A stretch of 64,000 nt of DNA from Bacillota bacterium (GTDB taxonomy: Bacteria > Bacillota > Negativicutes > Sporomusales > CTSoil-080). The notes under the pieces were generated by a model that worked only from the letters and a program-made list of their open reading frames with translations, was not told the origin of the DNA and did no database searches. Position 1 is the first letter of the stretch. Every line of letters begins with the position of its first letter. The stretch lies in contig JAGGAD010000003.1 of NCBI GenBank assembly GCA_017889625.1, forward strand, positions 1 through 64,000, read 5' to 3'. The translations under genes and the position numbers were made by a program. Of the stretch, positions 1 through 64,000 are shown piece by piece.

Positions 1-61
1 AAGCCCGTATACGCCGAAAGTACTTGGTTGGAAACGGCCTGGGAGGATAGGTAGCCGCCAG
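1..61 (+). rRNA. rrf: 5S ribosomal RNA, 3' end (partial)
   Basis: The first 61 bases read as the 3' part of a bacterial 5S rRNA. They include the conserved stretch around CCGAAAGTACTTGG, the GGAAACGGCC segment and a terminal CCGCCAG that would pair with the missing 5' end. A strong terminator follows at once, so this is the end of an rRNA operon that enters from upstream. The 5' half lies outside the window. Confidence 0.85.
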
Positions 62-65
62 TTAA

Positions 66-97
66 AAACCACTCATTTTATGAGTGGTTTTTTATTT
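66..97 (+). terminator. Intrinsic terminator of the rRNA operon
   Basis: An AAACCACTCA / TGAGTGGTTT stem with a short TTTTA loop is followed by a T-run. It sits a few bases after the 5S rRNA end and closes the rRNA transcription unit. Confidence 0.9.
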
Positions 98-209
98 GGC
101 TGATAGTTATTTTTTCACTTTAATTGCAGTCTTATTGACAAAACACCAATAATTCAGCTAAAGTTAGAGTGGAAAGCATTTTACTTTGCAATGAGGGGAG
201 ATTTGACCA

Positions 210-734
210 TTGGTTGTGGCACTGACTACTCCTACGAAACCAATACCGCCTACGGCGCCGACGATGTCGCATTCTGTATCAGGTGGGACAACTTCAAGTC
301 AGCAGTCAACTTCTCCTGTATCTCAGCAACCACCAGTTTCTAAGCAGGTTAATACCGGGACACAAGCCAATGCTGATAAATCTGCCGTAGGAACAGCTGC
401 TGCGGAGCAACCGACAAAAAATAATGAAGTATTTTCCACCACAGCGTTTGGTAACCAAGAAGATACTGCGACAAAAACAGAGCTTGCGTTAACACCTAAG
501 ACTCCGGTCAATAATAATTCGAGTTCGGGGTTTGTTACCTTTTTAGCAGTAGTTGTGGTTGTTACTGTTATTTTAGCGGGATGGCGTTTATTGAAAACTA
601 CTAAAATAAATAGCAATACTATTGATAAAGATATAAGAACAGTTACTAAGATTAAAGAAAGTCACGTAGAGGTTAATGGGCCATTACAGCGGCCTGGGGC
701 CGCGAAGGGCGCTAATTTTGACTTTCGTGTATAA
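210..734 (+). CDS. Unknown Ser/Thr/Pro/Gln-rich single-pass membrane protein
   Basis: I do not recognise this 174-residue protein. The first ~105 residues are low-complexity and rich in Thr, Ser, Pro, Gln and Asn. One strongly hydrophobic segment follows (about residues 108-127, with a run of five Val), then Arg/Lys and a short charged tail. That layout suggests a bitopic membrane protein with a disordered, possibly extracytoplasmic N-terminal part, although there is no classical signal peptide. The start is TTG, chosen because AGGGGAG lies about 10 bases upstream; a TTGACA box lies at 135-140. The gene is alone between the rRNA operon and a convergent speD. A FliO-like arrangement was considered, but nothing in the sequence supports a flagellar role. 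Confidence 0.6.
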   Translation: MVVALTTPTKPIPPTAPTMSHSVSGGTTSSQQSTSPVSQQPPVSKQVNTGTQANADKSAVGTAAAEQPTKNNEVFSTTAFGNQEDTATKTELALTPKTPVNNNSSSGFVTFLAVVVVVTVILAGWRLLKTTKINSNTIDKDIRTVTKIKESHVEVNGPLQRPGAAKGANFDFRV

Positions 735-772
735 GACATGGTGAAATGAATAAGTGGATAAAAAATAAAAGA

Positions 773-812
773 ATAAATCCAGCTTCCTCGGAAGCTGGAT
801 TTATCTTTTTAT
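773..812. terminator. Bidirectional terminator between convergent genes
   Basis: A 15-bp perfect stem (ATAAATCCAGCTTCC and its complement) with a two-base loop has an A-rich left flank and a T-rich right flank. It can therefore stop both the + strand unknown gene and speD on the - strand. Its right edge touches the speD stop codon. Confidence 0.85.
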
Positions 813-1261
813 TTTGTTCTGGATAAAAAGCGGAGTACTCTAGCACCGGTGCTACGAACGCGGCGGAGAGGGGCAATACTGACTTTTACTTTTGGACGAA
901 TGTCACTTTCGGAAATAAAATCACCGCGCCGGATGTTGGTTATTTTAGTTCTTTCTGGTTTTAGAATGCTCTTTAGAGTAGCTATAGCCCTATCAGGCCG
1001 AGAGGGGTCGCCGCTAGTAAAAACATCAACGGCTGCAAAACTAAGTTCAGGGTAAGTGTGGATGCTCATATGGCTCTCAGCCAGGAGGGCGATAGCTGTA
1101 AGCCCGAGTGGTTCAAATTGGTGATAGGTAAAATTAAGTAAAGTAAGGTTAGCTTCTTTGATGGCTATAAGCATTGCAGAACGGATAAAGTCAAGGTTAT
1201 TTAGTTTTTCAAAATTGCAACCATACATATCAACAGTTAAATGTTTACCAGTTATCTTCAC
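809..1261 (-). CDS. speD: S-adenosylmethionine decarboxylase proenzyme-like protein (SpeD/SpeH, class 1B)
   Basis: Pyruvoyl-dependent decarboxylase family that makes decarboxylated AdoMet as aminopropyl donor for spermidine. The length (150 aa, start GTG after AAGGGGCG) is slightly above the usual 120-130 because of a basic C-terminal tail. The self-cleavage motif is present: AESHMSIHTYPE at about 61-72, with Ser63 as pyruvoyl precursor and His68. The next family landmark normally reads VDVFTCG with an essential Cys; here it reads VDVFTSG, so position 83 is Ser. The substitution is visible in the DNA (AGC). The protein may be a slower enzyme or a SpeD paralogue with another substrate, since some bacterial SpeD homologues have turned into ornithine or arginine decarboxylases. 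Family membership is secure; substrate is not. It is monocistronic and no spermidine synthase is near. Confidence 0.85.
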   Translation of the reverse strand: MKITGKHLTVDMYGCNFEKLNNLDFIRSAMLIAIKEANLTLLNFTYHQFEPLGLTAIALLAESHMSIHTYPELSFAAVDVFTSGDPSRPDRAIATLKSILKPERTKITNIRRGDFISESDIRPKVKVSIAPLRRVRSTGARVLRFLSRTK

Positions 1262-2155
1262 AGTTTATCGCCCCTTAAACTTATTATTTATAGTTGAGGC
1301 GTATGCTTTTTCGCAAAAATTACTGAAATTTAGGATTTTTTCAGTAAAAATTCAAAATTTATTGAGAAATTAGCAGTATTACGCCGTTTATTACATGTAT
1401 TTTACAAGTTTACATTATAATGTGCTAGCGAGGAGTTGTAAAGCGCAATTTACAACGAATGTAATATAATGGAAAAATAGAATAATGTTATTGTTAAACT
1501 AGATAAGGAAAGTTTTTTTACATAGCACTTATTTTTATAACTATGGGTTTTGTCCATAAATTTTTTAGCGGCATCAAGAGGTATAGCAGCTTGTAATCGG
1601 TTCCATGGTATCTGAGTATATAGTTTCTGTTCTGCTAGCGGTCATTATTATGAAAGGATTAGTTGGATGCCATGAACTCCAGCAGTATTTATCTCTTATT
1701 TACCGTAGAGTTCTATAGAACGCTTATATCGATTTTGGGGTCACCACTTCGTCGTAACAAGGGGTATAATGAGTATTCTTAGCCTAATTAGACCATTTAT
1801 TCGATTACATGCCTTTATTATCGGTTGGGAAACTAATATTTTTATTGATAAATTAACTAATGCGGCCATGCTAATTGTTTCTTATACCCGATTACGCTTC
1901 TGGAGGTGCATAGCCGAGTAGCCTATTGGGATTTGGCGTATTTTTTTCTCCCGAATTTAAAATTATTAATGGCGTATTAATACTATTGGCGATCAAGCAA
2001 ATGGCTTACTGGTCTTAAGCTCGAACCACCAAACAGGAGTAATTGGATTAAAACAAACGGTTGTGAAAAGTTGAGAAAAAAAGAGCTAGACAAAGCTATG
2101 TTGTAATAAGTATTATTATCTAAAAAAAACAACCAATAATTAACATATTAGCTAG
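1262..2155. other. Gene-poor stretch with short open fragments
   Basis: About 890 bases without a convincing full gene. Short frames occur at 1605-1718 (37 codons, hydrophobic) and 1769-1921 (50 codons, preceded by AAGGGG, with a hydrophobic start MSILSLIRPF), and an open coding-like fragment ends near 2070. Together they look like an eroded gene or genes for a membrane protein, but I cannot name the ancestor. The left part should also hold the speD promoter on the - strand. No tRNA, repeat array or riboswitch was recognised. Confidence 0.35.
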
Positions 2156-2210
2156 TTGTTAAATGTCAAAAAGTCAAATATAATAAAGTCAAAGGTCAGG
2201 AAAGGTCAAA
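2156..2210 (+). promoter_or_regulatory. ctsR promoter with CtsR heptad operators
   Basis: A sigma-A promoter is visible: TTGTTA (2156-2161), a 17-base spacer, TATAAT (2179-2184). It is overlapped and followed by direct repeats of the CtsR heptad RGTCAAA. GGTCAGG at 2194 and GGTCAAA at 2204 have the canonical 10-base period (three-base AAA spacer). AGTCAAA at 2187 and 2172 and TGTCAAA at 2164 add further half sites. This is the expected autoregulatory arrangement for CtsR. Confidence 0.8.
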
Positions 2211-2238
2211 GCTTACAAAGATAAGTGCAGGTGGTGTT

Positions 2239-2682
2239 ATGTCAAACTTAGCTGACATTATTGAAAATTATATTTTAGGCAAGTTAACCGGTGAACAACG
2301 TCAATTTATGATTCTACGGAGAAACGAGCTTGCAGAAGAATTGAACTGCGCACCATCTCAGATTAGTTATGTTCTGAGTACTAGGTTTACCGCAAACAGG
2401 GGGTTTGTGGTCGAGTCAAGGCGGGGCGCAGGAGGGTTTGTCCGTATTTTACGAATACCAGGACAACAATTAATTTATCTGAAGGCGGCGAATACGGTCA
2501 CTGAAGATCCCCGACCAGAGAACATAGAAGTAGTCATCAGCAATTTGGAAAATCATCAAATGCTAAGCGGTCGCGAGTCCGAATTAATGCGTCAGTTTTT
2601 TCGTTTGACTGAAGGACATTGGAGCCTTGCGGAGCGTGCTAGAATTTTACGTAAGCTTATTTTAAGGTTGTCTGATTTTTAG
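2239..2682 (+). CDS. ctsR: Transcriptional repressor CtsR (class III heat-shock regulator)
   Basis: CtsR represses clp genes by binding direct heptad repeats and loses DNA binding when heated. It is 147 aa, typical for the family. A winged helix-turn-helix lies at about 26-55 (ELNCAPSQISYVLSTRF), followed by the heat-sensing glycine-rich wing RRGAGG at 61-66. The C-terminal half is the dimerisation / McsB-target domain. It is first in the four-gene operon ctsR-mcsA-mcsB-clpC, with consensus CtsR sites directly upstream. Confidence 0.96.
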   Translation: MSNLADIIENYILGKLTGEQRQFMILRRNELAEELNCAPSQISYVLSTRFTANRGFVVESRRGAGGFVRILRIPGQQLIYLKAANTVTEDPRPENIEVVISNLENHQMLSGRESELMRQFFRLTEGHWSLAERARILRKLILRLSDF

Positions 2683-2697
2683 TAAGGAGGGATTGGA

Positions 2698-3204
2698 ATG
2701 TTATGTGATGATTGTAAAGAAAGACCGGCTAGTGTTCATATTACTAAAATCAATAATAACCAAAAAACAGAAAAACACCTATGTGAAGAGTGTGCTCAAA
2801 AGCATGGAGAAATTAAGTTTGTCACAGATACAAATTTTTCAGTTCAAGATTTTCTAAAAGGAATGTTTAATTATAGCTCTGCCAGCGTTCCGCAGTTTCA
2901 GGATGAAACTGTTTGTCCGAGCTGTGGTATGACTTACAGTGATTTTAGTTGCAGTGGGAAGGTTGGCTGTGGGGACTGTTATACTGCTTATGGTGAGCAG
3001 CTTGAGCAGTTGTTTCGTCGAATTCATGGAACAAGCACTCATACGGGCAAAGTGCCAAAACGTTCAGGCGGGAAATTAGCCCTTAAACGGAGAGCACAAC
3101 AACTAAGACAGGAATTGGACAGATGTATTAGTTCTGAGGAATACGAACAGGCCGCGAAAGTTCGTGATGAAATAAAAGAAATTGATAAAAATTTGCAAGA
3201 CTGA
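2698..3204 (+). CDS. mcsA: McsA, zinc-binding activator of the protein-arginine kinase
   Basis: McsA partners with McsB, stimulates its kinase activity and helps modulate CtsR and ClpC. The 168-residue protein has paired zinc-binding cysteines: C3-x2-C6 with C29-x2-C32, then C73-x2-C76 with C91-x2-C94, and an extra Cys at 85. A C-terminal UVR coiled-coil motif (about 132-167, ALKRRAQQLRQEL to KVRDEIKEIDKNL) is shared with UvrB/UvrC and ClpC. The start is ATG after TAAGGAGGG. It sits 15 bases behind ctsR and just ahead of mcsB. Confidence 0.95.
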   Translation: MLCDDCKERPASVHITKINNNQKTEKHLCEECAQKHGEIKFVTDTNFSVQDFLKGMFNYSSASVPQFQDETVCPSCGMTYSDFSCSGKVGCGDCYTAYGEQLEQLFRRIHGTSTHTGKVPKRSGGKLALKRRAQQLRQELDRCISSEEYEQAAKVRDEIKEIDKNLQD

Positions 3205-3218
3205 AAGGTGGAACGGGT

Positions 3219-4295
3219 ATGTTGATAGATGCATTATTGGATCATCCGGTGACGCCGGGGATGGCTGGCGGTGGTCCAGATGGCGATATTGTTTTATCCA
3301 GCCGGGTTAGGCTTGCTCGTAACATGAAAGGAATTCCTTTTCCTAACCGGGCGAGTAAAGAAAAACTTATAGAAGTTGTGGAAGAGATCAGAAAGTCAGT
3401 TAATGATTTATCCAGTGATGATCATCATGGCTATATGTTTGTAGAGATGGATAAGCTTTCGCCACTGGAACGGTATATTTTAGTAGAAAAACATATTGTA
3501 AGTCCAAACTTTGTTGATAAAGTTGTCGATCGAGGCTTGGTTGTTCGTGATGATGCGGCAGTTAGCATAATGATTAATGAGGAAGATCACCTTAGAATCC
3601 AATGTTTGGAGCCAGGGCTAAATTTACAGGGAGCTCTAAATATGGCTAATAGAATTGATGATATTTTGGAAGCAAGACATAATTTTGCTTTTCTTGAACA
3701 ATGTGGATACCTGACAGCTTGTCCAACTAATGTTGGTACCGGTCTCAGAGCTTCGGTAATGGTACACCTGCCTGCTTTGGTGTTGACTCGGCAGATGAAT
3801 CGTATTATTGGAGCGGCAACGCAATTAGGCTTAGCAGTTCGAGGGCTATATGGAGAAGGTAGTGAAGCTATAGGAAATATCTTTCAGATTTCCAATCAAT
3901 TAACTTTGGGGAATAGTGAGCAAGAAATTATTGAGAATTTGCAAAGTATAGCCAAGCAGGTGGTCGATCAGGAACGTTCAGCGCGTAAGGCGCTGGCGGA
4001 AAGCTCCCAAGAAGCAATAGCGGACCGGGTTTGGCGAGCATATGGTGTGTTAAGATATGCCCGCAGTATAAATGCTAAAGAAGCTATGACGATGCTTAGC
4101 GAAGTGAGATTAGGAATTGATATGGGAATTATTGATGGAGTGCCGGCAACGGTGTTTAATGAGCTATTGGTGACCACTAGACCAAATTTTTTGCAAAAGA
4201 TTGCCGGACGAAGTGAGGTCCAGCCTAATGAGCGCGACACAATGAGGGCTCAGCTTATTCGTGAGAAGATAAAAGGGGGCAAAGATAATGCTTAA
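3219..4295 (+). CDS. mcsB: Protein-arginine kinase McsB
   Basis: ATP:guanido phosphotransferase fold enzyme that phosphorylates arginines on proteins, marking them for ClpC-ClpP degradation and inactivating CtsR. At 358 aa it matches the family. SSRVRLARN (27-35) is the N-terminal nucleotide-binding arginine signature. The catalytic loop [19 protein letters not shown] (near 166-184) carries the conserved Cys, Asn and Arg. The end overlaps clpC by 8 bases, so kinase and unfoldase are translationally coupled. Confidence 0.96.
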
Positions 4296-6750
4296 CAGAT
4301 TTACAGAACGTGCAAGGAAAGTATTGGTTTTGGCTCAACAAGAAGCTGGGCGGCTAGGTCATAGGTATATTGGCACAGAGCATCTTCTTTTGGGACTGGT
4401 CCATGAAGGTGACGGCGTAGCGGCTAAGGCGTTGGCAACGTTAAATATAAATCTTGAGGCTGTACGAGCTCAGGTAGAAAAGGTCATCGGGCGTGGTGAA
4501 GGGCAAATCATGGAACCCAATTATACGCCGCGTGCAAAAAAAGTAATTGAGCTTTCGGTAGAAGAGGCTGGTCGCCTAGGACATAATTATATTGGAACCG
4601 AACATTTACTTTTAGGTCTAATCCGGGAGGGTGAAGGGGTAGCGGCGCAAGTGCTGGCAAGTATGGGAGCCGACATTAATGTTGTACGACAGAGGGTTAT
4701 TGAACTTTTGGGTGGATTTGCAATGGCCGGTCCGGTCGCACAGCCCAAAAGCGGAAAGAGTGATGGTATGGGTGAAATTAATACTCCGACCCTTAATGAA
4801 TTTGGCCGTGATATTAATAAGTTGGCTCAAGACAACAAGGTTGACCCTGTTATTGGCCGCGATAAAGAAATTGAGCGGGTGATCCAGATTTTAAGTCGGC
4901 GGACGAAGAATAATCCAGTCCTTATTGGTGAACCTGGGGTTGGGAAAACAGCTATTGCCGAGGGCCTGGCACAGCGTATTATTTCAGGGAATGTTCCAGA
5001 AATTTTGCGAAAAAAGCGGGTTGTGTCGTTAGATATGGCTTCGATGGTTGCCGGTTCTAAATACCGTGGTGAGTTTGAAGAACGGCTAAAAAAGGTAATG
5101 GATGAGATTAGACAGGATGGGAATGTTATCTTATTTATCGATGAATTGCATACTTTGATTGGTGCCGGAGCAGCTGAAGGGGCTATCGATGCTGCCAATA
5201 TATTGAAGCCGGCTTTGGCGCGCGGTGAATTACAGGCGATAGGAGCTACTACGTTAGATGAGTATAAGAAACACATTGAAAAAGATGCGGCATTGGAACG
5301 CCGGTTTCAACCAATTCAGGTAGGCGAACCTAATGTAGAAGATGCTATTGCTATATTAAAAGGCCTTAGAGATAAATATGAAGCTTTTCACAGGGCGAAG
5401 ATAACCAATGATGCTATTGAAGCGGCGGTTAAACTTTCTCACCGATATATTACTGACCGCTTTCTACCAGATAAGGCAATTGATCTAATGGATGAAGCTT
5501 CGTCGCGAGTTAGGCTAAAAGCTTTTGTAACTCCACCTGATTTAAAAGAAATTGAAGATAAATTAAATAAAATTCGGACTGAAAAAGAGGGGGCAATATC
5601 CGCTCAGGAGTTTGAGCGAGCCGCTAGCCTGCGTGATCAAGAACAAAAAGTTAGCAAAGAATTGGAAGAAAAACAAAAAGAATGGAAGCAAACCAGTAAT
5701 GGTAGTATTACTGTGACTGCTGACGACATTGCCCAAGTAGTGGCAAGTTGGACCGGTATTCCAGTAAAAAGGTTGGCAGAAGAAGAAGCAGAACGGCTGC
5801 TAAAACTGGAAGAAGTACTACATCAACGGGTTATTGGTCAGCAAGATGCGGTTGAAGCGGTAGCGCGAGCTGTACGGCGAGCTCGCTCTGGTCTTAAAGA
5901 TCCAAAACGTCCAATCGGGTCATTCATCTTCCTTGGCCCTACAGGAGTTGGTAAAACTGAACTAGCTAGAGCATTGGCCGAGGCGTTGTTCGGAGACGAG
6001 AATGCTATGATTAGATTGGATATGTCAGAGTATATGGAAAAACATACCGTATCGCGGTTGATGGGAGCCCCTCCTGGCTATGTTGGTTATGAAGAAGGCG
6101 GACAGCTAACCGATGCCGTTCGGCGTAAGCCTTTTTCAGTAGTGTTGTTTGATGAAATAGAAAAAGCGCATTATGATGTATTTAATATGTTGTTGCAAAT
6201 TCTGGAAGATGGTCGGCTCACTGACAGTAAAGGACGTACCGTTGATTTCAAAAATACGGTTATTATTATGACTTCTAATGCTGGAGCTAAACATATGAAG
6301 AAAGATTCGGTAGCACTTGGCTTCTTGGCAGATTCGGATACTTCAGCTAATGAAATAAGTAAGAATCGGGTTATGGAAGAAGTGCGTCGAACTTTCCGGC
6401 CAGAGTTTTTAAACCGCGTGGATGAGATCATTATTTTTGATAGCCTGAAAGAAGAAGAACTAAAGCAAGTTGTGGATATTATGCTAAAAACAGTGACAAG
6501 TAGGTTATTAGACAATAATTTGGGTTTGGAAGTTACTGAAAAAGCAAAAATTCGCCTGTTGAAAGAAGGGAGTGACTTTGAATATGGGGCCCGTCCTCTT
6601 CGCCGAGCTATTCAGAAACTTGTCGAAGATTCTATTGCGGAAATGTTGCTAAAAGGCGAGGTAGCAGATGGAGATACGGTAGTTGTCGATGCGGATGACG
6701 CAGGTAAATTGACATTCACAAAAGGTACAATAAGCAGGAATAGTAACTAA
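4288..6750 (+). CDS. clpC: ATP-dependent Clp protease ATP-binding subunit ClpC
   Basis: Hsp100 AAA+ unfoldase that feeds substrates, including arginine-phosphorylated proteins, to ClpP. Across 820 aa it shows two Clp-N repeats (about 1-70 and 80-145, each with an [10 protein letters not shown] core) and AAA domain D1 with Walker A GEPGVGKT (214-221) and Walker B ILFIDE. A middle UVR-type segment ([12 protein letters not shown]) is the McsA/MecA docking region. Domain D2 has Walker A GPTGVGKT near 550. The start ATG has GGGGGC upstream inside mcsB. Last gene of the ctsR operon, closed by a strong terminator; its partner clpP is at 28835. Confidence 0.97.
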
Positions 6751-6758
6751 ATTGCACG

Positions 6759-6796
6759 AACAAGGTACGAAGACAAATCTTCGTACCTTGTTTTTT
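6759..6796 (+). terminator. Intrinsic terminator after clpC
   Basis: A perfect 14-bp stem AACAAGGTACGAAG / CTTCGTACCTTGTT with a six-base loop is followed by a T-run. It ends the ctsR-clpC operon a few bases before the radA ribosome binding site, so radA either depends on read-through or has its own promoter. Confidence 0.92.
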
Positions 6797-6812
6797 GGGG
6801 GTAGGCAATAGT

Positions 6813-8186
6813 ATGGCTAAACGTAAAGCAACAGCTTTTTTTTGTCAAGAGTGTGGTTTTGAAGCGCCAAAGTGGGTAGGCCGGTGTAGTGGTTGCGGGA
6901 GTTGGAATACCATGGTTGAAGAGCCGGTAATTAAAGATAATATCGGTCGGACGGGAATTGATCTAGGACTTTCGAGCGGGGAAGCTCCATTGCCCATTGG
7001 CGAAGTGAATAGTGATGAAGTCCCACGGTTTAGCACTGGGTCGGGGGAACTTGACCGTGTGTTAGGCCAAGGACTTTTACCTGGTTCATTGACGCTTATT
7101 GTAGGTGATCCCGGCATAGGAAAATCAAGTTTGACTATCAAAATATGTGCAAATATAGCCCAATTATCAGGCAAGGTCTTGTACGTTACGGGAGAAGAAA
7201 GTGCGAAACAGATAAAAATGCGGGCTGAGCGGCTAAACGCGATATCAAATAATCTTTTTGTATTAAGTGAAACAAACCTGGATGTGATTGAACAACATAT
7301 CTTGAAACTTAAACCAGTGCTGGTTGTCATTGATTCTATTCAGACCGTTTTTCGACCTGATATCCAAAGTGCTCCCGGAAGTGTTAGCCAAGTGCGAGAA
7401 AGTGCCGTACAACTGCTGCGAGTGGCTAAAACCAATTCAATTACGACTTTGTTGGTTGGGCATGTGCTGAAAGACGGATCGTTGGCCGGGCCTCGTACCC
7501 TCGAACATATTGTGGATACGGTGTTGTATTTTGAAGGGGATTCCAGTGCACAGTTCCGTGTACTTAGGGCAGTGAAAAATCGGTTTGGCAGTACTAATGA
7601 AATAGGACTATTTGAAATGCGCAATGTTGGCTTGGTCGATATTCCAGATGCATCCCGGATTTTTTTAGCGGAGCGGCCTACTGATGTTCCGGGCAGTGTA
7701 GTTATCCCGACGATGGAGGGTACTAGACCGTTGTTAGTAGAAATTCAGGCGCTTGTTAGCGCTTCTCCCTTTGTACCGCCACGGCGTACTTCGGATTGTG
7801 TGGATATAAAAAGGATACAACTGTTATTGGCGATATTAGAAAAACGAATTGGCATGATGCTGGGTAATTCGGATGTATACGTAAAAGTAGCCGGAGGAAT
7901 CAAAGTGGATGAACCAGCAGCTGATTTAGCGTTAATTATTGCTCTAGCATCGAGTTACCGTAATGTCAATGCTACTGCTGGTGCCGTAATTTTTGGTGAA
8001 GTTGGGTTAGCCGGAGAAGTACGGGCGGTTTCTCAAGCTGAGATGAGAATTAGAGAAGCTGAACGAATGGGGTTTAAACGAGTTATTCTTCCACAGGGTA
8101 ATTTGCGGGGGTTGACAATGCAGTCAACATTAAAGCTGGTTGGTGTAGATTCAGTTATTGATGCGTTAGCTGCAGCATTGGAGTAA
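6813..8186 (+). CDS. radA: DNA repair protein RadA
   Basis: RecA-like ATPase (Sms) that helps branch migration during recombinational repair. The 457-residue protein has an N-terminal zinc finger (C11-x2-C14, C25-x2-C28), a RecA core with Walker A GDPGIGKSS (about 97-105), the RadA-specific KNRFG motif near 255-259, and a C-terminal Lon-protease-like domain without the catalytic dyad. The ATG was preferred because GGGGGTAGG lies 9 bases upstream; an in-frame TTG six codons earlier would overlap that ribosome binding site. radA next to clpC is common in Firmicutes. Confidence 0.96.
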   Translation: MAKRKATAFFCQECGFEAPKWVGRCSGCGSWNTMVEEPVIKDNIGRTGIDLGLSSGEAPLPIGEVNSDEVPRFSTGSGELDRVLGQGLLPGSLTLIVGDPGIGKSSLTIKICANIAQLSGKVLYVTGEESAKQIKMRAERLNAISNNLFVLSETNLDVIEQHILKLKPVLVVIDSIQTVFRPDIQSAPGSVSQVRESAVQLLRVAKTNSITTLLVGHVLKDGSLAGPRTLEHIVDTVLYFEGDSSAQFRVLRAVKNRFGSTNEIGLFEMRNVGLVDIPDASRIFLAERPTDVPGSVVIPTMEGTRPLLVEIQALVSASPFVPPRRTSDCVDIKRIQLLLAILEKRIGMMLGNSDVYVKVAGGIKVDEPAADLALIIALASSYRNVNATAGAVIFGEVGLAGEVRAVSQAEMRIREAERMGFKRVILPQGNLRGLTMQSTLKLVGVDSVIDALAAALE

Positions 8187-8242
8187 GAGAAAAATATGAG
8201 AATATGGGGCTGGGGTAGACTGATATTTTAAGGTAAAAACAA

Positions 8243-8272
8243 TTGCGTTTGGTTTATAAAAAAGGTTATAAT
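8243..8272 (+). promoter_or_regulatory. Sigma-A-type promoter for the holin-like gene
   Basis: TTGCGT, an 18-base spacer and a perfect TATAAT (8267-8272) lie about 40 bases ahead of the GTG start of the small membrane protein. Confidence 0.55.
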
Positions 8273-8310
8273 ACAATGGCTGACAGAAGTGTTAAGGGAG
8301 GATATGCTAA

Positions 8311-8655
8311 GTGGCAGGGTTTCTCTTGCGGATAATTATAAATACTGTAGTTTTGTTGGTAATAGTAGTTAAATTGCCGGGATTCTTTGTCGATACGCTT
8401 GGTAGTACGTTGTTGGGGGCGGCAATTATCGGATTAGCTAATGCTGCAATCAGAACGGTGTTTTCCCTGTTTTCAGCGCCTTTTGACCTGGTAACTCTTG
8501 GCAGTTGTACTTTTCTGACTAACCTTGTAGCGCCGCTGATGGTAATAAAAACAGTACCGGGTTGTCAGATTTCCAGTTTTTTTGCTTCTGTGTTAGGGGT
8601 TTTATTAATTACGATTTGTAGCTATACATTATCGAAGAATATTCATGATCGATGA
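8311..8655 (+). CDS. Small holin-like membrane protein (phage holin family 4-type)
   Basis: A 114-residue, very hydrophobic protein with four predicted membrane segments (about 5-25, 30-50, 58-80, 88-108). The pattern resembles the widespread bacterial 'phage holin family protein' group (YvlD-like), which is chromosomal and not tied to a prophage; no phage genes are near. Its biochemical role is unknown. The start is GTG with GGGAGG 10 bases upstream. Own promoter and terminator make it a single-gene unit. Confidence 0.75.
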   Translation: MAGFLLRIIINTVVLLVIVVKLPGFFVDTLGSTLLGAAIIGLANAAIRTVFSLFSAPFDLVTLGSCTFLTNLVAPLMVIKTVPGCQISSFFASVLGVLLITICSYTLSKNIHDR

Positions 8656-8668
8656 GTTACAAAATATA

Positions 8669-8695
8669 AAAGGCACCTCGTTAGAGGTGCTTTTG
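8669..8695 (+). terminator. Intrinsic terminator after the holin-like gene
   Basis: GGCACCTC / GAGGTGC stem with a GTTA loop, an A-rich left flank and TTTT on the right, just before the HAD phosphatase ribosome binding site. Confidence 0.85.
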
Positions 8696-8722
8696 TGCTA
8701 AAAAGCATTAACGGAGGATAAA

Positions 8723-9490
8723 ATGACAATAAAATTAATAGCACTTGATCTTGATGATACGCTACTTAATAATGGAAAGAAAGTTTCATTGCGAGCTAGT
8801 AAGGCTATTCGCCAGGCTGTAAAACAAGGAGTAACTGTTACTATGGCAACCGGTAGGATGTATAAGTCAGCGTTGCCATATGCGTTGGAGTTGGAGTTAG
8901 ATGTGCCGATTATTACATATAATGGAGCGTTAGTGAAATGGAGCAAGTCTGGTGAAACGTTGTTTCATCAGCCGATAGATTCGGCGACAACCCGTGAGGT
9001 ATTATCACTGTTTAAAGAGCGGGGGTGGTATGTTCAAGCATATGTAGACGACCAACTATATGTGGATAAACTAAATAGTAAATCTGATTATTATGAGCGT
9101 ATGACTGGAATTGCTGCAATTCCTCTGGATGAAAAATTTTATAAATTAGAGGGTGAGCCTTCCAAAATGTTGGCCATTGCCGAGCCTGAGGATATTGGTG
9201 GTATTCGGCAAGTTATGGCGGATACTTTTGGGTCACGATTAAATTTGGCTGTATCTGGACCGCGATATTTGGAAATTGTTAATCCCATGGTCAATAAAGG
9301 TATGGCACTGAAGTTTTTGGCCGAAAGCCTTGGAATTGTAAGAGCGGAAGTAATGGCAGTAGGGGATTCTCAAAATGATCTTTCGATGATTAAATATGCC
9401 GGCTTTGGTGTGGCTATGGGGAATGCTATGGCTAATGACGCTGATGGCGTGGCCGAAGCAATTGAGAACTATGTTTTAGCAACCAGGTAA
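8723..9490 (+). CDS. Cof-type HAD-superfamily phosphatase
   Basis: A 255-residue haloacid-dehalogenase hydrolase of the Cof/YidA subfamily, which removes phosphate from small sugar phosphates or cofactors. Motif I DLDDT carries the nucleophile Asp9 and Asp11, motif II Thr is in TMATGR (about 39-44), and the C-terminal motif III/IV has Lys and GDSQNDLSMI. A C2-type cap domain lies between. Substrate cannot be read from sequence. ATG start after ACGGAGG. Single gene, with a promoterless gap only long enough for read-through from the previous unit. Confidence 0.88.
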   Translation: MTIKLIALDLDDTLLNNGKKVSLRASKAIRQAVKQGVTVTMATGRMYKSALPYALELELDVPIITYNGALVKWSKSGETLFHQPIDSATTREVLSLFKERGWYVQAYVDDQLYVDKLNSKSDYYERMTGIAAIPLDEKFYKLEGEPSKMLAIAEPEDIGGIRQVMADTFGSRLNLAVSGPRYLEIVNPMVNKGMALKFLAESLGIVRAEVMAVGDSQNDLSMIKYAGFGVAMGNAMANDADGVAEAIENYVLATR

Positions 9491-9587
9491 GCATTTTTTA
9501 CAAATTAGTAATTTTTGGATAACCGAGCATATTTTAAAAAAAGTAGCGGGGTTATTCATTATTAAAATTGTCGAAATGTTCAGGTTT

Positions 9588-9616
9588 TTGATTTTTCTAT
9601 CGAACTGACCTATAAT
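9588..9616 (+). promoter_or_regulatory. Promoter of the PHP phosphatase-rapZ-yvcK-whiA unit
   Basis: TTGATT (9588-9593), 17-base spacer, perfect TATAAT (9611-9616), about 30 bases before the start codon at 9646. Confidence 0.7.
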
Positions 9617-9645
9617 TGGTATAGGAATAAGGGGAGGGATATTTT

Positions 9646-10365
9646 ATGCAGTTTATCGCAGACCTACATATTCATACCATTGCCAGTGGGCATGCATACA
9701 GTACTGTACTTGAGATTGCTCAGGCGGCGGCTGATAAGGGGCTGGCGATGATTGCATTGACTGATCATGGACCAGCGATGCCTGGAGCTCCACACTATTA
9801 TCATTTTTCGAATTTGGTTGCTCTACCCGACTATCTTTGTGGTGTAAGAGTGCTAAAAGGGGTAGAGGCTAATGTCCTTGATAGTCAAGGTACATTGGAT
9901 TTAAGCGAACGCATTTTAGCCAAGCTGGATATAGTATTAGCGGGACTTCATTCTGTCTGTGTTTCAAGTGGATCATTAGATGAAAATACGGCGATGATGA
10001 TTAACACCATAAAAAATCCATGGGTTGATATCGTCGTTCATCCTGGTAACCCAGAATTTCTCATTGATGAAAAAAAGGTAGTGCAAGCGGCTGTCGAATA
10101 TGACGTAGCGCTGGAAATAAACAACAGCTCGTTGACTGTATCTCGTAAAGGCAGTTGGCCGCGGTGTGATTACCTTGTCAGTTTGGCAAGGGAGTATGGT
10201 TGTAAGCTCGTTTTAGGTACAGACAGTCATTTTGCATTGTCTGTAGGGAATTTTGAGGCGGCAACTCAGCTTATTAGTAAAAATAACCTTTTGACTGAGC
10301 AATTGCTTAATACATCAGTTCAACAAATTGAAGCACATTTGGGGAGGCGCAATAATCGGAGGTGA
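9646..10365 (+). CDS. PHP-domain phosphatase, YcdX-like
   Basis: Polymerase-and-histidinol-phosphatase fold metal hydrolase of the YcdX type, 239 aa. Metal ligands are visible: DLHIHT (6-11), TDHGP near 40-44, Glu in GVEAN, HPGNPEF and the terminal GTDSHF. YcdX proteins bind three metal ions and hydrolyse phosphoesters; the physiological substrate is unclear. The stop codon is five bases before the rapZ start and contributes to the rapZ ribosome binding site, so the two are likely co-expressed. Confidence 0.85.
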   Translation: MQFIADLHIHTIASGHAYSTVLEIAQAAADKGLAMIALTDHGPAMPGAPHYYHFSNLVALPDYLCGVRVLKGVEANVLDSQGTLDLSERILAKLDIVLAGLHSVCVSSGSLDENTAMMINTIKNPWVDIVVHPGNPEFLIDEKKVVQAAVEYDVALEINNSSLTVSRKGSWPRCDYLVSLAREYGCKLVLGTDSHFALSVGNFEAATQLISKNNLLTEQLLNTSVQQIEAHLGRRNNRR

Positions 10366-10369
10366 CGGA

Positions 10370-11248
10370 ATGGAAAGTTTTAATTTAGTGATTGTAACAG
10401 GAATGTCTGGTGCGGGAAAGACCCAAGTTGTTCGAGTCATGGAAGACTTGGGATATTTTTGCGTTGACAATTTGCCGCCAATGCTTATTCCGAAAATTGC
10501 CGAACTTTGTGCTCAGTCAGATGGAAAAGTCAGTAGAATTGCCTTAGTTGTTGACATTCGGGGCGGTGAATTTTTTGATACGCTGATAAATGTTCTTGAA
10601 GATTTAGAAAGTCAAGGCATTTGTTATGAAATTCTTTTTTTGGAAGCCTCAGACCAGACCCTTATCAGAAGATATAAAGAAACTCGTCGTCGTCATCCTA
10701 TGGCTCCTACAGGGCGGGTAAGCGAAGGTATTACCAGGGAACGGGAACGTCTTGAACATATTCGGGGGAGGGCTTCTCATATTATTGATACCTCTGATTT
10801 GCCGGCATCACAATTGAAAGATAAGATTGTGGCCTTGTTTGCTAATGAACGTGAGTTGGATCGTATGACGATTACGGTAGTGTCATTTGGCTTTAAGTAT
10901 GGAATTCCTTTAGATGCCGACATGGTATATGATGTCCGCTTTTTGCCTAATCCGTTTTATGTAGAGTCACTTAAACGTAAAAGCGGACAAACACCAGAAG
11001 TGGGTGAATATATTGTCAAATGGCCGATTACCAAGCAGTTCCTAGAGAAGCTTGGTGGTTTGATTGACTTTTTAGTGCCAAATTACATTAAAGAAGGAAA
11101 AAGTCAGTTAATTATTGCGATTGGCTGCACTGGCGGACTGCATCGATCAGTGTTTGTGGCGGAAAGAGTAGCTGAAGGATTGCGTGAACAAGGCTTTAAA
11201 GTTGCTGTAGAACATCGGGATATTAAGCATAATCTTGGTGAAGTTTAA
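10370..11248 (+). CDS. rapZ: RNase adapter RapZ / nucleotide-binding protein (YvcJ)
   Basis: P-loop protein of the RapZ/YvcJ family. In enterobacteria it controls GlmS synthesis through small RNAs; in Firmicutes YvcJ hydrolyses GTP and affects competence. The 292 residues show Walker A GMSGAGKT (11-18), a Walker-B-like VVDIRGGEF and the C-terminal domain with GCTGGLHRSVFVAE. The start is the ATG with GGAGGTG 5 bases upstream. The order rapZ-yvcK-whiA is a conserved Firmicutes cluster linked to cell-envelope precursor control. Confidence 0.94.
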   Translation: MESFNLVIVTGMSGAGKTQVVRVMEDLGYFCVDNLPPMLIPKIAELCAQSDGKVSRIALVVDIRGGEFFDTLINVLEDLESQGICYEILFLEASDQTLIRRYKETRRRHPMAPTGRVSEGITRERERLEHIRGRASHIIDTSDLPASQLKDKIVALFANERELDRMTITVVSFGFKYGIPLDADMVYDVRFLPNPFYVESLKRKSGQTPEVGEYIVKWPITKQFLEKLGGLIDFLVPNYIKEGKSQLIIAIGCTGGLHRSVFVAERVAEGLREQGFKVAVEHRDIKHNLGEV

Positions 11249-11279
11249 TTTTATAAGTTAATATTTAAGGGGTGTAAGA

Positions 11280-12638
11280 ATGCATTATATTAAATGGCTA
11301 TACCCCGGAATGAAGTTAAAACGCTGGCTCTTATTATTTTCAGTTGGTGTTATCGCTGTTAGCTTTGGGTTGGCTATTATTTTTAACTATAAATATATTG
11401 GACTGGTGGAGGAAAGTATTTTCCGATTGATGTATCGAGCCACCGGTAAGTATTATTATGCTGTTACAACCATAGCCGGGATTGCCATTTCGGGGCTCGG
11501 CCTGGTGGCGATGACTTTTGCTACCAGTAGGATTATTCATTCCGTTATTAGTGTATTAGTGCCTGAAGGATCCGAACGGCTGGTGGAGATAATTTTTCAA
11601 AAACGTAAACTTAACCGGGGGCCGTCTGTCGTTGTAATTGGAGGCGGTACTGGGTTATCGGTACTTTTGCGTGGGATTAAGAGTGTGACTAGTAATGCGA
11701 CAGCTATTGTTACAGTGGCTGATGATGGTGGATCTTCGGGGCGGATTCGTGAGGAGTTAGGTATTATTCCGCCTGGTGATTTGCGCAACTGTTTGGTGGC
11801 CTTGGCAGATACTGAGCCATTGATGGAAAAACTATTTCAACATCGTTTTGGTGGCGCTGGAGCCTTGACCGGGCATAGTTTTGGCAATTTGTATATTGCT
11901 GCTATGGCGGAAGTGCTGGGTGATGTGGAACTAGCGCTGAAAGAATCCAGCAAGGTTTTAGCGGTGCGCGGTCGGGTATTACCTTCATCTACTGAGGCAA
12001 TTAGGCTAGTGGCGGAGATGGAAGATGGCAGTTTTGTTGAAGGTGAGTCCCATATTACTGAAGCCGGTAAAGCCATAAAACGGGTATTTATTAGACCTGA
12101 CGATGTGGCGCCGGTAAATAGCGCTTTGGAAGCTATAAGGGATGCTGATGTTTGTATTCTGGGACCAGGCAGTCTTTATACGAGTGTCCTTCCAAACTTA
12201 TTAGTACCGGGTGTAGCTGATGCTCTTCGACAGACTCAGGCTGTAAAAATCTATATATGTAATGTTATGACCCAGCCGGGAGAGACCGATGGGTATACTG
12301 CTTCGCGCCATGTTAAAACCATTTTCGATCATGTCGGTAGCGGCATTATTGATCATGTATTGCTCAATACTCAGAATGTTGCGCCGCAATTAAGAGATGT
12401 ATATGCTCGACAGGGAGCTATTCCGGTAGTGGCCGATATCGATGAAGTTGAAGCGCTGGGGGTTAAAGTTACTGGAGCAAACCTTATTAGTGAAACCAAT
12501 TTGGTAAGGCATGATTCCTTGAAACTATCCAGGGCTATTATGAAAATGGTATATAAACTTAAAGTGTGCTCAGATCGTATGCGGCTATTAGATTATTATC
12601 TTATTGCTGAGCATATAAAAGATAATAAAGAAGATTAA
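11280..12638 (+). CDS. yvcK: YvcK/GlmR-type gluconeogenesis factor with an N-terminal membrane domain
   Basis: YvcK (GlmR) binds UDP-GlcNAc and stimulates flux into peptidoglycan precursors. The CofD-like Rossmann domain starts near residue 116 with VVVIGGGTGLSVLLRG and continues with VADDGGSSGRIR, DLRNCLVAL and GPGSLYTSVLPNLLV. It is 452 aa long, about 130 more than a standard YvcK. The extra N-terminal part holds two membrane segments (about 14-36 and 58-80) before the catalytic-like domain, so this form should be membrane-anchored. ATG start after AAGGGGTG. It lies between rapZ and whiA. Confidence 0.93.
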   Translation: MHYIKWLYPGMKLKRWLLLFSVGVIAVSFGLAIIFNYKYIGLVEESIFRLMYRATGKYYYAVTTIAGIAISGLGLVAMTFATSRIIHSVISVLVPEGSERLVEIIFQKRKLNRGPSVVVIGGGTGLSVLLRGIKSVTSNATAIVTVADDGGSSGRIREELGIIPPGDLRNCLVALADTEPLMEKLFQHRFGGAGALTGHSFGNLYIAAMAEVLGDVELALKESSKVLAVRGRVLPSSTEAIRLVAEMEDGSFVEGESHITEAGKAIKRVFIRPDDVAPVNSALEAIRDADVCILGPGSLYTSVLPNLLVPGVADALRQTQAVKIYICNVMTQPGETDGYTASRHVKTIFDHVGSGIIDHVLLNTQNVAPQLRDVYARQGAIPVVADIDEVEALGVKVTGANLISETNLVRHDSLKLSRAIMKMVYKLKVCSDRMRLLDYYLIAEHIKDNKED

Positions 12639-12679
12639 AATGTTTAAGCATATTAACGATCAAAGTGAGTGAACGTACA

Positions 12680-13621
12680 TTGTCCTTTTCAGCTGATGTG
12701 AAGAATGAACTTGCCCGGATAACGGATGAGGAAAGTTGTTGCAATCTTGCCGAACTTGCCGCCTTGATACGGATGGGTGGTACTATGCTTATTGGGGGCA
12801 ACAATAATTTAGGAATTACCTTTACGACCGAGAATGCAGCAGTAGCCCGAAAAGTATTGATGCTTATAAAACGTAGGTTTGATCTAAAGACAGAAGTGGT
12901 AGTATCCAGAGGGCGGCGGTTAAAAAAAGCAAATTCTTATTTAATAAGAGTAGTTCCTTCAAGATCGAACGTTGATTTGTTTACTACCTTAGGCATAATG
13001 CCGGGGGTTAGTAATGAACGGCATTATGCCGGAATACTTCGTCGGGCATGTTGTCGTCGGGCTTATCTTCGTGGGGCATTTCTGGGTGGTGGGTCGGTAA
13101 ATAAGCCGGAAGGTGAATATCATCTTGAACTTGTTACAGAGAATCAAATCTTTGCCAAAACGCTTATCAGGATGCTAAAATCTTTTAAATTAATGGCCAA
13201 GATCACTGACCGTAAACACGATTATGTGGTGTATCTTAAAGATGGTGAAGCCATAACATCTTTTTTACGGGTTATAGGTGCAAATAGTGCGCTGTTTATT
13301 TTTGAAAATGTCCGGGTTGTAAAGGACATGCGTAATCAAGTCAATCGTTTGGTGAATTGTGAAACCGCAAATTTGCAGAAAACAGTTAACGCTGCAGTGC
13401 GACAAGTAGAAAGAATTAAATTAATTGCTCAAACTATTGGCTTATCTGGATTGCCGGAAAATCTTAGAGAAACTGCGGAACTTAGACTATCGTATCCAGA
13501 GGCTACGCTAAATGAGCTTGGGGCTCTGATGGATGGCAAAGTTGGGAAATCTGGTATCAACCATCGGTTGCGAAAACTGGAGCAAATTGCCCAGAATTTG
13601 GAGACCGAATCGTATGAGTAA
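12680..13621 (+). CDS. whiA: DNA-binding protein WhiA
   Basis: WhiA combines a degenerate LAGLIDADG homing-endonuclease domain with a C-terminal helix-turn-helix. It regulates sporulation in actinomycetes and affects cell division in Firmicutes. Landmarks: an N-terminal segment after FSADVKNELARI, the central RRAYLRGAFLGGGSV core, and a C-terminal HTH with ETAELRLSYPEATLNELGAL. The start is uncertain. TTG at 12680 gives the family-typical MSFSADVKNEL beginning with a weak AGTGAG upstream; the in-frame GTG at 12665 adds five residues but has no ribosome binding site. Length is 313 or 318 aa. Confidence 0.93.
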   Translation: MSFSADVKNELARITDEESCCNLAELAALIRMGGTMLIGGNNNLGITFTTENAAVARKVLMLIKRRFDLKTEVVVSRGRRLKKANSYLIRVVPSRSNVDLFTTLGIMPGVSNERHYAGILRRACCRRAYLRGAFLGGGSVNKPEGEYHLELVTENQIFAKTLIRMLKSFKLMAKITDRKHDYVVYLKDGEAITSFLRVIGANSALFIFENVRVVKDMRNQVNRLVNCETANLQKTVNAAVRQVERIKLIAQTIGLSGLPENLRETAELRLSYPEATLNELGALMDGKVGKSGINHRLRKLEQIAQNLETESYE

Positions 13622-13873
13622 GAGTAAAACAGGCATTATAACAACAATTGAAATATTAATTTTTATAATTGCCTGGATAGCATAGACGGAACGGGGAGTT
13701 CCGATATTGGCATACCATCAAACCATCAAGTAGGAACGGAGTATTTAGCCTATCCTTATAGAAGTTAATACCTCTAGAAGAAATAAGTATAATAAAAGGA
13801 AAACTTAACTGATTTACATAATAATAGTTGCTTGTTATAATAAGCACGCATAGTTTGAGAGGAGGTACATACT
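13622..13873 (+). promoter_or_regulatory. Intergenic region with promoter of the secreted-protein gene
   Basis: This 250-base gap holds a good sigma-A promoter, TTTACA (13813-13818), 17 bases, TATAAT (13836-13841), followed by GAGAGGAGG ahead of the next start. The first 180 bases show no gene or clear terminator. Confidence 0.65.
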
Positions 13874-14932
13874 ATGAAACTAGCAAAATTAGCTGTGGGT
13901 ATATTAGCTACAATAGGCTTATTAGGCGTGAATCAAGTCACTGCTTTAGGAGCGTGGCCGGAAGAATTAGCGGATTTGCCGGAGTGGGAAGTTACTTCTA
14001 GTTCGTATGGTGGGAAATTGTTGTTATCAGATAGCCCGGAAATGGTAAATGCTGATGGTATTATGTACCAAGATGCAGTGGTTGGTAATGCTCGGCTGTT
14101 TTTTCATCATGTCAATGATACGAAAACCGATAAGGTAATTGTGGCAGTGTTAGAAAATAACGGCGAAGAACCGGCTGAAGTTGTTGTTCATCGTTATGGG
14201 TTAGGTGGACCGGATGATGATTGGATTAAAGTTGGCAAAGCGGCGCAACGCGCATACTTTGCTGGCGGCGACTTGTATATAGTAAGAATTCCGTCGCATG
14301 GGACTGCGTTGCTTACGCCTGAGCTGGGGGCGGTTGTCGTTAAGCCTGGTATGTTGGTAAACGGTATTTATGATTTTATGGCTAACCGAAAGGTAACCGT
14401 TAAGACGGTAATGGCCCCGGTGGGGGTTAAAATAGAAAACTTCATAAAGCAGGCCAAGGTTCTTCCGGCAGATTCACAAAGGTTGCGGGGAACTTTTGAT
14501 GGCTGCGATCGACTGCTTATTGGAGCTAGACTATATAACCCGCTTAGTGATGGCTCGGTTGCGGTAACGTTGGCTGATAATGTTATTGATACCTATGTTG
14601 GTGGTGTTGATGCTACAGATGGCAGTAAGGTGCTTAATTATGGCAATTATGGCATAGTATATAATATTTTCTTGCCAGCAACGGGAGATAATGATATTTC
14701 CTATTATATGAATCCTCGGGGTGGGATTTATGCTGGCGCGATTGGGATAAAATATCGTCATACTTTATTAGATCCGGTAGAAACCCCGAATGATCGGTTG
14801 TTTATGGGAAAAGATACGGTGCTAGATTATAGTGCTGTTGGGAAATTCAAGGGTCAGGAGTCGTTATGGCTGACTTTTAGTCCGCCAGGAGCATCTAACT
14901 TACCCGTAAGATTGATTATTAAGCCCGAGTAG
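13874..14932 (+). CDS. Secreted protein of unknown function
   Basis: I do not recognise this 352-residue protein. It has a clean signal peptide: MKLAKLAV, a hydrophobic stretch to about 20, and a probable cleavage after VTALGA near 26. The mature part is rich in Gly, Val and Asp and in alternating hydrophobic patterns expected of beta-sandwich domains. There is only one Cys in the mature part (in FDGCDRLL). There are no S-layer homology repeats, no LPXTG and no lipobox. It has its own promoter and strong ribosome binding site (GAGGAGG) and sits 71 bases before the SCIFF peptide. A link to the peptide is only positional. Confidence 0.75.
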   Translation: MKLAKLAVGILATIGLLGVNQVTALGAWPEELADLPEWEVTSSSYGGKLLLSDSPEMVNADGIMYQDAVVGNARLFFHHVNDTKTDKVIVAVLENNGEEPAEVVVHRYGLGGPDDDWIKVGKAAQRAYFAGGDLYIVRIPSHGTALLTPELGAVVVKPGMLVNGIYDFMANRKVTVKTVMAPVGVKIENFIKQAKVLPADSQRLRGTFDGCDRLLIGARLYNPLSDGSVAVTLADNVIDTYVGGVDATDGSKVLNYGNYGIVYNIFLPATGDNDISYYMNPRGGIYAGAIGIKYRHTLLDPVETPNDRLFMGKDTVLDYSAVGKFKGQESLWLTFSPPGASNLPVRLIIKPE

Positions 14933-14938
14933 AGAGTG

Positions 14939-14967
14939 TTGTCCGGTTTGCTAAACTATGATATTAT
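14939..14967 (+). promoter_or_regulatory. Possible promoter of the SCIFF peptide gene
   Basis: TTGTCC (14939-14944), 17-base spacer, TATTAT (14962-14967), followed by GAGGAGGAG just before the start codon. The match is moderate. Confidence 0.45.
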
Positions 14968-15003
14968 AAATGAGAAATAGTTTAGCGGCGAGGAGGAGCA
15001 ATA

Positions 15004-15144
15004 ATGGCAAAACATATTACGACAATTAACAAGGGCACTCTGCAAAAAACGTTGCATACCGGCGGCTGTGGGGAATGTCAGGCTTCCTGCCAATCGGCTT
15101 GCAAGACGTCTTGCACCGTAGGCAATCAGGTCTGCGCGAAGTAG
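15004..15144 (+). CDS. scfA: SCIFF peptide precursor (six cysteines in forty-five residues)
   Basis: A 46-residue peptide with six Cys at 22, 25, 29, 33, 37 and 44. The core CQSACKTSCTVGNQ is the hallmark of the SCIFF family, a nearly universal RiPP-like peptide of Clostridia and relatives. In known members a radical SAM enzyme forms thioether bonds from Cys to neighbouring residues. The N-terminal MAKHITTINKGTLQKTL is the leader-like part. The ribosome binding site is very strong (GAGGAGGAG). The maturase follows after a terminator-like hairpin. The biological role of SCIFF is not established. Confidence 0.95.
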   Translation: MAKHITTINKGTLQKTLHTGGCGECQASCQSACKTSCTVGNQVCAK

Positions 15145-15155
15145 GCCAAAAACCA

Positions 15156-15192
15156 AAGTCCCCTCGCCATCGGCGACGGGACTTAATTTTTT
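15156..15192 (+). terminator. Hairpin terminator between SCIFF peptide and maturase
   Basis: AAGTCCC and TCGCC pair with GGCGA and GGGACTT around an ATC loop, followed by a T-run. It lies 12 bases after the peptide stop and 15 before the maturase start. It probably lets most transcripts end after the peptide gene so that substrate exceeds enzyme. Confidence 0.85.
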
Positions 15193-15206
15193 GAAAAAGG
15201 TGAAAT

Positions 15207-16565
15207 ATGACTATACATCGATTTTTTATTAATGGCCTCTATTTGGTTCTTGATATCAATAGTGGTGCACTCCATGTGGTGGATGAAATTGCCTATAAGG
15301 CGCTGGCACTATTTAATGGTGCTAATGATGACGAAGTAATAAACGAGCTCAGTGGTGAATTTGGTGTAACGGCGGTTCGTGAGGTTCTTGATGATCTTAA
15401 TGAGCTTAAAGACCAAGGGACGTTGTTTGCACCGGAAGTAACGACGCCGATAACATTTCGAGATAAGCCATTGGTTAAGTCACTGTGCTTGCATGTGGCC
15501 CATGATTGTAATTTGCGGTGTGGTTATTGTTTTGCTGGCACCGGTGATTTCGGGCATGACCGTAGCCTAATGCCTAAACAAGTAGCAGAACAAGCGGTAG
15601 ATTTTATCATTGATAACAGTGGCGGGCGAAAAAACTGTGAGTTGGACTTTTTCGGTGGTGAACCGCTTTTAAATATGGAAACGGTACGTCATACAGTCAG
15701 TTATGTTCGTAAACGTGAGGCTGAAACAGGAAAGGTCTTTAAACTGACTTTAACAACCAATGTTGCTCTTTTGACGGACAATATTATAGAGTACCTAAAT
15801 AGTGAGAATATAAGTGTAGTACTTAGTTTAGACGGACGGCGTGAAGTACATGATGCGATGCGGCCTTATGCCGATGGTTCCGGCAGTTTTGACAAAGTTG
15901 TGGCCCGAGCCAAAAAATTGGTAGCATCACGGCAAGGAGAGAACTATTATATGCGCGGCACATTTACAGCGCATAATCTGGACTTTGCTAATGATGTAGT
16001 AGCGATGACTGACATGGGCTTTAAACGGTTATCTGTTGAGCCAGTAGTTGCCAAAGATGAAGAGTATGCTTTAAAAGAAGAACATTTACCGGTGTTGTTT
16101 AAAGAATATGAGACGTTAGCCCAAGAATATCTTGCGCGGTGGCGGGCGGGAAAAGGTTTTGATTTCTTCCATTTTAATATTAATCTTGATAATGGCCCAT
16201 GTGTAGCAAAACGCTTAAGTGGTTGTGGCGCTGGCCATGAGTACTTCGCGGTGACGCCTGATGGTGATTTGTATCCTTGTCACCAGTTTGTTGGTCGTGA
16301 TGAGTATCTGCTTGGCAATGTTGTTGAAGGTATAAAGAAACCGCATATGCCAGAAAAATTTCGGCAGACTCATGTACTCAATAAAGATGAATGCCGGGAA
16401 TGTTGGGCACGGTTCTACTGTAGCGGTGGTTGCCATGCTAATGCTCAACTTTTTAATGGTACTATTGATAAGCCGTATAAAATTGGCTGTGAACTTCAAA
16501 AGAAGCGGTTAGAGTGTGCACTGATGATTCAGGCATGTTTGACCATGGACGGCGGGCGAAAATAG
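15207..16565 (+). CDS. scfB: SCIFF maturase, radical SAM/SPASM thioether-forming enzyme
   Basis: Radical SAM enzyme expected to install thioether crosslinks in the adjacent SCIFF peptide. The 452-residue protein begins with a small PqqD/RRE-like domain (about 1-90, LYLVLDINSGALHVVDE) that binds the leader. The radical SAM core has C101-x3-C105-x2-C108 (CNLRCGYC) and the SAM-binding FFGGEPLLN near 150. The C-terminal SPASM/auxiliary cluster region (about 340-445) has CGAGHEYFAVTPDGDLYPC and CRECWARFYCSGGC. ATG start after AAAAGGTGA. Confidence 0.95.
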   Translation: MTIHRFFINGLYLVLDINSGALHVVDEIAYKALALFNGANDDEVINELSGEFGVTAVREVLDDLNELKDQGTLFAPEVTTPITFRDKPLVKSLCLHVAHDCNLRCGYCFAGTGDFGHDRSLMPKQVAEQAVDFIIDNSGGRKNCELDFFGGEPLLNMETVRHTVSYVRKREAETGKVFKLTLTTNVALLTDNIIEYLNSENISVVLSLDGRREVHDAMRPYADGSGSFDKVVARAKKLVASRQGENYYMRGTFTAHNLDFANDVVAMTDMGFKRLSVEPVVAKDEEYALKEEHLPVLFKEYETLAQEYLARWRAGKGFDFFHFNINLDNGPCVAKRLSGCGAGHEYFAVTPDGDLYPCHQFVGRDEYLLGNVVEGIKKPHMPEKFRQTHVLNKDECRECWARFYCSGGCHANAQLFNGTIDKPYKIGCELQKKRLECALMIQACLTMDGGRK

Positions 16566-16589
16566 CCTGCCTTCTTTTCTGACTAATGA

Positions 16590-16712
16590 GTTCTGAATAG
16601 ATCAGCAGTACTTGAAACTACTGTACGTGATATACTGGAAATTGATCCATTGTATCTAGCTAATGAAGGTAAAACGGTGGTTTTGGTCGAACCTAATTAT
16701 ACAGATAAATGA
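16590..16712 (+). pseudogene. Remnant of a HypE-like C-terminus
   Basis: A 40-codon open fragment without a usable start reads LETTVRDILEIDPLYLANEG, then KTVVLVEP and a stop. The IDPLYLANEGK segment is typical of the C-terminal AIR-synthase-like domain of HypE, the [NiFe]-hydrogenase maturation factor. The rest of the gene is absent: an in-frame stop lies right upstream at 16587. I read it as a relic of a lost or moved hyp gene. The alternative, a diverged PurM/SelD-like C-terminus, is possible. Confidence 0.5.
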
Positions 16713-16741
16713 GCGAAATAGAAAAGAGAGGCTGGTAAAAT

Positions 16742-18118
16742 ATGCGGATGGACTATGGTTTAAAGCTGGAGATGAATCAAAAACTAATAATGACTCCGCA
16801 ACTTAAACAAGCCATAGCAATTTTGCAGCTTTCCTCGCTGGATTTGGCTGAAATGGTGGAGCAGGAATTATTGGAAAACCCAATGTTAGAGTTAGATGAA
16901 GAATCGACTAAAGATAGCTCGGAAGAAGCAGAAACGTTTGATCAATTGCAAGAATATTTTGATTGGGCCGATTACTTCAACGATAGTGCTGATTCTGGAC
17001 AGCTTTCGCAGTCCAAGGATGAGAAAATGTCGGTTTCTTCCTTCTTATCGGCAGCATCGACTTTACAAGAACACCTTGAGTTTCAACTCCATCTTACTAA
17101 TTTAAATGTCCAAGACAGTTTAGTAGGAAAATATCTTATTGGCTGCATTGACGACAACGGATATTTATCAGGTACTGTCGACGATGCTGCTGTAAAGCTG
17201 GGGGTGCGTGAAGAATGTGTTGCTGGGGTTCTAAAAATTATTCAGACTTTTGACCCGCCTGGGGTCGGGGCTAGAGATCTTCGGGAATGTCTGGTGATTC
17301 AGGCGGAACAAAAAGGCATTACAGATGAGTTAGTTCGGAAGATTATCGATGAACATTTGGATCAGGTTGGAATGGGACAATTCAAGGCTATTGCCGATAA
17401 AGTTGGCTGTACACCACTGGATATTCAGGTGGCGGTAGATGTAATCCGATCTTTTGAGCCTAAACCTGGTCGGGGGTATAATGGTGATGCTTCACCCTCA
17501 TATATAATACCGGATGTGACAATTGAACGAGTCAACGGTGAATATGTAATTATTATTAATGATAATAATGTGCCGCATCTGACAATTAATCCATATTATC
17601 GTCATATTGCACGAGATGTGGACAGCGGGGCAAGAAAATTTGTGGAAGGCCGGATTAATGCCGCCGTATGGTTAATTAAAAGCATTGAACAGCGGAGACG
17701 CACTCTATATAATGTAGTAAAGACTATTATAGCCTTGCAACGAGAATACTTTGATTACGGTCCACGGCATTTGAAGCCATTGACCATGAAAGATGTGGCT
17801 GCGGAGATTGGCGTCCATGAATCGACGGTCAGCCGGGCGATTGCAAATAAATATGCAGATACTCCGCACGGGTTAGTGGTGCTCAGAAACTTTTTTACTG
17901 CCGGATTACAGCGAACTGATGGCCACGCCTTATCGGCAACAACGGTTAAGCGTCAAATCAAAGAGTTAGTGATGGCAGAGGATGTTCACCAGCCGTTGAG
18001 CGATCAAACAATTGCTATAATTTTAGAAAAACAGGGAGTAAATGTTTCCCGGAGAACCGTGGCAAAATATCGAGAAGAACAGGAAATTCCGGCATCAAGT
18101 AAACGGCGGCGGTACTAA
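16742..18118 (+). CDS. rpoN: RNA polymerase sigma-54 factor
   Basis: Sigma-54 directs RNA polymerase to -24/-12 promoters and needs AAA+ activators. The 458-residue protein has the Gln/Leu-rich region I (LIMTPQLKQAIAILQLSSLDLA to ELLENPMLEL), an acidic region II, the core-binding and HTH regions, and the RpoN box SRRTVAKYRE at about 436-445. The start codon is ATG after AGAGAGG. In many Firmicutes rpoN lies directly upstream of the cggR-gapA operon, as here, although glycolysis itself is not sigma-54 controlled. Confidence 0.97.
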   Translation: MRMDYGLKLEMNQKLIMTPQLKQAIAILQLSSLDLAEMVEQELLENPMLELDEESTKDSSEEAETFDQLQEYFDWADYFNDSADSGQLSQSKDEKMSVSSFLSAASTLQEHLEFQLHLTNLNVQDSLVGKYLIGCIDDNGYLSGTVDDAAVKLGVREECVAGVLKIIQTFDPPGVGARDLRECLVIQAEQKGITDELVRKIIDEHLDQVGMGQFKAIADKVGCTPLDIQVAVDVIRSFEPKPGRGYNGDASPSYIIPDVTIERVNGEYVIIINDNNVPHLTINPYYRHIARDVDSGARKFVEGRINAAVWLIKSIEQRRRTLYNVVKTIIALQREYFDYGPRHLKPLTMKDVAAEIGVHESTVSRAIANKYADTPHGLVVLRNFFTAGLQRTDGHALSATTVKRQIKELVMAEDVHQPLSDQTIAIILEKQGVNVSRRTVAKYREEQEIPASSKRRRY

Positions 18119-18306
18119 GACGAAAGTTAACGATATTTACTTATGGCTTTATTAAAAATGTAAAATTTCCTTTATTGAGTCCAGCTTTTAAAAAAACTTT
18201 GAAGTTTGCTGGTATAAATTTTTTTGGAAAAATTTAATTATTAGGCAGGAATGGATTAAACAATAACGAATAGCAATAAGGTAACGTAGGTTGTTGTGCA
18301 TCAAGC
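18119..18306. other. Intergenic region, no feature seen
   Basis: AT-rich sequence between rpoN and the CggR repeat region. I see no gene, no clean terminator with a T-run and no -24/-12 sigma-54 promoter in this part. Confidence 0.4.
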
Positions 18307-18510
18307 GGGACATAAATTTAATTTTCTATTGGGACACGATGGGACCCACCGAACGATGCTGATTTGTCGAATCCAGTATACATCGAGTTGGCTAGAGACA
18401 GAGAATGACAACGATAGTATGTTTTACAGGAATACGAGAAAATATTTAAAAATAGGTATATTGTGTCTATAGTGGGACAAAATATGTGTTATTATATGGG
18501 ACAAAATATG
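18307..18510 (+). promoter_or_regulatory. CggR-type operator region with two spaced pairs of GGGAC repeats
   Basis: Five GGGAC motifs occur at 18307, 18331, 18341, 18474 and 18498. The last pair lies in two identical 14-base copies of TGGGACAAAATATG (18473-18486 and 18497-18510), exactly 24 bases apart. The first pair (18307, 18331) has the same 24-base spacing. CggR of Bacillus subtilis binds direct repeats of CGGGAC-N6-TGTC type, so these are strong operator candidates. The proximal pair lies immediately before the cggR ribosome binding site, where binding would block transcription. Confidence 0.7.
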
Positions 18511-18527
18511 ACCTATGGAGAAGACGA

Positions 18528-20580
<2,053 letters not shown>

Positions 20581-20596
20581 AAACTTTAAATATCAA

Positions 20597-20625
20597 AAAA
20601 GGGGTCACTTTATGTGGCCCTTTTT
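20597..20625 (+). terminator. Hairpin between gap and pgk (processing or partial terminator)
   Basis: AAAAGGGG..CAC / GTG.CCCTTTTT folds into a stem with a TTTAT loop and five terminal T. The pgk ribosome binding site begins on the next base. This placement suggests partial termination or an mRNA-stability element that adjusts gap relative to pgk. Confidence 0.6.
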
Positions 20626-20637
20626 GGAGGCATGGAC

Positions 20638-21822
20638 ATGGATAAAAAAATGCTGCGGGACATTGATGTTTCTGGGAAAAAGGTGTTGGTTCGGGTAGAT
20701 TATAATGTGCCTCTTGATAAGAACGGTAAAATAACCGATGATACTCGGATTCGGGCAACCATTCCTACTATTCAATATCTGCTAAAACAAAATGCCGCGG
20801 TTGTTCTGGCTAGCCATTTAGGACGTCCCAAAGGTGCGCCGGCACCAGAATTCACACTGCTTCCGGTAGCCAAGCGCTTAGCGGAACTTTTAGGCCAGAA
20901 AGTAGAGTTTATTGATGAGTGCGTCGGATCAAAAGCACAGGCTAAGGCTGCTGAATTAAAGTGCGGACAGGTACTGTTACTTGAAAATTTGCGGTTCCAT
21001 CCTGAAGAGGAAAAGAATAATGCTGAGTTTGCTGGTAAACTGGCAGGATTGGCTGAAGTTTATGTTAATGATGCCTTTGGCGTATCCCATCGGGCGCATG
21101 CTTCGGTAGAAGGTATAACTAAATATCTACCGGCAGTAGCTGGCTTCTTAATGGAGAAAGAGATAAACTTCTTGGGACAGGCGGTTTCCAATCCGGCTCA
21201 TCCGTATGTTGCAATTATTGGTGGGGCTAAAGTTTCGGATAAGATTGGTGTTATTGGAAATCTTTTAAAAAAGGTTGATACGCTGATTATAGGCGGAGGT
21301 ATGGCTAATACTTTTATTGCGGCACAGGGCTACGCTGTTGGTAAATCATTAGTTGAAGCGGATAAGCTTGATTTGGCCCGTTCGCTTATTGACGATGCCA
21401 AAAAAAGCGGTGTTTCGTTGCTTTTGCCAACAGATGTGGTAGTAGCTGATAAATTTGCCGCCGATGCTCAAGCTAAAGTAGTGGCGATAGATGCTATTCC
21501 GACCGAGTGGATGGCACTTGATATTGGGCCGGCTACTAGCAAGGTTTATGCTGCTGCGCTTGGCGGAGCTAAACTTATCGTGTGGAATGGACCAATGGGT
21601 GTTTTTGAAATGGATGCTTTTGCTAAAGGAACTGAAGCAGTAGCTAATGCCGTAGCTGACGCTTGCGCCGTTAGCGTTGTTGGTGGCGGTGATTCTATTG
21701 CGGCGATTGAAAAAGTCGGAGTTCAGGCTAAAATCAGTCACATTTCCACCGGTGGTGGAGCTTCATTGGAACTTTTAGAAGGCAAAGTATTACCTGGTAT
21801 TGCGGCGATAAATGATAAATAA
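20638..21822 (+). CDS. pgk: Phosphoglycerate kinase
   Basis: Transfers phosphate from 1,3-bisphosphoglycerate to ADP. 394 aa, normal length. N-terminal substrate site [20 protein letters not shown] and HLGRPKG, middle [15 protein letters not shown]-terminal nucleotide-binding [11 protein letters not shown] and [15 protein letters not shown]. The ATG at 20638 has GGAGG seven bases upstream; the ATG two codons earlier is only one base from that site and is less likely. Confidence 0.97.
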
Positions 21823-21837
21823 TAGGGTGGTGATTTG

Positions 21838-22584
21838 ATGCGTAAACCAATAATAGCAGGTAACTGGAAAATGCATAAAACGGCTGCTCAAGCCGTGGTT
21901 TTTGTTGAAGAATTGAATAGACTTATTGGCAATATAGACAAGGTTGAAGTAGTAGTGTGCCCGCCATTAACGGCATTGTACGCGGTGAGGGATATAGCAA
22001 AAGGTGTAATAAAATATGGCGCACAAAACATGCATTGGGAAGAACAGGGAGCTTTTACTGGTGAAGTATCGCCACTAATGCTTAAAGATGTTGGCGCTAA
22101 ATACGTAATTATCGGTCATTCTGAGCGGCGACAGTATTTTGCTGAAACTGATGCTACCGTGAATAATAAGCTGAAAGCAGCGTTTGCTCATGACATTATT
22201 CCAATAATGTGTGTAGGCGAGACTTTGGCTGAACGAGAAGCTGGCAACACCGAAGCCGTGGTTGAAGGCCAGGTTAAGAAGGGGCTTATTGACTTGACCG
22301 ATGAACAGGTATCGGCAATGGTTATTGCCTATGAGCCAATCTGGGCTATTGGCACTGGACGAACAGCTTCTAGCGATGATGCCAACGCGGTTTGTGCATT
22401 TATTCGCCGGACGGTAACTGAACTATTTGGCTCTGTTGTCGCTAATGCCCTGAGAATTCAATATGGCGGCAGTGTGAAGCCGGATAATATTAGTGAACTG
22501 ATGGCTAAAAGCGATATTGATGGTGCTTTGGTAGGCGGTGCTAGCCTGGAAGCGACTAGCTTCAGCAAGCTAGTAAAATATTAA
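21838..22584 (+). CDS. tpiA: Triosephosphate isomerase
   Basis: Interconverts dihydroxyacetone phosphate and glyceraldehyde-3-phosphate. The 248-residue TIM barrel has NWKMHKT at the N-terminus (Asn/Lys active site), IIGHSERR (His), [11 protein letters not shown] (catalytic Glu and loop 6) and the phosphate-binding YGGSVKPDN. Start ATG with GGGTGGTGA upstream, 15 bases behind pgk. Confidence 0.97.
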
Positions 22585-22683
22585 GACAATTACTATGCGA
22601 AAAACTGGTCTTATATTCAGTTGTGACTAAACAGAAGAAAAATGGGGATTGATGTTACATGGAGCCCAAGAAGGAGGGGTAGC

Positions 22684-24222
22684 GTGAACAAATTAAAGAG
22701 CCCAGTTGCATTATTAGTCTTAGATGGCTGGGGACTGGGGACGCCTGGTGATCCTAGTGACGCTATCGCCAAAGCGAATCCGCCGCATATGAAGTTGTTG
22801 GCTGAGTTATATCCATCAGCGAAGATTAAGTGCTCGGGGGAAGCGGTTGGCTTGCCGGAAGGGCAGATGGGAAATTCAGAAGTGGGACATCTTAATATCG
22901 GTGCCGGGCGTGTGGTTTATCAAGAGCTAACTCGGATCAGTAAATCGATCAAAGATGGAGAGTTTTTTAACAACCCGGTTTTAACAGATGTTTTGGGGAA
23001 AGTAAAAAAAAATGGCTCGGCCCTGCATCTTATGGGGCTGGTATCAGATGGTGGGGTACATAGTCATTTAGATCATCTCTATGGCTTATTGGAATTGGCA
23101 AAACAAAGCGGCGTGGAGCAGGTTTATATTCATGCGTTTACTGATGGCAGAGATGTTTCGCCAACCAGCGCGTTGACGTTTATTAACGCCGTAGAAAAGA
23201 AAATTGTTGAAATCGGTGTTGGTCGCATTGCCAGTGTTTCCGGGCGCTACTATGCGATGGATCGGGATAAACGCTGGGATAGGCTGGAGAAGGCTTATGC
23301 TGCGTTGGTATATCGCGAAGGCGAACATGCCGCTAACGCGCGGTCGGCAGTTGAAAGAGCATATACCAGAGATGAAACTGACGAATTTATCCTGCCTACA
23401 TTGGTGGATGAATGCGGCGAATGTGGCATTAAGGCTGGTGACGGTGTTATCTTTTTCAACTTTCGTCCTGACCGGGCCCGTCAACTTACCCAGGCGTTGG
23501 TTAATCGTGATTTTACCGGCTTTAATAGGCGGCATGGCTTTTTGGAACTGAATTTTGTCTGTATGACTAAATATGATGAGAGTTTAGATGTACCGGTGGC
23601 GTTCAAACCCCAGGAAATCCGTAACACTCTGGGGGGGACCTTCAGTAGTGCTGGTTTAACCCAACTTAGAATTGCCGAGACTGAAAAATATGCTCACGTT
23701 ACATACTTCTTTAATGGCGGTGATGAACACCCGCTAAAAGGTGAAGAACGCATCCTTGTACCATCACCCCAAGTAGCAACGTATGACCTTGAGCCCGAGA
23801 TGAGTGCTCGTCCTGTAGCTGATAAGCTTATTGAAGCGATTAAGTCCGGTAAATTTGATTTAGTTGTAGTAAACTTTGCTAATGGCGATATGGTCGGCCA
23901 TACTGGTCATTTGGATGCGGCTATTAAGGCAATCAATGTAGTTGACGAGTGCGTGGGCCGAGTGGTAGCGGCCATGCGTGAACGGGGAGGCATTACGCTA
24001 ATTACTGCTGACCATGGTAACGCGGAGAAAATGATTGATCCTGAAACTGGTGCGCCGTTTACCGCTCATACTGTAAATAATGTACCTTTCATTTTAGTGT
24101 CCGAGGAATATCGTGACAGTAAACTTAGAGATGGTATTTTAGCCGATATTGCGCCGACGGTACTTAAAGTTGCGGGATTAGAGCAACCTAAAGAAATGAC
24201 AGGAAAGAGTTTGATAATTTAA
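22684..24222 (+). CDS. gpmI: 2,3-bisphosphoglycerate-independent phosphoglycerate mutase
   Basis: Mn-dependent enzyme that interconverts 3- and 2-phosphoglycerate. 512 aa, alkaline-phosphatase superfamily. LLVLDGWG carries the metal-binding Asp, GQMGNSEVGHLNIGAGR has the Ser that is phosphorylated (about Ser64), and the C-terminal part has NFANGDMVGHTGH and TADHGNAEKM. The GTG start follows AAGGAGGGG; an ATG frame extension upstream lacks a ribosome binding site. 99 bases separate it from tpiA, so it may still be in the operon. Confidence 0.97.
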   Translation: MNKLKSPVALLVLDGWGLGTPGDPSDAIAKANPPHMKLLAELYPSAKIKCSGEAVGLPEGQMGNSEVGHLNIGAGRVVYQELTRISKSIKDGEFFNNPVLTDVLGKVKKNGSALHLMGLVSDGGVHSHLDHLYGLLELAKQSGVEQVYIHAFTDGRDVSPTSALTFINAVEKKIVEIGVGRIASVSGRYYAMDRDKRWDRLEKAYAALVYREGEHAANARSAVERAYTRDETDEFILPTLVDECGECGIKAGDGVIFFNFRPDRARQLTQALVNRDFTGFNRRHGFLELNFVCMTKYDESLDVPVAFKPQEIRNTLGGTFSSAGLTQLRIAETEKYAHVTYFFNGGDEHPLKGEERILVPSPQVATYDLEPEMSARPVADKLIEAIKSGKFDLVVVNFANGDMVGHTGHLDAAIKAINVVDECVGRVVAAMRERGGITLITADHGNAEKMIDPETGAPFTAHTVNNVPFILVSEEYRDSKLRDGILADIAPTVLKVAGLEQPKEMTGKSLII

Positions 24223-24231
24223 GGAGGCTAA

Positions 24232-25518
<1,287 letters not shown>

Positions 25519-25560
25519 AAAAATGGTCTGTCGCATTAGTGCGACAGACCATTTTTTTAT
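25519..25560. terminator. Strong terminator at the end of the glycolytic operon
   Basis: AAAAAATGGTCTGTCGCA / TGCGACAGACCATTTTTT stem with a TTAG loop. Runs of A on one side and T on the other make it bidirectional. It also ends the - strand radical SAM/peptide unit that converges on eno. Confidence 0.93.
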
Positions 25561-25561
25561 T

Positions 25562-25696
25562 TTAGTACTCTATGGGCAGGTAGGTGTTTGGACCGGATGG
25601 AAAACCTTGTGATGAGTGGCGGCACCATTGTTGTCGGTAGGCCGGGGACAGGTAATATGGTGGGCAAAAGGGCAGACATGGGGGCGGTTTTATCAT
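25562..25696 (-). CDS. Candidate modified-peptide precursor: 44-residue Pro/Cys/Tyr-rich peptide
   Basis: A small frame whose ATG comes directly after the TAG of the radical SAM gene (TAG-ATG, zero spacing), with GGAAG about 15 bases upstream, so it should be translationally coupled. The 44 residues include PPPCLPFCPPYYLSP, a second part with Trp24 and Cys25, and a C-terminal GPNTYLPIEY. Composition is striking: ten Pro, three Cys, five Tyr and one Trp, with hardly any acidic residues. Peptide genes next to SPASM enzymes are often their substrates, so this is a candidate RiPP precursor. It could still be a fortuitous frame; there is no classical leader and no double-Gly site. Confidence 0.5.
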   Translation of the reverse strand: MIKPPPCLPFCPPYYLSPAYRQQWCRHSSQGFPSGPNTYLPIEY

Positions 25697-26992
25697 CTAT
25701 TTCTGGGTGCTTCCACTAGGGATGATTGAATTTACTATTGTTTCGCATAAAGTTCCATCTTTCCATTCTCCGGTATAGGGATTGTAAGAGCATTCGGAGG
25801 AACAGGCCAGCCAGCGCTTTTTAGTGTCGGAGCCTTGGGCTAACGGGCGGCAGTCGGTGCAGGCATAACGGTACTCACAGTGTTGGCACTTTTCAATTTT
25901 GTCTTTGGTAGTGTGCCAGCAGTCAGAAAGCAACGGTCCATTAAGTACTTCAGCAAGCGGGGTTTGTAAGATATTGCCGCAAATTTCACTGCGGGCAAAA
26001 ATACATGGAATGACATCGCCGCTAGCAGTAATGGCAATTTTTCCGCTTAGACAGCTATGTTGGCACTGGGCTTTGGCAAAGCTTATCGGATCGGTATAAA
26101 ATGGCGGTTTAATAGGCTGTTTAGCATAGGCGGTAGGCAATAAGGCATCATCTTCGCCGCGACCGGTAGGCCGGACAACGTCAGGGGGGGTTACTTCAAC
26201 ACCAAGGTTGGCGCATAATTTCATGATATGCTCAACTTCATATTCATTGGGTTTCATAATAATGGAGGCAATGCGCAGCGGGATACCGGATGCTAGCAAT
26301 TTGTTTATGGCGGTAAAGGTTTTGGTAAAGCTGCCTTCATTCAAGGTTATGGAGTCGTGTACAGCGGCGTTATCCGCGTAAATGGTTGTGGCAATATTTA
26401 CATTATAGTGTTTAAAGAAAGTGATATCATCATCATTAATTAGGGTTGCATTGGTAAAAATTTCAATAAAGTCGTATTTTTCATGATAGGCTTTTTCAAT
26501 TAATTCGCGCCAGCCTCGATAAAGAAGGGGTTCGCCGCCAATTAATTGGATGGCGCTTGCACCAGCTGTGCGAGCTTCGGTAATCAATTCAAGCCACCGT
26601 TTGTGATCGACGAGATCTGAACAAGACGTTGGTCCGCTAGTAGCGTAACAGTGAAGACACTGATTATTACATGAACTAGTCAGCTCCAACCAAATAAATT
26701 CAAGCTTTGGTGGATTGACAGGTGGAGTGGCCTCTTTTTTAGTGGGGCTGGGTTGATTAATAAAAAACGAGCCTAACCCCATTTCGGTAAGTCGATGCAA
26801 GAAATCTAAAAAAATTTGATCCTGTGGGGATTTAAAATCTAGAAGTTCTTCTAAGGCTTTAGCTCGGCAGGCGGTAAGGAGTCCTAAAGCCCCCTGATTA
26901 ATTGAGTGAACTTTTCCGGTTTGCAGGTTGTAGATGGCTCCGCGCTTCGCCCCTTCAACCAGCTTGCAGTAGTTTTGCAGCCGGTAATACAA
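25697..26992 (-). CDS. Radical SAM/SPASM peptide-modifying enzyme
   Basis: A 431-residue radical SAM protein. An N-terminal PqqD/RRE-like segment (about 1-80, IYNLQTGKVHSINQGALGLL) resembles the start of the SCIFF maturase and could bind a leader peptide. The core has C108-x3-C112-x2-C115 (CNNQCLHCY) and IQLIGGEPLLYRG for SAM binding. The C-terminal SPASM region has a Cys-rich set: CQHSCLSGKIAITASGDVIPC, CQHCEYRYACTDC, and a last CSSEC. The start is TTG after GGGGAGGG; no better in-frame start is seen. It runs opposite to the glycolytic genes and its end is fused to the small peptide frame. The exact reaction is unknown; thioether or C-C/C-O crosslinking would fit the fold. Confidence 0.88.
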   Translation of the reverse strand: MYYRLQNYCKLVEGAKRGAIYNLQTGKVHSINQGALGLLTACRAKALEELLDFKSPQDQIFLDFLHRLTEMGLGSFFINQPSPTKKEATPPVNPPKLEFIWLELTSSCNNQCLHCYATSGPTSCSDLVDHKRWLELITEARTAGASAIQLIGGEPLLYRGWRELIEKAYHEKYDFIEIFTNATLINDDDITFFKHYNVNIATTIYADNAAVHDSITLNEGSFTKTFTAINKLLASGIPLRIASIIMKPNEYEVEHIMKLCANLGVEVTPPDVVRPTGRGEDDALLPTAYAKQPIKPPFYTDPISFAKAQCQHSCLSGKIAITASGDVIPCIFARSEICGNILQTPLAEVLNGPLLSDCWHTTKDKIEKCQHCEYRYACTDCRPLAQGSDTKKRWLACSSECSYNPYTGEWKDGTLCETIVNSIIPSGSTQK

Positions 26993-27156
26993 TGTCAGCC
27001 CTCCCCTTATATTTTGCTACATAATATGCTTTAAAAAGGCAGTGGGTGCATTAATTGGTTAAAGTAAGGTGGGGAAGAATGATTGCTTTGCGGAGAATTA
27101 ATGTCAAGGATATTAAAATATCTCAAAACATGCCCTGAAAAAGACATATTATTATG
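26993..27156. other. Intergenic region between the radical SAM gene and tRNA-Gly
   Basis: On the - strand there is a TTGACA with a weak -10 (AATCAT) that could drive the radical SAM gene. On the + strand a 19-codon frame at 27079-27138 has a good ribosome binding site (AAGGTGGGGA); it encodes MIALRRINVKDIKISQNMP and then stops. It may be the broken start of a lost gene. Nothing else was recognised. Confidence 0.4.
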
Positions 27157-27185
27157 TTGACAGTTAATGATAAATGCTATATAGT
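27157..27185 (+). promoter_or_regulatory. Strong promoter of tRNA-Gly
   Basis: Perfect TTGACA (27157-27162), 17-base spacer, TATAGT (27180-27185), 32 bases before the mature tRNA. A textbook stable-RNA promoter. Confidence 0.85.
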
Positions 27186-27217
27186 TAATACATCGTGGTT
27201 TTACAGGTAGTACTTAT

Positions 27218-27292
27218 GCGGAAATAGCTCAGTGGTAGAGCATCGCCTTGCCAAGGCGAGGGTCGCGAGTTCGAATCTCGTTTTCCGCTCCA
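27218..27292 (+). tRNA. tRNA-Gly (GCC anticodon)
   Basis: Full cloverleaf: acceptor GCGGAAA / TTTCCGC followed by T and an encoded CCA; D-arm GCTCAGTGGTAGAGC; anticodon stem TCGCC / GGCGA with loop TTGCCAA, anticodon GCC; T-arm with GTTCGAATC. 75 bases including CCA. Own promoter and terminator. Confidence 0.97.
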
Positions 27293-27302
27293 TAGTTGAG
27301 AT

Positions 27303-27340
27303 AAAACCCCCGGCAGAAGGAGCTTCGCGGGGGGTTTTTG
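27303..27340 (+). terminator. Terminator after tRNA-Gly
   Basis: AAAACCCCCG / CGGGGGGTTTTT stem around a GCAGAAGGAGCTTCG-like loop, followed by T. Closes the tRNA unit. Confidence 0.88.
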
Positions 27341-27477
27341 GTTGTCTCTTGTTTTTGTAATTTATTTATGGTATTATTTAATTCGCGGTATATTCGGGGA
27401 AACCTGAACGTTTGTTCCAATATTGGTAATACTAGTAATAGCGGAACAGGATAATTTAATAAGGGGGATTTCCATAG

Positions 27478-28767
27478 ATGAAGGTTACAGCAGAAAAATT
27501 AGATGCTCATAAAACGGTGTTGGAGCTAGAAATTCCGCAGCCAGAAGTGGCAAAAGCGATCGATAAGGCTTACCAACGACTGGCTGGTAAAGTTAATATA
27601 CCTGGGTTCCGTAAAGGCAAAGTGCCTCGTAAAGTGCTGGAAATGCGTCTTGGCAAGGCGGCGCTGTTAGACGAAGCTTTTGATATTATTGCTCCGGATG
27701 CTTATATTGAAGCGCTGAAAGAACAGAATATTGAGCCTGTTGCTAGACCTGAGCTTGAAGTTGTAAAATTGGAAGAAGGTCAACCGCTGGTATTTAAAGC
27801 TACCGTCATCGCGAAGCCGGAGATTACCATTGGCGAATACAAAGGACTTAAAGTAGAAAAACCGTCAACCGAAGTTGATGCGACCGATATTGAAAAACAG
27901 TTGGACAATCTGCGTAATCGTCACGCTAAAATGGTAGTTGCCGAAAACGCGGTTATCGATAAGGGCGATTTTGCCGTTATTGACTTTGAAGGTTTTATGG
28001 ATGGTGAAGCCTTTAAAGGTGGCGAAGGTAAGGGGTATCCGCTAGAGATTGGTGCTGGTGCGTTTATTCCTGGCTTTGAAGATCAGCTTATTGGACATAA
28101 AGCTGGCGATGAAGTTGATGTTAACGTAACTTTCCCAGCCGAGTACCAGGCGAAAGATTTGGCTGGTAAAGAAGCATTGTTCAAAGTTAAAGTTACCGAT
28201 GTTAAACGTAAGGAAATACCAGAACTGGATGATGATTTTGTAAAAGAAATCGGTGAATTCAATACTGTAGAGGAATTACGGGCTGATGTAGCGAATAACT
28301 TGAAAAAAGATGCCGAAGAAAAGGCTAAACAAAAAATTCGTTCCAGCGCTGTTCAAGCTGCTGTAGACAATGCTTCAGTAGATATTCCGGAAGTAATGGT
28401 TGAAGAACACATTGACAATCGACTACGAGACCTGGATATTCGCCTGCAGAACAGTGGCATGAACTTAGAAAAATATCTGGAGTTTACTAAGGAGACTATT
28501 GAATCTATTCGGAATAGCTACCGTGAGTCGGCGATTAACAGTATAAAAACTGAATTGCTGTTGGATGCTGTTGCCAAAGCTGAGGGTATTGAAGTAAGTG
28601 CTGAAGACTTAGATGCTGAAATAGCAATGATGGCTGCAGCATATCAAGCTCCAGTAGAAGACGTGAAACGCATCATTATTCAAGAAGGCCGGGTAGAAAC
28701 TTTGAGCAGATCAATTTTGCGCAAAAAAGCGGCTGAGCTTATTATTAATGCGGTAGTAGCGGAATAA
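27478..28767 (+). CDS. tig: Trigger factor
   Basis: Ribosome-associated chaperone and peptidyl-prolyl isomerase. 429 aa. The N-terminal ribosome-binding signature GFRKGKVPRKV lies near 43-53. The middle FKBP-type PPIase domain (about 160-245) includes DFAVIDFEGFMDGEAFKGG and GFEDQLIGHKAGD. The C-terminal helical arms complete the cradle. ATG start after AAGGGGG. The gene order tig-clpP-clpX is classical and pairs folding with degradation. Confidence 0.97.
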   Translation: MKVTAEKLDAHKTVLELEIPQPEVAKAIDKAYQRLAGKVNIPGFRKGKVPRKVLEMRLGKAALLDEAFDIIAPDAYIEALKEQNIEPVARPELEVVKLEEGQPLVFKATVIAKPEITIGEYKGLKVEKPSTEVDATDIEKQLDNLRNRHAKMVVAENAVIDKGDFAVIDFEGFMDGEAFKGGEGKGYPLEIGAGAFIPGFEDQLIGHKAGDEVDVNVTFPAEYQAKDLAGKEALFKVKVTDVKRKEIPELDDDFVKEIGEFNTVEELRADVANNLKKDAEEKAKQKIRSSAVQAAVDNASVDIPEVMVEEHIDNRLRDLDIRLQNSGMNLEKYLEFTKETIESIRNSYRESAINSIKTELLLDAVAKAEGIEVSAEDLDAEIAMMAAAYQAPVEDVKRIIIQEGRVETLSRSILRKKAAELIINAVVAE

Positions 28768-28834
28768 CAATAGTCTGCTGTAATAGAATAGTATAAAGTA
28801 TAATATTAATGCTGAGGGACCGAGGTGTTTGAAA

Positions 28835-29440
28835 ATGAATTTTGTACCTGTTGTTGTTGAACAGTCTAATCGCGGTGAGCGGGCCTATGATATTTATTCT
28901 CGTCTGTTAAAGGACCGGATTGTGTTTATTGGTGGACCTATTGATGACAATGTAGCAAATGTGGTGGTTGCCCAGCTCTTGTTTTTAGAATCAGAAGACC
29001 CTGACAAGGATATTCATATTTATATCAATAGTCCTGGCGGAGTAGTATACTCGGGGCTGGCTATTTATGATACTATGCAGTATATTAAACCTGATGTTTC
29101 GACAATTTGTATGGGGATGGCAGCAAGCATGGCATCGTTGTTGTTGACTGCTGGTACAAAAGGTAAGCGTTATGCGTTACCTAATTCCCGGATTATGATT
29201 CATCAGCCACATGGCGGAGCGCAAGGACAGGCTACTGATATTGAAATTCATGCCCGTGAAATTTTGCGATTACGCGAAGTTGGCAATGACATTTTAGTAC
29301 GTCATACCGGTCAACCGCTTGAAAAAATTAAGCATGATGTGGAAAGGGATTTCTTTATGTCCAGTGAGCAGGCTGTAGAGTACGGTATTATTGATGCCGT
29401 GGTGCAACGTCACGAAAGGGGTAAGGATAATTCCAAGTAA
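28835..29440 (+). CDS. clpP: ATP-dependent Clp protease proteolytic subunit ClpP
   Basis: Serine protease that forms the tetradecameric chamber served by ClpX and ClpC. 201 aa. Catalytic triad: Ser98 in GMAASMAS, His in [12 protein letters not shown] (about 123), and a later Asp in ERDFFM. The ATG at 28835 has GAGGTG seven bases upstream; the TTG two codons earlier touches that site and is unlikely. Followed by clpX after 12 bases. Confidence 0.98.
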
Positions 29441-29452
29441 AGAGGTGAAGAT

Positions 29453-30715
29453 ATGTTGAAGTTTGGGGATGACAGAGGACAACTCAAATGTTCGTTTTGT
29501 GGCAAGTTACAAGAGCAGGTCAAAAAGCTAGTTGCTGGTCCTGGAGTGTATATTTGTGACGAGTGTATAGAACTGTGCAACGAGATTATTGAGGAAGAGC
29601 TAAGCGATGATGTCGAGCTCGAACTTAGGGATATCCCCAAGCCTAAAGAAATAAAGGATATCCTTGATCAATATGTAATTGGCCAGGAAGATGCTAAAAA
29701 ATCATTGGCTGTTGCAGTTTATAATCACTATAAACGTATTAATATGGGTTCAAAAGTTGATGATGTTGAACTTCAAAAATCAAATATTGTCATGCTTGGA
29801 CCGACTGGTAGCGGCAAGACTCTTTTAGCGCAGACGCTGGCTAAAATTTTAAATGTGCCATTTGCAATTGCTGATGCCACATCGTTGACTGAAGCGGGTT
29901 ATGTTGGTGAAGACGTCGAAAACATCCTGTTGAAGCTAATTCAGGCAGCTGATTATGATGTGGAAAAAGCGGAAAAGGGTATTGTCTATATTGACGAAGT
30001 AGATAAAATTGCCCGTAAATCGGAAAATCCGTCGATTACCCGCGATGTTTCAGGTGAAGGTGTGCAACAGGCTCTTCTTAAAATTTTAGAGGGCACTGTA
30101 GCCAGCGTTCCGCCGCAGGGTGGACGCAAGCATCCACACCAGGAATTTATTCAAATTGACACCACCAATATCTTGTTTATTTGTGGTGGTGCATTTGATG
30201 GGATTGATAAAATTATTGGCTCGCGTACTGGTAAAAAGACGATGGGCTTTGGTGCTGAAATCAAAAGTAAAGAGAAGAGACTGCTTGGCGAGGTTCTGCG
30301 GCGTATTTTGCCGGAAGATTTGCTGAAGTTTGGTCTTATTCCTGAATTTGTTGGTCGATTGCCAGTTATCGTCACCTTGGACGCACTGGATGAAGAATCG
30401 CTTATCCGTATATTAACAGAACCTAAGAATGCGCTGATTAAGCAGTATCAGAAGTTGTTGGAACTTGATAATGTGCAGCTTGAGTTCAAAGATGATTCGC
30501 TTAAGGCTATCGTTGCGGAAGCGATGAAGCGTAATACGGGTGCTCGTGGACTTCGAGCAATTATTGAAAGTATTATGCGCAATGTAATGTACGATGTTCC
30601 GTCGCGTAATGATGTTGCAAAATGTATTGTTACTGAGGACGTTGTTCAGAATAAAGAAGAGCCGATGATGGTGACAATAGATCGTAAAGCTAAGAAAAAA
30701 GAAGAATCGGCTTAA
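29453..30715 (+). CDS. clpX: ATP-dependent Clp protease ATP-binding subunit ClpX
   Basis: AAA+ unfoldase for ClpP. 420 aa. N-terminal zinc-binding domain with C13-x2-C16 and C35-x2-C38, Walker A GPTGSGKT (116-123), Walker [12 protein letters not shown], the pore and IGF-loop regions, and a C-terminal sensor-2 helix [13 protein letters not shown] start after AGAGGTG. Terminated by a hairpin directly downstream. Confidence 0.98.
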
Positions 30716-30720
30716 CGCAA

Positions 30721-30758
30721 AGTGGCTGTCGCATTTTAATGCGACAGCCACTTTTGTA
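30721..30758 (+). terminator. Terminator after clpX
   Basis: AGTGGCTGTCGCA / TGCGACAGCCACT stem with a short TTTTAA loop and TTTTGTATT tail. The inner GCTGTCGCA/TGCGACAGC core resembles the terminator after eno, a recurring sequence choice in this genome. Confidence 0.9.
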
Positions 30759-30829
30759 TTAAATCCAGTAATTTTTTAATTTAGAGTGAAATTTATGTAA
30801 ATATAGGGTAAATATGGAGAAGTAGTAAC

Positions 30830-30859
30830 TTGGATAAAATAGTGCCATTTGCCTATACT
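30830..30859 (+). promoter_or_regulatory. Promoter of lonB
   Basis: TTGGAT (30830-30835), 18-base spacer, TATACT (30854-30859), about 40 bases ahead of the chosen GTG start. It lies inside the longest open frame, which supports the shorter protein start. Confidence 0.6.
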
Positions 30860-30898
30860 ATAGCTACAATAAGATGCTGTGAAAGGAGGCTGGAAAAG

Positions 30899-32584
30899 GT
30901 GGATTATGCAGTTAACTTGATTACTTTGATCCAGTTTTTTTTCGCCATTGTCATTGGCCTCTATTTCTGGAACCTTCTCCGAACTCAACAAGGCAATCGG
31001 GTGGCGGTAGAGCGAGAATCAAAAAAGGAAATGGACAAGTTGCAGAGATTGCGGGAAATATCTTTAACTGAACCATTAGCCGAGAAAACACGTCCAGCTA
31101 CTTTTCGAGAAATTGTTGGACAGGAAGAAGGGCTAAAGGCACTCAGAGCCGCACTGTGTGGGCCCAATCCCCAACATGTGATTTTATATGGTCCACCTGG
31201 AGTCGGTAAAACCGCTACTGCTAGATTGGTGCTTGAAGAAGCTAAGCAAAACCAATTATCACCATTTGGCGTAGGAGCAAAGTTTGTTGAATTAGATGCG
31301 ACAACGGCCAGATTTGATGAACGTGGTATTGCCGATCCCTTAATTGGCACTGTCCATGACCCTATTTATCAGGGAGCTGGACCTCTTGGTATTGCGGGGA
31401 TTCCTCAGCCCAAACCTGGAGCGGTAACTAAAGCGCACGGCGGAGTGTTATTTATTGACGAAATAGGTGAACTCCATCATGTACAAATGAATAAATTACT
31501 TAAAGTTCTTGAAGATCGAAAAGTTTTCTTAGAGAGTTCATATTACAGCAGTGAAGATATGAACATACCAACACATATTCACGATATTTTCCAGAATGGA
31601 TTGCCGGCTGATTTTCGCCTTATTGGTGCAACTACCCGCATGCCCCAAGATATTCCACCAGCTATTCGGTCGCGCTGTGTCGAAATATTTTTTAGGCCCT
31701 TACTGCCAGAGGAAATCGGACTGATTTGCTTAAATGCTGCTCGTAAAGTTAATCTGGCAATTGAGGACAAGGCAGTGGAGGTAGTAAAACGCTATGCTAC
31801 TAATGGGCGGGAGGCTGTTAACGTAGTTCAAATTGCGGCAGGTATAGTGTTGAATGATAGTCGACAGACTATTGGTTCTGCGGATATCGAGTGGGTAGTA
31901 AACTTTGGCCAATATAATCCGCGCCCTGAAAAGAAAATTGCCGGGAAGCCGCAGGTTGGTTTTGTTAACGGTTTAGCTGTATATGGAGCTAATATAGGGA
32001 TAATGATTGAAGTTGAGGCGTCAGTAAGCTCTAATCCCTTGGGGCATGGCAATGTTATGGTTACAGGTGTAGTGGAAGAAGAAGAAATTGGTACTCCCGG
32101 GCGCACCATGCGGCGTAAAAGCATGGCTAAGGGATCGCTGGATAATGTAATTACAGTACTGGCAAATCAATTCAATATTGATTTTTCCAAATACAATGTA
32201 CATGTCAACTTTCCGGGCGGGGGGCCAATTGATGGGCCGTCAGCAGGTGTGACGGTAGCAACTGCGATTTATTCAGGAGTAAACAACATTCCTGTTGACA
32301 ATTCAGTAGTAATGACCGGAGAAATATCTATTCGTGGTTTAGTAAAGCCGGTTGGTGGGGTAACTGCCAAAATAACAGCTGCCAAACAGGCAGGAGCACG
32401 GCGAGTAATTATCCCCAAAGACAATTGGCAAGAGCTATATAAGGATATTGGCGTCGAAGTAGTTGCTGTGGAAACCTTGCCGGAAGTATTCGAAAATGCA
32501 TTAATGAAAGCGAATGATGTCTGTTGCTTAGAATTATTTACCCCTAATCATGATTTACTTACGGCGGCCGGAGTAAAAGCTTAG
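30899..32584 (+). CDS. lonB: Lon-type ATP-dependent protease LonB (membrane-linked, sporulation-type)
   Basis: AAA+ serine/lysine protease of the LonB group; in Bacillus it acts in the forespore under sigma-F. 561 aa. It begins with one membrane segment (about 8-25, ITLIQFFFAIVIGLYFW). The AAA module has Walker A GPPGVGKT and Walker B GGVLFIDEIGEL. The C-terminal Lon protease domain has the catalytic Ser in DGPSAGVTV and Lys in VGGVTAKITAA. The long N-terminal Lon substrate domain is missing, as in LonB. The GTG start follows AAAGGAGG by 9 bases. It lies upstream of lonA, the usual pair in spore formers. Confidence 0.93.
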   Translation: MDYAVNLITLIQFFFAIVIGLYFWNLLRTQQGNRVAVERESKKEMDKLQRLREISLTEPLAEKTRPATFREIVGQEEGLKALRAALCGPNPQHVILYGPPGVGKTATARLVLEEAKQNQLSPFGVGAKFVELDATTARFDERGIADPLIGTVHDPIYQGAGPLGIAGIPQPKPGAVTKAHGGVLFIDEIGELHHVQMNKLLKVLEDRKVFLESSYYSSEDMNIPTHIHDIFQNGLPADFRLIGATTRMPQDIPPAIRSRCVEIFFRPLLPEEIGLICLNAARKVNLAIEDKAVEVVKRYATNGREAVNVVQIAAGIVLNDSRQTIGSADIEWVVNFGQYNPRPEKKIAGKPQVGFVNGLAVYGANIGIMIEVEASVSSNPLGHGNVMVTGVVEEEEIGTPGRTMRRKSMAKGSLDNVITVLANQFNIDFSKYNVHVNFPGGGPIDGPSAGVTVATAIYSGVNNIPVDNSVVMTGEISIRGLVKPVGGVTAKITAAKQAGARRVIIPKDNWQELYKDIGVEVVAVETLPEVFENALMKANDVCCLELFTPNHDLLTAAGVKA

Positions 32585-32593
32585 TTTTGGTTG

Positions 32594-32626
32594 AAATATT
32601 CCCTTGCTTGTGGCAGGGGAATATTT
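32594..32626 (+). terminator. Weak hairpin terminator after lonB
   Basis: AAATATTCCC / GGGGAATATTT stem around TTGCTTGTGGCA. The T-tail is short, so termination may be partial. Confidence 0.55.
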
Positions 32627-32881
32627 ATGTTGAATAATATGGTAAAGAAGGGTAGAATGACTAAAGTGGCGAAATTAATTTTTTAGTAAGTTTATTTGTC
32701 GAAGTTGATGATTATTTTAAAAAATATAATAACTGCTAGATAGATTTCAACTTGTCCCAAAATTATGGTGATGATAGGTAGTAAATATTTGAGGAAAGGA
32801 TTTTTTATTGGGGTTTAAGAATATTTATAAATAGCGAAGTTGAAACTAACGTTGTCAGTTGAATGCGAAGGAGGAGAACTT
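32627..32881 (+). other. Leader/intergenic region ahead of lonA
   Basis: About 250 AT-rich bases. I see no clear CtsR heptads and no CIRCE element, only the strong ribosome binding site GGAGGAG at the end and possible weak -10 boxes (TATAAT-like near 32729). A 15-codon frame from 32640 is not convincing. Confidence 0.35.
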
Positions 32882-35197
32882 ATGGAGAAGGCAACTCGTA
32901 ATATTCCGCTATTGCCGCTTAGGGGCATTTTAGTTTTTCCATATATGATTATCCATCTGGATGTCGGGCGTGAAAAGTCAATCAGCGCTCTTGAAGAGGC
33001 TATGGTTCACGATAGATTGATTATGTTGGCAACTCAGCGTGATGCCCAAAATGACAAACCCGAACCGGGAGATATTTTTCGTATTGGCACGGTTGTTGAA
33101 ATTAAACAGCTTTTAAAATTGCCTGGCGGAACGATCCGGGTTTTAGTTGAGGGCTTGCACCGGGCGAAGATTGTCGAATATGTTGACCATGAACCGTTTT
33201 ATATGGTAGAAATTGAAGAATATGAAGAGAGCGAAACTAAGACTTCGGAAGTTGAAGCGTTGACAAGGACGGTTATTCATCAGTTTGAGCAATGGGTCAA
33301 GTTAAGTAAAAAAATTCCGGCTGAGACGTTGGTATCAGTAGTTGTTGTTGAAGAGCCGGGACGCTTGACCGACCTTATTGCTAGTCACCTATCATTAAAA
33401 ATTGAAGATAAGCAACTTTTATTAGCTGCTCTTGATATAAAAGAACGCTTGGAACAACTCTGCGACATTCTTGGCCGGGAAATGGAAATCCTCGAATTGG
33501 AGAAAAAGATTAATGTCCGGGTAAGGAAGCAGATGGAGAAAACCCAGAAGGAGTACTATCTTCGTGAACAGCTAAAAGCGATTCAAAAAGAGTTAGGAGA
33601 TAAGGAAGATAGGGCAGCAGAGATAGATGAATATCGGCAGCGAATGAAGGAACAAGAACTGCCTAAAGAAGTAGCAGAAAAGATTAATAAAGAAATTGAT
33701 CGACTTGAGAAAATGCCACCGATGGTCGCAGAAAGTGCCGTAATTCGGACGTATCTTGACTGGTTGTTGGCACTACCGTGGTCGAAGGAAACTGACGACC
33801 GTTTGGATATCGACAGTGCTGAGTCAATATTGGAAAATGATCATTATGGCTTAGAGAAAGTAAAAGAACGGATATTGGAATACTTATCAATTCGAAAACT
33901 TGCCACAAAAATGAAAGGACCGATTATTTGTCTGGTTGGCCCACCGGGGGTAGGTAAAACTTCATTAGCTCGTTCAATTGCCAGAGCTATGGAACGTAAA
34001 TTTGTCCGGATATCGCTAGGTGGCGTTCGGGACGAAGCTGAAATCCGCGGTCATCGCCGGACTTATGTTGGAGCACTTCCGGGACGTATAATTCAGGGGA
34101 TGCGAACAGCAGGCTCTCATAATCCGGTATTCCTTTTAGATGAAATTGATAAAATGAGTGCCGATTTTCGCGGTGACCCCTCGTCAGCGTTGCTTGAAGT
34201 ACTTGATCCTGAACAAAACAATACCTTTAGTGACCATTATGTAGAACTTCCGTTTGATCTATCAAAGGTGCTGTGGGTAGTTACCGCAAATGTTATGCAT
34301 AATATTCCCCGTGCCCTGTTAGATCGTATGGAAATTATTAATATTGCTGGTTATACTGAGGAAGAAAAAGTACAAATTGCCAAGCGCTACTTAGTTACTA
34401 AACAAATTGCCGATCATGGCTTAAATAGTGAGCAGATTGTATTTTCTGAAGGAACTGTTCAAAAAATTATTCGGGATTATACCAGAGAGGCTGGAGTGCG
34501 AAGTCTTGAGCGCAACATAGCAACTTTGTGCCGTAAAGCTGCTCGTCAAATTGTCCAGGAAAAGCGTACTACAGTCAAAATTACAGCGCAGAATCTCCAT
34601 ATTTTCCTTGGTGCATCTAAATTTCGTCATGCCCAGGCTGAAAGTACCAGCGAGGTTGGGGTTGCCACGGGACTTGCTTGGACTGAGGTTGGTGGCGAGG
34701 TTTTAGGGGTTGAAGTTTCAACGATGAAAGGCAAAGGAAAATTGACTTTAACCGGACAGTTGGGTGAAGTCATGCAGGAGTCGGCGCAGGCCGGATTCAG
34801 CTATATTCGTAGTCGGGCGCAAGAACTTAATATTGATGCGGAGTTTTACGAAAAAATGGATATCCATATTCATTTACCAGAAGGCGCTATCCCAAAGGAT
34901 GGTCCGTCAGCTGGTATTACTATGGCAACAGCAGTAATATCGGCACTGACCGGAAAGCCCGTGCATAATAACCTTGCCATGACAGGCGAAATTACTCTTA
35001 GGGGACGGGTGCTTCCAGTTGGTGGTATTAAGGAAAAGGTACTGGCAGCGCATCGGGCTGGTATAAAAAAGATTATCTTACCGAAAGAAAATAAACGCGA
35101 CTTGGATGATATACCGACAAATGTTAAACGTAGCGTGGAATTCTTACTGGTAGAGAATATGGATGAGGTACTTAAAACGGCCCTGGTGAGTGAATAA
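32882..35197 (+). CDS. lon: ATP-dependent protease La (LonA)
   Basis: Soluble Lon protease that degrades misfolded and regulatory proteins. 771 aa. N-terminal LON substrate domain beginning [15 protein letters not shown], a coiled region, AAA domain with Walker [10 protein letters not shown] and Walker [12 protein letters not shown], and a protease domain with catalytic Ser in [12 protein letters not shown] and Lys in [14 protein letters not shown]. The ATG at 32882 follows GGAGGAG; an upstream in-frame extension has no ribosome binding site. The stop overlaps the engB start by one base (TAATG). Confidence 0.97.
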
Positions 35198-35817
35198 TGA
35201 CGGTACATGTTCTAAATGCAAAATATATGGCTTCTGCGGTCAGACGGGATCAGTATCCGGTTGGAGAGATGCCGGAAGTAGCTTTTATCGGACGCTCGAA
35301 CGTAGGCAAGTCTTCATTGATAAATTCGTTATGTCGTCATGGTGGTTTAGCTAGGATCAGCGGGACGCCGGGGAAAACCCAAACTCTCAATTTTTACTCG
35401 GTGGCAGTAAAAGTTAATGAAACTGATCGGTGTGGATTTTGGTTAGTGGATTTACCAGGTTACGGTTATGCACGCACCGGACGGGGCGCTCGGCATCAGT
35501 GGACAAAGTTTATAGATGAATATTTAGCGGGATCTACCCGCCTAAGACTAGTGTGCCAACTTATTGATATTCGTCATCCGCCAATGGATAGTGACCTTGA
35601 GGCCTACCGTCGATTAGTCGAGCTAAAATTGCCGGTGAGGATAATTGGCACTAAAGCTGATAAAATTTCGCGGATGGCGCTGAAGAAACATGTCGGTATT
35701 ATTAGTACAGGACTAAAGCTAGTGCCGGGAGAAGAGCCGATAGCATATTCAGCGGTTAACGGCACAGGCCGAAATGAGTTGCTTGACGTTGTTAATAATA
35801 TTTTGCTAGAATGGTAG
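35197..35817 (+). CDS. engB: Ribosome-biogenesis GTPase EngB (YsxC/YihA)
   Basis: Essential GTPase for maturation of the large ribosomal subunit. 206 aa. G1 GRSNVGKSS (32-40), G2 Thr in SGTPGKTQ, G3 DLPGYGYA, G4 GTKADK and G5 SAVNGTG are all visible. The gene is translationally coupled to lon. lonA-engB adjacency is conserved in Firmicutes. Confidence 0.96.
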   Translation: MTVHVLNAKYMASAVRRDQYPVGEMPEVAFIGRSNVGKSSLINSLCRHGGLARISGTPGKTQTLNFYSVAVKVNETDRCGFWLVDLPGYGYARTGRGARHQWTKFIDEYLAGSTRLRLVCQLIDIRHPPMDSDLEAYRRLVELKLPVRIIGTKADKISRMALKKHVGIISTGLKLVPGEEPIAYSAVNGTGRNELLDVVNNILLEW

Positions 35818-35869
35818 CAGAAGGACAGAGAATATCTGCTAATTACTTAAGTGGTTATCAGAGGTAAGT

Positions 35870-36322
35870 ATGCTTACTGAATTTGATAAATCCTTATTAA
35901 ATATAATTCAAAGTGACTTAGCACTTAGTAAACAGCCATTTGCACTTATCGCTGAGCGACTGGGCACTGATGAGGCTACTGTCATTGACAGGATAAGAAG
36001 ACTTAAAGACCAAGGATATATCCGGCGTATTGGCGCGTTTTTTGACTCGGCGCGCCTAGGATACACCGGGACGCTCCTGGCTTTGGAAGTTGAAGCAGAA
36101 CAAATAGAGAAGGTAGTTGAATTAATTAACTCTTATCCCGGAGTTACCCATAATTATGAACGCGAAGGGCGCTTTAACTTATGGATTACCTTACTTACGT
36201 CAAATGTTGAAGAAGAAAAACGCATTGTTTCGGTAATAGAGTCGCTACCCGGGGTAAATCGACTGTTGAATTTACCGGCAACTGAAAAGTTTAAGGTAAA
36301 TGTGCAGTTTAATTTGGAGTAG
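35870..36322 (+). CDS. ahbA: Siroheme decarboxylase subunit AhbA (Lrp/AsnC-like)
   Basis: Together with the next gene it should decarboxylate siroheme to 12,18-didecarboxysiroheme, the first step of the alternative heme pathway. The 150-residue protein has an N-terminal Lrp-type HTH (about 5-55, LLNIIQSDLALSKQPFALIA) and a RAM-like C-terminal domain (YTGTLLALEVEA to LPGVNRLLNLPATEKFKV). The RRIGAFFDSARLGY and THNYERE segments are typical of Ahb/NirDLGH proteins rather than of amino-acid regulators. The tandem of two such genes, five bases apart, is diagnostic. Subunit naming rests on the C-terminal ending. Confidence 0.85.
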   Translation: MLTEFDKSLLNIIQSDLALSKQPFALIAERLGTDEATVIDRIRRLKDQGYIRRIGAFFDSARLGYTGTLLALEVEAEQIEKVVELINSYPGVTHNYEREGRFNLWITLLTSNVEEEKRIVSVIESLPGVNRLLNLPATEKFKVNVQFNLE

Positions 36323-36327
36323 AGTCA

Positions 36328-36798
36328 ATGCTGGATGAACTCGATAAAAAGATTATTGCCGCCATGCAGAAAGAATTGGCCTTGGTTAGCCAGCCATACC
36401 GTGAAATTGCTGATGCGGTTGGTATTAGCCAAGATGAGCTGTTAAGCCGTCTGGAGAAATATTGGCATTCAGGGCAGATCAGACGGATGGGGGCAGTACT
36501 TAGACATCGTAAAGTGGGGTACACAGCCAACGCATTGTGCGTATGGCAGGTGCCGGAGATTCAGATTAGAAGAGTCGCGGCTCAAGTAATCTCATATCCA
36601 CTAGTTAGTCATTGTTATGCGCGGGTGGCCCATACCGAGTGGCCTTATAATTTTTATACAATGATTCACGGTCATACCAGGGATGAGTGCCGGGCTTTGG
36701 CGGACAAAATCGCCTTAGAAACCGGACTGGAAGACTATGTTATGCTTTACAGTACCCGTGAGTGGAAAAAAACTAGTATGCGTTACTTTGGAGGCTAG
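36328..36798 (+). CDS. ahbB: Siroheme decarboxylase subunit AhbB (Lrp/AsnC-like)
   Basis: Second half of the siroheme decarboxylase heterodimer. 156 aa with the same two-domain plan: HTH (about 5-55, VSQPYREIADAVGISQDELL), then RRMGAVLRHRKVGYTANALCVW, SHCYARVAHTEWPYNFYTM and the terminal STREWKKTSMRYF. The HCY and Trp/Pro-rich loop matches the substrate region of the B subunit. No other heme-pathway gene (ahbC, ahbD) is in the window. Co-transcribed with ahbA and probably with ptb. Confidence 0.85.
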   Translation: MLDELDKKIIAAMQKELALVSQPYREIADAVGISQDELLSRLEKYWHSGQIRRMGAVLRHRKVGYTANALCVWQVPEIQIRRVAAQVISYPLVSHCYARVAHTEWPYNFYTMIHGHTRDECRALADKIALETGLEDYVMLYSTREWKKTSMRYFGG

Positions 36799-36803
36799 GA
36801 AGC

Positions 36804-37721
36804 ATGATGAAGAATTTTACCCAAGTTATGAATGCAGCTCAGGAAATTCCTCCCGCCAGGGTGGCGGTTGCGGCAGCCCATGATGATGCCGTGCTCGAAG
36901 CTGTAAGGGGTGCGATCGAACTGGAAATCGCCAAATTTACGTTAGTAGGCGATGAAGTTAAAATCAACTCTTTAGCCAGTGAAATGGGGATGAACTTATC
37001 TAATCTCAAGATTATCAACGAACCTGATAACACTAAGGCCGCTTTAAGAGCTACTGCATTGGTGTCCGGCGGTCAGGCCGACATCCTAATGAAAGGGCTA
37101 TTAAGTACGGCAAATCTTTTGCGGGCAGTACTAGACAAGGAAGTTGGACTTAGAACCGGGCGACTTTTGAGTCATACCTTTGTTATTGAGGCTAAGACTT
37201 ATGACCGGCTGATACTCATGACTGATTGTGCCATGAATATTAATCCTACCTTGGCGCAAAAAGCAGAAATTATTCGCAACTGTGAAAGTCTGGCTCAAGT
37301 GCTGGGAAAAAGTCCAGCCAGAGTTGCTGCCTTGGCTGCAGTGGAAGTAGTTAATCCGGATATGCCGTCAACACTTGACGCTGCGGCATTGGCAAAAATG
37401 GCTGATCGCGGACAATTTAAGAACTTTGTCGTCGACGGGCCATTAGCGCTAGACATTGCGGTATGCGACGAGGCCGCAAAACATAAAGGACTTACCGGTA
37501 GTTCAGTAGCTGGTCAGGCTGATATTTTCCTAGTTCCCAATATTGAAGTAGGTAATATTTTGGCTAAATCCGCAGTATATTTGGGAGGATGTAGGATTGC
37601 CGGATTAGTGCTGGGGGCATCTAAACCGGTAGTGCTGACATCTAGGTCCGATACTTTTGAAGCGAAGATGTTATCTATTGCACTGGCAAATATGGTTGGC
37701 TACTATGAGAAAAATAATTAG
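36804..37721 (+). CDS. ptb: Phosphate acyltransferase, phosphate butyryltransferase-like
   Basis: Enzyme of the phosphate acetyl/butyryltransferase family that exchanges CoA of a short acyl-CoA with phosphate. 305 aa, the length of Ptb and shorter than domain-rich Pta. Family features: VAVAAAHDDAVLEAV at the N-terminus, ADILMKGLLSTANLLRAVL, LLSHTFVIEA and VDGPLALDIAV. No butyrate kinase gene follows, so acyl phosphate use is not explained locally. Butyryl, acetyl or branched acyl groups are all possible. It starts five bases after ahbB and is followed by a long hairpin terminator. Confidence 0.83.
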   Translation: MMKNFTQVMNAAQEIPPARVAVAAAHDDAVLEAVRGAIELEIAKFTLVGDEVKINSLASEMGMNLSNLKIINEPDNTKAALRATALVSGGQADILMKGLLSTANLLRAVLDKEVGLRTGRLLSHTFVIEAKTYDRLILMTDCAMNINPTLAQKAEIIRNCESLAQVLGKSPARVAALAAVEVVNPDMPSTLDAAALAKMADRGQFKNFVVDGPLALDIAVCDEAAKHKGLTGSSVAGQADIFLVPNIEVGNILAKSAVYLGGCRIAGLVLGASKPVVLTSRSDTFEAKMLSIALANMVGYYEKNN

Positions 37722-37753
37722 TCCCAGATATTAAGATAAAACAGAAAAAAACT

Positions 37754-37822
37754 AAAAAATCATCAGGTAAACAGTGGCTATTTAGTAGATAGCTCAGCTG
37801 TAATACCTGATGATTTTTTGTT
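37754..37822 (+). terminator. Terminator after ptb with branched inner stem
   Basis: A 16-bp outer stem AAAAAATCATCAGGTA / TACCTGATGATTTTTT encloses a second hairpin (CAG..GCTAT / ATAGC..CTG). The tail is T-rich. The large size is unusual, but it should terminate well. Confidence 0.85.
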
Positions 37823-37916
37823 TATTGTATGATAAAAAAGCAAACCAAATGATAGTAGACTGAGCAATGTCTTTCGGTGTATGATAGAAAGACAATGGAA
37901 ATGATTGGGTGATTAT

Positions 37917-38888
37917 ATGAAACCGCTTACTGTATTTGATTTAGTGCATGATGGGCTTAGTCTACTTGAAATGGAACTGGCGGCAGTCATTGAATCAGAG
38001 GCTGAAATAATGACTGATATCGGTCTTCATCTTCTGAGGGCGGGGGGAAAACGCCTGAGACCTGCACTGTATTTTTTGTGCGCAAAGGCTGGAACATACA
38101 ATCTCACAAAAATAATGCCGGTGGCAGTAGCTATTGAACTAATACATATGGCGACTCTAGTTCATGATGATGTACTGGACAATGCTTCAACTCGCAGGAG
38201 CATTATTACTGCTAATGCCTGTTGGGGTAATAACACCGCAGTATTAGCTGGTGATTATTTGTTTGCTAAGGCTTTTTCGCTGGTGTCAAATCGGGATAAT
38301 AATATAGCCCTCAATTTGCTTACCCGTGAAATATGCGATATCTGTGAAGGCGAAATTATTCAAATACGCGATAATTTTAATGTTGATCAACATGAAAAAG
38401 ACTACTTAGTGCGTATTAATAAAAAAACTGCCGGATTTATTGCGGTTAGTTGTCAATTAGGGGCATTAGCCGCTGGATTATCTGAAGCTGACGTTAAAGC
38501 ACTATATAACTATGGCTATGCTGTAGGTATGGCCTTTCAGATTACTGATGATATTTTGGATGTAACAGCGTCCTCTGAGAAACTTGGCAAACCGGCAGGT
38601 AATGATTTAAAACAAGGTATACTAACATTGCCAGTACTATATGCGTTGGGAAAAAGCAGTCGCGGGGCTGAACTTCGAACCTTGATTACCGCAGGGGATA
38701 ATATGACGGAGGACAACCTAAAGCGGTGTATTGATATTATCCATGATACTGATGCTGTAGAATACTCCTATCAGAAAGTTGCTGAATATTTAGCCAGTGC
38801 TAGGAATAGTTTGCCAAAGTCCGTTGATTGCAAGATAGGCCACGCGTTGCTTCAAGTTGCTGATTTTATAGGACTTCGCCAGTATTAA
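37917..38888 (+). CDS. Polyprenyl diphosphate synthase, heptaprenyl-type
   Basis: Trans-isoprenyl diphosphate synthase that builds the long side chain for menaquinone or a similar quinone. 323 aa. First Asp-rich motif HDDVLDNAS, second DDILDVTAS, GGKRLRPAL near 43-51. Small residues before the first Asp-rich motif (HMATLVHDD) fit long-chain products. The ATG has GGGTGA just upstream; a TTG four codons earlier overlaps it. Chain length is inferred only. No menaquinone biosynthesis gene is adjacent. Confidence 0.88.
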   Translation: MKPLTVFDLVHDGLSLLEMELAAVIESEAEIMTDIGLHLLRAGGKRLRPALYFLCAKAGTYNLTKIMPVAVAIELIHMATLVHDDVLDNASTRRSIITANACWGNNTAVLAGDYLFAKAFSLVSNRDNNIALNLLTREICDICEGEIIQIRDNFNVDQHEKDYLVRINKKTAGFIAVSCQLGALAAGLSEADVKALYNYGYAVGMAFQITDDILDVTASSEKLGKPAGNDLKQGILTLPVLYALGKSSRGAELRTLITAGDNMTEDNLKRCIDIIHDTDAVEYSYQKVAEYLASARNSLPKSVDCKIGHALLQVADFIGLRQY

Positions 38889-38936
38889 ATTGTAAATATA
38901 ATATAATATGAGAAAATGACGAGCCCAAAGGGTGAG

Positions 38937-38965
38937 TTGTTTTTTAGAGAATAGACAAGTATAAT
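38937..38965 (+). promoter_or_regulatory. Promoter of tatA-tatC
   Basis: TTGTTT (38937-38942), 17-base spacer, TATAAT (38960-38965), about 35 bases before the tatA start. Confidence 0.6.
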
Positions 38966-38998
38966 AAAAGCAGACATAGTGAAGGGATGTGGCCACAC

Positions 38999-39226
38999 AT
39001 GTTTAATTTTAGCATGTCAGAATTAGTAGTAATATTAGCAATTGCCCTAGTTGTCTTTGGGCCGAGCAAGCTCCCGGAAATAGGTAAAGCTGTAGGCAAA
39101 GGCCTAAATGAATTTAAGCGGGCAATAGGAGATAAGGAAGAACCAGTTAATATTACCCCTCACTCCCAGGCACAAGATATTAGCAAGGCCGAAACGACAG
39201 CCGAAGTGAAAAAGTCGCCGGAATAG
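38999..39226 (+). CDS. tatA: Twin-arginine translocase pore subunit TatA
   Basis: Small pore-forming subunit of the Tat system that exports folded proteins. 75 aa: one membrane helix (about 6-18, ELVVILAIALVVFGP), the conserved hinge FGPSKLPEIGKAVG, then an amphipathic helix and a charged tail. The ATG at 38999 has GAAGGG about 12 bases upstream; the ATG four codons earlier has no space for a ribosome binding site. Followed by tatC after 10 bases, a minimal TatA-TatC system. Confidence 0.93.
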   Translation: MFNFSMSELVVILAIALVVFGPSKLPEIGKAVGKGLNEFKRAIGDKEEPVNITPHSQAQDISKAETTAEVKKSPE

Positions 39227-39236
39227 AGGGCGGTAG

Positions 39237-39980
39237 ATGAGACAAGAATTTTCCAACCAAGACAACGAACGAGAAAAAACAATTGCTGACGGTGAAATGT
39301 CGTTAGTTGATCATCTTCAAGAATTAAGGCAACGCTTAATTATTTGTATAGTGGCAGTAGCTATAGCCAGCAGTGCGGCATATCTTTATGCCCCTGAACT
39401 AGTGCATCTCGTTACTCAGCCAGTGGGGAAGCTATACTATATGAATCCGGCGGAAGCCTTTTTTGCTTATTTAAAAGTATCAGTATTTGCGGGGTTTCTT
39501 GTAGTAGTGCCGCTTGTATTATACCAAGTCTGGGGTTTCGTTGTACCGGCATTAACCCAGCGGGAGCGCAAAGCTTCGTTTATTTTAGTACCGGCTTCGG
39601 TCATATTGTTTTTTATGGGTCTATTATTTGCCTATTTTTTTGTTCTTCCGGCGGGTATTAGATTTTTTATGGGCTTTGCTAATGAAGACTTACAACCGAT
39701 GTTCTCATTAGGTCAGTATTTATCTTTTGTTATCTCATTTTTGTTGCCGTTTGGCTTTATATTTGAACTGCCCCTAGTCATCTTAGTCATAGCCAAATTT
39801 GGAATAATTAATTCAGGTTTTTTGGTAGCGAAGCGTAAGTTAGTGTTGGTACTGGCCTTTGTTGTTGGAGCTATTATTGCCCCAACACCGGATATATTTT
39901 CGCAAACAATGATTGCAATACCCCTATTAGTGTTGTATGAAGTCAGCATATTATTAGTTAAATATGTCCTACATAAGTAG
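39237..39980 (+). CDS. tatC: Sec-independent protein translocase subunit TatC
   Basis: Receptor subunit for twin-arginine signal peptides. 247 aa with six membrane segments. The N-terminal SLVDHLQELRQRL signature contains the conserved Glu for signal recognition, and MNPAEAFFAYLKVS is the family motif before TM2. The first ~22 residues are a charged extension. ATG start after GGGCGG. Confidence 0.95.
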   Translation: MRQEFSNQDNEREKTIADGEMSLVDHLQELRQRLIICIVAVAIASSAAYLYAPELVHLVTQPVGKLYYMNPAEAFFAYLKVSVFAGFLVVVPLVLYQVWGFVVPALTQRERKASFILVPASVILFFMGLLFAYFFVLPAGIRFFMGFANEDLQPMFSLGQYLSFVISFLLPFGFIFELPLVILVIAKFGIINSGFLVAKRKLVLVLAFVVGAIIAPTPDIFSQTMIAIPLLVLYEVSILLVKYVLHK

Positions 39981-39986
39981 AAATTG

Positions 39987-40019
39987 AACTGAGATCTGCA
40001 AAATATGCAGATCTCAGTT
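39987..40019 (+). terminator. Hairpin after tatC
   Basis: Perfect 14-bp stem AACTGAGATCTGCA / TGCAGATCTCAGTT with an AAATA loop. The tail is TAATATTAC, not a clean T-run, so it may act as a weak terminator or mRNA end protector. Confidence 0.65.
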
Positions 40020-40106
40020 AATATTACTGTAATAAATAAGCTAGTACGATAACGTAGCTATGAAGATAGCAAGAGTTTTAGCAAGCCTTGCAGATGAGGG
40101 GGTAAT

Positions 40107-41339
40107 ATGAAGATTCTGGATAACTATAAGGGACTTCCGCAAAGTGTATATATGCTATTTGGTATTCAAATAATTAATCGCCTTGGTGATTTTGTATTTC
40201 CCTTTTTGGCATTATTCCTTACTGTGAAATTGGGTTTATCCGTTAGCATCACAGGCATAGTTGTAATGATAACTTCATTAAGCAGTCTAATAGCATCTTT
40301 TGTTGGCGGCAGGCTAGCCGACACACGCGGCCGGCGAAAGACCTATCTAATGGGGCAAACAGTAGCCGCCGGGCTGGTTCTGATTTGTGGCTTTATCCAA
40401 AATCAGGCTACCGTTGTTGGGTTATTAATAATCGCCACCTTTTTTGTGGGAGTTGTTCGTCCAACACTATCGGCAGTGCTGACCGATGTATTGCCAGTTG
40501 AAAAAAGACAAGCTGGTATTGCCTTGAATCATTTAGGTGTTAATATTGGTGTGGCGGTTGGACCTTTAGTTGCTGGATTTTTATTCGAAAAATTTCTGCC
40601 GCTAATGTTTATAACTGATGCGATAACATCATTCGTTGCTGTTTTTATATTTTATAAATTTATTCCTGAAACCAATTTAATTAAACAGCGACCAGCTATT
40701 ACGAATCAGGCTGAAAAAGCTGAACCAGGCACCTTGTGGCAGACGGTATTAAAAAGACCGGAACTGCTAGTGTTTTTAATAATTTATACAGGTTATTGTT
40801 TTATTTATCGGCAAGGCTCATTTGCTTTACCGCTAATGTTAAACACCGTATTCCCGCTAGAAGGGGCCGCATATTTCGGTGCGCTAATCAGTGTAAATGC
40901 GTTAACCGTAGTGTGCTTATCCTTAATCACGGTGGCTGTAACTAAACGTTTTCACTCGCTTAACAATATAATAGTAGGCGGAATTTTTTATGGTATAGGC
41001 TTTGGGATGATTGGCCTTATTACAACTTTTCCTATGTTTATATTATCGACTGTTTTGTGGAGTATTGGTGAGATATTAGTTGTTACCAATGTGGGGGTGT
41101 ACATTGCCAATAATAGCCCAGAAAATTTCCGGGCTAGGTTTAGCGCTTTAGGTAATTTAAGTTCGGCAATTGGTGGGGCGTTAGGAACTTCTCTTATGGG
41201 GGTCTATATAACAACCGCTGGGGTAATAGCGGTATGGCCGTTGACGTTAATACTAGCAGGTATTGCGGTATTCTCACTATATGTTTTAAAAGCTTATAGT
41301 AATAAGGTGAAGGCTTGTCGCGCTGTTTTATCAAGATAA
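40107..41339 (+). CDS. Major facilitator superfamily transporter
   Basis: A 410-residue membrane transporter with about 12 helices. The MFS motif A between helices 2 and 3 reads GGRLADTRGRRKTY (near 70-83). The second half (after about residue 205) begins with a Glu-rich cytoplasmic loop. The set resembles the YttB/MdtG-like efflux group. Substrate cannot be told. ATG after GAGGGGG. Single gene between tatC and a convergent unknown gene. Confidence 0.85.
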   Translation: MKILDNYKGLPQSVYMLFGIQIINRLGDFVFPFLALFLTVKLGLSVSITGIVVMITSLSSLIASFVGGRLADTRGRRKTYLMGQTVAAGLVLICGFIQNQATVVGLLIIATFFVGVVRPTLSAVLTDVLPVEKRQAGIALNHLGVNIGVAVGPLVAGFLFEKFLPLMFITDAITSFVAVFIFYKFIPETNLIKQRPAITNQAEKAEPGTLWQTVLKRPELLVFLIIYTGYCFIYRQGSFALPLMLNTVFPLEGAAYFGALISVNALTVVCLSLITVAVTKRFHSLNNIIVGGIFYGIGFGMIGLITTFPMFILSTVLWSIGEILVVTNVGVYIANNSPENFRARFSALGNLSSAIGGALGTSLMGVYITTAGVIAVWPLTLILAGIAVFSLYVLKAYSNKVKACRAVLSR

Positions 41340-41368
41340 TTTTATAGATACAGTACGAATAAGTAAGA

Positions 41369-41956
41369 CTAAAGTCCGAATTTGATAATAATGCCATTAG
41401 ACAAAATGTCAGCCATCACTAAAGCTTGTTGTTCAATTTTATCAAAAAAGTCGATACTCTTTTGGTAATCTTTAGTAAGCACCGCTACGGCTTCTTCTTT
41501 TGTTAAAGCTAAATGCTCATGCCACATAGCTCGCATCGGCTTGATTGCCCAGCAAGAATTAATATGATTTAAAAAGCGCACAATATTATCAGCATTTTCG
41601 TACCAGCTCTTTTCAGTGTCCGATACCAAGGTATTATTGCTTGCCTTGGCGGCGTTAATCAATGTGTCAGTAATTTTTAAATGGTTGTGCACAAGCCGCT
41701 CAAATTCATCGGCAACTTTATTATCATAATAATGACTAAATATCTTTGTGAAATCGGTGGTATTGGTGAGAAGACGAGCGGTTGTAGACTCCAAATCAGG
41801 CATAGTAAATGCAATGCCCAGAATAACCATTCTCGTCCAGTAAACATGCTGTTCCCAAAGCAGACGAAAATAATTTTTTAATTGAATGGATTCTTCGTTA
41901 TCTGAACTGTAATCATCATCCACCGAAAAAGTTGGATGATGGTAATATTCTGACAT
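41369..41956 (-). CDS. Uncharacterised all-helical protein
   Basis: A 195-residue protein that I do not recognise at family level. Predicted helices repeat with His and Glu at helix positions (EQHVYWTRMVILG, HNHLKITDTLINAAK, EHLALTKEEAVAVL, DKIEQQALVMADIL). This hints at a four-helix bundle of hemerythrin-like or DUF2935-like type. There is no clear metal motif that I can confirm. The start codon is ATG with AAGGAGG at ideal distance on the - strand. It converges on the MFS transporter without a clear shared terminator. Confidence 0.75.
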   Translation of the reverse strand: MSEYYHHPTFSVDDDYSSDNEESIQLKNYFRLLWEQHVYWTRMVILGIAFTMPDLESTTARLLTNTTDFTKIFSHYYDNKVADEFERLVHNHLKITDTLINAAKASNNTLVSDTEKSWYENADNIVRFLNHINSCWAIKPMRAMWHEHLALTKEEAVAVLTKDYQKSIDFFDKIEQQALVMADILSNGIIIKFGL

Positions 41957-42216
41957 ATAATGGCCTCCTTGTTATCGCTTTGGTTCATCATATGCAGCAG
42001 GCTAGGCTGGAGAAACAAAAAAGACTTTTATTAACTGCAAAAAAAGTAAGCTATCGCAAGGAATTAGTAAAAAAATGGAGAATGGATAACGATAGTAGAT
42101 ATGTAAATGGATGAGGAAAGACTAAGCTTTGCTCGCAGGGGAATTTGACAAATTGCTTAGGCGCTTTTAGGTTATCGTTACTAATGTATAGTAGATAAAT
42201 AAAAGGAGTTGTTCTT

Positions 42217-42615
42217 GTGCTAAAAAGTATTCCTGAATTACTTAGCGAATACGGTAAAGTTGTTAGCAAAGACCGCGCCGGCATAATAAAAAAACTATCC
42301 TCGGAAAGTGATACTCAAGCAATTTTGGCGGGCTTAAAAGAACAGTCTACAACCTGTTCTTATGATGTTGAATGGGTTCATAACCTGCTGGATATTGCCT
42401 ATAAAATTGGTAGCCTGGAAGGTTATTCGGCTGGCGTGGGTGATAATTTCGGCGATAAGGCCGCAATAATCCTGTACCCTGAAGATATCAGTGATGTTGA
42501 GGGCTTTATTGCTAAAGTATCTAGTGTTGCCCAACATTTTTGTAAAAAATGCGCAATTGGTACCAATATCGAGTTTGAAAATAATGTATCAATTATTCCT
42601 GAATCAAATAATTAA
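42217..42615 (+). CDS. Unknown small acidic protein
   Basis: 132 aa, no family recognised. The N-terminus is helical (LSEYGKVVSKDRAGIIKKL). A central CSYDVEWVHNLLDIAYKIG is followed by GYSAGVGDNFGDKAAIILY and a short FCKKC. Cys residues at about 48, 112 and 115 might bind a metal. The start is GTG after AAGGAG. No leader or membrane segment. Function unknown; it lies upstream of the valS T-box and is probably separate from it. Confidence 0.65.
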   Translation: MLKSIPELLSEYGKVVSKDRAGIIKKLSSESDTQAILAGLKEQSTTCSYDVEWVHNLLDIAYKIGSLEGYSAGVGDNFGDKAAIILYPEDISDVEGFIAKVSSVAQHFCKKCAIGTNIEFENNVSIIPESNN

Positions 42616-42645
42616 CCGATAAGTTTGTCGAGGTAATCAGGAATC

Positions 42646-42674
42646 TTGACAATTGTTGCAGTGAGAAGTATAGT
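42646..42674 (+). promoter_or_regulatory. Promoter of the valS T-box leader
   Basis: Perfect TTGACA (42646-42651), 17-base spacer, TATAGT (42669-42674). Confidence 0.85.
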
Positions 42675-42680
42675 GTATTT

Positions 42681-42946
42681 ATCGATATTTTGAAGAAAAT
42701 GGCGAAGATGGGAAGAGTACGCTTGGATTGGCTGGTACAGAGAGAAGCCCTTGGCTGGAAGGCTTTACAGTGTGAATGGCGGAAGGTCATCCCGGAGCTG
42801 TTGTGCTGAATGTTAGTAGGCACAATCGGTATGCCCCGTTATAGGCATTAAAGCCGGTCAGCCCCGGATGAGGGAAGCCGGAAAGCTTGGTGGTACCACG
42901 AAGGGGTTCTTTCGTCCGGCAGAGGGATGAAAGGGCTTTTTTTTAG
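42681..42946 (+). promoter_or_regulatory. T-box riboswitch controlling valS
   Basis: A leader of about 270 bases with T-box features: the AGAGTACG element of stem I, a distal-loop region around TTGGCTGG, and the T-box proper GGTGGTACCACG (about 42888-42900) that pairs with the 3' end of uncharged tRNA. It ends in a terminator hairpin (GGTTCTTTCGTCC / GGGATGAAAGGGC with an eight-T run, 42905-42946). A GTC triplet near 42786 is a plausible Val specifier. Uncharged tRNA-Val should allow read-through into valS. Confidence 0.9.
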
Positions 42947-42974
42947 TTTCTAAGCAATAAGGAGGAAAGACATT

Positions 42975-45614
42975 ATGGGAAATAACATTCCTACTGTTTA
43001 CGATCCTCAGTCTGAGGAAAGCAAATGGTATTCATTTTGGGAAAAACAAGAACTATTTCATGCGGAAGTTGATAAAGCTAAGACTCCGTTCAGCATAGTT
43101 ATTCCGCCCCCGAATGTAACCGGACAACTGCATATGGGGCATGCTTTAGATAATACGTTGCAAGATATATTGATCAGAACAAAAAGAATGCAGGGCTTTG
43201 ATACATTGTGGATGCCAGGTTGTGACCATGCTGGCATTGCTACTCAAATCAAGGTGGAAGAAGTGCTGGCAAAAGAAAACGGTCTTTCTCGCTATGATCT
43301 TGGTCGGGATAAATTCATTGAAAAGGTTTGGGACTGGAAGCATCAGTATGGCAACCGGATAACTAATCAACTTAAACGGCTGGGTGCGTCCTGTGACTGG
43401 CAACGGGAACGGTTTACCATGGATGAAGGATGTTCGCAAGCGGTACGGGAAGTCTTTGTTTCTCTGTATGAAAAGGGGCTTATTTATCAGGGAAATCGTA
43501 TTACAAATTGGTGCACCCGTTGTAATACGGCCCTAAGTGATATCGAAGTTGAGCATGAAGATACCCAGGGGAATCTTTATCATGTACGTTACCCTGTCGA
43601 AGATAGTGACGGACAGTTTCTTACCGTAGCAACTACCAGACCGGAAACAATATTGGGAGATACTGCAGTGGCAGTTAACCCTGACGATGACCGTTATAAG
43701 AACCTTGTGGGAAAATATCTGACATTGCCATTAGTTGGGCGGCGGTTGCCAATCATTGCTGATGACTATGTTGATCAGGCGTTTGGCACTGGGGCGGTAA
43801 AAGTAACCCCGGCTCATGATCCCAATGACTTTGAAATGGGGCTTCGGCATCAACTGCCACAGATTGTCGTTATCAATAATGATGGGACGATGGCGGCAGA
43901 TACCGGGCGCTATGCTGGCATGGATCGTTATGAATGCCGTAAAGCGTTGGTAGAAGAACTAAAAGAAAAAGGCTATCTTGTTAAAATTGAAGAGCATGTT
44001 CACGCCGTTGGTCACTGTCAGCGTTGCCGTACGGTGGTCGAACCATTGGTATCTAAACAGTGGTTTGTTGATATGAAGCCGTTGGCAAAACCTGCGATTG
44101 AAGCGGTGGAATCAGGGCGCATCAAATTTGTTCCTGAACGGTTTACCAAGATATATCTAAATTGGCTGGATAATATCCGGGACTGGTGTATTTCCCGCCA
44201 AATTTGGTGGGGACACCGCATCCCGGCCTGGTATTGTGATTGCGGAGAAGTTATTGTATCTAAGACCGATGTTACCTGCTGCCCTAAGTGCGGCGGTTCA
44301 GTTAGGCAGGATCCGGATGTCCTTGATACTTGGTTTAGTTCAGCCCTTTGGCCGTTTTCGACCATGGGGTGGCCTAAGGACACCGCCGAACTTAAGCAAT
44401 TTTATCCTACCAGTGTGCTTGTTACTGGCTACGATATTATTTTCTTCTGGGTCGCTCGAATGATTTTCATGGGATTGGAATTTCAGCAAGATATTCCGTT
44501 TAGCCATGTATTTATTCACGGACTGGTTCGCGATAGCGAAGGCCGTAAAATGTCTAAATCACTGGGCAATGGTATTGATCCTTTAGAAGTTATTGAAAAA
44601 TACGGAGCCGACACACTGCGGTTTACACTAATTACCGGCAATACCCCTGGTAATGATATGCGGTTTTACTGGGAAAGGGTTGAATCTAGCCGTAATTTTG
44701 CTAACAAGATATGGAATGCATCGCGCTTTGTATTGATGAACTTGGAAGGCTTTGATTCCAATACTATTGCTAAAAAATTTACGCTGGCTGATCGTTGGAT
44801 CTTGAGCAGGTACGCAAAAACAGTAGCTGAAGTTACTGCAAATATTAATGCCTTCGAACTGGGGGAAGCAGCTCGGAAATTATATGAATTTATTTGGAAT
44901 GAATATTGCGATTGGTATATAGAGACAGCCAAAGCTCGTCTATATAACAAAGAAGATTCACTGAATCGCAGTACAGCTCAGTATGTGCTGTGCCATGTAC
45001 TAAGAGGCACTCTGGAATTGCTTCATCCGTTTATGCCGTTTATCACTGAAACCATTTGGCAGCATCTGCCGCACGAAGGCGAAAGCATTGTACGGGCTAC
45101 TTGGCCAGCTGAACAACCGGAACTTGTGGATGAAAGTGCGGAAGCTGAGATGACTATACTTATGGAGACCATCAAGGCTATTCGCAACATGCGTGCGGAA
45201 GTAAATGTACCGCCAGGTCGTAAAAGTGAAGTTATATTGCAAGTAAGCGATGAATGGTATTCGACATTTAGTGCCAATATTAATTACATCAAGACATTGG
45301 CTACATCTGAAGCCGAAGTGGGCCCGATTGTAGCTGATAAGCCGGAAAATGCTATGACTGCAGTAGTCAGCGGTGTAGAAATCTATCTGCCACTTAAAGG
45401 ATTGATTGATGTTGAAAAAGAAACGGCTAGGCTGAAAAAAGAATTGGCTTCTTTGGATAAAGAGCTTAATCGTATTTTTGGTAAACTTGCGAATGCTGGA
45501 TTTGTTGCTAAGGCCCCGGCTGAAGTGATAGAAAAAGAGCGGGCGAAAGAACGTGAGTACAAAGAAAAACAATTAGCAATTAATGAACGCTTGGAATATT
45601 TGGCGAAATTATAA
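42975..45614 (+). CDS. valS: Valyl-tRNA synthetase
   Basis: Class I synthetase that charges tRNA-Val. 879 aa, bacterial length. HIGH-type motif [10 protein letters not shown] (near 50), the editing CP1 domain with [17 protein letters not shown] and [11 protein letters not shown], the KMSKS motif [11 protein letters not shown] near 525-535, the anticodon-binding helical domain, and a C-terminal coiled coil (after about 810). ATG after AAGGAGG. Controlled by the T-box leader immediately upstream. Confidence 0.98.
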
Positions 45615-45662
45615 ATGCATTGGGAATTAATTTGATAATAAAAACTGTAGGGAGTGACCCTT

Positions 45663-46970
45663 TTGACCTATGAACAAGCCTTGGAATATCTGGCCTCTTT
45701 AGGCAAATTTGGAATAAACCTCGGTTTGTCCCGGATTGAAAAACTATTAGCTTTGATGCAGAACCCTGAGCGGCGGTATAAAATTGTTCATATCACAGGA
45801 ACAAACGGCAAAGGGTCTACCACCGCTATGGTTGGTGCTATGCTTGAAGCCGCCGGCATAAAAACAGCTATGTATACCTCACCGCATTTGACTGATTATA
45901 CCGAGCGAATGGTGATAAATGGTGAACAGATAAGTCACAAAGCGTTTGGTGAGGTAATCAGGTATACAAGTACATTTGTGTCGGATATGGTTAAAGCTGG
46001 CTGGGAGCACCCTACCGAGTTTGAAGTACTGACAGCGGCGGCTTTGTACTACTTTGCTGCAGCCGGGGTCGAATATGCGGTAATTGAAGTTGGTCTAGGT
46101 GGGCTTTTAGACTCTACTAATGTTGTTAGCCCAGAAATAGCGGTAATAACAAATGTCAGCCTTGAACACACTGATCGATGCGGCAGTACGGTGGCCGAAA
46201 TTGCTCAGCATAAAGCCGGGATAATAAAACGGGGGATTCCTGTAGTTACAGCGGCTAAAGCGGAAGCACTAGCAGTTATAAAGGCAGTTGCTAACCAAAA
46301 CCAAGCTAAGTTATATATAGCCGGGGTTGATTTTACCGGTGAATTATCAGGATTTATAGGAAAACAGCAGTTGGTAACGGTTCAAGCCAAACACCGTTAC
46401 CAACTGCCCCCTTTAGCGGTTAACCTTTTAGGAAAGCATCAAGTAGAAAATACGGCGGTTGCCGTAATGGCAATGCTGGCTCTGGCTGATAAAGAGCCGA
46501 GAATCACTTCGGATACAATTGAGAATGGTCTTAAAGCGGCGCAATGGCCGGGACGATTTGAAATTTTTCCTGGTAAGCCGCTTATTGTAATTGACGGTGC
46601 ACATAATCCGGCTGGAGCCCAAGCGTTGCGATTGACGTTGGATGAAATATTTCCCGACAAGATAATAACCTTCGTTCTTGGGATACTTGCTGACAAAGAT
46701 GTAGCAAATATCTGTAGGGCACTGGTTCGTCAAGGCGATAAAGTAATAACCGTAGAGCCAATGTCCGATCGGGCGGCTGACCCTAAAAGGGTGGCAGAGC
46801 AAATTACTGTCTGTCAGGTTGAAATCGGAGATTCAATTGAAGCTGGGATTGAACGGGCGGTAGCTAAAGCCGGGGAAGATGGCCTCGTATGCGTTGCTGG
46901 GTCGTTGTATTTAATTGGCACTGCACGGCCAATTATCTTTAGTAGACAAAATAATTTGCTGGGGATATAA
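45663..46970 (+). CDS. folC: Folylpolyglutamate synthase / dihydrofolate synthase
   Basis: Adds glutamate to folates and often also makes dihydrofolate from dihydropteroate. 435 aa. P-loop GTNGKGSTTAMVGAML, the Mur-ligase motifs TSPHLTDYTERMVING and NVSLEHTDRCG, and a C-terminal DGAHNPAGAQAL. The TTG start is preferred because GGGAG lies 8 bases before it; the GTG three codons earlier is inside that site. It follows valS after 48 bases, a conserved pairing in Firmicutes. Confidence 0.93.
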   Translation: MTYEQALEYLASLGKFGINLGLSRIEKLLALMQNPERRYKIVHITGTNGKGSTTAMVGAMLEAAGIKTAMYTSPHLTDYTERMVINGEQISHKAFGEVIRYTSTFVSDMVKAGWEHPTEFEVLTAAALYYFAAAGVEYAVIEVGLGGLLDSTNVVSPEIAVITNVSLEHTDRCGSTVAEIAQHKAGIIKRGIPVVTAAKAEALAVIKAVANQNQAKLYIAGVDFTGELSGFIGKQQLVTVQAKHRYQLPPLAVNLLGKHQVENTAVAVMAMLALADKEPRITSDTIENGLKAAQWPGRFEIFPGKPLIVIDGAHNPAGAQALRLTLDEIFPDKIITFVLGILADKDVANICRALVRQGDKVITVEPMSDRAADPKRVAEQITVCQVEIGDSIEAGIERAVAKAGEDGLVCVAGSLYLIGTARPIIFSRQNNLLGI

Positions 46971-47007
46971 TGTTATTGTTTTAAAAATTTAATTATTAGG
47001 TGAAACT

Positions 47008-48243
47008 GTGAATATTATATATCGGACAACGACGTTTTCCTATCGCCTGGACTATTTAATTGAGCACTGTATTTTAGCGGTGGCCTTTTTTTTACCCATA
47101 TCCCTTAATATAGGGAGCGGTTTTTTGGCTATTGGCACTTTGCTTTGGTTGGGGAAGATGGCTGTTAACCGACGGCTGGGGTTTAGGGCTACACCCTTTG
47201 ATTTTCCGGTGGCCGTGCTGGTTATATTATCGGCGATGTCTGTACTGGCGTCACCTGACCGTAATTTTAGCTACTATAACTATTACAACCTTATGGGCCG
47301 CTACATAGTCATTTATTACTTAGTGATAAATAATATTAGCTCAGCGGCGCAGGTTAAACGTCTAATTACTACGGTATTAGTTTCCGCTGGATTGGTAGCT
47401 TTCTACGGCTTTTATCAATATCTGTATGGAATGGATATTTCGGCAGTTGGCTGGGTTGATGGAGAACAGTTTCCCAACCTAAAACTAAGAGTATTTTCGA
47501 CATTAGAAAACCCTAACCTCTTAGCTGGATTTTTGGTTATAATCATGTCCGTGGCGGCGGGAGTCGGATTAACAGTACGGCGTGTCGGGCTAAAACTGTT
47601 ATTAGTTGCTCTCATAGTTGTGTTGGGCGTTTGTCTCGCTTTGACCTACTCGCGTGGTGCTTGGCTTAGCGTTTTAGCTGTTGTCGCGCTCTTTGGTATA
47701 ACCTATGACCGCCGGATTTTTTGGCTATTAGCGCTAATTCCGGTTATACTGTTAATAGGGCATGATGTATTTATGGACAGGCTTATGTCAATAACCAACC
47801 CTACTGATACATCATCGACATTGCGTCTGGCGCTGTGGGAAAGCACTATTGCCATGATTAAAGATCATCCTTTCTTTGGAATCGGATGGGGGGCCTACTG
47901 GCTGGTATACCCGGCTTACGACTTTTTTGTCATGGATCCAGGAACAAAAATTTTTCATGCGCATAATATGTTTTTACATATGACAGCCGAAATAGGTATT
48001 CCAGGGGGCTTAGTTTTTACCGGTATTCTTGTCGGTCATGCCTGGCTAGCCTTTAAATTGGCCAAGCAGCATAGGGATCACTTAATTTCCGGGTTAATGC
48101 TTGGTATCTTGGCGGCGCTGGTCAGCATTAGTGTCAGCGGCCTTACCGATCATGTACTATTTAATATTCAATTGTCCATGCTGTATTGGATGCTTAATGC
48201 GATTGTGGCTGTTGTTGGGATAAATTATGGAAAATATGGGTAA
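47008..48243 (+). CDS. O-antigen ligase / Wzy-type membrane protein
   Basis: A 411-residue polytopic protein with about 11 membrane helices. It contains the Wzy_C-type pattern: TYSRGAWLSVLAVVALF, a large periplasmic loop (DRLMSITNPTDTSSTLRLALWESTIAMIKDHPFFGIGWGAY is its core region), HAHNMFLHMTAEIGIPG and late helices. Members join glycan chains to lipid carriers or polymerise polysaccharides. An outer-membrane role would fit Negativicutes, which have two membranes. GTG start after TAGGTGA. Terminated downstream. Confidence 0.82.
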   Translation: MNIIYRTTTFSYRLDYLIEHCILAVAFFLPISLNIGSGFLAIGTLLWLGKMAVNRRLGFRATPFDFPVAVLVILSAMSVLASPDRNFSYYNYYNLMGRYIVIYYLVINNISSAAQVKRLITTVLVSAGLVAFYGFYQYLYGMDISAVGWVDGEQFPNLKLRVFSTLENPNLLAGFLVIIMSVAAGVGLTVRRVGLKLLLVALIVVLGVCLALTYSRGAWLSVLAVVALFGITYDRRIFWLLALIPVILLIGHDVFMDRLMSITNPTDTSSTLRLALWESTIAMIKDHPFFGIGWGAYWLVYPAYDFFVMDPGTKIFHAHNMFLHMTAEIGIPGGLVFTGILVGHAWLAFKLAKQHRDHLISGLMLGILAALVSISVSGLTDHVLFNIQLSMLYWMLNAIVAVVGINYGKYG

Positions 48244-48245
48244 AT

Positions 48246-48283
48246 CAAAAACTTTAAGCAAGTAAACTGCTTAAAGTTTTTTT
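48246..48283 (+). terminator. Intrinsic terminator after the O-antigen-ligase-like gene
   Basis: AAAACTTTAAGCA / TGCTTAAAGTTTT stem with a short loop and seven terminal T. It separates the preceding unit from the hydrogenase operon. Confidence 0.9.
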
Positions 48284-48456
48284 ACGTTTGGAATAGTATC
48301 AAGGAAGTTGTTATTGAATAGAACATAGATATGTGGTGGGATTATTTTTTGTGATAAATGTAGACTATATGATAGATACGGCCTGGGGAAAATAATTATA
48401 CAAATCTATGTTAATTTAGTAACTATAAAACTATTTGACCCTTGAGGAGGACTAGC

Positions 48457-48825
48457 GTGAAACTGGCTGAAGTACAAACAATATTGCGTTCAGAGGTATT
48501 ATGTGGCTTGGAAAATCTGAACCGGGAAATTGTTACTGCCTGTGGCGCTGATTTAATGAGCGATGTGCTGGTGTATACTAAAGAAAGAACATTGCTGTTA
48601 ACTGGATTAACTAATATTCAGGTTGTTCGTACGGCTGAGGTAGGAGACTTGATGGGAATTATCTTTGTTCGTGGTAAACGGCCTGGACCGGAAGTTATTG
48701 AGATGGCCAAAGCAAAAGGAATTCCGCTGATGATTACCGAACTATCGATGTTTGATACTTGCGGCATGCTTCATTCTAGAGGGATTAGAGGCTGTTCGGA
48801 AAGGGTGACCCCGGATGAACTCTAG
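48457..48825 (+). CDS. DRTGG-domain protein (first copy)
   Basis: A 122-residue stand-alone DRTGG-type domain, named after a motif in Pta and CBS proteins with unknown ligand. Visible features: VLVYTKERTLLLTGLTNIQVVRTA, GIIFVRGKRPGPEVIEMAKAKGIPLMIT, FDTCGMLHSRG. The GTG start follows GAGGAGG. It opens the hydrogenase operon and overlaps the next gene by 11 bases. In hydrogenase gene clusters such proteins are thought to be regulatory; no activity is shown by the sequence. Confidence 0.82.
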   Translation: MKLAEVQTILRSEVLCGLENLNREIVTACGADLMSDVLVYTKERTLLLTGLTNIQVVRTAEVGDLMGIIFVRGKRPGPEVIEMAKAKGIPLMITELSMFDTCGMLHSRGIRGCSERVTPDEL

Positions 48826-49246
48826 GCAGGTGATTAATTTGGAGTTTCAACTCAAGTCTGGCGACTTTGAATTTGCTGGTGAAGCGTCAAGTCAAATAAA
48901 ACGCATAGTCCAACAAATTGGGGTAAAACCTGAAATTGCCAGACGTATAGCTATCTGCGCGTACGAAGCCGAAATGAATGTTATTATCCATTCCCAGGGT
49001 GGAATCATAAGAGTTGAAATATTACCGGAACAAACCGATCTTTATGTAGAAGATCGGGGTCCTGGTATCGACGATGTTAATCTGGCGATGCAGGAAGGCT
49101 ATTCAACAGCACCAGACCATATCAGAAATATGGGGTTTGGCGCCGGCATGGGGTTGCCGAATATGGCTAGATGCTCAGATGAATTTACTATTACCTCGGA
49201 GGTTGTGGTAGGTACAAAAATACATATGACAATACGACACATTTAA
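48815..49246 (+). CDS. RsbW/RsbT-like GHKL ATPase (anti-sigma/serine kinase type)
   Basis: A 143-residue stand-alone GHKL ATPase. N-box YEAEMNVIIHS, G1 VEDRGPGIDD, G2 GFGAGMGLPNM are complete, so ATP binding is likely. The N-terminal phosphoacceptor helix of histidine kinases is absent; length and layout match RsbW/RsbT-type switch kinases, which act on serine of an antagonist. No anti-anti-sigma STAS protein is nearby. Its start overlaps the DRTGG gene, so production is coupled. Confidence 0.85.
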   Translation: MNSRQVINLEFQLKSGDFEFAGEASSQIKRIVQQIGVKPEIARRIAICAYEAEMNVIIHSQGGIIRVEILPEQTDLYVEDRGPGIDDVNLAMQEGYSTAPDHIRNMGFGAGMGLPNMARCSDEFTITSEVVVGTKIHMTIRHI

Positions 49247-49264
49247 AACTAAAATATAAAAATA

Positions 49265-49280
49265 TTCACATTTATGTGAA
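49265..49280 (+). repeat. 16-base palindrome ahead of the sensory hydrogenase gene
   Basis: TTCACA-TTTA-TGTGAA is a perfect inverted repeat with a four-base centre between the GHKL ATPase and the sensory hydrogenase. A DNA-binding dimer could use it, although its half sites are in the inverse orientation of the usual Rex box TTGTGA..TCACAA. Confidence 0.5.
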
Positions 49281-49336
49281 AAAAGCGACGAATTTAGCGG
49301 TGGTAAAAATATCTAAGTGGTAAGCGTGGTGATAAA

Positions 49337-50677
49337 ATGCCAGAGTACTTTCATTCGGTTCGGCTTGATGCTGAACGGTGCAAAGGGTGTGTCACTTGCA
49401 TAAGACGATGCCCTACGGAAGCTATCCGGATCAGGGGGGGCAAAGCACGTATAATAGAGTCTCGTTGTATTGATTGTGGTGAATGCATTCGACGATGTCC
49501 AAATCACGCTAAACGGGCTGTAACTGATAATTTCATTGATTTAAAAAGATATAAATATAATATTGCCTTGCCAGCCCCGACGTTGTATGCGCAGTTTAGC
49601 CCGGATATTGGAGTAAATAAAATTCTGTGTGGACTTATCAAAATCGGGTTTGATGCAGTATATGAAGTAGCCTGTGGTGCTGAAGTCGTATCGGCAGCAG
49701 TCCGTGAATATCTCGCCCAAAATGAATATAAACGTCCGCTTATTTCATCAGCTTGTCCGGCGGTAGTTAAATTAATTCAAGTAAAATTTCCTGAACTCAT
49801 TGAACATTTGGTTCCGATAGATGCTCCGGTAGAAGTGACGGCAAAAATGGCGAGAACTGCCAGCCGAAGCGAACATAATTTAACAGATGCTGAAATTGGC
49901 ATATGGTTTATTACACCCTGTCCGGCTAAAATGACCGAGGTACGCCAGCCGTTGGGGAGTGATAAATCAGCCGTTACAGGAACTATTGCCATAACGGAAA
50001 TTTACGGCAGCCTATTAAAGGCGATTGGTGTGAGCTCTGATAATGAGGTTTGTAGCCAGGCTTCGATTGAAGGTCTGGGGTGGGCAATCGCTGGTGGCGA
50101 AACAGGGGCAGCAGCGATCAAGCGGTCCATAGTTGTGCATGAAATTCACAGCGTCAATGAAATACTTGAACAAATAACATTGGGAAAACTTAGTGATATC
50201 GACTATATCGAAGCCTTAGCCTGTGCTGGCGGGTGCATTGGCGGGCCTCTTACTGTTGAAAACCGGTTTATTGCGGAAAATAACATGCGGAAACGATTGG
50301 AAAAAATGGGCTCAGAAAGAGGAAAAATTCGATTACCTGTAGATTCTAGTAAATTATTGGCGCAAGTAAAACGTGAGTTTGAACCTCGTTCCAGCTTCCG
50401 GCTTGACGAAGATATTGTTAAAGCGATGAAGAAAATTGAACTCATGCAGGAAACCATGCATAAGTTGCCAGGGCTGGACTGCGGTTCTTGTGGCTCGCCA
50501 AATTGTCAGGCGTTAGCGGAAGACATTGTTCAAGGTGGGGCCAGTGAAACTGATTGTGTCTTTAAATTGCGGGAACGGGTGCGTGATTTAGCTAAAGAAA
50601 TGATTGATTTGGCGGAAAAAGTACCTCAATCAATGCCAAAATATGATCCGGAGCGGGACGGGGGCGATGGAATATGA
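49337..50677 (+). CDS. Sensory-type [FeFe]-hydrogenase-like protein (HydS/HfsB group)
   Basis: A 446-residue protein with two N-terminal [4Fe-4S] ferredoxin motifs (C15-x2-C18-x2-C21-x3-C25; C44-x2-C47-x2-C50-x3-C54), an H-cluster-like domain and a C-terminal Fe-S motif (LDCGSCGSPNC..., near 384-412). All four H-cluster Cys ligands align: SSAC140P, PC195PAKM, AC296AGGC300IGG. The proton-relay Cys of normal hydrogenases (TSCCP) is Ala here (SSACP). Together with the PAS-free short form, that points to a sensory or low-turnover hydrogenase, not a main H2 producer. It is flanked by regulatory genes. Confidence 0.85.
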   Translation: MPEYFHSVRLDAERCKGCVTCIRRCPTEAIRIRGGKARIIESRCIDCGECIRRCPNHAKRAVTDNFIDLKRYKYNIALPAPTLYAQFSPDIGVNKILCGLIKIGFDAVYEVACGAEVVSAAVREYLAQNEYKRPLISSACPAVVKLIQVKFPELIEHLVPIDAPVEVTAKMARTASRSEHNLTDAEIGIWFITPCPAKMTEVRQPLGSDKSAVTGTIAITEIYGSLLKAIGVSSDNEVCSQASIEGLGWAIAGGETGAAAIKRSIVVHEIHSVNEILEQITLGKLSDIDYIEALACAGGCIGGPLTVENRFIAENNMRKRLEKMGSERGKIRLPVDSSKLLAQVKREFEPRSSFRLDEDIVKAMKKIELMQETMHKLPGLDCGSCGSPNCQALAEDIVQGGASETDCVFKLRERVRDLAKEMIDLAEKVPQSMPKYDPERDGGDGI

Positions 50678-51015
50678 CGATAGGAGAAATTATTAATAAG
50701 CTATCCCTTAACGAGGTGGCAACAGCGACTGGATTAGATAAAAATATAAAGAAAGGCTATGTTTCTGACTTGTTAAGCAACGTTATGGCTTTTGCCAGTG
50801 CGGATAGTATATGGATAACCATGCAGGGCCATCAAAATGTAGTAGCTGTAGCCGTGCTGGCCGGATTGGCTGCTGTAATTATTGCCGGCGGTGTAAAACC
50901 GGAAGTTGAAACTGTGGACAAGGCTGTTTCGGAAGGCGTTATTCTTTTAACTACCAATTTATCGTCATTTGAAGTTGTGGGCAGACTGTATGAACTTGAC
51001 GTCAGGGGTGAGTAA
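50674..51015 (+). CDS. DRTGG-domain protein (second copy)
   Basis: A 113-residue relative of the first DRTGG gene, more diverged. It reads ADSIWITMQGHQNVVAVAVLAGLAAVIIAGG and ILLTTNLSSFEVVGRLYEL. It overlaps the hydrogenase-like gene by four bases (ATGA) and the PHP gene by one base (TAATG), so all three are co-translated. Likely regulatory, ligand unknown. Confidence 0.75.
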   Translation: MTIGEIINKLSLNEVATATGLDKNIKKGYVSDLLSNVMAFASADSIWITMQGHQNVVAVAVLAGLAAVIIAGGVKPEVETVDKAVSEGVILLTTNLSSFEVVGRLYELDVRGE

Positions 51016-51755
51016 TGCGGCGATTTGTGGCGGATCTCCATGTCCATTCGCTACTGTCGCCTTGTGCTGCTGTTGAGATGACACCGCGTAATATAATTTG
51101 GCATGCAACAAGAAATGGGATTGATATTGTGGCGATAGCTGATCATAATTCTGGGGCGAATATCCGTGCGGCGCAAGAAGCTGCTCGTAATATGGCAGTA
51201 ACCGTACTGCCGGCAATGGAAGTTGAAACCAAAGAAGAAGTCCATTTGTTGACCCTATTTAATAATTTGAACGAGTTATTGGCCTGGGAAGCTATTGTTA
51301 AAGCCCATTTGCCGGAAAAAGTAAATAATGCTGACAAATTTGGCGGTCAATTTGTCGTTGATGCAGAAGATAACTTGGTGGCAATTGAAGAAAGATTACT
51401 ATTAACCTCTAGCTCGCTAGGGGTTAAAGACGTTGCCAACAAAGTTGCTGAGTTGGGGGGGCTGTGTATTGCTAGTCATGTCGATCGCCCAAGCTACAGC
51501 ATAGTATCACAACTAGGATTTATACCGCCTGATGTTAATTTGGCAGCGCTTGAATTATCATCGCTGTTGAAGCGTGATGCGATGTTAAACAAATTTCCTG
51601 ATTTAAAAAAATGGCCGCTAATCATGTCATCAGATGCGCATGCTATAGATAGATTTATTAATGGTCCTAAAACAGTTTTTTGGTTAGAATATCCAAACTT
51701 AGCTGAAATAAAAAAAGCACTGGCTGAAGGAAGAATAAGTTGGCTGCAGGCGTGA
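51015..51755 (+). CDS. PHP-domain phosphoesterase
   Basis: A 246-residue PHP metal hydrolase. Ligand motifs: DLHVHSLLSPC (7-17), IADHNSG (42-48), MEVETKEEVH, SHVDRPS and SSDAHAI. It lies inside the hydrogenase operon and is coupled to the DRTGG gene. PHP proteins of this type hydrolyse phosphoesters of small molecules or nucleic acid ends. The hydrogenase context suggests a small-molecule or protein-phosphate signal, which is inference. Confidence 0.83.
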   Translation: MRRFVADLHVHSLLSPCAAVEMTPRNIIWHATRNGIDIVAIADHNSGANIRAAQEAARNMAVTVLPAMEVETKEEVHLLTLFNNLNELLAWEAIVKAHLPEKVNNADKFGGQFVVDAEDNLVAIEERLLLTSSSLGVKDVANKVAELGGLCIASHVDRPSYSIVSQLGFIPPDVNLAALELSSLLKRDAMLNKFPDLKKWPLIMSSDAHAIDRFINGPKTVFWLEYPNLAEIKKALAEGRISWLQA

Positions 51756-51828
51756 TGGTAGGAGAGCTTTTTAAACCTGTTGTTCGGCTAGCGAAAAATT
51801 GGAGAAAAGTATTTGTAAGGAGGATATT

Positions 51829-52326
51829 ATGAGTAACGAACAAGCTAATAACTGTTGCGGGGATAATGCTCACGGCCAATTTCAAAAACTTGATCAAATT
51901 CTAACAGAATATCAAGACCAAAAAGGCGCGCTTATTCCTGTGTTGCAAGAAGCACAAAATATCTACGGCTATCTGTCAAAAGAAGTAATTGATCGGATTG
52001 GTAAAAAGATGGCGATTCCTACAAGCCAAATTTATGGGGTAGCTACCTTTTATTCGCAATTTCACTTAAAAGCGCGCGGACGGAATATAATTCGGGTATG
52101 CCAGGGGACGGCCTGTCATGTACGTGATGCTAAAACGATATTAAGGGCACTGGAAGATAATCTAAAAATATCGGCGGGAGAAACTACTACTGATCGTAAA
52201 TTTACGCTGGAAACAGTGGCGTGCATTGGGGCTTGTGGTTTGGCACCAGTGTTAATGGTTAATGATGATACTCATGGTCGTCTGACCCCAGAGGCTATAC
52301 CCGATATTTTAGCTAGATACTTGTAA
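51829..52326 (+). CDS. hndA: NADH/NADP-linked hydrogenase subunit HndA (NuoE-like [2Fe-2S] protein)
   Basis: A 165-residue thioredoxin-like [2Fe-2S] subunit, homologous to NuoE. Ligands: CQGTAC (Cys 91 and 96 approximately) and CIGAC (about 132 and 136). The N-terminal helical region (ILTEYQDQKGALIPVLQEAQ) is typical. The ATG follows AAGGAGG; the longer frame starting 10 codons earlier has no ribosome binding site. First of the HndABCD set in which NAD(P)H and ferredoxin exchange electrons with H2. Confidence 0.92.
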   Translation: MSNEQANNCCGDNAHGQFQKLDQILTEYQDQKGALIPVLQEAQNIYGYLSKEVIDRIGKKMAIPTSQIYGVATFYSQFHLKARGRNIIRVCQGTACHVRDAKTILRALEDNLKISAGETTTDRKFTLETVACIGACGLAPVLMVNDDTHGRLTPEAIPDILARYL

Positions 52327-52331
52327 AAATT

Positions 52332-52889
52332 ATGTGGGAGTTAGCTTTGCATATTTTGGATTTAGTGCAAAACTCAATTGAAGCAGGGGCTGGACGCGTA
52401 CTATTGGAAATTGTTGAAGACGAAGCTAAAGATTTACTACTGATTCGGGTAACCGACGATGGCAAAGGCATGGATGAGGAAACTCGACAAAAGGTCACTG
52501 ATCCTTTTGTCACCAGCCGTACGACAAGGCGAATCGGGCTTGGTTTACCACTTATTGATATGTCAACTAAGCAGTGCGATGGCTACTTAAAAATTAAATC
52601 TGAACTTGGTAAAGGAACAATTATTGAGGCCGCCTATTGTTATAGTCATATAGATCGTCCGCCGTTAGGAAATATGGTAGATACAATTAAAACTTTGGTT
52701 ATAGTTAATCCCAAGCTGGATTTTAATTACTGTCATTTCGTCAATGGTCGGGTGTTTATACTATCCACCCGGGAAATCTCAACAATATTGGGAGAAATGC
52801 CGTTTACTCACCCGGATTTTATTATATGGCTTGACGCCTTTTTGGCGGATAACTTTGATAATTTGTATGGAGGTAGAGAAAGCGAATGA
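52332..52889 (+). CDS. GHKL ATPase, histidine-kinase-like catalytic domain
   Basis: A 185-residue protein with an HATPase_c domain at its N-terminus: N-box HILDLVQNSIEAGA, G1 VTDDGKGMDEE, F-box DPFVTSRTTR, G2 IGLGLPLI and GKGTI. There is no phosphoacceptor His domain and no sensor domain. A C-terminal domain (about 115-185) of unknown fold follows. It lies between hndA and hndB, a placement seen in other Firmicutes hydrogenase clusters. A regulatory kinase role is likely but the target is unknown. Confidence 0.85.
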   Translation: MWELALHILDLVQNSIEAGAGRVLLEIVEDEAKDLLLIRVTDDGKGMDEETRQKVTDPFVTSRTTRRIGLGLPLIDMSTKQCDGYLKIKSELGKGTIIEAAYCYSHIDRPPLGNMVDTIKTLVIVNPKLDFNYCHFVNGRVFILSTREISTILGEMPFTHPDFIIWLDAFLADNFDNLYGGRESE

Positions 52890-53251
52890 AAACCATTGAG
52901 GACTTAAAGCGGATGCGAGAGCAGTTTCAGGCCGAAAATAGTATTCGACAAACTGGCGGAATACAAGTAATAGTAGGAATGGGCACATGTGGGATTGCGG
53001 CTGGGGCTCGGGAGGTCATGACTGCTATCCTGGGAGAGATTGCGAGACGTAACTTGAAAAATGTTACGGTACGGCAAACCGGGTGCATCGGTATGTGTGA
53101 GCAAGAAGTGTTGGTTGATGTTGTACGCCCTGGAGAACCGCGGATCACTTATGGTAAAGTAACCGTTGCCAGTGTTCCTAAGATAATTGGGGAACATGTG
53201 GTTAATGGGCGAATTATTGAGGATTTAGTTGTCGGAAAAATTGCCGATTAG
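52886..53251 (+). CDS. hndB: Hydrogenase subunit HndB ([2Fe-2S] thioredoxin-like ferredoxin)
   Basis: A 121-residue [2Fe-2S] ferredoxin of the thioredoxin fold. MGTCGIAAGAREVM near 32-45 and TGCIGMCEQEVLVDV near 66-80 supply four Cys (C-x~11 and C-x3-C). Related to the N-terminus of HndC/NuoF. Four-base overlap with the ATPase gene (ATGA). Electron relay between HndC and the other subunits is the expected role. Confidence 0.9.
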   Translation: MKTIEDLKRMREQFQAENSIRQTGGIQVIVGMGTCGIAAGAREVMTAILGEIARRNLKNVTVRQTGCIGMCEQEVLVDVVRPGEPRITYGKVTVASVPKIIGEHVVNGRIIEDLVVGKIAD

Positions 53252-53273
53252 CTGAGGCGATAGGAGGTAAAAC

Positions 53274-55064
53274 ATGCAATACATCAGAGCGCATGTACTG
53301 ATTTGTGCTGGTACTGGTTGTACCGCATCGGGATCGAAAAAGCTAGAAGCCGCCTTACATGAAGAACTAGTCAAAAAAGGCTTGGACAAAGAGATTAAAA
53401 TAGTTGAAACTGGTTGCCATGGCTTTTGTGAAGCAGGTCCACTGGTGATCATTTATCCGGAAGGAACTTTCTATGTCCGCGTTAAGGAAGAAGACGTACC
53501 GGAATTAGTTGAAAGCCATTTATATAAAGGGCGGGTTGTTGAGCGGTTATTATATAAAGAACCAGTTACGCATGAAAGCGTGCCTAACTACAATGAACTT
53601 GGTTTTTATAAAAAACAGCGGAGGATGGTCCTGGGCAATTGTGGACATATAAATCCGGAGATTATTGGTGATTACATTGCTAATGGCGGGTATGAAGCGC
53701 TAGCTAAGGTTTTAACAAGTATGTCAAGCGGCGCGGTTGTCAATGAAATAAAACAGGCTGGACTGCGTGGCCGCGGTGGCGGTGGTTTTCCTACTGGAAT
53801 GAAGTGGGAATTTACTCAAAAGGCAACGGGCGATAAAAAATATGTAGTATGTAACGCTGACGAAGGCGATCCGGGGGCGTTTATGGATCGCAGCATCCTC
53901 GAAGGTGATCCGCACCGGGTTATTGAAGGAATGACGGTTTGTGGATATGCAATTGGAGCGGATGAAGGCTATCTATATGTACGAGCTGAATATCCTTTAG
54001 CGATAAAACGGCTTACAATTGCTATTGCCCAAGCTGAAGAATTGGGCCTTCTAGGAGAAAATATTTTTAATTCTGGGTTTAATTTTCATTTAAAAATAAA
54101 AGAAGGTGCTGGCGCATTTGTTTGTGGTGAAGAAACAGCACTATTGGCATCGATTGAAGGCAAACGCGGTATGCCTCGGCCCCGCCCGCCATTTCCGGCG
54201 ATATCCGGGTTATGGGGGAAACCTACTAATATAAATAACGTTGAAACCTTTGCCAATATTCCGCAAATTATCAATAATGGTGCGGCTTGGTATGCTGCTA
54301 TCGGAACCGAAAAAAGCAAAGGTACCAAAGTATTTGCTTTAACAGGACGCATTAATCATACGGGATTAGCAGAAGTTCCGATGGGGATAACCATGCGCGA
54401 AATAATATTTGATATTGGTGGCGGTATTCCTGACGGTAAAAATTTTAAGGCGGTTCAAATCGGCGGGCCGTCCGGCGGCTGTTTACCAAAAGAACTCCTA
54501 GATTTGCCGGTAGACTATGACTCCCTTGTTCAGGTTGGTGCAATGATGGGATCCGGTGGGTTGGTTGTTATGGATGAAACTACGTGCATGGTAGATTTGG
54601 CTAAATTTTTTCTTGCTTTTACCCAATCTGAGTCCTGTGGTAAATGTACTCCTTGTCGTGAAGGAACTATGCGGATGTTGGAAATACTTACTCGCATAAC
54701 AGATGGTGAAGGTAAAGTTGGCGATATTGAACTACTAGAAGAACTGGCTCGCAATATTAAGAATACCGCGCTTTGCGGCCTTGGCCAAACTGCGCCAAAT
54801 CCAGTGTTGAGCACACTTAGATATTTTCGTCAAGAATATGAAACTCATATTAATGAAAAACGTTGTCCGGCTGGCGTTTGCAGTGCGTTAACTGGGTACA
54901 AAATAACAGACAAATGTATAGGTTGTGGCTTATGCAAGAAAACTTGTCCCGCTGAAGTTATTAGTGGAGAACTTAAAGGCCGTCATACCATAGATCAAGA
55001 GAAATGTATCAAATGCGGCGATTGCGCCGCTAAATGCCCATTAAAAGCCATAATCAAAGGCTAA
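53274..55064 (+). CDS. hndC: NAD(P)H-binding hydrogenase subunit HndC (NuoF-like)
   Basis: Flavin subunit that oxidises or reduces NAD(P)H. 596 aa. Order: [2Fe-2S] thioredoxin-like domain (about 1-100, GTGCTASGSKKLE, TGCHGFCEAGP), NADH- and FMN-binding NuoF core (GLRGRGGGGFPTGMKWEF, NADEGDPGAFMDR, ICGEET-like FVCGEETALL), SLBB-type region, the [4Fe-4S] site ESCGKCTPCREGT, and two C-terminal ferredoxin clusters (CIGCGLCKKTCP, CIKCGDCAAKCP). ATG after AGGAGG. FMN and many clusters fit a bifurcating subunit, but bifurcation is inferred, not shown. Confidence 0.95.
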   Translation: MQYIRAHVLICAGTGCTASGSKKLEAALHEELVKKGLDKEIKIVETGCHGFCEAGPLVIIYPEGTFYVRVKEEDVPELVESHLYKGRVVERLLYKEPVTHESVPNYNELGFYKKQRRMVLGNCGHINPEIIGDYIANGGYEALAKVLTSMSSGAVVNEIKQAGLRGRGGGGFPTGMKWEFTQKATGDKKYVVCNADEGDPGAFMDRSILEGDPHRVIEGMTVCGYAIGADEGYLYVRAEYPLAIKRLTIAIAQAEELGLLGENIFNSGFNFHLKIKEGAGAFVCGEETALLASIEGKRGMPRPRPPFPAISGLWGKPTNINNVETFANIPQIINNGAAWYAAIGTEKSKGTKVFALTGRINHTGLAEVPMGITMREIIFDIGGGIPDGKNFKAVQIGGPSGGCLPKELLDLPVDYDSLVQVGAMMGSGGLVVMDETTCMVDLAKFFLAFTQSESCGKCTPCREGTMRMLEILTRITDGEGKVGDIELLEELARNIKNTALCGLGQTAPNPVLSTLRYFRQEYETHINEKRCPAGVCSALTGYKITDKCIGCGLCKKTCPAEVISGELKGRHTIDQEKCIKCGDCAAKCPLKAIIKG

Positions 55065-55091
55065 TTTATATAAAAAAGCGTGGTGATGATA

Positions 55092-56819
55092 ATGGAATTG
55101 GTAAAGGTTACAATTGATGGACGACAGATAGAAGTAGCAAAAACGACGACTGTTCTTGAAGCCATACAAAAAGCTGGTATAAAAATACCGACGTTGTGCT
55201 ATCATCCGGAACTTAGGCCGGAAGGTGCCTGTAGGGTATGCATGGTTGAAGTCGAAGGTGCTCGCAGTTTAGTAGCATCATGTGTTTACCCTGTAAGCCA
55301 AGGTATGGTGGTTAGAACGAATACTGCGGCGGTACGCGAGGCCAGACGGATGGTGGTTGAGTTATTACTTGCTAATCATCCCAAGGATTGTTTTACGTGT
55401 GCACGTAATTTAAACTGTGAACTGCAAACTATTGCTGCGGATTTGGGATTAAGGGGCATTCGGTTTGAAGGAAAAAGAAAAAGTATACCAATTGATGCTA
55501 ATAATCCATCTTTGGTTAGAGAACAGGAAAAATGTATTTTGTGTGGTCGCTGCATTAGGGCTTGTAGTGAACGACAAGGAGTACATGTATACAGCTTTGT
55601 TAAGCGTGGGTTTAATACCAATGTTGCACCGGCCTTTGAAGTTGGATTGGATAAGGCCCCCTGCACTTTTTGTGGTCAGTGTGCGACTGTTTGTCCTACC
55701 GCAGCGATTGTCGAAAAAGATGATACGAGAGAAGTGTGGCAGGCGATCAGCGATTCGACTAAACATGTTGTGGTACAGACCGCTCCGGCGGTACGGGTAG
55801 CACTTGGGGAAGCCTTGGGGATGGGGCCGGGTAGCGTTGTTACCGGTAAAATGGTGGCGGCATTGCGCAATCTTGGGTTTAATCGTGTATTTGATACCGA
55901 TTTCACTGCTGATCTTACTATCATGGAAGAAGGATACGAATTTATTAGTCGCTTGAATAATGGTGGGAAACTTCCGATGATTACTTCCTGTAGTCCGGGA
56001 TGGGTAAATTTTGTTGAAATAATGTATCCTGAGCTGTTAGGACACTTATCAACCGCTAAATCGCCACAGCAAATGTTTGGTGCTTTGGTAAAAACTTATT
56101 ATGCAGAAAAAAGTGGTATTAAACCGCAAGATATTGTATCAGTTGCGATTATGCCATGTACTGCTAAAAAGGCTGAAGCAGCCCGCGAAGAAATGGATTC
56201 GACCGGCTGTGGCCCAGATGTTGACTTTGTACTGACTACTCGGGAACTGGCCCGGATGATTAAAGAAGCTGGCATTGATTTTAGTAGTCTGACCGCTGAA
56301 CAATTTGATGCCCCACTCGGTATTTCTACAGGGGCTGGAGTAATCTTTGGAGCTACTGGCGGAGTTATGGAAGCGGCTCTGAGAACGGTAGTGGAAGTTG
56401 TAACCGGAAAAGAATTGGATTGCCTGGAGTTTCATGCTGTACGAGGTCTGAATGGAGTAAAGGAAGCTGAAATTCCAGTAGGCGATTTAAAAGTAAAATT
56501 AGCGGTAACCCATACGTTGTCTAACGCTAGAAAGTTGTTAGATAAAATTAATAGCGGCGATGCTGACTATCATTTTATTGAAATTATGGCTTGCCCCGGC
56601 GGCTGCATTGGCGGGGGTGGACAGCCTTATGCCAGTTGCGGGGACATAAGACAAAAACGACTTAATTCTATTTATGAATGTGATCAATGCAGTTCACTTA
56701 GAAAATCACATGAAAATCCGGCGGTAAAAGAACTTTACGATACATGGCTGGGTAAGCCGCTAGGGGAAAAATCCTATCAAATATTGCATACGCACTATCA
56801 TCCCCAACAGAGGGGGTAG
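55092..56819 (+). CDS. hndD: Catalytic [FeFe]-hydrogenase subunit HndD
   Basis: H2-forming/consuming subunit of the Hnd complex. 575 aa. N-terminal [2Fe-2S] (C36, C47, C50, C64), His/Cys [4Fe-4S] (H96, C100, C103, C109), two ferredoxin clusters (C148-C158, C191-C201), then the H-cluster domain: MITSCSPGW (C300), MPCTAKK (C356) and ACPGGCIGGGG. The L1 motif is TSCSP rather than TSCCP, so the residue after C300 is Ser301; this variant is, to my memory, found in other Hnd-type enzymes. C-terminal extension includes YECDQCSSLRKSHENPAVKEL. ATG at 55092 with GGTGAT upstream; ATG 55086 is an alternative. Confidence 0.95.
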   Translation: MELVKVTIDGRQIEVAKTTTVLEAIQKAGIKIPTLCYHPELRPEGACRVCMVEVEGARSLVASCVYPVSQGMVVRTNTAAVREARRMVVELLLANHPKDCFTCARNLNCELQTIAADLGLRGIRFEGKRKSIPIDANNPSLVREQEKCILCGRCIRACSERQGVHVYSFVKRGFNTNVAPAFEVGLDKAPCTFCGQCATVCPTAAIVEKDDTREVWQAISDSTKHVVVQTAPAVRVALGEALGMGPGSVVTGKMVAALRNLGFNRVFDTDFTADLTIMEEGYEFISRLNNGGKLPMITSCSPGWVNFVEIMYPELLGHLSTAKSPQQMFGALVKTYYAEKSGIKPQDIVSVAIMPCTAKKAEAAREEMDSTGCGPDVDFVLTTRELARMIKEAGIDFSSLTAEQFDAPLGISTGAGVIFGATGGVMEAALRTVVEVVTGKELDCLEFHAVRGLNGVKEAEIPVGDLKVKLAVTHTLSNARKLLDKINSGDADYHFIEIMACPGGCIGGGGQPYASCGDIRQKRLNSIYECDQCSSLRKSHENPAVKELYDTWLGKPLGEKSYQILHTHYHPQQRG

Positions 56820-56837
56820 GTAAGGATGGTTATTAGT

Positions 56838-56877
56838 AAAATCAACCGGAGAATAAACGTTTCTTCGGTTGATTTTT
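56838..56877 (+). terminator. Terminator of the hydrogenase operon
   Basis: AAAATCAACCGGAG / CTTCGGTTGATTTT stem with an AATAAACGTTT loop and T-rich tail, 19 bases after hndD. It separates hndD from rex. Confidence 0.88.
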
Positions 56878-57045
56878 ATATATATTTATATATTATTCTT
56901 ATAATGTAAACGCCTATGGGTTAATAGTAGACAACAATTTTAATATTGTATATAATAATTAAAGCGTAATTGAATGATTAGGGTGAAGAATACTGTTTAT
57001 TAATATGTTTTATAAAAATGGTTTTTAGTTTGGGGAGGGCTTAAT

Positions 57046-57684
57046 TTGAAAAATAATGCGGAGGTTTCGAAAGCTACGGTGGATAGATTGCCGTTGTATT
57101 TTCGTACTTTACGCCAAGTACAAAGCGAGGGAATTGATATTATTTCTTCGGAAGAACTAGGGCGGCGCATTGGAGTAACACCAGAGCAAATTCGTAAAGA
57201 CTTAGCATCCTTTGGTGAGTTTGGCAAAAAAGGTGTAGGCTATTTTGTGCGGGAGTTAATTCGAAATATCAGTGAAATTTTGGGCCTTCATCGAAATTGG
57301 AATATTGCTATAATTGGCGTAGGCCATTTAGGCTGGGCGTTAGCTAATTATCGCAGTTTAAATTCGATCGGTTTTACAGTTGCGGCGTTATTGGATGCTG
57401 ATTCAGCTAAAATTGGTCAGCGCGTAAATGGAATTGAAGTTTCAGATATGAGCGATCTGGAGCAAGTAATAAAAGACCAAGACATACATATTGGAGTCAT
57501 TACTGTACCGGCTAATGTAGCGCAGCAAACCGCGGAACGGTTAGTGGCTGCTGGAGTTCGTGGAATTTGGAATTTCGCTCCGGTTGTACTAAAAGTTCCT
57601 GACGACATTCGGTTGGTTAGTGAAGATTTGTCAGTCGGACTAAGCAGTATTTCGTATTATTTGTCACGCGTTGCGAGAGAATAA
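57046..57684 (+). CDS. rex: Redox-sensing transcriptional repressor Rex
   Basis: Senses NADH/NAD+ and represses fermentation and hydrogen genes when NADH is low. 212 aa. N-terminal winged helix (about 12-75, ATVDRLPLYFRTL, GVTPEQIRKDLASFGEFGKKGVGY) and a Rossmann NAD(H) domain with IIGVGHLGWALANY and a C-terminal domain-swap helix (SISYYLSRVAR). TTG start after GGGGAGGG. It directly follows the hydrogenase operon, an expected target, though I found no clean TTGTGA-type Rex box in the operon leader. Confidence 0.96.
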   Translation: MKNNAEVSKATVDRLPLYFRTLRQVQSEGIDIISSEELGRRIGVTPEQIRKDLASFGEFGKKGVGYFVRELIRNISEILGLHRNWNIAIIGVGHLGWALANYRSLNSIGFTVAALLDADSAKIGQRVNGIEVSDMSDLEQVIKDQDIHIGVITVPANVAQQTAERLVAAGVRGIWNFAPVVLKVPDDIRLVSEDLSVGLSSISYYLSRVARE

Positions 57685-57902
57685 GTTTAAATAAGGTTTA
57701 GGGATGTAAAGCAGGAAAATTTGGTATTTACTCAGAATATATTAGACGATAGGCATGGGTGTATGCTGAATACTGCGTGGTGAAAAACCATTACTCAAAA
57801 AGATCAATATGGATGAAACTATGCGTATACTAGGAATGACGTTTGCTGGTTGCGAATACACTTTTAGTGGTGGCTTGCGTGAGTAGTTGGACGTTATAGG
57901 CC
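57685..57902. other. Intergenic region after rex
   Basis: About 220 bases with no gene I can support. A 25-codon frame at 57809-57886 (MDETMRILGMTF...) has a poor ribosome binding site. The stretch ends at the large hairpin that follows, so a small transcript that uses that terminator is possible. No riboswitch motif was recognised. Confidence 0.35.
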
Positions 57903-57955
57903 TGCACCTGGCGTTATTTTGCGTAGACAAAGTATACCAGGTGCATTTTATTTTG
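57903..57955 (+). terminator. Terminator before mmdA
   Basis: TGCACCTGG / CCAGGTGCA with a 25-base inner loop and a TTTTATTTTG tail. It closes the rex unit about 105 bases before mmdA. Confidence 0.75.
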
Positions 57956-58059
57956 TTTGCACTTATGACAATATGCCAGTGTCAAAGTGGGGCATTATAA
58001 ATATATGTTGAAAAAGATTAAGATGTAATGGTTGAAGTGATAGTTTTTGGAGGTGCAAT

Positions 58060-59589
58060 ATGGCGACGATTCAGGAAAAAATTGATGATTTAAACCAGCG
58101 CCAGCAAAAAGTTATGCTGGGTGGAGGGGAGAAAAAGATTGAAAAACAGCATAATAGTGGTAAGCTAACTGCACGTGAGCGAATTAATTTGTTGTTAGAT
58201 CCCGGAACTTTCGTGGAAATTGATCAATTTGTCCACCATCGGTGCACAAATTTTGACATGGAAAAAAATCAGCCGGCTGGGGATGGTGTAGTAACTGGCT
58301 ATGGTTCGGTTGATGGACGGTTGGTGTATGTTTATGCCCAGGATTTCACTGTTATCGGTGGGTCGTTAGGTGAAGTGCATGCTAATAAAATTGTCAAAGT
58401 ACAAGAGCTTGCGCTTAAAATGGGGGCGCCAATTATTGGTCTTAACGACTCCGGTGGAGCTCGTATTCAAGAAGGAATTGACGCCTTATCCGGTTTTGGT
58501 AAAATATTTTTCAGAAATACGATGGCTTCGGGAGTTATTCCTCAGATATCAGTAATTATGGGCCCTTGTGCTGGGGGGGCAGTATATTCACCGGCGTTGA
58601 CGGACTTTACCTTTATGGTTAAAAACAGCAGCCAAATGTTCATTACTGGACCGCAAGTTATAAAATCAGTAACCGCAGAAGAAGTAACCGCAGAAGCCTT
58701 GGGCGGGGCGATGACTCACAACAGCATCTCCGGTGTAGCTCATTTTGCGGCTGAAACCGACGAGGATTGTATGCGTCAAGTACGCTATCTTTTAGGCTTT
58801 TTGCCAAGTAATAACTTAGAAGAAGCTCCGGTAGTTGACACGGGTGACAATCCGAACCGTTGTAATCAAGAAATGGTTACAGTGATGCCGGATAATCCTA
58901 ATCAACCCTATAACATGAAAGATATTATTGCTAATCTTGTTGATAATGGAGAATATTACGAAGTTTTGCCGCATTATGCGCAAAATATTATTATATGCTT
59001 TGCGAGGCTTGACGGACAATCTGTAGGGATTATTGCTAACCAGCCAGCAGTTATGGCTGGTTGTCTGGATATTAATGCCTCAGACAAAGCTGCTAGATTT
59101 ATCCGTTTTTGTGATTCATTCAATATACCGTTAGTTACCTTGGTCGATGTGCCTGGATTCTTACCAGGTACTGACCAAGAATATGGCGGTATTATCCGTC
59201 ATGGGGCAAAGCTTCTTTATGCTTATTCCGAAGCTACTGTTCCGAAGATTACACTTATTACGCGGAAAGCTTATGGTGGTGCTTATATCGCAATGTGCTC
59301 ACAACATCTTGGTGGTGATCAGGTATTTGCATGGCCTTCGGCTGAAATTGCAGTAATGGGGCCTGCGGGGGCAGCCAACATTATTTTCCGGGGAGATGCC
59401 GAAGCTGAAGCAAAAACAGCACAATATGTTGAGGAGTTTGCTACTCCATATAAGGCTGCTGAACGTGGGTACGTTGACCAAATTATTGAGCCGAGTGAAA
59501 CCAGAGCGCGGGTTATTACGGCTCTTAATATGTTAGCTACTAAGCGTGAAGCTCGTCCGGCGAAGAAACATGGGAATATTCCGCTATAA
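58060..59589 (+). CDS. mmdA: Methylmalonyl-CoA carboxyltransferase/decarboxylase alpha subunit
   Basis: Carboxyltransferase of the acyl-CoA carboxylase family, acting on methylmalonyl-CoA or propionyl-CoA with biotin as carrier. 509 aa. N-terminal half with [41 protein letters not shown] and [14 protein letters not shown]-terminal half with [26 protein letters not shown] and [13 protein letters not shown] after TTGGAGG. It forms a unit with the small protein and mmdC but no membrane beta subunit (mmdB) is nearby, so this may be a transcarboxylase rather than a sodium-pump decarboxylase. Confidence 0.93.
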
Positions 59590-59616
59590 CCGGGCTTTCA
59601 TGAAAGGAGAATGATT

Positions 59617-59880
59617 ATGGCTTTTTCTGATTCAAGGCCGGGCGGGAAGAAGAAACTTCCGATAGCTGGACAGGGTCTCAAACCAGAGGTCTTGGCGGCC
59701 ATCAGTGCTAGCTTAAATGCTGTAATGGATAGTGGTGCAAGTGCTGAAATGGTGGCAGCGGTTACTGCCGCAATTATTCATGCCGTCGGCGGTGGTAAAG
59801 CTATTAGATTTAAAAAAACTGGTAACGCTTGGGCGGCTTTTGGACGACAAAAAATCATGGATAGCCGTCAGATGTTTTAA
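59617..59880 (+). CDS. Small carboxyltransferase-associated subunit, MmdE/OadG C-terminus-like
   Basis: An 87-residue soluble protein. Its middle (LKPEVLAAISASLNAVM) and its end (AWAAFGRQKIMDSRQMF) resemble the C-terminal part of the delta/epsilon subunits of sodium-pump decarboxylases. In those, the region anchors the carboxyltransferase to the biotin subunit. The membrane helix of a true delta (OadG) subunit is absent. ATG chosen because AAGGAGA lies 7 bases upstream; the ATG two codons earlier touches it. Confidence 0.7.
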   Translation: MAFSDSRPGGKKKLPIAGQGLKPEVLAAISASLNAVMDSGASAEMVAAVTAAIIHAVGGGKAIRFKKTGNAWAAFGRQKIMDSRQMF

Positions 59881-59909
59881 TGTAATGAGTGAAAACGGAG
59901 GTTTTAGAA

Positions 59910-60314
59910 ATGAAAAGATTTAAAGTCACGGTAAATGGCGTTAGCTATAATGTAGAAGTTGAAGAAGAAGGCGGGGCGGCATTTGCAAGTCCTGCGCCGG
60001 TTGTAAGGCCACCATCACCGGCACAACCTGTGTTTTCAGCACCGGTTATGTCTAAAAAGCATGAACCTATTGTTCCGGCGGTAGAGGTTGCGGCTGGAGA
60101 TACGCCGATTGCATCACCAATGCCAGGCAAAGTTATCAAAGTAGTTGCCAAGGAACAGGATAAGGTTAATAAAGGTGATGTCCTCATGATTCTAGAAGCG
60201 ATGAAAATGCAAAATGAAATTAGTGCTCCGGTAAGCGGTACGGTGAAAACTCTTACGGTTGAAGCTGGACAAAATGTAAAACCTGGCGAAGTAATGGCGG
60301 TTATCACTGCTTAA
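59910..60314 (+). CDS. mmdC: Biotin carboxyl carrier subunit
   Basis: Carries CO2 on a biotinyl-lysine between partner enzymes. 134 aa. N-terminal segment MKRFKVTVNGVSYNVEVEE, an Ala/Pro-rich flexible linker (about 28-65), and a biotinyl domain with the biotinylation motif EAMKMQNE (Lys near 100) and the PMPGKVIKV start. ATG after GGAGG. Third gene of the mmd unit; it resembles the 1.3S subunit of transcarboxylase. Confidence 0.93.
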   Translation: MKRFKVTVNGVSYNVEVEEEGGAAFASPAPVVRPPSPAQPVFSAPVMSKKHEPIVPAVEVAAGDTPIASPMPGKVIKVVAKEQDKVNKGDVLMILEAMKMQNEISAPVSGTVKTLTVEAGQNVKPGEVMAVITA

Positions 60315-60323
60315 CTGAAATAA

Positions 60324-60361
60324 ACTAAACCTTGTGCGTCTATCGTTGCACAAGGTTTAGT
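60324..60361. terminator. Long perfect hairpin after mmdC
   Basis: A 14-bp perfect stem ACTAAACCTTGTGC / GCACAAGGTTTAGT with a ten-base loop (60324-60361). There is no T-run after it on the + strand, so it may be a weak or Rho-aided terminator or an mRNA end. It separates the mmd unit from the Rnf operon. Confidence 0.6.
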
Positions 60362-60512
60362 GACACGTGGTATATTTTTTAGTGTGATACAGGGGCTTTG
60401 CAAAAAAATATTAAACTGGAAATAGTTTAATATAATTAACCACTGGGTGACTAGGGGCTTAATAATTGGCCGGCTAATAGAATCCTGTGAAAAGAGAAAG
60501 GGGTGGATTCCC

Positions 60513-60932
60513 ATGCAGGGAGAACAGGAAGGCATTGTAATTGCTGTTGAAAATGGTCTGGCGAAGGTAAAAACCAGCCGTCATAGTGATTGTGAAAACT
60601 GCGGGAGTTGTCCGGGAAATGCTGCAATGGTATTAGATGCTCTTAATCAGGTGGGCGCAAAGCCTGGTCAACGAGTCCTTGTTGAAGTAGCTGAAGTCAG
60701 CATGCTAAAGTCCGCGTTTGTGGTATATATAGTGCCACTGGTTGCAATCTTCGTAGGGACAATGGTTGGAGGATATCTGGGAGAATATTTGGATGTTAGT
60801 CCAGGCTGGTTTCAAGTAGGGGGGGCTATATTTGCGTTTGCCGGGTCGGTGCTTTATATAAAAAAAGTTGACCGCAGTGCTAAGCAAAATAGCAAAATGC
60901 AACCGGTGGTTAAACGTATATTGACCGATTAG
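60513..60932 (+). CDS. rseC: RseC/SoxR-reducing-system-like membrane protein
   Basis: A 139-residue protein of the RseC family. An N-terminal Cys motif (DCENCGSCPG, about 25-35, C-x2-C-x2-C) precedes two membrane helices (about 74-94 and 105-122). It normally accompanies rnf clusters and may help assemble or reduce their Fe-S components. The ATG follows AAGGGGTGG; the longer frame upstream lacks such a site. First gene of the rnf operon. Confidence 0.85.
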   Translation: MQGEQEGIVIAVENGLAKVKTSRHSDCENCGSCPGNAAMVLDALNQVGAKPGQRVLVEVAEVSMLKSAFVVYIVPLVAIFVGTMVGGYLGEYLDVSPGWFQVGGAIFAFAGSVLYIKKVDRSAKQNSKMQPVVKRILTD

Positions 60933-60963
60933 CCGGTTTGTAATAAATAATAGGGGGGAAAAC

Positions 60964-62283
60964 ATGGCAAGAAGTTTTCGGGGAGGGGTGCATCCCGACG
61001 ATCAAAAAAGATATACGGCAGCTAAGGCAATCGAAGTAGCACCATTGCCGGATAAGGTTGTTATTCCTACTAGACAGCATATCGGAGCGCCGTGTTTGCC
61101 AATTGTAAAAGTTGGTGATTTAGTTAAAAAAGGGCAGGTTATTGCAGAAGCTCAGGCGTTTGTTGCTAGTCCGGTACATGCTTCTATTTCAGGTAAAGTC
61201 GCTTCGATTGGTGAATATCCGCATCCTGTTTTCGGATTCTGCCAAGCAATAACTATTGAAAATGATGGCGCTGATGAATGGGTGGAAGGTTTGCCGCTTA
61301 ATCGTGATTGGCGTTCAATGGATAGTAATGAAATAAAAGAGATTATTCATCAGGCTGGTATTGTCGGTATGGGAGGGGCAACGTTTCCTACCCATGTAAA
61401 ACTTGCACCGCCGCAGGAAAAACCGATTGATACATTTATTTTAAACGGGGCTGAGTGCGAACCGTATCTTACAGCTGACCACCGGGTAATGCTTGAATAT
61501 GCGGAACGGGTAATAACCGGTATGCTAATAACCATGAAGGTTTTGGCGGTTAAACAAGGGTATATTGGGATTGAAGAAAATAAACCGGATGCCCTTAGCG
61601 TAATGCGACAAGCAGCCGAGGACAGTGGTATTAAGGTAGTGGCTCTAAAAACCAAGTATCCCCAAGGCGCAGAAAAAACATTAATTAAAGTAATTGCTGA
61701 CAGGGAAGTCCCTTCTGGGGGGCTGCCAATGGATGTTGGGGTAGTGGTACAAAATGTCGGCACGGTAGTAGCTGTAGCTGATGCTGTTGAAAAGGGCTTA
61801 CCGCTTATTGAACGGGTAACGACCGTAACTGGCGGGGCCATAGCTGAGCCTAAAAATCTATTGTTGAGGATCGGGATGACCTTTGCCCAAGCCATTGAAC
61901 TTGCTGGTGGCTTCAAAGAAGAACCTGCAAAACTTATTATGGGTGGTCCAATGATGGGCATGGCCCAGTGTTCGGTAGATATCCCGGTAATAAAAGGGAC
62001 ATCAGGGATCTTGGCGCTAAGTCAGGCTGATATCAATGAAGGCGAAGAACGCCCCTGTATTCGCTGCGGCCGATGTGTAGATGCCTGCCCAATGGGGTTG
62101 GTACCAAGTATGCTGAGTATTCTTGGGGAACGTGGACTTTACGAGGCGGCAAAAGAACAATATGATTTACTTGATTGTGTAGAGTGCGGATCTTGTGTAT
62201 ACACTTGTCCGGCAAAACGCAATATTGTGCATTATGTAAAACTGTCTAAAGCACGAAATGCGGCGTTGACCGCAAAAAAATAG
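60964..62283 (+). CDS. rnfC: Rnf complex subunit RnfC
   Basis: Peripheral NADH-facing subunit of the ferredoxin:NAD+ oxidoreductase (Rnf), which couples electron flow to ion transport. 439 aa. GAPCLPIVKVGDLVKKGQ, GMGGATFPTHVKL, LNGAECEPYLTADHR, then NADH/FMN-binding NuoF-like core, and two [4Fe-4S] motifs CIRCGRCVDACP (near 360) and CVECGSCVYTCP (near 400). ATG after GGGGGG. Starts the core order rnfC-D-G-E. Confidence 0.96.
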   Translation: MARSFRGGVHPDDQKRYTAAKAIEVAPLPDKVVIPTRQHIGAPCLPIVKVGDLVKKGQVIAEAQAFVASPVHASISGKVASIGEYPHPVFGFCQAITIENDGADEWVEGLPLNRDWRSMDSNEIKEIIHQAGIVGMGGATFPTHVKLAPPQEKPIDTFILNGAECEPYLTADHRVMLEYAERVITGMLITMKVLAVKQGYIGIEENKPDALSVMRQAAEDSGIKVVALKTKYPQGAEKTLIKVIADREVPSGGLPMDVGVVVQNVGTVVAVADAVEKGLPLIERVTTVTGGAIAEPKNLLLRIGMTFAQAIELAGGFKEEPAKLIMGGPMMGMAQCSVDIPVIKGTSGILALSQADINEGEERPCIRCGRCVDACPMGLVPSMLSILGERGLYEAAKEQYDLLDCVECGSCVYTCPAKRNIVHYVKLSKARNAALTAKK

Positions 62284-62294
62284 GAGGTGGCGAT

Positions 62295-63266
62295 ATGACA
62301 GAAGCAAAATTTGAAGTAGGGAAGCTGTCTGTTTCGGCATCGCCGCACATCCGATGTGATGAGTCAATTGCTAAGATTATGTGGATGGTTAATTTAGCGT
62401 TGACACCGGCAGCTTTATTTTCAATTTATCGGTTTGGTTTGCCTGCATTAACAATTATGGCAATATGTATAATAGCTGCTGTTGTAACGGAGTATGCTAT
62501 TCAGAAGTGGCAGGGGAAACCAGTTACAATCAATGATGGCAGTGCCTGTTTGACCGGATTGCTGTTAGCAATGAACATTCCGTCAACCCTTCCTTGGTAT
62601 ATGCCGGTTTTCGGTTCGGTGATAGCCATTGCTGTTGCCAAGCATACTATGGGGGGGCTCGGGTTTAATATTTTTAACCCGGCTTTAGTTGGACGGGCAG
62701 TTCTACTTGCATCATGGCCGGTGGCAATGACAAAATGGCCAACAATGCAGAGCCATGTTGATGGATTAACCTCGGCGACACCGCTAGGAATTTTAAAACT
62801 ACAGGGATATGCTAAACTTGTTGAAGTTTTTGGTGATAAGATGACGATGTACAAGTCGTTATTTATCGGGTCACGTAGTGGCAGTATGGGTGAAACCGCA
62901 GCGCTTCTTTTAATCCTTGGCGGGATATTCCTTATCTACCGGGGATACATTAAATGGCAGGTTCCGGTGGTTATGATTGGCACGGTAGGTGTCCTTACCG
63001 CTTTATTTGGTCAAGACCCTTTACTGCACATGATGTCCGGTGGACTTATTTTAGGAGCCTTTTTTATGGCAACTGATATGGTGACCATTCCGATTACGGT
63101 TAAAGGTCAGGTCGTGTTTGCCGCCGGAGCCGGAGCGTTAACTGTACTTATCCGGTTGCTGGGCGGATATCCAGAAGGCGTGTGCTACGCTATTTTGCTT
63201 ATGAATGCTGTAACACCGCTAATTGACCGTGGAATTAAACCGCGAAAATTCGGAGCAAGGAGGTAG
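62295..63266 (+). CDS. rnfD: Rnf complex subunit RnfD
   Basis: Integral membrane subunit with about nine helices that carries covalent FMN on a Thr. 323 aa. N-terminal SVSASPHIRCDESIAKIMW, the GLGFNIFNPALVGRA region, and the flavinylation motif TSATPLG (Thr near 163) are visible. The gene follows rnfC after 11 bases with GGAGGTGG upstream. Confidence 0.95.
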   Translation: MTEAKFEVGKLSVSASPHIRCDESIAKIMWMVNLALTPAALFSIYRFGLPALTIMAICIIAAVVTEYAIQKWQGKPVTINDGSACLTGLLLAMNIPSTLPWYMPVFGSVIAIAVAKHTMGGLGFNIFNPALVGRAVLLASWPVAMTKWPTMQSHVDGLTSATPLGILKLQGYAKLVEVFGDKMTMYKSLFIGSRSGSMGETAALLLILGGIFLIYRGYIKWQVPVVMIGTVGVLTALFGQDPLLHMMSGGLILGAFFMATDMVTIPITVKGQVVFAAGAGALTVLIRLLGGYPEGVCYAILLMNAVTPLIDRGIKPRKFGARR

Positions 63267-63271
63267 CTGGC

Positions 63272-63841
63272 ATGGCCCATGATGCGCACAAAGAACAAGA
63301 CAGTAGTATGCTAAAAATCGCCATGAACTTGGCGATAACCTGCTTTATTGCTGGCGCTATTATTGCCGGGACGTACTCCTTTACCGAACCGGCAGCAGTA
63401 AACCAACGGGTAAAACTAAAAAATGATGCTATGAAGGAATTGGTAAAAGATGCCGATTCGTTTCAAGCAATTCAAGGCAAAGCTGATTGGTATAAAGCAG
63501 TAAAAGACGGTAAGGTCATTGCATATGTTGTGCCTGCCGAGAGTAAAGGTTATGGCGGAGCGATAAAAATGTTGGCCGCAGTAACCCCTGATGCTAAAAC
63601 TATTGACTATAAGGTTTTATCCCATAATGAAACTCCCGGGTTAGGTGACGGAATGTCTAAACCCAAATTTCGCAATCAGTTCGGCGGAAAAGTTGCTGAT
63701 GAATTAGTAGTAGTAAAAACTCCTACCGATAATAATATCCAGGCGCTGACCGGGGCGACAATTACGTCGCGCGCTGTTACCAAAGGTATAAAGGAAGCCG
63801 TTGAAGCAGTCTCTGAATATACGGCTAACCTAAAGGAGTGA
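63272..63841 (+). CDS. rnfG: Rnf complex subunit RnfG
   Basis: Extracytoplasmic-facing subunit with covalent FMN, anchored by one N-terminal helix. 189 aa. Membrane helix at about 12-33 (IAMNLAITCFIAGAIIAGTYSF), then the FMN-binding domain ending in LTGATITSRAVTKGI, where Thr in GAT-I-T is the flavin attachment site. Starts 5 bases after rnfD with AAGGAGG. Confidence 0.95.
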   Translation: MAHDAHKEQDSSMLKIAMNLAITCFIAGAIIAGTYSFTEPAAVNQRVKLKNDAMKELVKDADSFQAIQGKADWYKAVKDGKVIAYVVPAESKGYGGAIKMLAAVTPDAKTIDYKVLSHNETPGLGDGMSKPKFRNQFGGKVADELVVVKTPTDNNIQALTGATITSRAVTKGIKEAVEAVSEYTANLKE

Positions 63842-63851
63842 GGTAGAGGAT

Positions 63852-64000
63852 ATGAATTATTGGGCAATATTTAAAAAAGGATTATTTGAACAGAACCCTA
63901 TTTTTCGGCTTGCGCTTAGCTTATGTCCAGCGCTGGCTGTTACGTCTAACGTATTTAGTGCGCTAGGCATGGGGATGGCTGTTATGTTTGTTATCACCAC
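63852..64000 (+). CDS. rnfE: Rnf complex subunit RnfE (5' part)
   Basis: The first 49 codons of a membrane protein matching RnfE: MNYWAIFKKGLFEQNPIFRL, then PALAVTSNVFSALGMG, the family start. ATG after GAGGTAGAGG, 10 bases behind rnfG. The reading frame continues to the window edge. RnfA and RnfB would be expected next. Confidence 0.92.
   Translation, partial: MNYWAIFKKGLFEQNPIFRLALSLCPALAVTSNVFSALGMGMAVMFVIT

Follow-up and report, generated by a model that had tools for sequence, protein, structure and literature searches.

The window analysed here, a whole stretch of 64,000 nucleotides from a bacterium of the Sporomusales, carries the gene of a conserved peptide-maturase-type radical SAM protein of spore-forming Negativicutes. 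Its candidate substrates, peptides with a core of C-x-P repeats, are encoded intact at unlinked loci of the same genome, and the short frame that directly follows the enzyme gene is, to judge from its alignment, a decayed member of the same precursor family. From the sequence comparisons described below, we regard it as fairly probable that these genes form a mother-cell RiPP system, in which the enzyme would act on these C-x-P peptides, whose destination is probably the spore coat.

The enzyme and its relatives

The enzyme gene lies at positions 25697 to 26992 on the reverse strand, begins with TTG and encodes 431 amino acids; a ribosome binding site, AAGGGGAGGG, can be read from the sequence at 26999 to 27008 on the same strand. 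A Pfam search recognizes a radical SAM domain (PF04055, 2.2e-15) and a SPASM domain (PF13186, 3.1e-8) and gives no PqqD match. The CX3CX2C motif that marks membership of the radical SAM proteins reads CNNQCLHC, and in an alignment of 29 orthologues all radical SAM and SPASM cysteines are invariant, among them C314, C330, C369, C372, C378, C381 and C401. In the AlphaFold model, whose SPASM half has low confidence (pLDDT below 50), the N-terminus is composed of four strands followed by three helices, the topology of an RRE. Alignment with CteB and SuiB also backs an RRE/PqqD-like fold for this region, the profile alignment with CteB beginning at residue 20. Pfam domains, model topology and these alignments bear out the original prediction of a SPASM radical SAM enzyme with an N-terminal PqqD/RRE-like domain. 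Its resemblance to a peptide maturase is likewise upheld, as an RRE/SPASM radical SAM protein is paired across the Negativicutes with a Pro/Cys-rich, in part also Tyr-rich, peptide just downstream. A selenocysteine in the enzyme was considered and rejected: the stops inside the matches are the enzyme's own stop, where the match or open frame runs on into the downstream precursor.

SkfB, CteB and SuiB are the best relatives of solved structure in the PDB, SkfB ranking first by both sequence and fold. The enzyme falls below every NCBIfam equivalog cut-off among its best matches and is a member of no NCBIfam maturase family tested. SkfB (6EFN) and CteB (5WGG), which form sactionine or thioether bonds, have the same order of RRE, radical SAM and SPASM domains; however, their precursors differ, the system described here has no linked exporter, and the enzyme scores 73.5 bits against a cut-off of 300 for SkfB (TIGR04403) and 77 against 850 for AlbA. 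The CXXX-repeat system (TIGR04115, TIGR04117) also joins repetitive Cys precursors to a radical SAM/SPASM enzyme, and one peptide from a distant locus (L120) matches TIGR04117 weakly (E 0.07). The enzyme is nevertheless not among the TIGR04115 matches in its own genome (cut-off 350 bits), and in its peptides the repeat keeps strictly to C-x-P and the leader has W-x-x-P-E. In the CefA/CefB system (NF038107) Cys residues are likewise spaced by about five and the maturase is a radical SAM/SPASM protein, but the enzyme reaches 31.9 bits where the CefB cut-off is 600. SCIFF and ScfB again combine a small Cys-rich peptide with a radical SAM maturase, and both partners differ from those considered here, TIGR03974 not being among the best 25 matches listed for the enzyme. 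Filing the enzyme under TIGR04115, NF038107, SkfB, AlbA or SCIFF was consequently ruled out by the scores. A true SCIFF pair is present in the window about 9 kb from the enzyme, at 15004 to 16565 on the forward strand, with a 46-residue, six-Cys precursor and a maturase scoring 625 bits with TIGR03974.

Radical SAM/SPASM maturases with Cys-repeat precursors are already known as a kind. Neither the strict C-x-P core nor the leader, the dispersed regulon or the link to sporulation turned up in the open-licence literature and family libraries searched. That literature gave nothing on point for the enzyme, C-x-P motifs, Sporomusa RiPPs or radical SAM proteins with spore coats, and an earlier description may exist elsewhere.

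Precursor peptides in the Negativicutes and beyond

Of 30 relatives, most have an intact gene for a Cys/Pro-rich peptide that follows the enzyme gene or is overlapped by its 3' end, usually in another frame. In Anaerospora hongkongensis and Propionispora the peptide gene is found upstream. The precursors are built of a short, strongly conserved leader with PKWExPEM, an acidic linker and repeats such as CNPRC or CFPRQ, and C-x-P holds for 747 of the 754 Cys residues in 54 distinct peptides. The comparison of synonymous and nonsynonymous substitutions suggested by the original prediction, run on intact precursors of species pairs, gave a dN/dS of 0.03-0.23 in 13 of 14 pairs, dS being saturated in the remaining one. 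In line with the original prediction, which could place the peptide in none of several precursor classes, the peptides match no NCBIfam or Pfam family above cut-off; an elgicin lantibiotic match of two precursors was below cut-off and was set aside as low-complexity chance.

A partner precursor that conserves both leader and core, as expected of a RiPP system, thus exists, and in the window's own genome its intact copies are all unlinked: three turn up on contigs C36, C70 and C27 (one of these copies being L036:1607-2029) in a search with a profile built from intact precursors. The same profile gives 1-11 matches in most relatives that carry the enzyme. Of 60 relatives, 40 have a strong orthologue (50-74% identity); the carriers include Sporomusa ovata, S. 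silvacetica, S. malonica, S. acidovorans, Pelosinus fermentans, P. propionicus, Lucifera butyrica, Anaerospora hongkongensis and Propionispora. Precursors are present in 38 of these 40 genomes and in one of the 20 lacking the enzyme (Fisher 2e-12, a figure inflated by shared ancestry); that single carrier has a paralogous enzyme. In the other 298 genomes of a phylum-wide sample neither enzyme orthologue nor precursors were detected. Outside the Negativicutes, Ruminiclostridium sufflavum (L110) has a 60% identical orthologue, probably acquired by horizontal transfer, with a short CPPSQC peptide upstream.

Ten loci were inspected for their neighbourhood and contain no conserved transporter, protease or immunity gene near the enzyme; the upstream neighbour is usually trigger factor and downstream lie enolase or other unrelated genes.

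Distant homologues, with about 29-38% identity, are found in Deltaproteobacteria, Patescibacteria, Bacteroidetes, Pleomorphomonas and Clostridia. A small C-x-P-rich peptide lies within 2.5 kb of the homologue in 17 of 23 loci (two of which are orthologues), compared with 11 of 230 shuffled controls (5%). Because the distant homologues mostly adjoin such peptides, the enzymes of this family probably recognize their substrates by the C-x-P signature, and the family is not intrinsically spore-related, since these homologues occur in non-sporulating phyla. In a Deltaproteobacterium (L111:3775-4299), a C-x-P peptide adjoining a distant homologue is fused to a peptidoglycan-binding domain. Paralogous enzymes with 32-37% identity were also observed (L076, L077, G004:C26:24250, G122 and G309). 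The paralogues of genomes G011 and G020 adjoin peptides with a KLTDESLDKVSGG leader, the G011 core being GCQPSWSPCEP, and a peptide of this type is probably an exported C-x-P product.

Promoter, sporulation and function of the peptides

Upstream of the enzyme gene lies a putative sigma-K-type promoter, CAC-N17-CATATTATGTA (27018 to 27048, reverse strand), with the -35 CAC at 27048-27046 and the -10 element at 27028-27018. This pattern has five matches in the genome and none when reversed as a control. CATATTATGTA is found, with at least 9 of 11 positions matching, upstream of the enzyme in 36 of 41 orthologues (29 exact), compared with 6% for a shuffled sequence. The 12-mer GCATATTATGTA has four sites in the genome, in front of the enzyme gene, of two precursors at unlinked loci and of a single further gene (L037:2215-2799, G000:C53), which encodes 194 amino acids with no Pfam match. 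The element precedes more precursors in other genomes. Most unlinked precursors match the -10 element at 10-11 of its 11 positions, and adjacent precursors match at chance level only, as expected if they are co-transcribed with the enzyme.

The sigma-K consensus comprises a -35 AC and, at sigma-K spacing, a -10 CATAnnnT (PMC3789822, PMC517825), while ATA replaces AC at -35 in sigma-E promoters (PMC3789822). Since the -10 elements of the two are nearly alike, the assignment rests on the AC, which stands exactly 17 nt upstream in 23 of 34 enzyme promoters and 12 of 19 precursor promoters; no ATA occurs at this position in either group, and a sigma-E promoter was rejected for lack of this element at the right distance. 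By sequence, therefore, -35, -10 and spacing agree with a sigma-K regulon, and the enzyme gene and the unlinked precursor genes share a promoter of predicted sigma-K type. A sigK gene is present in the genome and is interrupted by a skin-like element of about 5 kb with a 523-residue serine recombinase (G000:C71:15-5773, L165). The same promoter element is also found in front of genes for a DUF2935 protein, a very small hydrophobic protein with Cys, a 61-residue Cys-rich protein and a ferritin-like protein (L145, L146, L155 and L163), the first and the last of these in other genomes; all four are candidates for the same late sporulation regulon; the promoter thus marks a regulon and not the radical SAM/C-x-P system alone.

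The distribution of the enzyme follows sporulation. Among 200 Negativicutes, an orthologue (called at E<1e-100) is present in 44 genomes and SpoIVA in 47; 42 have both, two the enzyme only, five spoIVA only and 151 neither (Fisher 4e-35, again inflated by shared ancestry), so that 2 of 153 non-sporulators carry the enzyme. The pattern holds over about 18 sporulating families, and no listed non-sporulating family has the enzyme. Both enzyme and precursors are lacking in the sporulators G003, G032 and G050, and the system is thus dispensable.

As a working model, the mother cell would make the enzyme late in sporulation from the sigma-K-type promoter, and promoters of the same kind at other loci would yield precursors of roughly 80-160 residues. 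Each of these has a W[ED]xPE[IM]xxW leader and, beyond an acidic linker, 6-26 Cys-x-Pro repeats (CFPRQ, for example) as its core. Leader binding would fall to the N-terminal RRE and modification of the repeats to the radical SAM/SPASM centre, which would most likely join each Cys by a thioether to a residue close by in the same C-x-P unit. Thioether formation is what we infer from the SkfB/CteB-type relatives, and other radical crosslinks or epimerisation could take its place. Because no transporter gene is linked, the rigid cross-linked peptide would remain in the mother-cell cytosol and be built into the spore coat or an outer spore layer. Leader binding, modification, its chemistry and coat location are all what we infer from these comparisons. 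In the window's own genome, the adjacent precursor having decayed, the enzyme would serve the unlinked copies.

Two other functions were weighed, both improbable in our judgement. Firstly, the peptides might be exported signals or antimicrobials made at sporulation, like the sporulation killing factor; SkfB, which matures that factor, is the enzyme's nearest relative of solved structure. Moreover, the G011 and G020 paralogues adjoin peptides with double-Gly export-type leaders and partly similar cores. The main precursor family, however, has no double-Gly leader, no transporter, protease or immunity gene is conserved at the enzyme loci, there are several unlinked precursors per genome with up to 26 Cys, and the promoter type is late, after commitment to sporulation. 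Secondly, and to us equally doubtful, the peptides may be coat proteins acting through disulfides or metal binding, the enzyme having another substrate and merely sharing their regulon. Cys-rich coat and exosporium proteins are indeed common: CdeC and CotY/CotZ/ExsY, made during sporulation and probably structural, resemble the precursors in this respect, and the promoter serves other genes too. We know of no radical SAM partner and no C-x-P repeats for these proteins, however, and the precursors track the enzyme even within sporulators, as the three genomes devoid of both illustrate. Furthermore, the cis pairing is syntenic, the conserved leader is RiPP-like, and C-x-P peptides adjoin distant homologues in phyla that do not sporulate. 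Given the mother-cell promoter and the dispersed substrates, intracellular modification of coat peptides appears likeliest.

Somewhat more tentatively, we suggest a RiPP pathway dedicated to the endospore envelope of diderm Firmicutes, in which one mother-cell maturase would cross-link several unlinked C-x-P peptides into structural armour and not into an antibiotic, cofactor or signal, as part of a wider C-x-P enzyme family across several phyla. The spore coats of Negativicutes such as Sporomusa, Pelosinus and their relatives are largely uncharted, and unidentified low-complexity coat proteins are expected outside the well-studied bacilli (review, PMC3533761). If true, a maturase with a dispersed precursor regulon would mean that RiPP chemistry plays a structural part in development; it would also supply definite candidates for spore coat components and indicate that radical SAM enzymes directed at C-x-P form a family present in several phyla. 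The system is open to direct test in cultured Sporomusa ovata DSM 2662.

The decayed precursor beside the enzyme gene

As the original prediction described, the TAG stop of the enzyme is followed at once by the ATG of a 44-codon frame (25562 to 25696, reverse strand) that contains three Cys, ten Pro, five Tyr and one Trp. Its further suggestion, that this coupling lets the peptide be expressed with the enzyme, did not survive comparison with intact precursors, by which the frame is a nonsense-mutated and frame-shifted remnant of a precursor gene. A leader remnant, MRNNSKFNHP*WKHPEID, lies at 25698 to 25748 on the reverse strand (ATG at 25748-25746), overlapping the 3' end of the enzyme gene in a different frame. 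From its ATG and PKW motif it is collinear with the intact leaders MSEGSKYKPPKWQRPEL (L002) and MSNKGKSKRPKWEHPEV (L003) of the two nearest relatives, and a TAG at codon 11 (25718-25716) stands where the PKW motif has its conserved Lys. The best ungapped 51-nt match of these leaders falls exactly at the remnant (35/51 and 30/51), the next best scoring 27 and 23. The linker and first repeats have been deleted and the frame changed; the core remnant PPPCLPFCPPYYLSP, in which two of three Cys still stand in C-x-P, is shifted from its leader and now in the enzyme's frame. The zero spacing is therefore accidental, and the ATG, inside the former linker, fortuitous. At E<=0.01, a search with the intact-precursor profile misses this locus, although the same genome has three other matches. 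A stop and a frame shift beside an intact enzyme gene are what the prediction itself had named as counting against it, and this applies to the window copy.

Such lesions could in principle be assembly errors hiding an intact adjacent precursor, the genome being a draft of 113 contigs. We consider this very unlikely, as a nonsense error and a frame-changing deletion would be needed together, in addition to the loss of most Cys codons. Hardly credible is the idea that the 44-codon frame yields a functional peptide without a leader through stop-start coupling with the enzyme, an idea that the directly coupled ATG and the retained first core units would favour: the leader is missing, out of frame and interrupted by TAG, most C-x-P units are gone, several genomes with unlinked copies had no adjacent downstream precursor found, and we rejected it on the leader alignment and the ungapped leader match. 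The precursor beside the enzyme is also decayed in Sporomusa silvacetica, where the adjacent copy has lost its core, and the P. fermentans JBW45 copy contains a frame shift in its deposited sequence. Beyond the remnant in the window, an inverted repeat with a T run at 25520 to 25553, read from the sequence, is probably a terminator that also serves the convergent enolase gene.
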